Origin: Microscillaceae bacterium
Lineage (GTDB): Bacteria; Bacteroidota; Bacteroidia; Cytophagales; Microscillaceae
Direction: 5' to 3'
Length of the DNA stretch: 36,526 bases
Assembly (NCBI GenBank): GCA_011390205.1
Contig: JAABSX010000042.1
Span: 1 to 36,526 of the forward strand
The translations under genes were made by a program, and so were the position numbers. This document shows, piece after piece, positions 1-36,526 of the stretch (positions are counted from its first letter, which is position 1; every line of letters starts with the position of its first letter). Below the pieces are notes generated by a model that was not told the origin of the DNA, ran no database searches, and saw only the letters and a list, made by a program, of their open reading frames with translations.

Positions 1-184
1 TAGCATCAAAGATTGTATGCTCAAAGTAGTCATTATTCAAAGAATGAACCCCAACACAAGAAAAATAGGTCAAACCAAATACTACCTACAAATTTAACAA
101 ATGGTTGATTTAGTTGCTGTTTTTGCAGTTTTATTTTTTGGTAGATAAATTCTAAAAAGACCTTTAAAGATTTACAAACTTTCA

Positions 185-1218
185 TCAGTAGATGAAGCCC
201 AAATCTAAATACAGATTCTTGTTTTTCTGTTGTAGTGCCTGTGTATGTTTTTTTGGGTACTTTATGATACGCGATTTTAGTCCTTCCTCAATAGATAAAA
301 CATAGGCCATGATGGTAACTGACATCAATAATCTGCACCAACTTTCATGCTTTAAGTTAATCTCCTCGAGTTGAAAACCGTTACTTTTGAGGTGTGTTTG
401 AAACAATGCTCTATTTTCCACCTTATTAAGTAAATTTTTGCCACCTCTTTGGCTGGAATATCTAAGTTGGTAAGCAAATAAATTAAGGGTACTTTGGGGT
501 CATTCTTCGGGTTTTTACAGACCACAAAATAGAAGGTTATGCCCTCTAATTGAAAGGCTTTCTTGACCGTTTTACCTTTTACTTTACTGCGTTCTACTTT
601 CTTGATAAGACTTACCACCTGCTTGGTCAATAGCTGCTTGATAATGCGTATGCTTGAGGCGAGTGACGAAGTTTAGAACATTGGTTATCAATAACTTAAA
701 CCATTATTTACCTTCGTATTCTCTGTCCGCTATTAGGATTTTCCCTGCTAAATTAAAATATTTCGTAGCCTTCTTCATTAACTTTATTCGTTCCTTGGTA
801 TGACTAACACCCAGCTTATGTAAGTTGAGCCAGTAAATAGGAATAGCTACTCCTTTGTGAACTAAGGCTAAAGTTAGGTAGTGGTAGCTTTTGTTGCCGC
901 ATTTCCAACTTGTACCATCAAGTAATATGTAGTCCTCAGAAATGTCAATGAGTTGAAAAACAAAGCCCAAAATATCTAACTAAAACGGCTCAATGAATAG
1001 AACTCAAAGATGCCTAGTAAATGCTTGTAATGTGAATTAGAATCAACCTCTGATTTGTCTAATAACATTCCTGCTACACCCTTAAGTTGATGTAAGTTAA
1101 GCGTTTCTTTTATGAGAATGCAATTACAAAGCAAGAAGGTATTTTGAAGACAAGAATTAGAATGGTTCGGGAAATATCTACTAAATTTGTCTGAAAAAGA
1201 TAAAAGAGATAGTGACAT
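185..1218 (-). pseudogene. Degenerate IS4-family transposase
   Basis: Four minus-strand reading segments in two alternating frames together spell one IS4-type DDE transposase, so the gene is broken. The N-terminal part lies at 976-1218. The catalytic core follows, with the first Asp in LLDGTSWKCGNKSYHY (codon about 917-919) and the second in IADREYEGK (about 725-727). The C-terminal Y-2-R-3-E signature is in YLIRWKIEHCFK, with its Glu at about 409-411. Damage: a stop and frame change near 976-982, an in-frame TAA at 704-706 with recognisable coding on both sides, a frameshift between about 600 and 640, and another near 395-410 where HCFKHTSK and THLKSNGFQLEE overlap in different frames. No terminal inverted repeats or target duplication could be identified. 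It is a fossil insertion sequence, not expected to be active. Confidence 0.85.
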
Positions 1219-1320
1219 ATTTTTACAAGTTTCGTTGCTTCAAAAATAATGATTTACTATCTCTTTTTCAATTTTGTATAGTAGTATGCCATAAAACATA
1301 AAATTAATGACAAGAATCAT

Positions 1321-1350
1321 TTTGATTTAAAGAAAAATGTATTTACTTTG
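1321..1350 (+). promoter_or_regulatory. Candidate Bacteroidota promoter
   Basis: TTTG at 1321-1324 is followed after 18 bases by TTACTTTG at 1343-1350 and then C. This resembles the -33 TTTG / -7 TAnnTTTG layout known for Bacteroidota, with one mismatch in the -7 box. It lies about 57 bases before the Cys-rich gene. The same TTACTTTGC string recurs before the SDR reductase gene. Confidence 0.45.
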
Positions 1351-1407
1351 CGTATCTATTTATATTTATTCTAAATAAGAATAAGTTACTTTAATCTTAA
1401 AAATCAG

Positions 1408-1593
1408 ATGAAGTCTTTTAACCAATTCTCTCCTAAGCCTGATGCAGCAAGTATCTGCTTCAATACTGCAAACATCATGCAGTTTCCTACATCGGGCTAT
1501 GCCCAAGAGTACCCTTGCGTATTCAAGAAAAGATGCTGCGAAAAATTTCGTAAAAAGGGAAAAAAGCGTTGTAAAAGCTGCCCAGATAAATAG
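1408..1593 (+). CDS. Small Cys-rich basic protein
   Basis: A 61-residue protein with six cysteines (C17, C37, C43, C44, C55, C58) and a strongly basic C-terminal half, FKKRCCEKFRKKGKKRCKSC. The pattern CC-x10-C-x2-C suggests metal binding or a compact disulfide or zinc fold. From memory, short Bacteroidota proteins with a similar CCEK...GK..CK.CP tail exist, but I know no assigned function. It has its own candidate promoter upstream and ends about 80 bases before the FAD enzyme gene. It has no signal peptide or membrane segment. The coding call rests on the cysteine pattern, the basic composition and the promoter. Confidence 0.65.
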   Translation: MKSFNQFSPKPDAASICFNTANIMQFPTSGYAQEYPCVFKKRCCEKFRKKGKKRCKSCPDK

Positions 1594-1616
1594 GAAAAAA
1601 TGCGCATAAATTTAGT

Positions 1617-1624
1617 TATCTTTG
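1617..1624 (+). promoter_or_regulatory. Candidate -7 box TATCTTTG
   Basis: TATCTTTG is an exact match to TAnnTTTG, 51 bases before the ATG of the FAD enzyme gene. No convincing -33 TTTG is visible upstream. Confidence 0.4.
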
Positions 1625-1675
1625 GTGCTGGAGAGCCCTTAAGGCTTGTGTTTTAATTCTAAATCCGTACTAAAA

Positions 1676-2917
1676 ATGACAGATGTACTCATCATAGGTG
1701 CTGGTGTGGCTGGGCTCAGTGCTGCAAATACATTCCACCAAAAAAATATTTCTTATAAACTCTTAGAAGCAGACACTAGAGTGGGCGGGCGTATCAAGAC
1801 TGACCTTGTGGGAGGCTACCGCCTTGATAGGGGCTTTCAGGTCTTGCTGACTGCTTATCCTGAGACATCACAGCAGCTAGATTATGCGCAACTAAATCTA
1901 AAATCATTTTATCCTGGAGCGGTGATTCTTCAGGAAAAAGGCAAAACAGAGATAGGCGATCCACTTCGCAGACCAGCTTCACTTTTCAAAACGGTATTTT
2001 CAAGTGTAGGAAATCTACAAGACAAATTCAACATTCTGCGTCTTCGTTTGCAGCTTCAGCAAGCAAGCCTAGAAGAGATTTTTGGGCGAGCAGAAATCAG
2101 CACTGCTGAGGCTTTGCAAGCCTATGGATTTAGCAAGCAGATGATTGAGAAGTTTTTTAAACCCTTTATGGGAGGGATTTTTTTGGAGAATAATCTAAGC
2201 ACTTCTCGTAGAATGTTTGATTTTGTGTTCAAGATGTTTTCAAGTGGAGATACTGCCGTGCCTGCCCTCGGGATGGAAGAAATCCCGAAGCAACTTGCCC
2301 AAAAGCTTCATTCGGAAGATATTCACTTAGAAAAAGAAGTGCAATTTATTGAGAAAGGGAGTGTACTCTGCAAGGGAGGTGCAGCATACAAAGCCAAAAG
2401 AATTCTAATCGCTACTGAAGCCTCAGGGCTTGTGCAGCAATACGCTCCAAATACCAAAACTGCTGCTCAATCGGTTACTTGTGTGTATTTTTATGCAGAT
2501 AAAGCCCCTATCGATAGGCCTATCTTAATATTGGATGCTCGCTCTGCCAGTCTTGTCAATAATGTAGCTGTGATGAGCCATGTTTCTTCAGAATATGCCC
2601 CAAAAGACAAAGTGCTGATTTCGGTATCTATCAACGGATTACCAACACTTGATTATGAGGCACTTAGCACACAGATTAAAGCCAGTCTTTTCACGTCATT
2701 GGGAGATACCGTGCTAGGCTGGAGGCTACTCAAGGTCTATCCCATTCAATATGCACTCCCTCAGCAAAGCAACGTTACAGGAAAAATCAATGTATCTCAA
2801 ATCAAACTACGAGAAGACTTATACCAAACAGGTGATTTTCTGCTCAATGGCTCTATCCATGCCGCTATGCAAGCAGGGCGAGAGAGTGCAGAAATCATCG
2901 CAGAGAGTTTAAAATAG
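1676..2917 (+). CDS. FAD-dependent amine oxidase-like oxidoreductase
   Basis: A 413-residue flavoprotein of the amine oxidase / protoporphyrinogen oxidase / phytoene desaturase superfamily. The N-terminal Rossmann dinucleotide motif is DVLIIGAGVAGLSAAN, followed by the acidic residue binding the ribose (LLEAD) and the family motif VGGRIKTD. A second conserved Gly-rich, substrate-side segment is near FFKPFMGGIFLENNLSTS. The C-terminal FAD-contact segment is YQTGDFLLNGSIHAAMQAGRESAE. I start the protein at the ATG at 1676, because Rossmann proteins begin a few residues before the beta strand; an upstream in-frame TTG at 1646 is less likely. The substrate cannot be deduced. It converges on the DNA glycosylase gene, with 14 bases between stops. 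Confidence 0.88.
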   Translation: MTDVLIIGAGVAGLSAANTFHQKNISYKLLEADTRVGGRIKTDLVGGYRLDRGFQVLLTAYPETSQQLDYAQLNLKSFYPGAVILQEKGKTEIGDPLRRPASLFKTVFSSVGNLQDKFNILRLRLQLQQASLEEIFGRAEISTAEALQAYGFSKQMIEKFFKPFMGGIFLENNLSTSRRMFDFVFKMFSSGDTAVPALGMEEIPKQLAQKLHSEDIHLEKEVQFIEKGSVLCKGGAAYKAKRILIATEASGLVQQYAPNTKTAAQSVTCVYFYADKAPIDRPILILDARSASLVNNVAVMSHVSSEYAPKDKVLISVSINGLPTLDYEALSTQIKASLFTSLGDTVLGWRLLKVYPIQYALPQQSNVTGKINVSQIKLREDLYQTGDFLLNGSIHAAMQAGRESAEIIAESLK

Positions 2918-2931
2918 CAGACAATCACTGC

Positions 2932-3549
2932 TTACTGTTGTAGGGCAGGCTTGTCTTTCCATTTCCAGAGATATTTACAAGCTATAGTGCGGTAGGGACT
3001 CCACACACTGGCTATCTGCCGCATATGTAGTAGCAGTGTTTTTTTGTGCGTAGTATCTAAGCCATAGAGTCTGCTCATGGCTTGCTGTATGCCTAGGTCA
3101 TCTTCAGGAAAAACATCAAGCCGCCCTAAACCTGACATCAGCAGCATCTCTACAGTCCATTTGCCCACACCTTTGATTTGTGTGAGATAAGTGATGATTT
3201 CGGCATCTGTCATAGGTGCCAAGAGTGCGTAGCTTAGTCCTTTCTCTAGAGTAAATCGGGCTATGTTCTGAATATATCCCGCTTTTTGCTGTGATAGCCC
3301 CACCTCTTTGAGTGTATCAATGGATGTTTGGCAGATTTTTTCGGCTTGGGGCTCGCCTCCGAAGCGAGCTTCAAAACGCAGGTAAATCGTCTGTGCAGCC
3401 TTTGTGGACAGTTGTTGCCCTACAATCGCCCTGAGCAAAGATGAATAAGTATCAGGATTTGTGTTTTTCTCTATGCTGATGGCTTCCGTATTTTCTATCA
3501 CTGTCTTTAGCCTTGTATCTTGGCTCAAATGTCTGATGATTTCTTGCAT
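2932..3549 (-). CDS. DNA-3-methyladenine glycosylase II family (AlkA-like, HhH-GPD)
   Basis: A 205-residue helix-hairpin-helix GPD glycosylase that excises alkylated bases in base-excision repair. It has a helical core with LLRAIVGQQLSTKAAQTI (residues 38-55), the HhH motif QIKGVGKWTVEMLLM (124-138), and the catalytic Asp region GRLDVFPEDDLGIQQAM (142-158), in which D151 aligns with AlkA Asp238. It lacks the N-terminal domain of E. coli AlkA, as is common for the short bacterial type, and lacks an FeS Cys cluster, which argues against EndoIII or MutY. ATG start at 3549. Confidence 0.92.
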   Translation of the reverse strand: MQEIIRHLSQDTRLKTVIENTEAISIEKNTNPDTYSSLLRAIVGQQLSTKAAQTIYLRFEARFGGEPQAEKICQTSIDTLKEVGLSQQKAGYIQNIARFTLEKGLSYALLAPMTDAEIITYLTQIKGVGKWTVEMLLMSGLGRLDVFPEDDLGIQQAMSRLYGLDTTHKKTLLLHMRQIASVWSPYRTIACKYLWKWKDKPALQQ

Positions 3550-3613
3550 TTTTAGTATCTTTAGGTGCTGTTAAATCCACCCAAAGATACTTTTATGCTT
3601 GGAATATCCAAAA

Positions 3614-4420
3614 TCACCCACCTCCTTGCTGCAGCTGCTGTACTATAGATTTATGAGGATGCTTGAGCAACTCCGCACAGAGCTCAGCCAATGCCATGAT
3701 TCTGTCTTCTTGATAAAGTTTATAAGCATCCTCGAGGATTGCTTGTGCTTTCTCAAATTTCTGTTGGTTAAAATGCCAAATGGCTTGGTTATAAACCTGA
3801 AGCCCTAAAAGCTGCTTAAAATCAATGATATGATTGAAAGCCCTGTGTTGGGGCTGCTTGCCCTCTGACTGAATGAAGGTATAGTTTTTTTCTAAAATAC
3901 TAATTTCGTCTTCATTGTCTATAAAGCCATGTAGCCCATTCGTAGATTCTAGCAATACCCTGTCTTTTTCTGAAAATCTGACAAGGAGATAGACATGGAA
4001 GGCTGTTTCATGAATCTCTACGGCATACCCAGCCTGTCCACAGACAAAAGCCAGCCATGCCGAGCCGCTCACGCAATCATACATTCCTTTTTTAAAAAAC
4101 TGATTTTCAGGGCTGTATGTACGGTATTTTTTCAAAAAGAGCTTGTGGGTTTGATAGAATAAATACCTCAAAGCCTTTTTACTTGTTTGCTTCTTTTCTA
4201 GCCTATGCTTGTGTTTAGCAAGGAGTTCGCTTAGTTTTTCAAACTTCTGCACAATGACGGTTTTGTCTTTTTCTGTACTCAAGGTTTGTATCATAAACTG
4301 GTAGTGGGCAGCATCCAGATAAGTTGAATAACTTATGGTTAGATTATCAGAAGATTGAGCCAACACAAAACTTAGATTCCAGAAAAAAAACATCAAACAG
4401 GATATAAATAGATGCCTCAT
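3614..4420 (-). CDS. Secreted transglutaminase/papain-like protein with TPR-like C-terminus
   Basis: A 268-residue protein with a Sec signal peptide (hydrophobic residues 5-20, likely cleavage VLA|Q at 21/22). The central part looks like a transglutaminase-core fold: Cys in MYDCVSGSAWLAFVCGQAGY (C116), His in ETAFHVYLLVRF (H142), and an acidic/Asn segment LLESTNGLHGF (E158-N161) where the third catalytic residue would sit. Residues about 204-238 resemble one TPR unit (YNQAIWHFNQQKFEKAQAIL). The fold assignment is inferred from order and spacing, not from a search. Substrate unknown; periplasmic or surface location is expected. Confidence 0.7.
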   Translation of the reverse strand: MRHLFISCLMFFFWNLSFVLAQSSDNLTISYSTYLDAAHYQFMIQTLSTEKDKTVIVQKFEKLSELLAKHKHRLEKKQTSKKALRYLFYQTHKLFLKKYRTYSPENQFFKKGMYDCVSGSAWLAFVCGQAGYAVEIHETAFHVYLLVRFSEKDRVLLESTNGLHGFIDNEDEISILEKNYTFIQSEGKQPQHRAFNHIIDFKQLLGLQVYNQAIWHFNQQKFEKAQAILEDAYKLYQEDRIMALAELCAELLKHPHKSIVQQLQQGGG

Positions 4421-4934
4421 GTTAATTTAGTTTTAAGTAATACATACAAAATTAACAAAAATTTAATATTAAATTAATATTGGGCTCAAATATATTTTTT
4501 GAAGGCTTATTTTTGGGAGGATGGCATTGTATGTCGATGGGTTTTAATACCATCAAAAAACCTTATTTTGCAGTCTTTTTTGATTAGAATAAGAGGGCAT
4601 AAAATTCCTCAAAATAGATGAAATCAGTAGTTAAGAGGGCTTTCAGGCTGATTTTTGATTGAGATTCGCTGATAAAATATCAATTACAGCACTGGCAAAA
4701 GTGTAAAAAAGTAATCAGAAAGCTGTTTTTTGGAGAAGGCGCTGGATACTATCTTTAAGTTTTGTTAAAATTTTGGAGTCTTTGCCAGAAATAAATCCAA
4801 AACAAGTAAATATTTCTTACCTTAGCCTAAAATAATAAACCTAGTCTGACAATTTTTGTGCTGAGTCCGCAATGGCATCCCTTGGTCTGCCAGGTTTAGC
4901 CCACAAAAACTATCAGAGAACCACCATAAAACGC
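4421..4934 (+). other. Gene-free spacer
   Basis: About 510 AT-rich bases between divergent genes. I see no coding segment, tRNA, strong hairpin or exact TAnnTTTG box. Promoters for both flanking genes must lie here but could not be placed. Confidence 0.5.
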
Positions 4935-5468
4935 ATGAAAAAAATATTTTTGCTCGTAGGTATTCTTTTGCTTCTTATATTGGGCGTATTATTCGGGATA
5001 AGCACCTACACCAAATCTTTTAGCCCCACCAGCAAGGTCAGTTTTGATGAAGAAGGCATCACAGGCTCTCTGATCTATTGCAGACCTTACAAAAAGGATA
5101 GGAAAATATTTGGTGAACTCGTGCCTTTTGATGAGGTATGGCGCACAGGTGCCAATGAAGCCACAGAGATTACTTTCAAATCTGATGTTAAATTTGGAGG
5201 AGAGGCCATCAAAGCAGGTACTTATACACTCTTCACTATCCCGAATGCTGATAACTGGACCATCATCCTGAATAAAAAACTCAAACAATGGGGTGCATTT
5301 AATTACAAGCAAGAATTTGATGCACTCAGGGTAGAAGTACCCGTAATAACCACCCAAGGTAAAGCCATAGAGCAGTTCACTGTCAGGTTTGAGCCAGCAC
5401 CCAGCCACTTAGATATGGTGCTAGAGTGGGATGATACACAAGTAAAAGTGCCTTTGATGAAAATATAA
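4935..5468 (+). CDS. DUF2911 domain protein, membrane-anchored
   Basis: A 177-residue protein starting with KK and one hydrophobic segment (residues about 4-25, IFLLVGILLLLILGVLFGIS), either a signal anchor or an uncleaved signal, followed by a DUF2911 domain. Diagnostic family string: YCRPYKKDRKIFGELVPFD, then VWRTGANEATEITF, then AGTYTLFTIP and a C-terminal beta strand. The ATG at 4935 is chosen because it places the hydrophobic anchor at the N-terminus; an earlier in-frame ATG at 4872 would add an unlikely polar extension. The function of the family is not established. It is 41 bases upstream of the SUI1 gene and probably cotranscribed. Confidence 0.85.
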   Translation: MKKIFLLVGILLLLILGVLFGISTYTKSFSPTSKVSFDEEGITGSLIYCRPYKKDRKIFGELVPFDEVWRTGANEATEITFKSDVKFGGEAIKAGTYTLFTIPNADNWTIILNKKLKQWGAFNYKQEFDALRVEVPVITTQGKAIEQFTVRFEPAPSHLDMVLEWDDTQVKVPLMKI

Positions 5469-5509
5469 AGCCTAAGTAACAGCATAGACAAACTTTAAAT
5501 CACACACCC

Positions 5510-5854
5510 ATGGCAAAAGATTGGAAAGAAAGACTCGGCGTGGTCTATTCTACAAACCCTGAATTTAATTACCAAAAAGAGGAAGACGAAAACACAGAAA
5601 CCCTCCCTGCCCAACAGCAAAATCTGAGAGTAAGCCTAGATAAAAAACAACGCAAAGGCAAAGCCGTAACCCTCATTACGGGTTTCGTAGGTACAGAGGA
5701 TGACCTCAAAGCACTGGGCAAACAACTCAAAACCAAATGCGGCGTAGGTGGCTCTGCCAAAGACAATGAAATCATCATACAAGGTGATTTTAGAGATAAA
5801 ATACTTGCCCTTTTGATTGAAGAGGGCTACAAGGCCAAGAAAACAGGGGGCTAA
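5510..5854 (+). CDS. Translation initiation factor SUI1/YciH
   Basis: A 114-residue bacterial homologue of eIF1 (SUI1 family). The N-terminal 45 residues are polar and acidic. The SUI1 fold covers about residues 47-112, with the signature [31 protein letters not shown] and [16 protein letters not shown]. The family binds the small ribosomal subunit; the role of the bacterial member is minor and not fully defined. The coding region ends inside an intrinsic terminator stem. Confidence 0.92.
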
Positions 5855-5874
5855 TGCAAGCCCCTAGTTTTTTT
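5847..5874 (+). terminator. Intrinsic terminator overlapping the SUI1 stop codon
   Basis: Stem GGGGCT (5847-5852) pairs with AGCCCC (5859-5864), with a six-base loop and a run of seven T at 5868-5874. The TAA stop (5852-5854) begins within the left arm. Confidence 0.75.
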
Positions 5875-5931
5875 GATTTCATTTTTATCTGTATTGAGTC
5901 TCTGAAAATCCATATTATTGATATCTATCCC

Positions 5932-5939
5932 TAAATTTG
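5932..5939 (+). promoter_or_regulatory. Candidate -7 box TAAATTTG before dcd
   Basis: An exact TAnnTTTG match followed by C, 37 bases before the dcd ATG and just after a terminator, so a new transcription unit is expected here. No clear -33 TTTG is visible. Confidence 0.45.
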
Positions 5940-5976
5940 CACTTTAAAAATAATAAGGATTCAAAAGACCAAACAC

Positions 5977-6495
5977 ATGATTTTATCTGGTAAAGAGATT
6001 GAAAAACGCATGGGTGGAGATATTAAAATAGAACCATTCAACCCCAAACAGCTTAACCCAAACAGCTATAACCTACGTCTGCACCCTGATTTGCTGGTCT
6101 ATGATACCCCTGTGCTAGATATGAAAAAATCCAACCCCACTCAAGCCCTCAGTATCCCTGAAGAGGGGCTAGTGCTTGAGACCAATAAACTGTATTTGGG
6201 CAGAACACTCGAGCATACCGAAACCCAAAACCTCGTGCCGATGCTCGAGGGCCGCTCTTCAGTGGGCAGGCTCGGACTCTTCATCCACGTAACGGCAGGT
6301 TTTGGAGATGTGGGCTTTAGTGGCTTCTGGACTTTGGAGATTTTCTGTGTGCAGCCCATTCGTATCTATGCAGATGTAGAAATCTGCCAACTTTATTTTC
6401 ATACTATTCTAGGTGATTTTGATACTTACAAAAGCGGAAAATACCAGCACAATCAAGGAGTACAGCCCAGCCTGATGTACAAAGACTTTGAGTGA
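5977..6495 (+). CDS. dcd: dCTP deaminase
   Basis: A 172-residue Dcd-type trimeric dUTPase-fold enzyme that converts dCTP to dUTP for thymidylate synthesis. Visible family motifs: LNPNSYNLRLH (residues 26-36), MLEGRSSVGRLGLFIHVTAGF and FWTLEI. S94, R98 and catalytic E121 keep the same spacing (4 and 23) as E. coli S111, R115 and E138. The family's usual IDPG turn reads GDVG here. It is slightly shorter than E. coli Dcd. It forms its own unit, with a TAAATTTG box before it and an intrinsic terminator after it, so it is not clearly in an operon with the downstream DUF5706 gene. Confidence 0.93.
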   Translation: MILSGKEIEKRMGGDIKIEPFNPKQLNPNSYNLRLHPDLLVYDTPVLDMKKSNPTQALSIPEEGLVLETNKLYLGRTLEHTETQNLVPMLEGRSSVGRLGLFIHVTAGFGDVGFSGFWTLEIFCVQPIRIYADVEICQLYFHTILGDFDTYKSGKYQHNQGVQPSLMYKDFE

Positions 6496-6544
6496 TTCAC
6501 TGCTGTGCATTGATTGCTCATCAAGATTTGCGTCTGTATTGCAC

Positions 6545-6570
6545 ACCCAAAGAACGTCTTTTGGGTTTTT
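6545..6570 (+). terminator. Intrinsic terminator after dcd
   Basis: ACCCAAA (6545-6551) pairs with TTTGGGT (6560-6566). The loop could extend the stem with a bulge. The stem runs directly into a T-rich tail, TTTTTCTT. Confidence 0.65.
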
Positions 6571-6619
6571 CTTGTTTAATGAGAAAAATAATTACCCTGA
6601 TACGTTTTTTTAATAAAAT

Positions 6620-7285
6620 ATGATGGAATTACAGACTATCACACCTGCCAATAAAGTATATCAAGATTGCTCTGATGATGTGCTGCTTCGTGTAGAAACC
6701 AATGACATAGAAGTGGAAGCAGCACAAGTCAAAGAAAAATCTAAACAAAAAAAGAAAGCGAAAAAGAAAAAAGATGCCAACGAAAAAGCCATCCAATCCT
6801 TTTTTAGGGTCTTAGCAGCCAAACAAGTAGAGCAAATCTCACAAGTAGATTACAAAGCCAATATCTTGATTACACTGTGTTCTTTGCTTGCCTCTGTGGT
6901 GGGTAGTTTGTTTTTGGCACATTATGAGATTTACCAAGCCTTTGCCCCTTCGGTGCTGGTGCTGACCTTTAGCAGCATTATCAGTGTGTTTTTTTCTATG
7001 CTTGTGGTGGTCTCGCCGAGCTGCAACAGATGCCAAGCTGGTCAAAAAAGAGTCAATGTGATGAATTTTAATCAATTCTCGCAGTTAAGCCTTTCAGATT
7101 ACAAAAAAGAAGTAATGCGTACCCTCAGAAGTGAAGAAGAAATCTACGAAAGCATCAGTGAAGATTTTTACAAAACAGGCAAAATCTTAAAGCAAAAATT
7201 TATCTACCTTAACTGGGGCTACAGGATATTTTTGTCAGGTATTTTTACAGCTTTTGTGCTGGGCTTCGGTGTCAAAATTTGGTAG
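6620..7285 (+). CDS. DUF5706 / Pycsar effector-type (PycTM-like) membrane protein
   Basis: A 221-residue protein. The N-terminal 55 residues are charged, with a Lys-rich run (39-51). Then comes the DUF5706 signature: a helix with QVEQISQVDYKANILIT (69-85, invariant-type D-x-KAN), two membrane segments (about 82-101 and 109-132), a cytoplasmic stretch NFNQFSQLSLSDYKKEVM (149-166) and EEIYESISEDFYKTGKIL, and a last membrane segment (202-219). The family includes the effector of Pycsar anti-phage systems, which senses a cyclic nucleotide and damages the membrane. No nucleotide cyclase gene lies nearby. The gene is 22 bases before the phosphoesterase/barrel fusion and probably cotranscribed. A defence role is inference; a housekeeping membrane role is possible. 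Confidence 0.78.
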   Translation: MMELQTITPANKVYQDCSDDVLLRVETNDIEVEAAQVKEKSKQKKKAKKKKDANEKAIQSFFRVLAAKQVEQISQVDYKANILITLCSLLASVVGSLFLAHYEIYQAFAPSVLVLTFSSIISVFFSMLVVVSPSCNRCQAGQKRVNVMNFNQFSQLSLSDYKKEVMRTLRSEEEIYESISEDFYKTGKILKQKFIYLNWGYRIFLSGIFTAFVLGFGVKIW

Positions 7286-7307
7286 TGTTTTTAGTTTAAT
7301 ATCCTAA

Positions 7308-10300
7308 ATGAGAATAAATTACTTTTACCTCTTGCTTTTTTTTTTACTGGGCTGTGCAGCTCACAAAAAACCTTTTTATAACAAAGACTTTAAAAACTGG
7401 GAAAGTTATACTCCAAAAGAACAACAGACTCTCATACACAGTACTTTCTTGATTGGAGATGCTGGTGAGCCAAGTATAGAGATACAAGAACCTGCACTGA
7501 AGCTTTTACAACAGCAACTCTATGAAGCTGCTGAGCAAAGCAGCTTGGTCTTTTTGGGAGATAACATCTATCAGCATGGCCTGCCAGACTCTAGCCTGAC
7601 CGAAGAAAGAAAAGCAGCAGAAACCAAAATCATAGCGCAACTCAAAATCTTAAAAGAATATAAAGGACGTGTGTTCTTTATTCCAGGCAACCACGACTGG
7701 GCCAAAAGCAAACCCGAAGGAAGACAAAATATCCTGAACCAAGAGCAGTTCATAGAAAATTACCTCAATAGAAGTGAAAATGTATTTGTGCCTGATGCTG
7801 CCTGCCCCACTCCCCAAGAAATTATCTTGAATGATGACCTCGTACTGATTTGTATAGACACCCAATGGTGGCTGCACCCTCACCACCAAGCCCAAGAAAC
7901 TGCAGACTGCGATGCCAAGACGGAGGCTGATTTTATCTTTCAGCTCAATGATTTGTTGCAAAAACACAAATACAAAAAAATAATCGTGGCAGGGCATCAT
8001 CCTTTATACAGCAATGGAGTCCACGGTGGGCATTTTCCACTTATCGAGCATTTATTCCCTTTCGAAAGAAAAAAAATCTATGTGCCAATGCCCCTCTTGG
8101 GCTCTATCTATGTGGGCTACCGCAAGTTTATCGGAGATAGACAAGATATCCCAAACGAACGCTACCAAAAACTCAAAAATGTACTCACTACCATCTTTAA
8201 AAAACACCCCAACTTGGTGTATGTCTGTGGGCATGACCATAGCCTACAATATCACCAAAAAGACAGCATACATTATCTCATCAGTGGTGCAGGCTCTAAG
8301 GAGAGCCACGTCGCAAGAAAACAAAAAGCCGCTTTTGCATACTCTAAAAAGGGCTTTGCAAAACTTAATTTTTATGAGAACGGAGAAACTTGGGTAGAGT
8401 TCTGGACCCCAGAAGGAGATGGTAGCAGCGGCAAAATAGTATTTAAGTATTTGCTTTTCACCCAAAAAAACAAAACACTTTCCACAGACAAAACCCAACT
8501 TGAATACACGGGCAAAACCATCTCAAAAGCACTCGGAAACTATCAGGCAGAAGGAATCAAAGAATTTCTCTGGGGGAAAAACTACCGCAAAGAATGGACT
8601 ACACCCGTAGATTTTCCTTATTTTGACATAGATACAGAGAAAGGAGGCTTACAAATCCTCAAAAGAGGAGGAGGGCAAGCTACCAACTCCCTGAGGCTCG
8701 AAGCCAAAGATGGCAGACAGTATGTGCTACGCTCCGTAGATAAACAGGGCGACAAAGCTCTGAGCGAAGATTTTAAAGGGACATTCGTGTCCGAAATCGT
8801 TCAAGACCAGACTTCCTCTGCTTACCCTTATGGGGCTTTGGTAGTGCCTACACTTGCCGAAGCCGTAGGCATTTATCACACCAACCCTAAGTATGTCTAT
8901 CTGCCCAAAGATGACAGGCTCGGAGGCTACAAAGAAGGCTTTGGAGATGCTGTCTATCTTTTTGAAGAAAGACCTGATGATGGCTTGTGGAAAGAAGCAG
9001 ATTTTTTTGGAAATCCTGACCAAGTCATTAATACGAGCAAGGTCATCAAAAGGCTCACCAAAGACAATGATAACCTCGTAAAGCAAAAGTTTGTGCTCAG
9101 AAACCGCCTCTTTGATATATTGATAGGTGACTGGGACAGGCACGATGACCAGTGGTCTTGGGTGGCCTCCGAGAATAAAAAAGAAAATTTGACCTTTTAT
9201 ACACCTATCCCCAGAGACAGAGACCAAGTCTTTTTTGATTCTGATGGGTTTCTCACAGGTCTAGGCTCACAAAAATGGGCACTGCCCAAGTTTCAAGGAT
9301 TTAAGGCAAAAATCAAAAATGTAGAAGGGCTTAATTTTAACAATCGCCATTTTGATAGGTATTTTTTAACAGAGCCTTCTCTCGAAGACTGGCTTGCCGT
9401 GGCTGATACTCTTCAGAAGCATATCACAGATGAAGTCATCACACAAGCATTGGCTGTAGTTCCGCCAGAAGTCGCAAAATACTCAATAGAAGACATCAAA
9501 GCAAAACTCATCCAGAGAAGAAATGACCTAAAAACCTATGCACGGGCATATTACTTATTTTTATCAAAAAACGTGAATGTGCTAGGCTCAGACAAGCACG
9601 AAAGGTTTGAAATAGAAAGACTTAATGAGGAGGAAACTAGAGTATCTGTCTATAAAATCAAGAAAAATAACGCCAAACCTCAGCACCTGATTTACCAAAG
9701 AATCTTTAAAAAAAGCGAAACAAAAGAAATTAGATTGTATGGCTTAGAAGGGGAAGATGAATTTATACTCACAGGAGAAGTCAAAAAAGGAATCAAAGTC
9801 AGAATCATAGGAGGCAAAGACCCTGACCAAATCACGGACAACTCTTGGGTTAAAAAAGGAGGAAAAAAGACAATCGTCTATGATTTACTAAAAAATACAG
9901 AACTCAAAGAAGGCAAAGAAACCAAAAACCGACTTTCTATACATCGCTATATCAACGACTATCACAGAGATGAATTTAAGTACAATTACTTCGGCCCTAG
10001 TTTTTTTGGAGGGTTTAATCCTGATGATGGCGTGTTTTTGGGAGGAGGGGTCAATGTCAGAAGGCAAGGCTTTCGCAAATCACCTTTTGCCAGCAAACAA
10101 ATCATCAAAGGCAATTATGCCCTCGCTACCCAGTCTTTTAATTTTGTGTATTTAGGTGAATTTACAGACATATGGGGAAAACTAGACTTGGTGCTAGATG
10201 CTGAGGTCAGAAGCCCCAATTATGTCCAAAACTTTTTTGGACTAGGCAACGAAACCAAAAACCTGCGAAGAGAAAAAGGGGTAAACTATCACCGTGTTCG

Positions 10301-11042
10301 CTATACACAGTGGTATTTTGAGCCACAGCTCCGCCTTGACTCAGAAGATAAAAAACATAGACTCAATCTAGGAGCATACTTTCAAAGTATTGAAGTAGAG
10401 GAAAACCCCAATAGGTTTATTACCAATTTTGATGAAAACGGACTTAACCCCGAAAATACAATTGAAGACCATAAATATTTCCTTGGCTTGCAAGCACGCT
10501 ATCAGTATGACTCCAGAGACAATGCCCTTCAGCCCCGAAATGGGGTGATTCTTAAACTCAAAGCCGCCCGTGTCTCAGGTCTGAATGATGAAGACTTAGA
10601 AGAAATTAATTACACAAAACTCTCAGGTGATTTTTCTTTTTATAAAAAGCTGTTTTCAAATTGGGTATTTGCCAACCGCATAGGGGCAGCAGCTAACTGG
10701 GGAAATTATCAGTTTTATCAGGCCAATACATTGGGTGCCAATGAAAACTTGCGTGGATACCGAAATTATCGTTTTTCGGGAGATAAAATTTTTTATAACA
10801 ACACTGACCTAAGAATCCAAATTGGCAAGATTCAGACATTTTTGTTTAACGGAAGTTTTGGAATGATTGCCTCTCATGACATCGGGCGGGTGTGGTTCAG
10901 GGGTGAAGATTCTCAAAAATGGCACCGCTCTTATGGGGGAGGGCTTTGGCTGAGCCCTGCCAATGCCCTGCTTATTTCTACTACATTTAATCGCTCCGAA
11001 GAAGACAATGTATTCTTTTTAAGGTTTGGATTTTTGTTTTAA
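7308..11042 (+). CDS. Lipoprotein fusion: calcineurin-type phosphoesterase, kinase-like middle domain, Omp85-type barrel
   Basis: A 1244-residue outer-membrane protein with a lipoprotein signal (LLFFLLGC, lipobox Cys about residue 16). Residues about 45-330 form a metallophosphoesterase with all its metal motifs: GDAG (D51), LGDN (D85, N86), GNHD (N128-D130), AGHHP (H230) and GHDH (H309, H311). Residues about 450-660 carry a segment ordered like an atypical kinase: YVLRSVDK (472-479), FVSEIVQDQ (E496), hinge-like VYLFEERP (549-556), GDWDRHDDQW (607-616) and PIPRDRDQVFF (633-643). Residues about 890-1244 are a beta-barrel of the Omp85/surface-antigen type, with the motif NLRGYRNYRFSG (1147-1158) and a terminal Phe. 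Phosphoesterase and barrel are well supported; the kinase-like reading is my inference. POTRA domains are not evident. Substrate unknown. Confidence 0.85.
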   Translation: MRINYFYLLLFFLLGCAAHKKPFYNKDFKNWESYTPKEQQTLIHSTFLIGDAGEPSIEIQEPALKLLQQQLYEAAEQSSLVFLGDNIYQHGLPDSSLTEERKAAETKIIAQLKILKEYKGRVFFIPGNHDWAKSKPEGRQNILNQEQFIENYLNRSENVFVPDAACPTPQEIILNDDLVLICIDTQWWLHPHHQAQETADCDAKTEADFIFQLNDLLQKHKYKKIIVAGHHPLYSNGVHGGHFPLIEHLFPFERKKIYVPMPLLGSIYVGYRKFIGDRQDIPNERYQKLKNVLTTIFKKHPNLVYVCGHDHSLQYHQKDSIHYLISGAGSKESHVARKQKAAFAYSKKGFAKLNFYENGETWVEFWTPEGDGSSGKIVFKYLLFTQKNKTLSTDKTQLEYTGKTISKALGNYQAEGIKEFLWGKNYRKEWTTPVDFPYFDIDTEKGGLQILKRGGGQATNSLRLEAKDGRQYVLRSVDKQGDKALSEDFKGTFVSEIVQDQTSSAYPYGALVVPTLAEAVGIYHTNPKYVYLPKDDRLGGYKEGFGDAVYLFEERPDDGLWKEADFFGNPDQVINTSKVIKRLTKDNDNLVKQKFVLRNRLFDILIGDWDRHDDQWSWVASENKKENLTFYTPIPRDRDQVFFDSDGFLTGLGSQKWALPKFQGFKAKIKNVEGLNFNNRHFDRYFLTEPSLEDWLAVADTLQKHITDEVITQALAVVPPEVAKYSIEDIKAKLIQRRNDLKTYARAYYLFLSKNVNVLGSDKHERFEIERLNEEETRVSVYKIKKNNAKPQHLIYQRIFKKSETKEIRLYGLEGEDEFILTGEVKKGIKVRIIGGKDPDQITDNSWVKKGGKKTIVYDLLKNTELKEGKETKNRLSIHRYINDYHRDEFKYNYFGPSFFGGFNPDDGVFLGGGVNVRRQGFRKSPFASKQIIKGNYALATQSFNFVYLGEFTDIWGKLDLVLDAEVRSPNYVQNFFGLGNETKNLRREKGVNYHRVRYTQWYFEPQLRLDSEDKKHRLNLGAYFQSIEVEENPNRFITNFDENGLNPENTIEDHKYFLGLQARYQYDSRDNALQPRNGVILKLKAARVSGLNDEDLEEINYTKLSGDFSFYKKLFSNWVFANRIGAAANWGNYQFYQANTLGANENLRGYRNYRFSGDKIFYNNTDLRIQIGKIQTFLFNGSFGMIASHDIGRVWFRGEDSQKWHRSYGGGLWLSPANALLISTTFNRSEEDNVFFLRFGFLF

Positions 11043-11095
11043 ATCCCAAAATTGAGGTAAAAAAGCTTCCTTTACAAACTGTGTTGAGAGATGGC

Positions 11096-11122
11096 CTAAT
11101 TTGAAGTGATGCTCCAAATTAG
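11096..11122. terminator. Hairpin between convergent genes
   Basis: CTAATTTG (11096-11103) and CAAATTAG (11115-11122) form a perfect 8-bp stem between the fusion gene and mnmG, which converge here. There is no T run, so factor-independent termination is uncertain. Confidence 0.35.
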
Positions 11123-11132
11123 ACCAGCAGCA

Positions 11133-12995
11133 TTATTTCCCAAGATACATCAGCAAAATAGAAATATCCGAAGGGCGGACTCCACTCACACGGGTAGCCT
11201 GCCCGATGGTGGCAGGGCGGATTTTATTGAGCTTTTCGGTGCTTTCTTTGGAGAAGCCTTTGATTGCTCCAAAATCAAAATCAGCAGGGATTTTAAAATC
11301 TTCTAGCTCTGAGATTTTCTCAGCCATGCGTTGTTCCTTCTCTATGTAAGTATCATATTTGACCAAAATCTCTGCTTCCTCTTGTACTTCGATGCCATAC
11401 ACTTGCAATAGCTCTGCGACTTCGGCATGGGCTTCTGCCAGATTGATAAGGGTGATTTGTGGGCGTTTGAGCAATGTAAGCAAAGGCGTAGTTTCTTTTA
11501 CTGTAGCCGTGCCTAAGTTTTCTAAAAAAGGATTTAACTGCTCAGGCTTGAGTTTGGTCTTTTTAAAAGTGCTGAGTAGTTCTATGGTCTCTCTTTTTTT
11601 CTTTTCTACATTTTTGAGCCTTTCCTCAGAAGCCAGCCCGAGCGCATGCCCAATGGGAGTCAATCGCTCATCAGCATTGTCTTGGCGAAGCAAAATTCTG
11701 TATTCAGCCCTCGAGGTAAACATACGGTAAGGCTCTTCTGTGCCTTTGTTGATGAGGTCATCTATCAATACACCGATGTAGGCATCGGAGCGTTTGAGCA
11801 CGAAAGCTTCTTTTTCAAATATTTTTTGGGCAGCATTGATGCCTGCCATCAGTCCTTGGCAAGCAGCTTCCTCATAGCCTGTAGTGCCATTGATTTGCCC
11901 TGCAAAGAAAAGATTCTCTATCAGCTTGGTTTCTAAGGTAAGTTTAAGCTGTGTAGGCGGAAAATAGTCATACTCAATGGCATAGCCAGGCCTAAACATT
12001 TTGGCTTGCTCGAAGCCAGGAATCAGCCGCATGGCCTTGTATTGCACATCTTCGGGCAGAGAAGTAGAGAAGCCATTGACATAAACCTCTACGGTGTCCC
12101 AGCCTTCGGGCTCTACAAATACTTGGTGCCGGTCTCTCTCCGCAAATCGGTTGATTTTATCTTCAATGGAAGGGCAATAGCGAGGGCCCAAGCCTTTGAT
12201 TCGCCCCTGAAACATCGGTGATTTCTCAAAACCTGTTTGCAGCACTTCATGCACTTCAGTATTGGTATAGGTAATGTGGCAGCTTCGTTGTTCTTTAAGT
12301 GCAGGCGTATCAGTGAAAGAAAATTTATTAGGGATTTCGTCTCCTTTTTGTTCTTCCATTTTGCTGTAGTCAAGGCTTCGCCCATCTACACGGGGAGGAG
12401 TGCCCGTCTTCATGCGTCCTGCCTCGAATCCGAGGGTCTCAAGCTGTTCGGTAATGCCTAGAGAGGCTCTTTCGCCCGCACGTCCACCGCCAAATTGTTT
12501 TTCGCCAATATGAATAATGCCATTCATAAAAGTACCACTGGTCAGGATGACAGATTTGGCTTTGATTTCTATGCCCATAGAGGTTTTTACGCCTTTTACT
12601 TGATGGTTTTCTATCAGAATGCCCGTTACCATTTCTTGCCAAAAATCCACATTTGGGTTTTGCTCTAGGGCGAGTCTCCAAGCTTCGGCAAAACGCATGC
12701 GGTCACTCTGACACCTTGGACTCCACATCGCTGCCCCTTTGGAGCGGTTGAGCATCCTGAACTGAATCATGGTTTTATCAGTGATGATGCCACTCATCCC
12801 GCCTAGTGCGTCTATCTCACGCACGATTTGCCCTTTGGCTACACCACCCATGGCAGGGTTACAAGACATCTGGGCTATTTTGCCCATATCCATCGTAATC
12901 AATAAAACTTTTGCATTGAGCTGGGCAGCGGCGTGTGCGGCCTCGCAGCCTGCATGCCCACCACCTACCACGATTACATCATATTCTGGAAACAT
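11133..12995 (-). CDS. mnmG: tRNA uridine-5-carboxymethylaminomethyl(34) synthesis enzyme MnmG
   Basis: A 620-residue FAD enzyme (GidA) that, with MnmE, installs the cmnm5 group on wobble U34 of tRNA. N-terminal Rossmann motif YDVIVVGGGHAGCEAAHAAA, family strings CNPAMGGVAKGQIVREIDAL, GLGPRYCPSIEDKI, FAGQINGTTGYEEAACQG and RAEYRILLRQDNADERLT; the C-terminal tRNA-binding helical domain ends in RVSGVRPSDISILLMYL. The full family length is present. I start at the ATG at 12995 (MFPEYDVIVVGGG), the usual start in the phylum; another ATG seven codons upstream (13016) is possible. A TATTTTTG box lies about 120 bases upstream. mnmE is not in the window. Confidence 0.95.
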   Translation of the reverse strand: MFPEYDVIVVGGGHAGCEAAHAAAQLNAKVLLITMDMGKIAQMSCNPAMGGVAKGQIVREIDALGGMSGIITDKTMIQFRMLNRSKGAAMWSPRCQSDRMRFAEAWRLALEQNPNVDFWQEMVTGILIENHQVKGVKTSMGIEIKAKSVILTSGTFMNGIIHIGEKQFGGGRAGERASLGITEQLETLGFEAGRMKTGTPPRVDGRSLDYSKMEEQKGDEIPNKFSFTDTPALKEQRSCHITYTNTEVHEVLQTGFEKSPMFQGRIKGLGPRYCPSIEDKINRFAERDRHQVFVEPEGWDTVEVYVNGFSTSLPEDVQYKAMRLIPGFEQAKMFRPGYAIEYDYFPPTQLKLTLETKLIENLFFAGQINGTTGYEEAACQGLMAGINAAQKIFEKEAFVLKRSDAYIGVLIDDLINKGTEEPYRMFTSRAEYRILLRQDNADERLTPIGHALGLASEERLKNVEKKKRETIELLSTFKKTKLKPEQLNPFLENLGTATVKETTPLLTLLKRPQITLINLAEAHAEVAELLQVYGIEVQEEAEILVKYDTYIEKEQRMAEKISELEDFKIPADFDFGAIKGFSKESTEKLNKIRPATIGQATRVSGVRPSDISILLMYLGK

Positions 12996-13431
12996 ATTTT
13001 TTCTATTAAAAAGCATTCATCAACACCTTGTGATTTTGAATAAAACGTTTTGAATCCTTGATTGATTTCCTTAACCATCTGCACTTTGCAAAGTTTTGGG
13101 AAATTTTGGTAATGCAAAAATACAGAAAAAAGCGGATGTTTGGCAGTATAGTTTGGATAGACAAAATCTATTTTATTTTCGGCAGTGCAGTTTTTAAAGC
13201 ATCTTTGAGTGTTTAAGAAAGTAAAAGCCTGATTTTGACTAAACATCGGCACTTTTTTTTTGTTATTTTAGTAGAAAATATATTTCTTTTTGAATAAGTG
13301 CTTATACAAAATTAATGTACATTGTTTTTTTTAATGTAATCTATTGATAATCAATAATTTATGTAATTATCAACTATTCATTTTAGATTATCCATTTACT
13401 TATCACCCTTCTTTAATCCATCAAAACAATC
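12996..13431. other. Divergent promoter region mnmG / SOD
   Basis: About 435 bases between divergent genes. It contains the mnmG -7 candidate at 13115-13122. The part nearer the SOD gene is very AT-rich (13230-13400), with no exact TAnnTTTG box and no coding segment that I trust. Confidence 0.5.
13114..13125 (-). promoter_or_regulatory. Candidate mnmG promoter -7 box (TATTTTTG)
   Basis: On the minus strand this reads CTGTATTTTTGC. The core TATTTTTG (13115-13122) matches TAnnTTTG exactly. The same 12 bases occur before alaS at 18589-18600. No TTTG at the -33 position is evident. Confidence 0.5.
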
Positions 13432-14493
13432 ATGAACAAACGAGAATTTCTAAAACTAAATGCCCTCATTGTGGGCGGAGCGATGCTTAATCCTATCCCA
13501 AGCTTTGCCTTATTTACCCCCCAAAAAAACAATGGTGACTTTCTCTTGCCTGATTTAGATTATGCTTTCAATGCTTTAGAGCCCTTTGTAGATGCCATGA
13601 CGATGGAGATTCACCATGGTAAACACCACGCAGGCTATGTCAGTAAATTAAATGCAGCCATCAAAGGGACTTCTTTTGAAGGCAAGACTATAGAGGGAAT
13701 CTTGGCAAGCATAGGCCCCGAAGATACCGCAGTACGCAACAATGCAGGCGGGCATTACAATCACACACTTTTTTGGAAAGTACTCACTCCTAATAAAAAC
13801 ACAAAACCTTCTGCCAAACTTACAGAGGCGATTAATCAAAGCTTTGGCTCTACAGAATCACTAAAAGAAAGAATGATGGCTGCAGGCAAAACTGTCTTTG
13901 GCAGTGGCTGGGCTTGGCTAGTGCTGGGAGAAGATAGAAAGCTGGCTGTGCTGGCTTCATCCAACCAAGATAACCCAATGATGCTCAAAATCAGTCCACA
14001 AACAGGCAAACCCATCTTCGGCATAGATGTATGGGAGCACGCTTATTATCTCAAATACCAAAATAAACGAGGGGATTATCTAAGCAGTATTTGGGAAATA
14101 ATCAACTGGGAAGAAGTAAGCCTTCGCTATGAAGCAGCCCTGCCCAAACCCAAAAATAAGGAGCTATTCGAAGAATGGGCAGAATTAAATGACTTCCATA
14201 CCACCATGTCCCAGACCTTTCACCCTGCCGAAGGAGGAGATTTGGCACCTATCAAAGCTCGCTCAAAAGAACTTGCCCAAAAAGCAGCTACTTTGGCAAA
14301 ATCAAGCATTCCTGCAGCGTTTAGTACACCTCAAATAATGGAGGCTGTCCAACAGTTGGAAAGAGATAGCAAAATACTGAGCAGACTTACCAGAAAGAGA
14401 AAAACGACAGATGCCCAGATTACACAGTCTTTGACTGCCTTGCACGGGGTCTTTCACAAGATTGTGGGTTTGTGTAGAGAAGGGATGCATTAG
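13432..14493 (+). CDS. Exported Mn-type superoxide dismutase with C-terminal helical domain
   Basis: A 353-residue protein. The N-terminus NKREFLKLNALIVGG resembles a Tat-type signal with KR instead of RR, cleavage likely after PSFA (26). Residues about 37-240 are an Fe/Mn SOD with ligands H61 (MEIHHGKHH), H111 (GGHYNHTLFW), D199 and H203 (GIDVWEHAYYLKYQNKR); GGH and the SNQDNP segment point to the Mn type. Residues 254-353 are an extra helical domain with conserved-looking metal-type residues: DFHTTMSQTFHPAEGGDL (H256, H264) and LHGVFHKIVGLC (H338, H342, C348). SOD normally ends near residue 240 of this numbering, so the last 110 residues are a fusion. It detoxifies superoxide outside the cytoplasm; the role of the extra domain is unknown. 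Confidence 0.9.
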   Translation: MNKREFLKLNALIVGGAMLNPIPSFALFTPQKNNGDFLLPDLDYAFNALEPFVDAMTMEIHHGKHHAGYVSKLNAAIKGTSFEGKTIEGILASIGPEDTAVRNNAGGHYNHTLFWKVLTPNKNTKPSAKLTEAINQSFGSTESLKERMMAAGKTVFGSGWAWLVLGEDRKLAVLASSNQDNPMMLKISPQTGKPIFGIDVWEHAYYLKYQNKRGDYLSSIWEIINWEEVSLRYEAALPKPKNKELFEEWAELNDFHTTMSQTFHPAEGGDLAPIKARSKELAQKAATLAKSSIPAAFSTPQIMEAVQQLERDSKILSRLTRKRKTTDAQITQSLTALHGVFHKIVGLCREGMH

Positions 14494-14522
14494 AATGATT
14501 TGTTTCTTTGAGCAGGCTCAAG

Positions 14523-15644
14523 CTACTGACTTAGGGGGAGGGTAAACCAAAATTTACTTCCCCTGTCTTTTGTGCTTTCTACATAAATATTTCCATTGTT
14601 TTTTTCTATGAATGCTTTGCACAAGAGTAAGCCCAGCCCCGTGCCCACTTCACTGTCTGTGCCTTCTGTGCTAAAATGCTGCATACCAAACAATTTCTCG
14701 AGGTCTTCGTCCGAAATCCCCACTCCCGAATCTTTTACAGAGATGTTTACTTCTTGATTTTCTACACTCACCTCTATCAGAATCTCCGAATTTTTGTGGC
14801 AAAATTTAATGGCATTAGAAATCAAATTGCGCAAGACAAGGTGGAGCATGTTTTGGTCAGCAAGTACGTGTATTTCGGAGGGGATACGGCTACTTAGTTT
14901 GATTGATTTTTCTTGGCCAAGGGCTGTAAACAGGGCTAGGTTTTTTTGTATAATTTCAGATAAGTTTATACTTTCAATGTTGGGTTGGATGCCATTGACT
15001 TGCTCCCTTGCCCATTTGAGCAGATTATCCAAAAATGAACTTGTATTTTGCCCTTGTCCATTGAGTTTGATGGCGATGTGCCTCAGGTCTTCTTCAGAAA
15101 GATGCTCATTTTCAAACAGATACAACATTCCTTTGAGTGAGTCAAGGGGGGCTCTGACATCATACGAAATCAGGGAAAGAAGCCTGTCTTTGAGTAAATT
15201 TAAGATTTCAAGTTCTTCTTTTTGTTTTTTAATCTGGAGATAAGATTCAGAAAGTTTGAGCATAGACCGTACCCTTGCGATGAGTTCGGTAGCCTCTACG
15301 GGCTTGCGGATAAAATCAGAAGCACCAGCCTCTAGAGCCACTTGTAGATTGTCAGGGCTGGTCATAATCCCAGTACAGATGATGACAGGAATATCTGCCA
15401 GTCCTGAGATGTTCTTGATTTTTTGTGTGGCCTCGACACCATTCATGAGGGGCATTTCCCAATCTGTAATAATCAGGTCAGGCTTTATTTTACTTACAAT
15501 CTCCACCAGTTTTTTGCCATTATTGACCGTTACTAGGTTGTATTCTTGTGATGCACCTTCTAAGATAGACACAATGACCTGCAGGTTGTCAGGTTGGTCA
15601 TCTGCAATACAAATTACAGGTTTTTTGATTGAATTTTCTGGCAT
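14523..15644 (-). CDS. Response regulator-histidine kinase hybrid with Tyr at the phospho-His position
   Basis: A 373-residue cytoplasmic two-component protein. The N-terminal receiver domain (about 9-125) has the acidic pair D15/D16, phosphoacceptor D61 (LIITDWEMP), T91 and K114 or nearby (FIRKPVE). A short coiled linker (130-150) leads to a dimerisation helix pair and an HATPase domain with N box NLISNAIKF (N277), DSGVGI, a phenylalanine-type F box LFGMQHF and GTGLGLLL. The phosphorylation box reads LLSLISYDVRAPLDSLKG: Tyr161 (codon TAT) replaces the His. So it can bind ATP and receive phosphate on D61, but autophosphorylation on His is not possible. The ATG at 15644 is preferred over an upstream TTG at 15695. 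No cognate partner is adjacent. Confidence 0.9.
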   Translation of the reverse strand: MPENSIKKPVICIADDQPDNLQVIVSILEGASQEYNLVTVNNGKKLVEIVSKIKPDLIITDWEMPLMNGVEATQKIKNISGLADIPVIICTGIMTSPDNLQVALEAGASDFIRKPVEATELIARVRSMLKLSESYLQIKKQKEELEILNLLKDRLLSLISYDVRAPLDSLKGMLYLFENEHLSEEDLRHIAIKLNGQGQNTSSFLDNLLKWAREQVNGIQPNIESINLSEIIQKNLALFTALGQEKSIKLSSRIPSEIHVLADQNMLHLVLRNLISNAIKFCHKNSEILIEVSVENQEVNISVKDSGVGISDEDLEKLFGMQHFSTEGTDSEVGTGLGLLLCKAFIEKNNGNIYVESTKDRGSKFWFTLPLSQ

Positions 15645-15710
15645 ATATTTATTCTGATAAGCAAATGTGCTAATGGTTGGTACATCATAAACCAAACGTA
15701 GAGGTCTTCC

Positions 15711-15758
15711 CCTTTTGTGTCTTTACGAAACAAAAGGCGTATTGCTTCGTGAAGACGT
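15711..15758. repeat. Overlapping inverted repeats between kinase and alaS
   Basis: CCTTTTGT (15711-15718) pairs with ACAAAAGG (15730-15737). In addition, the loop GTCTTTACGAA (15719-15729) pairs, with one G-T, with TTCGTGAAGAC (15748-15758). The two structures are mutually exclusive or form a pseudoknot. No T run follows. Confidence 0.5.
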
Positions 15759-15860
15759 GGAATGTAGCAAGGTTTTAGCCCATCATTTAGCACAAATGCA
15801 ACAACAAGGCATGTTTTTTAGAAATGCCAAGTGAATGAAGTTTTTTAAAAAACGAATCAC

Positions 15861-18554
15861 TTAGTTATTTTCAAACCATTCTTCGGCTTTTGTAATCACT
15901 TTGTCCAGCCCTTCCAAGTCTTTTCCTCCTGCAGTAGCAAAAAAAGGCTGCCCGCCTCCGCCTCCTTTTATTTCTTTTGCAAGTTCTCTAATCAGATTGC
16001 CTGCGTGGTAATTTTTTCCTTTTACAAGTTCATCCGAAATCATCACAGCAATTTGTGGCTTGCCGTCAATATCAGCTGCCAGCACTGCAAAAAGGTTCTC
16101 TTTTTTGGCTTTCAAATCAAAAGCCAGTTGCTTGAGTGCCTCCGAAGAAGGCAAGCGAAGGCGATGTGCCAAAAAGTTTACTTCATTCTTGGTTTTTATC
16201 TTGCCAAGTAACTCGTTTTTGAGGTTTTGAATTTGCTGATTCTCAAAGACAGTGATTTGCTTGCTCAATGTTTTGTTTTCTTCTAAGAGGTCAGAGATGG
16301 CTTTTTTGAGGTCTTTTGGGTTTTTGAGTAATCTTTCTACTTCTTCTAGCAGTGCTAGTTTTTGGTTGGTAAATGCCTGTGCAGCCTCAGCAGTGATGGC
16401 TTCTATCCTGCGTACACCTGCCGAAGAAGATACTTCTGAAATAATTTTAAATGAAGCGATGCTGCCCGTATTAGTCACGTGTGTACCGCCACAGAGTTCT
16501 CTTGAAAAATTTTCATCAAAGGTAATTACCCGTACAAAATCCCCATATTTTTCTCCAAACAGAGCAGTGGCATTGAGTTGCTCCACAGCTTCTTTGATGG
16601 GCACATGCCGTCTTTCGTCTAGAGAGATGTTTGCACGGATTTTTTGATTGACTCGGTTTTCTATTTTTTCTAAATCTTCTTCTGAGATTTTGGCAAAGTG
16701 TGAGAAGTCAAATCTAAGTGCGTTTTCATTGACGAGCTGCCCCTTTTGGGCAATGTGATTGCCCAATACCTCACGCAAAGCAGCGTGCATGAGGTGCGTA
16801 GCGGAGTGATTGATGGTGATGAGTGTTCTTCTGGAAGCATCTACAGCCCCCCAACCCCCAAAAGTGGCGTTTTCTCGATCATTTTGAAAAATTTTTTCTA
16901 GCTTTTCTTCGGTAAGGTGAATAATCAGGTCATTTTCTTTTTTGGTATCTGTGATATTGATGACCGTACCGTTGTTTAAAGTGAAAGTACCAGAATCACC
17001 CACTTGCCCCCCTGATTCGGCATAGAAAGGTGTTTTGTCTAAGACAATCTGATAAAAGCCCTTGTCTTTTTGTTTTACTTTTCGGTATTTTACGATTTTG
17101 GCCTCACACTCCAGCACATCATAGCCCACAAACTCAATCGTGTCAGTAGGATTGACTTCTATCCAATCATCGGTTTCTTTGACTTGTGCGTTTCTAGCTC
17201 GGTCTTTTTGGGCTTTCATTTCGGTATGGAAGCCTGCTTCATCTATGCTGAGGTCTTTTTCTTTGGCGATGAGTGCCGTCAAATCTAGAGGAAATCCAAA
17301 AGTATCATAGAGTTTAAACACATCTGCCCCAGAGAGTACCTTGCCTTGGCTCTCGGCTATGATGGTATCTAGCAAGTCTAAGCCGTTCGCCAAGGTCTTC
17401 AAAAAAGAGTTTTCTTCTTCTCTCACTACATTCTCTACAAAGTCTTTTTGGGCATATAGCTCAGGAAAAACTTCCTTAAACTGCTCGGCAAGCAAAGGCA
17501 CAAGTGCACACATAAAAGGCGCTCTGAAGCCCAAATAAGAGTAACCGTAACGCACGGCACGCCTCAAAATACGGCGAATGACATAGCCTGCTTTGTTATT
17601 AGAAGGGAGCTGCCCATCTGCTATCGCAAAAGCCACGGCACGGATATGGTCTGAAATGACACGCAACGCAATGTCAGACTTAATGGCTGTTTTTTCTTCG
17701 GGAGAGGAGGTATTTTTTTGTGGGGAGGTAAATTGATAAGGGATGCCACATTGCTCACCAATCTTTTGAATTAAAGGCTGAAAGACATCAGTATCATAGT
17801 TAGAAGTCTTGCCTTGAATAGCCATGCAGAGCCGCTCAAAACCCATGCCTGTATCCACGTGCTGGGCTGGAAGGGTACGAAGCGATTTATCAGCCATTCG
17901 TTCAAACTGCATAAATACATTGTTCCAAATCTCAATCACGAGTGGGTCATCCTGATTGACGAGGTTACGGCCTGGTATTTTCTCTCTTTCGCTTTCGGGT
18001 CTGAGGTCAATATGAATTTCTGAGCAAGGACCACAAGGACCCGTCTCGCCCATTTCCCAAAAGTTATCTTTTTTATTGCCAAAAAGGATTTGAGACTCGG
18101 GCAGGTATTGTTTCCAAAGCTCAAGGGCTTCGGTATCTTGTGCAAGGTTTTCGGAGGCATCTCCCTCAAATACAGTAGCATAAAGCCTGTCTTTGGGCAG
18201 TTGATAGACCTCTGTGAGCAGCTCCCAAGACCAAGCGATGGCTTCTTTTTTAAAATAATCTCCAAAAGACCAGTTGCCTAGCATCTCAAACATGGTGTGA
18301 TGGTAAGTATCATGGCCTACATCTTCGAGGTCATTGTGCTTGCCCGTAACACGGAGGCATTTCTGGGTATCGGCGATTCGGGCAGAAGGTGGGGCGGCAT
18401 TGCCCAAGAAAAAATCTTTAAATTGTGCCATTCCTGAGTTGGTAAACATCAGGGTGGGGTCATTTTTTAAGACCATAGGGGCAGATGGAACTACCAAGTG
18501 GGCTTTATTTTTAAAAAAGTCTAAAAACTTTTGACGGATTTCGCTTGCCTTCAT
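15861..18554 (-). CDS. alaS: Alanine-tRNA ligase
   Basis: An 897-residue class II synthetase charging tRNA-Ala. N-terminal catalytic domain begins MKASEIRQKFLDFFKNKAH and has motif 2 region LEDVGHDTYHHTMFEMLGNW, then GPCGPCSEIHID and GMGFERLCM. The editing domain carries the zinc-type HSATHLMHAALREVLG and ELCGGTHVTNTGSI. The C-terminal C-Ala domain ends with KGGGGGQPFFATAGGKDL. Full length for the family. ATG at 18554. The gene after it (response regulator-kinase) starts more than 200 bases downstream on the same strand, so it is probably monocistronic. Confidence 0.97.
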   Translation of the reverse strand: MKASEIRQKFLDFFKNKAHLVVPSAPMVLKNDPTLMFTNSGMAQFKDFFLGNAAPPSARIADTQKCLRVTGKHNDLEDVGHDTYHHTMFEMLGNWSFGDYFKKEAIAWSWELLTEVYQLPKDRLYATVFEGDASENLAQDTEALELWKQYLPESQILFGNKKDNFWEMGETGPCGPCSEIHIDLRPESEREKIPGRNLVNQDDPLVIEIWNNVFMQFERMADKSLRTLPAQHVDTGMGFERLCMAIQGKTSNYDTDVFQPLIQKIGEQCGIPYQFTSPQKNTSSPEEKTAIKSDIALRVISDHIRAVAFAIADGQLPSNNKAGYVIRRILRRAVRYGYSYLGFRAPFMCALVPLLAEQFKEVFPELYAQKDFVENVVREEENSFLKTLANGLDLLDTIIAESQGKVLSGADVFKLYDTFGFPLDLTALIAKEKDLSIDEAGFHTEMKAQKDRARNAQVKETDDWIEVNPTDTIEFVGYDVLECEAKIVKYRKVKQKDKGFYQIVLDKTPFYAESGGQVGDSGTFTLNNGTVINITDTKKENDLIIHLTEEKLEKIFQNDRENATFGGWGAVDASRRTLITINHSATHLMHAALREVLGNHIAQKGQLVNENALRFDFSHFAKISEEDLEKIENRVNQKIRANISLDERRHVPIKEAVEQLNATALFGEKYGDFVRVITFDENFSRELCGGTHVTNTGSIASFKIISEVSSSAGVRRIEAITAEAAQAFTNQKLALLEEVERLLKNPKDLKKAISDLLEENKTLSKQITVFENQQIQNLKNELLGKIKTKNEVNFLAHRLRLPSSEALKQLAFDLKAKKENLFAVLAADIDGKPQIAVMISDELVKGKNYHAGNLIRELAKEIKGGGGGQPFFATAGGKDLEGLDKVITKAEEWFENN

Positions 18555-18588
18555 TGCTAATTATTGAGAGTATATGAAATATTGTGAG

Positions 18589-18600
18589 GCAAAAATACAG
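18589..18600 (-). promoter_or_regulatory. Candidate alaS promoter -7 box (TATTTTTG)
   Basis: The minus strand reads CTGTATTTTTGC, with TATTTTTG at 18590-18597, about 35 bases before the alaS start. It is identical over 12 bases to the element before mnmG. Confidence 0.55.
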
Positions 18601-18704
18601 AATGTTCATAAAGAATGGAAAGTCTTTGAAGACTATTCCTAATAAATGCACAAAGTAGCACTGAAATCAAAGTAAATATTTACAAAATATAGTAACTTTA
18701 CGGC

Positions 18705-19337
18705 ATGGACAGAAATCATCTTACACCATTTATAGTAGGTATCACAGGGGCAAGCGGCTCAGGCAAAACTTCATTCTTAAATAGTCTTCTGGAGCATTTT
18801 CAAGCAAATGAAATATGTCTTATCTCACAAGACAACTACTATCATCCCAGAGAGATGCAGCAACAAGATGCACAAGGAGTCATTAACTTTGACACGCCCA
18901 AAGCCATAGACATGGAGGGCTACCTCCGAGATGTCAAAAAACTTAAAGATGGCGAAGATGTTTATCTCCAAGAATACACTTTTAACAATCCAGACAAAAA
19001 GTCTAAAGAAATCTGCCTCTGTGCAGCTCCTTTAATCATCGTGGAAGGGCTTTTTATTTTTCATGAAGAACGCTTTAAAGCTCTCTTTGACCTCAAAGTA
19101 TTCATAGACGTAGAAGACCATATCAGGCTCAAAAGACGCATCATCCGTGACAATGAGGAGAGAGGCTATGACCTCTCAGATGTGCTCTACCGCTATGAAC
19201 ACCACGTTTTTCCAGCGTATAAAAAATTTATAGAACCTCATAAATACGAATCTGATGTAGTCATCCCTAATAATCACCACTACGCCAGTGGCTTAGATGT
19301 GCTGGTATCATTTTTAAAAAAACAGCTCGCTCAGTAG
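18705..19337 (+). CDS. udk: Uridine kinase
   Basis: A 210-residue P-loop kinase phosphorylating uridine and cytidine to their monophosphates (pyrimidine salvage). Walker A GITGASGSGKTSF (G15-T22), substrate segment QDNYYHP and NFDTPKAIDM, then PLIIVEGLFIFHEE and the lid RLKRRIIRDNEERGYD. C-terminus YKKFIEPHKYESDVVIPNN is typical of Udk. The ATG at 18705 follows a TAACTTTA string at 18693-18700 that is close to the -7 consensus but leaves almost no leader. The next gene starts 39 bases later. Confidence 0.95.
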   Translation: MDRNHLTPFIVGITGASGSGKTSFLNSLLEHFQANEICLISQDNYYHPREMQQQDAQGVINFDTPKAIDMEGYLRDVKKLKDGEDVYLQEYTFNNPDKKSKEICLCAAPLIIVEGLFIFHEERFKALFDLKVFIDVEDHIRLKRRIIRDNEERGYDLSDVLYRYEHHVFPAYKKFIEPHKYESDVVIPNNHHYASGLDVLVSFLKKQLAQ

Positions 19338-19376
19338 CTAAAACTGAATTTCAAATGATTTTAAACAAAAACCTAC

Positions 19377-20066
19377 ATGAATAAATTTGCAGTGATTGGT
19401 CTAGGGCAGTTTGGTACAGCCATCGCTCGCTCCCTTGCCAAAGAAGGAGCAGAAGTAATGGCAATAGACATTAACCCTGACCATGTAGAACAAATCAAAG
19501 ATGACGTGGCACACGCCGTAGTGCTGGATGCTACCGATCAAAAAGCCTTAGAGGCTCAAAATATCAGAGACATAGATGCGGTGGTAGTGGCAATTGGTGA
19601 AGATTTTGAAGCATTGCTGATGACTACCGTGCAGCTCATGGAGCTAAACCTGCCCCGTGTCATTGCCAGGGCTGCCAATGAGCAACAACGCATGATTCTA
19701 CAAAAGCTAGGGATTCAAGAGATTCTTTCTCCTGAAGAAGAAGTAGGCAGAACTTTCTCAAAAACACTGCTCAACCCCAATATCCGCTCTTTTTTCTTGC
19801 TGCCTGATGGCTACGAAATCGTAGAAATCAATACACCTAAAAAAGTAGCTGATAAAAGTGTCAAAGATATAGACCTCCGCCGCCGTTTTAACCTTAACCT
19901 CATCACAGTCAAACGAAAATTTGAAGAAAAAAAAGACGGGAAAAGCGTACAGACAGAGCATATCATCGGTGTCCCCCGTGCAGATACGATTCTTAAATCT
20001 ACTGATATCCTGATTGTGCTGGGCAAAGACAAAGATGTGGAGAAATTCGTACAGTTGAATTCTTAG
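19377..20066 (+). CDS. Potassium transport regulator, KtrA/TrkA (RCK) family
   Basis: A 229-residue cytoplasmic RCK protein. The TrkA-N domain has the Rossmann motif FAVIGLGQFGTAIARSLAKEG (split by GQFGTA), the ribose acidic residue AIDIN and VVAIGEDFEALL. The TrkA-C domain is in the last 80 residues (VADKSVKDIDLRRRFNLNLI ... STDILIVLGKDKDVEKF). Single-copy RCK proteins of this length gate KtrB-type K+ channels after binding ATP/ADP or NAD(H). The membrane partner KtrB/TrkH is not in this window. It probably shares a transcript with udk. Confidence 0.9.
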   Translation: MNKFAVIGLGQFGTAIARSLAKEGAEVMAIDINPDHVEQIKDDVAHAVVLDATDQKALEAQNIRDIDAVVVAIGEDFEALLMTTVQLMELNLPRVIARAANEQQRMILQKLGIQEILSPEEEVGRTFSKTLLNPNIRSFFLLPDGYEIVEINTPKKVADKSVKDIDLRRRFNLNLITVKRKFEEKKDGKSVQTEHIIGVPRADTILKSTDILIVLGKDKDVEKFVQLNS

Positions 20067-20067
20067 C

Positions 20068-20172
20068 AGCCCCCTCACCCCTGAAGGGGGGATTTTTAAT
20101 AAAAGGGAAGAAGATTTGATACTGCAATTAAAGAAATAAGGTGCTCTATTCCCCTTTGGGGTTAGGGGCTTG
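20068..20172. repeat. REP-like pair of inverted GC-rich hairpins
   Basis: A GC-rich arm at 20068-20092 (core CCCCTGAAGGGG) and a second arm at 20148-20172 (core CCCCTTTGGGG, then TTAGGGGCT) are inverted copies: AGCCCCCTCACCCC versus, on the other strand, AGCCCCTAACCCC. Each arm is itself a hairpin. They flank a 55-base AT-rich middle and fill the gap between ktrA and the thioesterase gene. The composition contrasts with the surroundings. Confidence 0.6.
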
Positions 20173-20188
20173 CCTAAAACTTAAAAAT

Positions 20189-20623
20189 ATGGGAACAAGT
20201 AACTCACATTGCCAAAAACTGGCGGCTATGTATAATCAAATGCCTTTTAATGAGGATTTGAAACCACAAATGGAATTTATTAACTTAGGGGAGTGCAAAG
20301 TAAAAGCCGAGGTAAATCCTCGTTTTTTTCACGGAGGAGGAATTATTCATGGGTCTATCATCTTTAGGCTATTAGACGATGCCTGCACCTTTGCGGCTTG
20401 GTCTTATGTAGAAGACAAGGTTTGTGTTACTAAAAGCCTACACATTCACTACCAAAGCCCTATCCATACAGGTACGATGCAAGCCTATGGCAAAGTGCTA
20501 GACATTAGCCAGACAGCCAATGAAATCACTGTAGAAGGAAGCCTCATGAATGAAGACAAAGAAGTAGCACGCTGCACGGCAGTGATTGCTCGCATGAGTG
20601 CCAAGGTTAGGAAAATGACCTGA
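20189..20623 (+). CDS. PaaI-type hotdog thioesterase
   Basis: A 144-residue hotdog-fold acyl-CoA thioesterase. The family motif is FFHGGGIIHGSIIFRLLDDACTF, in which HGG and the Asp pair form the active-site helix, followed by the beta strands VCVTKSLHIHYQSPIHTG and EITVEGSLMNEDKEVARC. The ATG at 20189 gives the usual length; an upstream in-frame TTG start would read through the REP-like repeat and is rejected. The substrate is unknown. It leads a possible unit with the secreted protein (40 bases later) and comEC. Confidence 0.85.
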   Translation: MGTSNSHCQKLAAMYNQMPFNEDLKPQMEFINLGECKVKAEVNPRFFHGGGIIHGSIIFRLLDDACTFAAWSYVEDKVCVTKSLHIHYQSPIHTGTMQAYGKVLDISQTANEITVEGSLMNEDKEVARCTAVIARMSAKVRKMT

Positions 20624-20663
20624 GATGTTTAAAAATTTAGTAAATAAGTAACTGATAATCAAG

Positions 20664-21233
20664 ATGATGTACACTTTGTTGTTCTTTAATTATGTATTTA
20701 GTTTAGCAATACAAAGCACTGCCTTGCCCACAATTAACCCCCAACCTGCTCAGGACAGGGTGTATGTGATAACAAAAGGGGAGCACCGTTCGCAGGGAGG
20801 TTTTTCATTTGTCAGTGGCACAAAATTTAGATTTAAGGCAGCATTTGATAGCAGTGCAGTGTATCAGACAGCCCAGCCGATACACCAAGCAGATGTCAAT
20901 AAACTCTATGGATTTTCTGACTGCTACAGCCAACATCACAGCAACAGTGCCCGATTTGGCTGGAGATGGTTAGGGGGAAAGTTAGAAATTATGGCGTATT
21001 GCTACCAAAATGGCGAGCGACAAAGCGAAGTAATGGGTAGCGTAGCACTCAATAAAAGCTATGAATATGAAATAGAAATTCGAGAAGATGCGTATGTATT
21101 TAGGCTCAACGGGGTAGAAAAGAAAATGCTTAGAGGCTGCTCAGGAAGGGTTTTTGGGTATAAACTTTACCCTTATTTTGGAGGTCAGGAAGTCGCCCCT
21201 CATGACATAAGCATCAAAATTCAAGACTTGTAA
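20664..21233 (+). CDS. Conserved secreted protein, function unknown
   Basis: A 189-residue protein with an N-terminal hydrophobic segment (residues 3-20) that is likely a Sec signal. The mature part is rich in beta strand and aromatic residues, with the strings LYGFSDCYSQHHSNSARFGW, LEIMAYCYQNGERQSEVMG and YKLYPYFGGQEVAPHDISI. The alternating pattern suggests a concanavalin-like beta sandwich. I recall similar uncharacterised Bacteroidota proteins but no assigned function. Two adjacent ATG codons (20664, 20667) could both serve as start. It ends 27 bases before comEC. Confidence 0.7.
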   Translation: MMYTLLFFNYVFSLAIQSTALPTINPQPAQDRVYVITKGEHRSQGGFSFVSGTKFRFKAAFDSSAVYQTAQPIHQADVNKLYGFSDCYSQHHSNSARFGWRWLGGKLEIMAYCYQNGERQSEVMGSVALNKSYEYEIEIREDAYVFRLNGVEKKMLRGCSGRVFGYKLYPYFGGQEVAPHDISIKIQDL

Positions 21234-21260
21234 TATAAAGACCAATAAAAATCCAGCTTT

Positions 21261-23420
21261 ATGTTTCGATGGACTCCTTACATATTTTTGCGGTGGGTAT
21301 TTTTCTTGATGCTAGGGATTTTGCTCACACTTTTTTACCCTTCTGTAAGCAGCAGTATGCTTTATGTCGGGGGCTTGGCTTGGCTCATGTATGTGCTGTG
21401 CTGGTTTACTTTTTCGGGAAAACAGTTTAGACAATATGCTTCTTTGTTTGGTTTTTTGGCTGCTTTGTTGTTGATGGCAGTGGGCAGCCTACGGACAAGC
21501 CAACACACTGCCCAAAACGACCCCTCACATTTTATCCACCAAGACAGCATAGAGGCGTATCAAGGCAAAATTATCAGTGAAATACAACCCAGAGCCAAGT
21601 CATGGCGGGCACAGATTGAAGTTGAAAAAGTCTATGCCAAAGGAACATGGAAGAGTGGCACAGGCAAAATAATGGCTTACTTTAGCAAAGCCCCTGAAGA
21701 TGAAAACCCACCCAAAGGGCTTGATTACGCTGCATTGGTGTTGGTCAGGGCAGCCCCACAAAAACTCACTGCTCCCAAAAATCCAGAGGGTTTTGATTAC
21801 CAAGCGTATCTGTTTTATCAAAATATCTACCACCAGCATTTTATCAAACCCACACAGTATTTGTGTCTTGCCAGAGATGTAAGCTTTGTGGAGTCAGTTT
21901 GGGCAGTTTCTTATTATTTGAGAGCGAAGGGTTTAGCGATTCTCAAAAAACACCTGCCCGAAAGCACACGTTTTGCTACGGCGAGTGCTTTGCTTTTGGG
22001 AGTCAAAGATTACCTAGAAGATGAACTAAGAGCAGCTTATGCGGGTTCAGGGTTGATGCATTTATTGGCAGTTTCGGGGCTGCATGTGGGCTTGGTGATG
22101 TTGATGCTTCGCTGGCTTTTGGGGCCTATTCGGAAGATACGCTTTGGCAGATATATCTTTTTATGTCTTGTGATTGCTTTGCTGGTGCTGTATGCCTTTG
22201 TTACGGGTTTGAGCCCCTCAGTGCTGCGTGCTGTGCTGATGTTTAGCTTGGTATTGGGTGCGGAAACCTTTGAGCGGCGGGGCTTGATTTATAACAACAT
22301 ATCTATTTCGGCCTTTATCTTGTTATTCTTTAACCCTTTTTTGCTGGTATCCGTCAGCTTCCAACTTTCTTACCTTGCAGTGCTGGGCATTGTGTATCTT
22401 CAGCCCAAAATATATGCTTGGTTTAGCCCGAAGGCATATCTACTTGACAAGGCTTGGCAGCTTACCTCAGTCTCGATTGCTGCACAGATAGGCACAGCAC
22501 CTTTGGCTATTTATTATTTTCATCAGTTTCCAAATTATTTTATCTTGGCGAATCTGCTGGTGCTGCCTGCTGCTACTTACCTCTTAGGCTTGGGGGTTTG
22601 CTTGCTGCTTTTGGATTTTATACCTTATCTGGGAAGTATTCTGGGAGTGCTATTTTATTACTTTATTGGCTTGGTCAATGGCGTGGCTACGGGCATTCAG
22701 GCATTGCCTGGCTCAGTGAGTTTGGGTTGGTATATTAGCAAGCTAGAAGTATTTTTATTGTATGTATTTATTTTATTTTTCTTGCTTTTGTGGGCAAAAC
22801 GCAGGCTTTATTATTTGGGGCTTTCATTGCTGATGTTTTTGTTTTTTCAGTTATCTTATGCTTACCGTTATTTTGAGAGTAGCTGGCAAAAAGAATTGGT
22901 GATTTTCCATGTGCCACGTCAGGCACATTTCAATCTAATCTGGGGGCAAGAGAGTTACTTTTTTGCTCAAAACGAAGAACTTCTGACAGATGAGAATACC
23001 ATTGATTTTAACTTAGCCCCTTACTGGCTGAATCGCAAAATCACGGAGATACATTCGGCTACTTTTGAGGCAGAAGTCCCGAAGCTGCCTGCTGGCTACA
23101 GAGCCACTAAAAAATGGAGTACACTACGAGTAGAAGGCAAACTGTTTTTATTCTTACATCAGCGGATGTATGCCTCAGAGATAAAGGTGCTCGAGAGTGT
23201 ACGCCCCGATTATGTCATCCTCCAAAACAATGCTGTCTCAGATGTATCTGCTTTGTCTGCCCATCTTCACATTCCTTACCTTGTGCTAGATGCCTCTAAT
23301 GGATGGGTTTTAGTTCAAAGATTGGCAAAAGAAGCCTCCGAACAAAAAATCGCCTGCTGGAGTGTTGCTCAGAAAGGTGCATTTAGAATAGATTTACAGC
23401 GTATGCAAGTCTATCCTTAG
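21261..23420 (+). CDS. comEC: ComEC/Rec2 family DNA-uptake channel protein
   Basis: A 719-residue polytopic inner-membrane protein. The N-terminus has three hydrophobic segments and a DUF4131-type soluble part (residues about 95-215). The competence core follows, with the diagnostic GSGLMHLLAVSGLHVGL (near 260) and FVTGLSPSVLRAVLMFSLVL. About eight more membrane segments run to residue 540. The C-terminal 170 residues occupy the place of the metallo-beta-lactamase domain but I see no HxHxDH motif, so nuclease activity there is doubtful; this shorter form is common in the phylum. The family imports single-stranded DNA during transformation. Confidence 0.9.
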   Translation: MFRWTPYIFLRWVFFLMLGILLTLFYPSVSSSMLYVGGLAWLMYVLCWFTFSGKQFRQYASLFGFLAALLLMAVGSLRTSQHTAQNDPSHFIHQDSIEAYQGKIISEIQPRAKSWRAQIEVEKVYAKGTWKSGTGKIMAYFSKAPEDENPPKGLDYAALVLVRAAPQKLTAPKNPEGFDYQAYLFYQNIYHQHFIKPTQYLCLARDVSFVESVWAVSYYLRAKGLAILKKHLPESTRFATASALLLGVKDYLEDELRAAYAGSGLMHLLAVSGLHVGLVMLMLRWLLGPIRKIRFGRYIFLCLVIALLVLYAFVTGLSPSVLRAVLMFSLVLGAETFERRGLIYNNISISAFILLFFNPFLLVSVSFQLSYLAVLGIVYLQPKIYAWFSPKAYLLDKAWQLTSVSIAAQIGTAPLAIYYFHQFPNYFILANLLVLPAATYLLGLGVCLLLLDFIPYLGSILGVLFYYFIGLVNGVATGIQALPGSVSLGWYISKLEVFLLYVFILFFLLLWAKRRLYYLGLSLLMFLFFQLSYAYRYFESSWQKELVIFHVPRQAHFNLIWGQESYFFAQNEELLTDENTIDFNLAPYWLNRKITEIHSATFEAEVPKLPAGYRATKKWSTLRVEGKLFLFLHQRMYASEIKVLESVRPDYVILQNNAVSDVSALSAHLHIPYLVLDASNGWVLVQRLAKEASEQKIACWSVAQKGAFRIDLQRMQVYP

Positions 23421-23424
23421 GATT

Positions 23425-23539
23425 GCGGCAGCTTGGTTAAACATTCCTCGTGCAGGCTTGTTTTTTGTGTATCCTGCCGCTTGTCATGGGTGTTTGTCTT
23501 GGGGTGAGATTTACTGACAGACAGTGCTTTACGACAAGC
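23425..23539. other. Spacer with inverted repeats before bcp
   Basis: Within the 186-base comEC-bcp gap, GCGGCAG (about 23425-23431) matches CTGCCGC (about 23474-23480) and GCTTGTC (23479-23485) matches GACAAGC (23533-23539). They may form a structured leader or end comEC transcripts; no T run follows. Confidence 0.35.
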
Positions 23540-23606
23540 AGTTGGCAAAAATTCGGAACTATTTATACAATCGGGAGTACTTCAACTTCTCAAAAATTTT
23601 AAAAAA

Positions 23607-24062
23607 ATGGCATTAAAAATTGGTTCTCAAGCACCTGATTTCACATTGGCTTCTACTTCTGGCAAAGATTTCAAGCTCTCAAAAGACTTGGCAGGAAAGC
23701 CTTGTATTTTGTATTTTTATCCCAAAGACTTCACGTCTGTCTGTACGGCAGAGGCCTGTGATTTTAGAGATAATATTGCCCAGTTTGCTGATATGGGCGT
23801 TACGGTCATAGGCGTCAGTAGAGACAGCGTGGCTACGCATCTGCGTTTCAAAAAAAGTAATGACCTGCCTTTTGAGCTATTGGCAGATGTAGAGGGAAAA
23901 GTATCTAAGGCATACCAAGCACAGATTCCTTTGATAGGCATGACCAAGCGAATTACTTATCTATTAGATGAGCATCATAGAATAGCGACTGTTTATGAAA
24001 ATCTTTTTGGTGCAAAACAACATATACAGGAGATGATTACCAAGATTAACCTCATCAGCTGA
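23607..24062 (+). CDS. bcp: Thioredoxin-dependent peroxiredoxin, BCP/PrxQ type
   Basis: A 151-residue peroxiredoxin reducing peroxides. N-terminal GSQAPDFTLAS, the catalytic loop LYFYPKDFTSVCTAEACDFRD with peroxidatic C46 and resolving C51 (CxxxxC, atypical two-Cys PrxQ type), and VIGVSRDSVATHLRF. C-terminus TYLLDEHHRIATVYENL is typical. No signal peptide, so cytoplasmic. ATG at 23607. A very strong bidirectional terminator follows. Confidence 0.95.
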   Translation: MALKIGSQAPDFTLASTSGKDFKLSKDLAGKPCILYFYPKDFTSVCTAEACDFRDNIAQFADMGVTVIGVSRDSVATHLRFKKSNDLPFELLADVEGKVSKAYQAQIPLIGMTKRITYLLDEHHRIATVYENLFGAKQHIQEMITKINLIS

Positions 24063-24091
24063 TGTACTATTTGTGGGCATCTTTTCAACAT

Positions 24092-24129
24092 AAAAAACTT
24101 GCTAGATGGGCTGTCTAGCAAGTTTTTTT
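24092..24129. terminator. Bidirectional terminator bcp / msrB
   Basis: AAAAAACTTGCTAGA (24092-24106) pairs with TCTAGCAAGTTTTTT (24114-24128), a 15-bp perfect stem with a 7-base loop and T runs on both strands, between two convergent genes. Confidence 0.92.
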
Positions 24130-24133
24130 GTGA

Positions 24134-24667
24134 TTATTTAGGGATAAAATCAAGCGAAACTGAGTTCATACAGTAGCGTAGCCCTGTGGGTTGAGGGCCA
24201 TCATTGAATACATGCCCTAGGTGAGCACCGCAGTTGGTGCAGACTGTTTCTGAGCGCACCATGCCTTGGCTTCTGTCTTCTACATTGGCGACGGCATTTT
24301 TGCTGACGGGCTGCCAAAAGCTAGGCCAACCCGTGCCTGATTCGTATTTTGTTTTTGAGCTAAAGAGGGGTTGCTTGCAAGCATTACAGACATAAGTACC
24401 TTCCTTCTTATTGTCCCAATATTTTCCAGAGAATGCCCTTTCAGTGCCTTTTTGGCGGATGACATAATACTCCTCTTGGGAGAGTTGAGCCTTCCATGCT
24501 GCCTCTGTTTTTTGGACAGGATAGGTTCTTTTTTGCTCTTTTGGGGCGGGCTTTTCTTTGCCTGTGAGGGTGCTTTTTTGTTTAGATGTTTTGTCGCTTT
24601 GGGCGCAAGCTGTGAGGCTCATTCCTAAGGTCAAAAAGATAAGTACGAGGTGATGTAATTTTGTCAT
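24134..24667 (-). CDS. msrB: Peptide-methionine (R)-S-oxide reductase, lipoprotein form
   Basis: A 177-residue MsrB that reduces methionine-R-sulfoxide. The signal sequence ends in lipobox LTAC (C21), so it is a lipid-anchored envelope form. A Lys/Gln-rich linker (25-50) precedes the catalytic domain: two zinc CxxC pairs (C94/C97 and C143/C146), substrate loop YESGTGWPSFWQPV and the catalytic Cys in GLRYCMNS (C166). No MsrA domain is fused or adjacent. With the exported SOD nearby it suggests repair and protection of envelope proteins from oxidants. ATG at 24667. Confidence 0.95.
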   Translation of the reverse strand: MTKLHHLVLIFLTLGMSLTACAQSDKTSKQKSTLTGKEKPAPKEQKRTYPVQKTEAAWKAQLSQEEYYVIRQKGTERAFSGKYWDNKKEGTYVCNACKQPLFSSKTKYESGTGWPSFWQPVSKNAVANVEDRSQGMVRSETVCTNCGAHLGHVFNDGPQPTGLRYCMNSVSLDFIPK

Positions 24668-25267
24668 GGGCTTTTTTTGTCTGTAAATGAATCAATTAAA
24701 TGTTTGATAGATTTGTACGTTTTCATTCAATATACCTTACAAACTAACATTCCCTAGCAAATGGTTTGAGATGATGCCTTTTTAACATTTTAAAAACCAT
24801 AGATGCCTGAATTTTACAGTGTACTGTTGTTTTTTAACACTCAGCCGTTCTGTGATTGCTCTTACCCTTCGGCTTGCCGTTGGCCTACCACTCGATTGAG
24901 AGTAGCCCCCTTGTGTTGTACTATCATTTCGTAAAAATATGAAGGGGTGTGAAAAGGACTTCGATTGGTTGGTAGCAGAATGCCTGTAAAAAACGCCTAA
25001 CCCTTCATAAACTCCTCAACAGCCATTTCTAAAAATGCCCACTTACAGGACAAAGTACTCATTATGAATGAAATAAGCCTTCTAAATAAATTTTTCTCGC
25101 TAATTTCATCGTAATTTTGTCAGGAAGATGGCGTTTAGAGTGAAAACATCGAAACCCTAATTTTCAAGAAAAAACGATGTATGTTAGAAAAAATAGTTTT
25201 TTAATCATTTTTTTTCCGTTTTTAGAACATATATGCTATTTTGAATCACAAAAATACAAATCATCAT
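24668..25267. other. Gene-free divergent spacer
   Basis: About 600 bases between msrB and the TPR gene. On the msrB side a TTAGTTTG string (complement of 24740-24747) is a weak promoter candidate. A tiny minus-strand reading of 21 codons (24997-25062) is present but has no support. No tRNA or strong hairpin seen. The promoter of the TPR operon should lie within about 24900-25250 but could not be placed with confidence. Confidence 0.45.
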
Positions 25268-28261
25268 ATGCAAAATAAATTATTCTTGTCTTCAGTATTG
25301 CTTTATTTTAGTCTTTCTTACTTGCCACTTTTAGGGCAAGCTACTTATACTTATCAAGAAGATCACAAACTATTCAGAGATGGCTTAGAGCTGTTAGACC
25401 GAAAGCTATATGCCGCAGCACAGCATAGTTTTAAGTCTTTTATGAAAATAGGCACAGATACAGAACAACGCATAGAAGCACAATATTACATGGCTTTTTG
25501 CGCATTGCACCTCAGTGAACCTGATGCAGATACCCAGCTTGAAATTTTTTTGGCAGCATATCCTTATCATCCCAAAGCACTAGATGCCTACTACCAATGG
25601 GGAGAGGTTTATTTTGAAGAGGGAGAATATATCAAAGCCATAGAGTTTTATGAAAAAGTGCCTGAAAGAAGGCTTACTGCTGCCCGCCAAGATGATAGAA
25701 ACTATAAATTAGGGGTAGCTCACTTTGAACGCAGACGCTACAACCAAGCCGAAATGTACTTCAACAAGCTCAAAAACGGCACTGGCAAATACGCTTACTC
25801 TGCCAGCTATTATGCGGGCTTTATTGCTTACCAAGAAGGAAGGTACAACCTTGCCCTTGCTGACCTCCAAAAAGCCTCCGAATCCGAAGAGTTTGCCAGC
25901 AAAACCCCTATCTTGATAGCAGATATTTATTACAAAGAAAAAAAATATACTGAGCTGATAGCCTACACAGCCCCTATCTTGCAGCGAAGGGAACAGGTAG
26001 TACAGATAGAAATGCTTTACCTCCTGACTGCCGATGCTTATTTTTACCGTGAAGAACTGGCTAGAGCATTGACCAATTACAAGCAATATCTAGGGCTAAA
26101 GAGCAGCCAACCTGCTGAAGAGATTTTTTACAGAGTAGGTTTTTGTCAGTATCAGACCAAAGACTACAAGGGAGCTATAGAAAGCCTCCAAAACATGGCA
26201 AACATCAACACAGCCATGGGGCAATCTGCAGCTTATTATTTAGGATTGGCGTATATTCAGGAAAATAATAAGCGGTTTGCGGTAACTGCCCTAGAGCAAG
26301 CCAAAAACAGAAATTTTGATGCCACCGTAGAGCAAGAAGCCCTCTGGCTCTTAGGAAGGCTTAATTTTGACCTTGAACGCTATGATGAATCTATCTCAGA
26401 TCTCAAAAAACTGGTCGCTGACTTTCCGCAGTATCCTGAGCGAAATGAAGCTCTAGACCTGCTCGGGCAAGCCTACCTTTATTCTAACAAACTAGACGAA
26501 GCCCTAGTGTATTTAGAATCTATCAACCCACGCTCCCCCAAAGTAAATGCGGCCTATCAGCAGATTACCTTTGCCAAAGGAAGTGAGTTTTTTAACAAAA
26601 GTAACTTCGCCGGGGCGATTCCTTTGCTCCAAAAATCATTGCAAATTAACCAAATCAAAAGGCTCACAGAAGAAACATATTACTGGCTGGCAGAGGCTTA
26701 CCTGCTGAGTGACCAGCCCCAAAAAGCCGTGGTGTATTACCAAAATATACTTAGCCTTGACCAGCCTAATTTTATTTATACACCCAAATCTCATTATGGC
26801 TTGGGCTATGCCTACTACAACTCGGAGGAGTATGCCCGTGCGATTCCACACTTTCAGTATTATATCACAAGACGCTCCACAGACGATGACCGGAAATATT
26901 TTGAAGATGCGTATCTTAGGCTTGCAGACTGCTTTTATGCCACCAGGGATTATTCTAATGCGTTGCTATACTATGACAGGATCATTACGCTTAACTATGT
27001 AGATAAAGATTATGCTTACTTTCAGAAAGGTGTCATAGAGGGCCTAAGAAACAACAATACACTGGCACAAGCAAGTTTTGAAACGCTCATTAACCAATAC
27101 CCCAACTCACTCTACCGTGACAGGGCATTTTACCAAAAAGCCCTTTCAGAGATGAGCAGCGGAAGCTTTGCCGTAGCCACCACAGGGCTTACACGCCTCA
27201 TAAGTGAAAGCCCTAGTAGCTCCGCCATCCCTGACGCACTACAGCTGCGTGCCTTGGCTTATGTCAATATCGGAAACCAAAATGCAGCCATAGAAGATTA
27301 CAAAAGAATCGTCAATGACCACACACTACACCCCAATGCTACAGATGCACTTTTTAGCTTGCAAGAGCTACTCGGAGCACAGGGGCGTGATGCCGAACTT
27401 GCTCCATACCTTGCCAAGTATAAAGAAGCCAACCCACAAAGCCAAACTACCGAAAAGCTTTACTTTGAGAGTGCCAAGACGATGTACTTTAACCAACAAT
27501 ACGCACAAGCTGCCAATGCTTTCAAGCAATACATCAATAGTTATCCTCAAAGTGCATTTAAAGGGGATGCCCTGTTTTATCTGGGAGAATCTTATTACAG
27601 ACAAGATGATTTTGTCAATGCACTCATTTATCACAGACAAGTAGTACAAGAGAAAAAAGGGGCTTTCATCGCACGCTCTACCAGACGTGCTGCCGCTATC
27701 TATGCCCAAAATAAAGAATACCGAAATTCCGTTGCGTATTACAGAATCCTATCTGATGTAACCGAAAGCAAAAGAGAGCAAATAGATGCGTGGATAGGGC
27801 TGGTAGAAGGCTATTATGAACTACAACGCTACGACTCTCTTAACTACTTTGCAGCACAAGTCATCAATCAGCCCGATATAGCAGGAAGCAAAAACAGGGC
27901 TTTGCTCTATCAAGGAAAAGTAGCTTACAGGCAGCAAAACTACACTCAAGCCATCAATACTTTCCAAAAAGTAACACAAGGAAATACCGATGAAAATGGT
28001 GCTGAAGCACAGTACCTCACCGCTGAGATACTTTTTAAGCAGCAAAAAAATAGAGAATCACTCGATGTGCTCTTTGAGCTAGACAAAAAATACAGCGCCT
28101 TCGAGAAATGGCGAGGACGAGGGTTCTTGCTGATTGCAGATAACTACATCGCTCTGAAAGAAACTTTTCAGGCAAAGGCTACCCTGCAATCACTCATAGA
28201 CAAATCTCCTGACGCTGAAATAGTGCAGCAAGCAAGGATCAAGCTACAAAGTATCCAATAA
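25268..28261 (+). CDS. Large exported tetratricopeptide repeat protein
   Basis: A 997-residue protein with a signal peptide (hydrophobic 5-22, SYLPLLGQA) and TPR-like repeats almost to the end. Clear units include AYYQWGEVYFEEGEYIKAIEFY, YAYSASYYAGFIAYQEGRYNL-like segments, LFYLGESYYRQDDFVNALIY and ALLYQGKVAYRQQNYTQAINTF; about twenty repeats can be counted by eye. Such solenoids bind proteins; periplasmic location is likely. I start at the ATG at 25268, just before the signal sequence; an in-frame TTG at 25241 is less likely. It heads a four-gene unit (gaps 83, -11 and 26 bases) with a barrel protein, a SPOR protein and ExbB, suggesting a cell-envelope assembly. Confidence 0.88.
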   Translation: MQNKLFLSSVLLYFSLSYLPLLGQATYTYQEDHKLFRDGLELLDRKLYAAAQHSFKSFMKIGTDTEQRIEAQYYMAFCALHLSEPDADTQLEIFLAAYPYHPKALDAYYQWGEVYFEEGEYIKAIEFYEKVPERRLTAARQDDRNYKLGVAHFERRRYNQAEMYFNKLKNGTGKYAYSASYYAGFIAYQEGRYNLALADLQKASESEEFASKTPILIADIYYKEKKYTELIAYTAPILQRREQVVQIEMLYLLTADAYFYREELARALTNYKQYLGLKSSQPAEEIFYRVGFCQYQTKDYKGAIESLQNMANINTAMGQSAAYYLGLAYIQENNKRFAVTALEQAKNRNFDATVEQEALWLLGRLNFDLERYDESISDLKKLVADFPQYPERNEALDLLGQAYLYSNKLDEALVYLESINPRSPKVNAAYQQITFAKGSEFFNKSNFAGAIPLLQKSLQINQIKRLTEETYYWLAEAYLLSDQPQKAVVYYQNILSLDQPNFIYTPKSHYGLGYAYYNSEEYARAIPHFQYYITRRSTDDDRKYFEDAYLRLADCFYATRDYSNALLYYDRIITLNYVDKDYAYFQKGVIEGLRNNNTLAQASFETLINQYPNSLYRDRAFYQKALSEMSSGSFAVATTGLTRLISESPSSSAIPDALQLRALAYVNIGNQNAAIEDYKRIVNDHTLHPNATDALFSLQELLGAQGRDAELAPYLAKYKEANPQSQTTEKLYFESAKTMYFNQQYAQAANAFKQYINSYPQSAFKGDALFYLGESYYRQDDFVNALIYHRQVVQEKKGAFIARSTRRAAAIYAQNKEYRNSVAYYRILSDVTESKREQIDAWIGLVEGYYELQRYDSLNYFAAQVINQPDIAGSKNRALLYQGKVAYRQQNYTQAINTFQKVTQGNTDENGAEAQYLTAEILFKQQKNRESLDVLFELDKKYSAFEKWRGRGFLLIADNYIALKETFQAKATLQSLIDKSPDAEIVQQARIKLQSIQ

Positions 28262-28344
28262 ATACAGATTGCCAACACTGCACTACACTAAGAAAACAAA
28301 CGAAGTAGAAAAAACTAAAATACAGACATAAAAATATATTCAAT

Positions 28345-30012
28345 ATGAACGCATTTTTTTATCGTTTCTTGATACTGATAAGCAGTACAATGCTCCTCCC
28401 AGCCGCTCTCTGGGCCCAAGGCTCAGTGCAAGATACACGCATCGAGGTCATCAAAAAAAGAGAAATTAAGCTCAAACCCCTCAGCAAAGGCTTTGACCAA
28501 ATCCCGAACTTAAAGCCCATAAACCAAGGACAGACACTGACTTATGAGCTCAAAATTCTCCCCGCACAATCTGTGCCTACTGAGATAATAGCAGAAGCAC
28601 CCAAAGCCCCCACAGAGGAGAAAAATAGAGATTTATGGGAAACCAAGCCCCTCAAGGTATTCTTAAAAGCAGGATATGGAAATTATCAAACCTCCTTATT
28701 TGAGGCCCAGATACAACACCAATTAGATGAAACCCTCAGCTACGGGATATATGCACAGCACCGAGCATCCCAAAAAGGAGAAGTTGCTGATAAATTCTCA
28801 GCATTGAGCCGAAATGTATTTGGTGCTTATGGTAAATATTTCCTAGACCAATCGGTCATCTATGCAGATGTAGAATACAGCAAAAGAGTCAATCGTTTTT
28901 ATGGATACGACCCTACACAGCTAGAAACCTTTGATGCAGATACACTTCGCCAAAGATATAACCGAATCGCTGCAAATATCAGATACCAAAGCATTGTGAA
29001 AAACACAGCCCTAGATTATGATTTTGGGCTTATGCTCGTCTCACTGCAAGATAACTTCGGGGCTACTGAGGCGCAAATAGGAGCAGATATGAAGGCATCC
29101 TATGCCCTCTCCGATGCGTCTAGGTTGGGGGTTTCCTTAGAAGGTTTTTTTACACAAAGAGAAGATACTGATAAAATCAACCGAAACTATATCAAGTTTA
29201 CGCCTAAATATGCTTACCAGTCCGAAAAATTTGGATTTACAGTAGGGGCTAATTTGATTTATCAGGATGATACCCTCAGTGCTCAAAATAATTACCATAT
29301 CTATCCTATGTTGAGGGCTGATTACCTCGTCAGTGGACAGCTGCAGACTTACCTAGACTTCAGTGGTACAATGCAGCGAAACACACTGGACGGCTTTGTG
29401 CAGCAAAACCCGTTCTTAGCCCCGCAGGCATTACTTTACAATACCAACCAACGCTGGAAAGCTGAGCTAGGGGTAGAAGGGACACTCCTAGATCGCCTGA
29501 CTTACCAGCTGCACGGAAGTATAGGAAGCTTCGAAAACTTGGCTTTCTTTGTCAATACAGCCGCTGACTCCGCAAAGTTCGGAATCGTCTATGAGCCAGA
29601 GGCAAGCAATGTCATCAATGTAGGCTTAAAACTGGGCTATGAATTTTCGGAGCAATACAGCTTACAGCTCAACACAGATTTCTTTAACTATGATACCAAA
29701 ACACTCACGAATGCTTGGCACAGGCCTACTTTTACGAGCAATCTCGTGGGTATATTCAAGCCAATAGAAGGGCTAAGCCTGCAAGCTGACCTTGCCATAC
29801 AAGCAGGAATCAGGGCAAAAAACTTTAGCACAGACACACAAATAGACCTAAATACAATAACTGACTTAAGTTTACAGGCTGATTATTTAGTTTTCCAGAA
29901 TTTTTCTGCATATTTGTCGGCTAACAACTTGTTTTCCAAAGCGTACCAGAGATATTTGTATTACCCAAATCAAGGGATTAACTTTTTAATTGGATTAAAA
30001 TATGCCTTCTGA
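28345..30012 (+). CDS. Outer-membrane beta-barrel protein, TonB-receptor-like without plug
   Basis: A 555-residue protein with a signal peptide (cleavage near ALWA|Q, 24/25), a short periplasmic N-terminal part (25-105) and then alternating amphipathic strands up to the last residues GLKYAF, ending in an aromatic residue as outer-membrane barrels do. Strands such as LKVFLKAGYGNYQTSLFEAQ, SYGIYAQHRAS and GLKLGYEFSEQYSLQL are visible. No TonB box or plug domain is seen, so it is probably not a classical transporter. It overlaps the next gene by 11 bases, which supports co-translation with the SPOR protein. Confidence 0.82.
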   Translation: MNAFFYRFLILISSTMLLPAALWAQGSVQDTRIEVIKKREIKLKPLSKGFDQIPNLKPINQGQTLTYELKILPAQSVPTEIIAEAPKAPTEEKNRDLWETKPLKVFLKAGYGNYQTSLFEAQIQHQLDETLSYGIYAQHRASQKGEVADKFSALSRNVFGAYGKYFLDQSVIYADVEYSKRVNRFYGYDPTQLETFDADTLRQRYNRIAANIRYQSIVKNTALDYDFGLMLVSLQDNFGATEAQIGADMKASYALSDASRLGVSLEGFFTQREDTDKINRNYIKFTPKYAYQSEKFGFTVGANLIYQDDTLSAQNNYHIYPMLRADYLVSGQLQTYLDFSGTMQRNTLDGFVQQNPFLAPQALLYNTNQRWKAELGVEGTLLDRLTYQLHGSIGSFENLAFFVNTAADSAKFGIVYEPEASNVINVGLKLGYEFSEQYSLQLNTDFFNYDTKTLTNAWHRPTFTSNLVGIFKPIEGLSLQADLAIQAGIRAKNFSTDTQIDLNTITDLSLQADYLVFQNFSAYLSANNLFSKAYQRYLYYPNQGINFLIGLKYAF

Positions 30013-31210
30013 AATGAATATACCACAGCACCTTTACCAATGGTTTCAAGAGTTTGATGAATTAATCATCCCAGATTTGGGTCGTTTTGAGGCAGATTAC
30101 CAGAATGCTTCTTTGCAGCCAAGTATCCATAAGATACTGCCCCCCAACAAAGAAATATACTTTGATGCCGCTGTCAAAAGCAATGATACTAAATTTGCTT
30201 TTTATGTAGCAAACAAAGAAAATAGTACGCTAGAAAATGCACAAGCACATATACAGCACTTTGTCAAGACGCTCAAGGCTGAGCTAGGGATTCGAAAAGA
30301 ATACCAAGCAGGGGTCTTTGGCAAATTTATCTATACACCTCAAGGTCAGATTGATTTCCAACAAAATGAAGAAACCATCTATGCTGGCAGTAGCTTCGGG
30401 CTGCCTGAGCTATACAATCTCAAACCCACCCAAGGCCAGACTGAAAGTAAAGGAAATACCTCTCCTGATTACCTCGTGCCTGAAGCCAATGAGGAGAATA
30501 TAGAGGAAGAAAGCAGGCAAGAAACACAAAATAACCAAGAGATGGAAGAATATCCCGAAGATGAAATCATCGTAGAAGAAGAATACATAGAAAGCTCCAG
30601 CAGAAAATGGGTAACCGCAGCAGTAGTGGTCTTGCTGGTCGTCATCGTAGGAGCCATTATCTCTCTGCTTGCAGGGCTAGACCCCATCAACACACTCATG
30701 GGCATCAAGCAAAATAATGCCAACAGCTCCGAAACAAGCCTTCTGGAAGATGACCCCTTAGAAAGAGATGAAATACTGGATGCCAATCGAAGCCTCGGTG
30801 ATGAAGATAACAAGACCGAAAAACCAAAGGATACCCAAAATGACAACCTTGGTGTAGGGGAGGTGCAAGACCCTGAGATTGACTACCCCGTGGACAAAGG
30901 TTTCGTAAACGGATTTACTTACAATCCTAATCCACCTGCCAATCTTCAAAACCATATGATCACCAAACCCAATGCTCAAAGCAAGTATTATGTCATTCTG
31001 GGTAGCTTCGGAAATAAAAGTAATGCCTATTCTTACCTCAATAACTTACTAGCCAAAGGCATATCAAGTGCTAAAATTATCGCACCTGGGGATAAAAATA
31101 ATACTTACAGAATCGTGTATCAAGAGTATGCTTCGCTTCAAGAAGCTGTACAACAGGGCAAAGAATTTTGCAAGCAAAACAAACTTATCTACTTCGTTTT
31201 AAAATATTAA
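30002..31210 (+). CDS. HU-CCDC81 / SPOR domain membrane protein
   Basis: A 402-residue protein. Residues about 5-125 match the bacterial HU-CCDC81 domains 1 and 2: LYQWFQEFDELIIPDLGRFE, ILPPNKEIYFDAAVKSNDT and GIRKEYQAGVFGKFIYTPQG. A Glu-rich linker (155-197) leads to one membrane helix (203-226), then an acidic linker and a C-terminal SPOR domain (about 328-402, YYVILGSFGNKSNAYSYLNN), which in known cases binds denuded septal peptidoglycan. So an HU-like fold faces the cytoplasm and SPOR the periplasm. The start could also be the in-frame ATG at 30014, two bases after the upstream stop. It is followed 26 bases later by ExbB. Confidence 0.88.
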   Translation: MPSEMNIPQHLYQWFQEFDELIIPDLGRFEADYQNASLQPSIHKILPPNKEIYFDAAVKSNDTKFAFYVANKENSTLENAQAHIQHFVKTLKAELGIRKEYQAGVFGKFIYTPQGQIDFQQNEETIYAGSSFGLPELYNLKPTQGQTESKGNTSPDYLVPEANEENIEEESRQETQNNQEMEEYPEDEIIVEEEYIESSSRKWVTAAVVVLLVVIVGAIISLLAGLDPINTLMGIKQNNANSSETSLLEDDPLERDEILDANRSLGDEDNKTEKPKDTQNDNLGVGEVQDPEIDYPVDKGFVNGFTYNPNPPANLQNHMITKPNAQSKYYVILGSFGNKSNAYSYLNNLLAKGISSAKIIAPGDKNNTYRIVYQEYASLQEAVQQGKEFCKQNKLIYFVLKY

Positions 31211-31236
31211 TTTAAGAATTTACCAAAATTAAACGT

Positions 31237-31908
31237 ATGCTATTTTTACAAATTGACTCAACAGGCACAATGCCTATGGCTAGTTCCGAAACCATTTCTA
31301 TATTAGAACTCGCCATGAAGGGTGGAAGCATTATGGTGGTCATTGGGCTGCTATTTATCGTGGCACTTTATATCTTTCTGGAGAGAATTTTTACCCTCCA
31401 AAAAGCAGGAAAAAGCCCTGAAGCAATGATGGAAAGAGTAAAAACACTGGTACTCAATGGAGATATAGCAGGTGCTATGAAAGCCTGTACCAAGGTCAAT
31501 AGCCCCATAGCAAGAATGCTCGAGAAAGGACTCACCCGCATAGGTAGCCCCCTCAAAAATATAGAAACCTCCATAGAGTATGTAGGAAAGATAGAAATCT
31601 ACCGCCTCGAGAAAAATCTCTCCATGCTTGGCACTATCTCAGGAGCAGCGCCTATGATTGGATTCTTAGGAACGGTCATCGGGATGATTCAGGCATTTAT
31701 GACCATCGCACAGCTTAAAGGTGCTGTAGATCCTCAAGTGCTTTCTGATGGAATTTATACTTCTTTGATTACTACTGTAGGAGGGCTAATTGTGGGTATT
31801 TTGGCAAATATTGCTTATAACTATCTCATTACCAGGGTTCAGAAAGTGATTCATAATATGGAATATACTGCCATGGATTTTATGGACTTACTCCAAGAGC
31901 CTAGATAA
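31237..31908 (+). CDS. MotA/TolQ/ExbB-type proton channel protein
   Basis: A 223-residue inner-membrane protein of the ExbB/TolQ family, which forms a proton-driven channel with ExbD/TolR to energise envelope machines. Three membrane segments: SIMVVIGLLFIVALYIFLER (about 31-50), MLGTISGAAPMIGFLGTVIG (about 129-148) and SLITTVGGLIVGILANIAYN (about 175-194). The conserved family pattern APMIGFLGTVIGMIQAF and LITTVGGLIVGI are present. No ExbD or TonB gene follows; a terminator does. The ATG at 31237 is used; an inner ATG at residue 12 or 14 cannot be excluded. Confidence 0.92.
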   Translation: MLFLQIDSTGTMPMASSETISILELAMKGGSIMVVIGLLFIVALYIFLERIFTLQKAGKSPEAMMERVKTLVLNGDIAGAMKACTKVNSPIARMLEKGLTRIGSPLKNIETSIEYVGKIEIYRLEKNLSMLGTISGAAPMIGFLGTVIGMIQAFMTIAQLKGAVDPQVLSDGIYTSLITTVGGLIVGILANIAYNYLITRVQKVIHNMEYTAMDFMDLLQEPR

Positions 31909-31937
31909 ATACGGTGACACATGCTGCCTTGCAATAC

Positions 31938-31979
31938 AAAAAGCTCTCTTCATTGGCTGATATGAAGTGGGCTTTTTAT
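31938..31979. terminator. Bidirectional terminator after ExbB gene
   Basis: AAAAAGC (31938-31944) pairs with GCTTTTT (31971-31977); an inner stem CTTCAT/ATGAAG is separated from it by a 3x3 internal loop. T runs on both strands. Confidence 0.75.
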
Positions 31980-32018
31980 TCTGTAGATAGACAAAGGAAG
32001 ACTGAGAAGGAAGGGCAC

Positions 32019-32060
32019 AAAAAACAACACTAACCTAAGACGAGTCCTAAGTTAGTGTTG
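32019..32060 (-). terminator. Terminator of the methyltransferase/SDR unit
   Basis: CAACACTAAC (32025-32034) and GTTAGTGTTG (32051-32060) form a 10-bp perfect stem. On the minus strand it is followed by a run of six T, so it terminates leftward transcription about 160 bases past the methyltransferase stop. Confidence 0.8.
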
Positions 32061-32216
32061 TGTGGAAGCACTCAAATCTCAACTGAAATTGACTGCTTAA
32101 AACAAAAATGACACCAAAATTAATAGCATTAAGTCTATGTTCAAGAACAATGCCAAAGCACTAAAATTAAGAATAAAGCAGCTTTTTTTGGTGGAATCTA
32201 TTTAAAATCTTCCTTT

Positions 32217-32993
32217 CTAGTTGTTTTTATAGGCAAAATAGATGACTTCGTTGGCTGGGAGGGCATGTTTTTGGATGAGTTCTGGAGGTAGGTGCCGTGC
32301 AAAATCATCTTCTTTGACCTCAAAACCGCCTTTTGCCAGTCTTTTTGCATAATCTCGCCCATACATCCGCACGTGGTCTTCTTGCCCAAAAGCTTTGAAC
32401 CTTTCGGTAGGTGTCGTGATGTTTGCATCCTCATAAGTTACTTCCATCTCTTCTTTAAAAAAAGGTACTTGTAGAATAGCCCAGCCTCCTGGCTTCAAAA
32501 CTCGGTGCATCTCACTTGCTGCCCTGATATCATCGGCTACATGCTCAAGCACGTGGTTACAAAAAACTACCTCAAAGGTCTTTTCTTCAAAAGGAATGTC
32601 ATGAATATCCATTTTGACCTGTGCTAGAGGTGATTCTATATCAGCGGTAACATAGTCTAAGTTTTTCATTTTTTGAAAGCGAGTAATAAAACAAGCTTCT
32701 GGGGCAATGTGCAGTACTTTGAGTGAATCTGTAAAAAAAGGAGTCTTTTCTTTTAAATAAAGCCATATCAAGCGATGCCTTTCTAGTGAGAGGCAGCTAG
32801 GGCAAAGGGCATTGGCTCGCGCCGAATCTCCACGCCCGTAGGGTAAAAACTGCTTGTATTTTTTTTCACAAATAGGACATTGAACAGCATCACCCTTGTA
32901 AAAAAAGCCCAATGCTTTCAGCCCAAGAGGACTCAGCATTTGTAAATATTTTCGAGGAACATATCTTATCAAAAGACCAATCAGTTTTTTCAT
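32217..32993 (-). CDS. Class I SAM-dependent methyltransferase with N-terminal zinc ribbon
   Basis: A 258-residue protein. N-terminal residues 39-67 hold two Cys pairs, CPIC (C39, C42) and CPSC (C64, C67), likely a zinc ribbon. The methyltransferase domain has motif I VLHIAPEACFITRF (an APE variant instead of the GxGxG), DIHDIPFEEKTFEVVFCNHVLEHV (motif for Asp and post-I loop, about residues 129-152) and LKPGGWAILQVPFF. This type is found with surface glycan and exopolysaccharide genes. The start codon overlaps the stop of the upstream SDR gene by ATGA, so both are co-translated. Substrate unknown. Confidence 0.85.
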   Translation of the reverse strand: MKKLIGLLIRYVPRKYLQMLSPLGLKALGFFYKGDAVQCPICEKKYKQFLPYGRGDSARANALCPSCLSLERHRLIWLYLKEKTPFFTDSLKVLHIAPEACFITRFQKMKNLDYVTADIESPLAQVKMDIHDIPFEEKTFEVVFCNHVLEHVADDIRAASEMHRVLKPGGWAILQVPFFKEEMEVTYEDANITTPTERFKAFGQEDHVRMYGRDYAKRLAKGGFEVKEDDFARHLPPELIQKHALPANEVIYFAYKNN

Positions 32994-33910
32994 GATTCTA
33001 TTGCTTGTAATTGTTGTTGGAGTATGGCAATGCCTTGCTTAAAACTATGGGGTTGGTAATTAAGTATCGATGTAGCTTTGTCTAAAATAAAACCCGTGCG
33101 AGGTGGGCGCTTGGCAGTTTGGCTAAATTTAGAGGCATCTGTTCGGACAATCAAAGATTTATCTAAGTCAAAAAAATCTGCCGTCTGGATTGCCATCTCA
33201 TAAGGCGTAAGTAGCTCTTTGCCTGAGATATTAAAAACTCCTGTCGCCTCTTTTTCCACAATCAAGGCACAGCCTTGTGCCAAGTCTTCTGCCAAGGTAG
33301 GGCTTCGGAGTTGATCATCTACTACGTGAATGGTTTTACCATCTTCTAGTGATTTTTTGACCCAAAGGATGATATTAGAGCGGCTCATCGCTTCTGTAAT
33401 GCCATAGACCAATACAGTGCGAGCGATTGCCCAAGAGCATTGGGATTTTATAACGATTTCTTCGGCTGCCAGTTTGCTTTCACCATAATAGCTGACAGGA
33501 TTGGGCTTTGCCTCTTCAGAGTAAGGCCCCTCTTCTCCATCAAAAATAAAATCAGTAGAGAGATGTAAAAAAAAGATGTGATGCTTTTCACAGGCTTTCA
33601 CGAGGTGAGCTACGGCAGTTACATTATTGAGCCAACAGGCTTCACGGGCAGTTTCACAATCATCTACTTGCGTCTGAGCGGCGGTATGAATGACTGCATC
33701 GGGTTGATACTGCTCAAATAAACTTTCTATTTCAGAGGGGTTCGTAATGTCTAGAGATTGATATTCAAAGCCTTTGAATGCATTGATTCTGCTTGCACCC
33801 CTAGAGGTAGCGATGAGTTGATATTTGGCTTGGTTTTCGGGTTGGGTATATAGACTCACTAGTTTTTGACCCAGTAAACCATTAGCACCTGTAATAAGAA
33901 TTTTTTTCAC
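32990..33910 (-). CDS. NAD(P)-dependent SDR reductase, RfbD-like (dTDP-4-dehydrorhamnose reductase family)
   Basis: A 306-residue extended SDR. Rossmann motif TGANGLLGQ (residues 7-15), DAVIHTAAQTQVDDCE, active-site LSTDFIFDG (118-125) and the catalytic YYGESK (Y142, K146). The DITNP and the VDDCE segments are typical of RfbD-like enzymes, which make dTDP-L-rhamnose; rfbA, rfbB and rfbC are absent here, so a different sugar-nucleotide role is possible. It leads the two-gene unit with the methyltransferase. A TTACTTTGC box lies about 25 bases upstream. Confidence 0.85.
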   Translation of the reverse strand: MKKILITGANGLLGQKLVSLYTQPENQAKYQLIATSRGASRINAFKGFEYQSLDITNPSEIESLFEQYQPDAVIHTAAQTQVDDCETAREACWLNNVTAVAHLVKACEKHHIFFLHLSTDFIFDGEEGPYSEEAKPNPVSYYGESKLAAEEIVIKSQCSWAIARTVLVYGITEAMSRSNIILWVKKSLEDGKTIHVVDDQLRSPTLAEDLAQGCALIVEKEATGVFNISGKELLTPYEMAIQTADFFDLDKSLIVRTDASKFSQTAKRPPRTGFILDKATSILNYQPHSFKQGIAILQQQLQAIES

Positions 33911-33935
33911 TGTATTATTTTCTTTTTTGATACTG

Positions 33936-33943
33936 CAAAGTAA
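33936..33943 (-). promoter_or_regulatory. Candidate -7 box before SDR gene
   Basis: The minus strand reads TTACTTTG followed by C, 25 bases before the SDR ATG. The same nine bases occur in the candidate promoter at 1343-1351. One mismatch to TAnnTTTG. Confidence 0.4.
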
Positions 33944-34145
33944 AGAATTATTATTGAAAATATGACAGTATCTCAGCTTGGGACTTGCGAGATACTGGCT
34001 TTCTGTGCCGTATCTGTTGATAAATGAATGACATATTGTAAGTGAGCGTTGAGTAATTGTCCAAAAAAATCACAGCATATAAACACGAGATTTTCCTTTT
34101 TGGGAGATTTAAAGAAGCCCTTACTTAGTATTCGAGATTTATCCT

Positions 34146-34153
34146 TAATTTTG
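34146..34153 (+). promoter_or_regulatory. Candidate -7 box TAATTTTG before mazG
   Basis: An exact TAnnTTTG match, 24 bases before the chosen mazG ATG. It supports the start at 34178, because a start at 34049 would lie upstream of this promoter. Confidence 0.5.
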
Positions 34154-34177
34154 TATGACTCAAAAATAGCAAATCTA

Positions 34178-35005
34178 ATGGACATAAATCATACACACCT
34201 GCCCTATACTCGACAAAAACAATTAGAAGCCTTTGACAGATTGCTGAGCATCATGGACGAACTCCGTGAAAAATGCCCCTGGGATAAAAAACAAACCTTA
34301 GAAAGTATCAGACACTTGACCATAGAAGAAACTTACGAACTCTCAGATGCCATCTTGGAGGGCGATATGCAAGAAATCAAGAAAGAACTTGGTGATTTGA
34401 TGCTGCATTTGGTTTTTTATGCCAAGATTGCTTCCGAAACCAAAGACTTTGACATCGCTGAGGTAACACACAGCATCTGCGAAAAACTCATACACAGGCA
34501 TCCGCATATCTATGGAGATGTGGTGGCAGAAGATGAAGAGCAGGTAAAACAAAACTGGGAACAGCTCAAACTCAAAGAAAAAGGGGCAAACGCCTCCGTG
34601 CTTGGGGGAGTACCCAAATCACTTCCTGCACTCATCAAAGCCCTCAGAATACAAGAAAAAGTAAGAGGAGTGGGCTTCGAGTGGGAGGAAGCTTCACAGG
34701 TTTGGGGAAAAGTAAAAGAAGAACTGGAAGAATTTGAGCAAGAATTTAATGCAGAAACCAAGCAAAAGATAAACCCTGCAAAAGCCGAAGAGGAGTTTGG
34801 CGACCTGCTTTTTACACTTATTAATTATGCCCGGTTTATGGACATTAACCCTGAAACAGCCCTCGAGCGTACCAACAAAAAATTTATACGTAGATTCTCT
34901 CACCTAGAAGAGCAAGCCCGCAAGGCAGGTAAAAATCTCTCCGAAATGAGCCTGAGCGAGATGGATGTCTATTGGGAAGAAGCCAAGAAGAAAGAAAGGT
35001 CGTAA
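34178..35005 (+). CDS. mazG: Nucleoside triphosphate pyrophosphohydrolase MazG
   Basis: A 275-residue two-domain MazG that hydrolyses (d)NTPs to monophosphates and cleans nucleotide pools. Domain 1 begins RQKQLEAFDRLLSIMDELRE with KCPWDKKQT, then metal-ligand helices TIEETYELSDAI and EIKKELGDLMLHLVFYA. Domain 2 repeats the ExxE...ExxD pattern in KVKEELEEFEQEF and KAEEEFGDLLFTLINYARFM. The C-terminus MSLSEMDVYWEEAK is typical. I start at 34178 because the family begins shortly before the RxKQLEAFDRL helix; the 43 residues encoded upstream do not look like MazG. Confidence 0.95.
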   Translation: MDINHTHLPYTRQKQLEAFDRLLSIMDELREKCPWDKKQTLESIRHLTIEETYELSDAILEGDMQEIKKELGDLMLHLVFYAKIASETKDFDIAEVTHSICEKLIHRHPHIYGDVVAEDEEQVKQNWEQLKLKEKGANASVLGGVPKSLPALIKALRIQEKVRGVGFEWEEASQVWGKVKEELEEFEQEFNAETKQKINPAKAEEEFGDLLFTLINYARFMDINPETALERTNKKFIRRFSHLEEQARKAGKNLSEMSLSEMDVYWEEAKKKERS

Positions 35006-35011
35006 ACGCAC

Positions 35012-35049
35012 AAAAAAGCCCTCACTTCATAGAAGCTGAGGGCTTTTTT
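35012..35049. terminator. Bidirectional terminator mazG / SnoaL-like gene
   Basis: AAAAAAGCCCTCA (35012-35024) pairs with TGAGGGCTTTTTT (35037-35049), a 13-bp perfect stem with T runs on both strands, between convergent genes. Confidence 0.92.
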
Positions 35050-35071
35050 CTTTCAAAAGCTATATTCAATA

Positions 35072-35431
35072 CTAGCCATTGTAATTGAATGACTCACTTA
35101 CGATTTGGCCATTTGCCCAGCGCTGTACCGCTATTTGGGTGTAGTTACGATCACCCCACTCTTTGTGTGTGTAGTCAAAATCCCACTCAATGGCTGCCAC
35201 GCCTGCATCTTCGCTAATCATGACATTGCGTACTTTTGCACCTCTGAATGCAGTGAGGTTATTCACGAAATCCTCCTCAAACTGGCGGCATACCTTCTTG
35301 CCTTCACGGGTCTCTCCGTCATTGTCACGCATGACCACATCTTCAGCATAAAACTTGTCAAATGCGCCGAGGATATCTCCTGCAAGAATCATTTCGTTAA
35401 GGGCATCTACATTTTCTTTGATAGAACTCAT
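35072..35431 (-). CDS. SnoaL-like / NTF2-like domain protein
   Basis: A 119-residue single-domain protein with a SnoaL/NTF2-like cone fold. N-terminal helix VDALNEMILAGDILGAFDKF, then FYAEDVVMRDNDGETREGKK (family turn), and beta strands GVAAIEWDFDYTHKEW, YTQIAVQRWANGQIVSESF. Such small proteins bind hydrophobic ligands or catalyse isomerisation; the specific function is unknown. No signal peptide. ATG at 35431. Confidence 0.85.
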   Translation of the reverse strand: MSSIKENVDALNEMILAGDILGAFDKFYAEDVVMRDNDGETREGKKVCRQFEEDFVNNLTAFRGAKVRNVMISEDAGVAAIEWDFDYTHKEWGDRNYTQIAVQRWANGQIVSESFNYNG

Positions 35432-36004
35432 TTTGATAAATATTTAAAGTGAAATAATTAATTGTCTATACATTTATTGTTATAACACGAGAAATGAAAA
35501 AAGGTTTGTGTACTTCTTTTTTTTTTAGTGATTTTAGGAATATTTTTCTTTTTTGCCATACCGTAGGCATCCGATTTACGGCATAGCCTTTTGATACACG
35601 ATATGGATAAGTTTGTTTGATATTTTTTATATTCAAAGAGAAAGCTGGGCAAAAGGCATAGGAAACAAAGAGGTTGGGTCTGTCAAAGTGGCTTGATGAA
35701 ATGTAAACGAAAAGCCGGATAGCAACGGCATTTCTAAAACATCCGCCACGGGGGACGTCACGAAGTCGTGGGTTAGTGATAAATTAGGATTTATTTTGGG
35801 ATTTTATTTCATATTTGAGTTAGAATGATTCGTAAAGTTTGCTTTAAGCGAGATGCTCAATGCTGTCAACTTAAGGTTTTTGTTGGTAGTCAGACGTTCC
35901 ACTTTTTCTAATGGGGGCATTTAAGCATTGATAAAATTCCAGCTGCTCTGCTTGTCTTGGTCAAATTTTTTATTTGCTAAGATTTAATTAGAAACTGAAG
36001 CAAA

Positions 36005-36156
36005 CTCTACAGGAGTATCATCTTTGTGGAAATAAGGGTAAAACAAGAACCAACTTCAGAGGAGTGATATAATTTATCTTAAATATTTCACTCCTCTGGG
36101 TTTAGATTTGGAAATATTCGGAATTTCTACAAAGATAAAACCCCTCTGGGGTAGAA
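36005..36156. repeat. Nested inverted-repeat element (MITE/REP-like)
   Basis: The outer arms ATCTTTGTGGAAAT (36020-36033) and ATTTCTACAAAGAT (36123-36136) match in 13 of 14 positions, extended by TCTAC (36006-36010) and GTAGA (36151-36155). The inner arms CAGAGGAGTGA (36057-36067) and TCACTCCTCTG (36088-36098) are a perfect 11-bp pair. A small hairpin CCCCTCTGGGG sits at 36141-36151. Together they make a roughly 150-base symmetric element. Confidence 0.65.
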
Positions 36157-36352
36157 TAGATAGCATCATCATGTAGAGATTTCTTCCAAGTCGTTAAGCA
36201 ATTGAGTACTAAAAATCAATTGTCTGGACTACAAAAAACAGGCAAAGTAACAGACTTTGCTTTTCATTTATCGTGTAAAGTCTTCTGAAAGACGACTTTA
36301 CAGAGCAGGATTTTTAATAAATGGCATGCACTTTGGAGAAATACCTGAAATA

Positions 36353-36392
36353 AAAACAAGCCTTACTTCTCAAAAGAAGTAAGGCTTGTTTT
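36353..36392. terminator. Bidirectional terminator after the right-end gene
   Basis: AAAACAAGCCTTACTTCT (36353-36370) pairs over 18 bases with AGAAGTAAGGCTTGTTTT (36375-36392), with a 4-base loop. Located 11 bases past the stop of the truncated minus-strand gene at the window edge. Confidence 0.9.
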
Positions 36393-36402
36393 ATGCAGAG
36401 GC

Positions 36403-36526
36403 TTAAACTCGTATTCCCAATAAAAGAATATCGTCTCTTTGCTCGGTACCTTTCATATGTGTGTTCAAGAAGTCTTCCAAAGCTTGTCCTTGTTGAGGCA
36501 AAGTTTTTTGCCGATATTGTTTGATC
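36403..36526 (-). CDS. C-terminus of a probable SpoIIE-type serine phosphatase (partial)
   Basis: A minus-strand reading open from the window edge to a TAA at 36403-36405 encodes about 40 residues ending LEDFLNTHMKG, then TEQRDDILLLGIRV. The ending Q-x-DD-I-x-LLGI-x-V is the usual C-terminal strand of PP2C/SpoIIE phosphatase domains, where DD binds metal. The gene continues to the right of the window. A strong terminator directly follows the stop, which supports the call. Confidence 0.7.
   Translation of the reverse strand, partial: IKQYRQKTLPQQGQALEDFLNTHMKGTEQRDDILLLGIRV

Follow-up and report, generated by a model that had tools for sequence, protein, structure and literature searches.

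An exported Omp85-barrel protein of Bacteroidota with purple-acid-phosphatase-like and predicted atypical-kinase-fold domains

We tentatively favor, with slightly less than even confidence, a model in which a 1244-residue protein of a Microscillaceae bacterium is a periplasm-facing, barrel-tethered phosphotransfer/phosphatase enzyme that acts on an outer-membrane phospho-substrate. The protein is encoded by the open reading frame at 7308–11042, as the first-pass annotation had it, in a 36,526-nucleotide stretch of DNA that we refer to as the window (positions 1–36,526 of contig JAABSX010000042.1, GCA_011390205.1); all coordinates below are on the + strand. From N- to C-terminus it comprises a signal sequence with a lipobox, a purple-acid-phosphatase-like domain, a kinase-fold domain, a β-rich linker, and a 16-strand barrel resembling BamA and TamA. 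What the analysis shows is predicted domains, conservation, and genomic linkage; topology, catalysis, substrate, and phosphoryl donor are inferred.

The middle domain (residues 402–753; 8511–9566) is modeled confidently by AlphaFold (pLDDT 90.8, pTM 0.91), and the model supports a two-lobed atypical-kinase fold. Among solved structures, the best Foldseek match is CtkA (1.1e-5), with PI4KIIα at 9.6e-5 and CotH at 1e-4, and in VIA-align the lipid kinase PI4KII is nearest with a Z score of 14.8, tied with CotH (14.5), ahead of CtkA (13.2), HipA (11), and VPS34 and mTOR (10–12). All PDB matches listed by Foldseek and VIA-align for this predicted fold are kinases; FAM20 is not among the matches listed. 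The region had been read as an atypical kinase from its motifs, with a fold unrelated to kinases named as the outcome that would overturn this reading, and the neighbors that were found are instead kinases of the PI4K, CotH, CtkA, and HipA types. Similarity of fold to kinases does not establish function.

Searches of the middle domain against Pfam and NCBIfam gave nothing credible, and the window's member is without a Pfam match here. The CotH model PF08757 had no match in 60 members at E 10 (hhalign probability 3.4), the PI3/PI4 kinase model PF00454 had none in 60 members, and the HipA models PF07804 and PF20613 together matched one of 60, by PF20613 at E 0.097; hhalign probabilities were 5.8 against HipA_2 and 0.2 against HipA_C. 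Profile–profile comparisons with CotH, HipA_C, and HipA_2 sets drawn from related genomes (12, 8, and 12 sequences, respectively) were not significant. Searching PDB sequences with the domain profile placed CtkA at E 0.043 with the catalytic loops aligned, a match that is not significant alone; HDAC6 rows at E 0.2 in the same search were taken as noise. The phage collection searched held no match, and a BFVD search returned kinase-like phage and giant-virus models that added nothing.

The candidate active site is strongly conserved. In our main alignment of 81 members (part of the counts reported here come from 60-sequence alignments), R475, D608, D610, H612, Q615, D637, and D639 are present in every sequence, as are E553 and W616. 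Because one search seed, WDRHDDQW, lies within the motif being counted, conservation was recounted with the window excluded in 54 profile-found genes, six of which carry the exact seed. Here D608, W616, and D637 are each kept in 53 genes, D639 in 52, H612 in 49, and D610 in 48; all seven residues occur together in 47 genes, and the remaining seven, including a 1255-residue copy, have lost at least one. D608/D610, H612, D637, and D639, the residues on whose conservation the kinase reading had been made to depend, are thus conserved in both the 81 and the 54 homologs. By position in the sequence, D610 in the catalytic-loop motif DWDRHDDQW (residues 608–616; 9129–9155), the loop that aligns with that of CtkA, is the putative catalytic Asp, and D637 in the conserved motif PRDRD (residues 635–639; 9210–9224) is the probable equivalent of the metal-binding Asp of DFG. 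The glycine-rich turn GGG (residues 454–456; 8667–8675) is invariant in one of the 60-sequence alignments, and its three positions are kept in 51, 52, and 41 of the 54 genes.

Two positions depart from the usual kinase pattern and count against our preferred explanation. The ATP-binding Lys on strand β3 is absent, and Arg (R475; 8730–8732) stands in its place in 53 of the 54 genes, with one gap; the nearby K479 is kept in 52. In the model R475 lies at the end of β3, consistent with its earlier placement where the ATP lysine is expected, and it is aligned with the HipA_2 Lys in a weak, non-significant profile alignment. The position of the metal-binding Asn (D610+5, Q615) is Gln in 51 genes and Asn in two. 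One earlier assignment failed: E496, proposed as the acid of the Glu helix (helix C), is not conserved, being present in 2 of 81 members and in 2 of 59 sequences of the uncleaned profile-found set; the acid that this helix does conserve is D500 (53/54).

Constraint is strongest in the kinase-fold domain, which has 41 invariant columns of 355 across the 81 sequences, compared with 7 of 336 in the phosphatase domain, 8 of 124 in the linker, and 6 of 361 in the barrel. The phosphatase domain (residues 45–389; 7440–8474) matches PF00149 above cut-off (1.4e-8) and superimposes on pig purple acid phosphatase 7ov2 with a Z score of 27.2 over 262 residues at 23% identity. Six tested ligands (D51, D85, N128, H230, H309, and H311) are all intact in 71 of 81 members, bearing out the complete calcineurin-type metal site noted at first pass; the other 10 have lost at least three of the six. 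In 12 of 20 regions picked for unusual length, and so not a measure of frequency, kinase–linker–barrel proteins are without the phosphatase, and this domain is an optional part. By direct reading, the signal sequence (7308–7355) ends in the lipobox noted at first pass (FFLLGC), with the lipidated Cys at residue 16. The lipobox is lineage-specific and was rejected as a family-wide feature: by pattern, 13 of the 81 members, the window's included, are lipobox-like, and the other N-termini among those listed resemble ordinary signal peptides.

Downstream of the kinase fold, an all-β linker recognized from the secondary structure of the model (residues 757–880; 9576–9947), whose own HMM matches relatives, leads into the barrel (residues 891–1244; 9978–11039). 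The 16 strands of the barrel model align with BamA 8xnb and mitochondrial SAM 7btw (both Z 25.0) and with TamA 8us2 (Z 24.5), and the R and G of the RGY motif (residues 1149–1151; 10752–10760) are invariant in a second 60-sequence alignment, in keeping with the Omp85-type barrel originally proposed. The window protein itself has no Omp85 Pfam match and matches the NCBIfam Omp85_fam model at 4.4e-25, below the curated cut-off; PF01103 scores above cut-off in two relatives (L132 and L135). The model secondary structure contains no β-α-α-β-β pattern between kinase fold and barrel, so by secondary structure the linker is not a POTRA domain. In two genomes of one genus (L135 and L136), kinase plus linker, phosphatase, and barrel are encoded as adjacent genes in split operons; by eye, the kinase and phosphatase have lipobox-like leaders and the barrel has an ordinary signal.

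A phosphatase–barrel pairing of this kind has been named before. The Omp85 "Metallo" subfamily of Heinz & Lithgow 2014 likewise places PF00149 N-terminal to an Omp85 barrel, and its members are probably the same proteins as those described here (PMC4104836). In the accessible part of that paper the subfamily is described as a metalloprotease with a genus-level distribution and no kinase domain is mentioned, whereas here the PF00149 domain has the purple-acid-phosphatase fold, leading us to reject the metalloprotease reading, and a kinase fold lies between it and the barrel. PlpD similarly carries a periplasmic enzyme domain at the N-terminus of an Omp85 barrel, and its deletion changes membrane lipids, but as described in the accessible text PlpD combines a phospholipase-like domain with POTRA rather than a phosphatase with a kinase fold (PMC11116518). 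The phosphatase domain resembles purple acid phosphatases such as TRAP5 and uteroferrin in fold and ligands, differing from them in its fusion to kinase fold and barrel. Type II phosphatidylinositol 4-kinases have the closest kinase fold by Z (247 residues, rmsd 4.1), yet identity is 10%, PF00454 does not match, and here Arg and Gln replace the Lys and Asn that are usual in kinases. CotH spore-coat kinases share the fold but neither a PF08757 match nor a significant profile comparison, and CtkA/HipA-like kinases, for all their similarity in Foldseek and in the catalytic loop, differ in that the protein here is exported, barrel-fused, and has Arg replacing Lys. Our literature search, over papers accessible in part, found no kinase-fold Omp85 protein; a Riemerella anatipestifer metallophosphoesterase seems to have been treated as a type IX effector.

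The kinase-fold domain occurs in 143 of 395 sampled Bacteroidota genomes, and its gene often has a membrane neighbor. In the window, a PycTM-domain membrane protein (6620–7285; PF18967, 1.4e-16), the sole PycTM match in this genome, ends 22 bp upstream of the open reading frame. Of the 81 flanks examined, 58 contain a PycTM match, which in 47 spans at least 300 residues of an HD-PycTM representative, and across the 395 genomes 145 carry PycTM and 122 carry both (odds ratio 58, phylogeny not corrected for). The two lie within 5 kb in 80 of 111 genomes with typed coordinates. The linkage is not universal: in 16 of the 111, both split-operon genomes among them, PycTM is on a different contig or at a distance above 10 kb, and in a set of 27 closer relatives PycTM is nearby in only two (the window's genome and G072) of the five genomes that carry the kinase. 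PycTM membrane proteins are known from anti-phage defense. In a Pycsar check, a gene labeled only as class III cyclase-like was found in 18 of 81 flanks and not in the window's tested flank. The recurrent position beside a membrane signaling gene suggests an uncharacterized phosphate-handling module of the bacterial envelope.

The substitutions at R475 and Q615 also fit a pseudokinase scaffold, in which phosphotransfer is lost and the domain binds or senses to control phosphatase and barrel. ATP is not expected in the periplasm, and copies with D610S/H612R lie beside intact ones in L137, L138, and L142, both in line with such a scaffold; nevertheless, D608, D637, D639, W616, and R475 stay nearly invariant over several architectures and exceed the phosphatase site in conservation, an unusual pattern for a domain serving only as a scaffold, and we consider this explanation doubtful. 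It is very unlikely that the protein is a factor for barrel assembly or translocation, in which case it would be an Omp85 insertase whose enzyme domains merely replace POTRA domains. The proximity of the barrel to BamA, SAM, and TamA and the function proposed for unknown subfamilies in the accessible part of PMC4104836 speak for it, but nothing POTRA-like is seen in the secondary structure, the barrel is less conserved than the kinase residues, and kinase domains also occur in chains without a barrel (L137, L138, L139, L140, and L142).

Quite unlikely, too, is a polyphosphate-linked module in which this protein, together with a second PPK1, the HD-PycTM protein, and a propeller, handles polyphosphate or takes phosphoryl groups from it in the envelope. 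PPK1 lies in 10 of 81 flanks against about 0.2 expected (assuming a 4.5-Mb genome); of 20 genomes in the window's class that have at least two PPK1 matches, 19 carry the kinase, compared with 65 of all 98 (Fisher p 0.003, phylogeny not corrected for), and among the 27 closer relatives all four genomes with at least two PPK1 matches carry it. Still, 10 flanks are a minority, nearly all genomes have PPK1 (355 of 395), many kinase-negative genomes beyond the window's class, e.g., in family f19, have two PPK1, and PPK1 may go with HD-PycTM rather than with this protein. The window's genome has one PPK1, on another contig, and no PF06977 propeller.

Returning to the barrel-tethered enzyme, both enzyme-like domains lie N-terminal to the barrel strands and would therefore be expected on the periplasmic side, suspended at the mouth of the barrel; Omp85 topology and the example of PlpD suggest this placement. 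The kinase-fold domain would be the conserved working core, in which D637 and D639 probably bind metal-nucleotide or another phosphoryl donor and D610 probably acts in transfer or cleavage of a phosphoryl group. The phosphatase domain, where present, would take phosphate off the same kind of substrate, most likely a phosphate-bearing constituent of the outer membrane, for example a lipid or the phosphate of lipid A. The barrel would position the enzymes and may give membrane access, and the module would work with an inner-membrane protein of the PycTM or HD-PycTM kind. The phosphoryl donor is a difficulty for this explanation, since the periplasm is generally regarded as free of ATP. We speculate further, considering it unlikely, that this is an outer-membrane phospho-switch widespread in Bacteroidota: a new-family periplasmic kinase that uses another nucleotide, pyrophosphate, or polyphosphate instead of cytoplasmic ATP would modify an outer-membrane lipid or glycan, counteracted by the purple acid phosphatase that shares its Omp85 barrel, and would signal across the envelope via HD-PycTM.

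These findings correct and extend a named, uncharacterized Omp85 subfamily: what was published as a "metalloprotease" has the fold of a purple acid phosphatase, and conservation is highest in a kinase-fold domain missed by Pfam and NCBIfam. The export of a kinase fold to a compartment regarded as ATP-free raises a pointed question that can be tested, and the link between this domain and PycTM membrane proteins would indicate an additional role for PycTM.

Our results support with high confidence an architecture whereby the 1244-residue protein encoded by the intact ORF at 7308-11042 (+) joins a purple-acid-phosphatase-like domain, a kinase-fold middle domain, a linker and an Omp85 barrel. The lipobox, the calcineurin-type metal site and the Omp85 barrel with its RGY motif, read from the sequence in the first-pass annotation, are all borne out. 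A signal sequence ending in a lipobox (C16) opens the chain, and the PF00149 match exceeds its cut-off. In a model of residues 45-1244 (alignment of 60 sequences; pLDDT 88.4, pTM 0.83), the phosphatase part superposes on mammalian purple acid phosphatases (Z 27, ~262 residues, 23% identity) and Plasmodium GAP50 (Z 26); all six tested metal ligands are kept in 71 of 81 aligned members, the remaining ten having lost at least three. The barrel, with sixteen predicted strands, resembles BamA, mitochondrial SAM and TamA (Z 24-25), its RG motif is invariant in 60 rows, and an all-beta linker of ~120 residues occupies the usual POTRA place.

The kinase fold of the middle domain, also proposed earlier, is well supported by a predicted structure of residues 396-775 (60-sequence alignment; pLDDT 90.8, pTM 0.91), for which the top PDB families in Foldseek are CtkA (1.1e-5), PI4KII-alpha (9.6e-5) and CotH (1e-4), followed by HipA (~1e-3). 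By VIA-align Z, the nearest fold is a type II PI4K, PI4KII-beta (Z 14.8, rmsd 4.1, 247 residues), tied with CotH (14.5) and followed by CtkA (13.2), VPS34 (11.5) and HipA (11.2); TM-scores from Foldseek are modest (~0.2-0.5), with identities of ~7-15%. Assignment of the domain to a named kinase family is not supported: in sequence searches CtkA alone comes near (E 0.043), the next hit being the unrelated HDAC6 (0.2), Pfam kinase models match none of 60 members save one to HipA_2 (E 0.097), and no profile-profile test is significant.

The loop DWDRHDDQW (608-616) and PRDRD (635-639) are present in all 81 aligned proteins. Because WDRHDDQW was one of the search seeds behind that alignment, residues were recounted on 54 profile-found genes, leaving out the window's own gene and twice-fetched fragments; the exact seed occurs in only six of these. 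Conservation of the proposed catalytic residues holds, at 48-53 of 54: D608 in 53, D610 in 48, H612 in 49, D637 in 53 and D639 in 52, alongside Q615 (51) and W616 (53). R475, kept in 53 with one gap, putatively takes the ATP-Lys position as suggested, in agreement with its place at the end of strand beta-3 in the model and a weak HipA_2 alignment. Where a standard kinase has an ATP Lys and a metal Asn, the middle domain would have Arg and Gln. E496, by contrast, had been taken for the Glu of the kinase helix and is not conserved; D500 is kept in 53 of 54. All seven positions (475, 608, 610, 612, 615, 637, 639) are kept in 47 genes. Three of the seven exceptions are barrel-less D610S/H612R copies, each adjoining an intact one in the manner of a kinase-pseudokinase pair; the genes there are paired or tripled, with the rest intact (L137:3436-6775, L138:3501-6851, L142:1629-6648). 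The others are a 1255-residue copy with D610G and Q615N (L179), an 872-residue copy with Q615N as sole change (L106), a copy truncated where the fetched stretch ends (L141), and a degenerate paralogue that the kinase profile matches in part only, beside an intact copy (L148, 476-3112).

In a genome scan relatives are encoded in 519 stretches, of which the best 80 were kept, and a profile of the kinase domain has hits in 143 of the 395 Bacteroidota genomes sampled, spread over 74 of 171 genera. The kinase domain has the most invariant columns (41/355 versus 7/336, 8/124 and 6/361 for phosphatase, linker and barrel). Among twenty regions picked mostly for unusual ORF length, twelve encode kinase-linker-barrel proteins without the phosphatase, three kinase-linker genes, two the kinase alone and two three separate adjacent genes, while in L150 the open frame spans only about half of the phosphatase. 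The split operons, from one genus (L135:1341-5293, L136:4051-8094), place kinase-linker, phosphatase and barrel genes side by side (38%, 24-25% and 29-31% identity to the window); by eye, the kinase and phosphatase leaders are lipobox-like and the barrel has an ordinary signal. This is Rosetta-stone evidence, drawn from sequence, that the three parts probably work together outside the cytoplasm. A copy with 46% identity lies beside a propeller gene on a contig labelled Thalassovita, an alphaproteobacterium (L010); this contig is perhaps mis-binned.

A PycTM-domain membrane protein gene (6620-7285) ends 22 bases before the fusion ORF, and mnmG/gidA follows on the opposite strand. This PycTM protein has no recognised HD domain, unlike many relatives, and its match to the HD-PycTM representative (159 residues) covers the PycTM part only. 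Further on, an Fe/Mn superoxide dismutase (13432-14493) has a hydrophobic N-terminal leader and ~120 extra C-terminal residues beyond SOD models. In a tblastn survey of 81 loci, some with short flanks, the HD-PycTM representative matches in 58 (a piece of at least 300 residues in 47), an SdiA-regulated-type beta-propeller lies near 47, a class III cyclase-like gene (representative identified by reading only) near 18 and PPK1 near ten (L017, L030, L042, L055, L057, L072, L077, L083, L084, L086), against ~0.2 expected of a gene present once per genome, taking the genome as 4.5 Mb; eleven loci have none of the four. The window's tested flank gave no class III cyclase match, and its genome no PF06977 propeller. 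Across the 395 genomes, PycTM occurs in 145, both PycTM and kinase in 122, kinase only in 21, PycTM only in 23 and neither in 229 (odds ratio 58, Fisher p 7e-55, a statistic that ignores phylogeny). Among the matches listed, weaker rows left out, 111 genomes have both coordinates: the two are up to 5 kb apart in 80, up to 10 kb in 95 and up to 20 kb in 101, and eight, including both split-operon genomes, have the two on different contigs. In 27 closer relatives, the five kinase carriers all fall within the seven PycTM carriers, but the two are nearby only in the window's genome, where the adjoining gene is the single PycTM match, and in one other (G072).

In Omp85 proteins the N-terminal domains come before the first strand and are periplasmic, as has been shown for PlpD, whose deletion alters membrane lipids (PMC11116518); we therefore place both enzyme domains in the periplasm. 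The PF00149-Omp85 pairing is already known as the 'Metallo' subfamily, its domain taken for a metalloprotease (Heinz and Lithgow 2014, PMC4104836), and the PlpD paper counts a subfamily with an N-terminal metalloprotease among the poorly characterised ones; the kinase-fold domain, of which we found no mention in the parts of the literature searched, including these two papers, is apparently added here. Polyphosphate as phosphoryl donor is a lead only, coming from a second PPK1 near some copies. These PPK1 genes are often convergent with HD-PycTM, and in the window's class the kinase occurs in 19 of 20 genomes with at least two PPK1 matches; the window's genome has one PPK1, on a different contig. 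Phosphotransfer by the middle domain is somewhat probable. A lipid is the first candidate substrate, since type II PI4K, closest in fold, acts on lipids, although the protein kinase CotH ties with it; a lipid remains a tentative and rather doubtful choice. We suggest that the phosphatase and kinase-fold domains would face the periplasm and may act there on some component of the outer membrane, either putting phosphate on and taking it off or transferring it.
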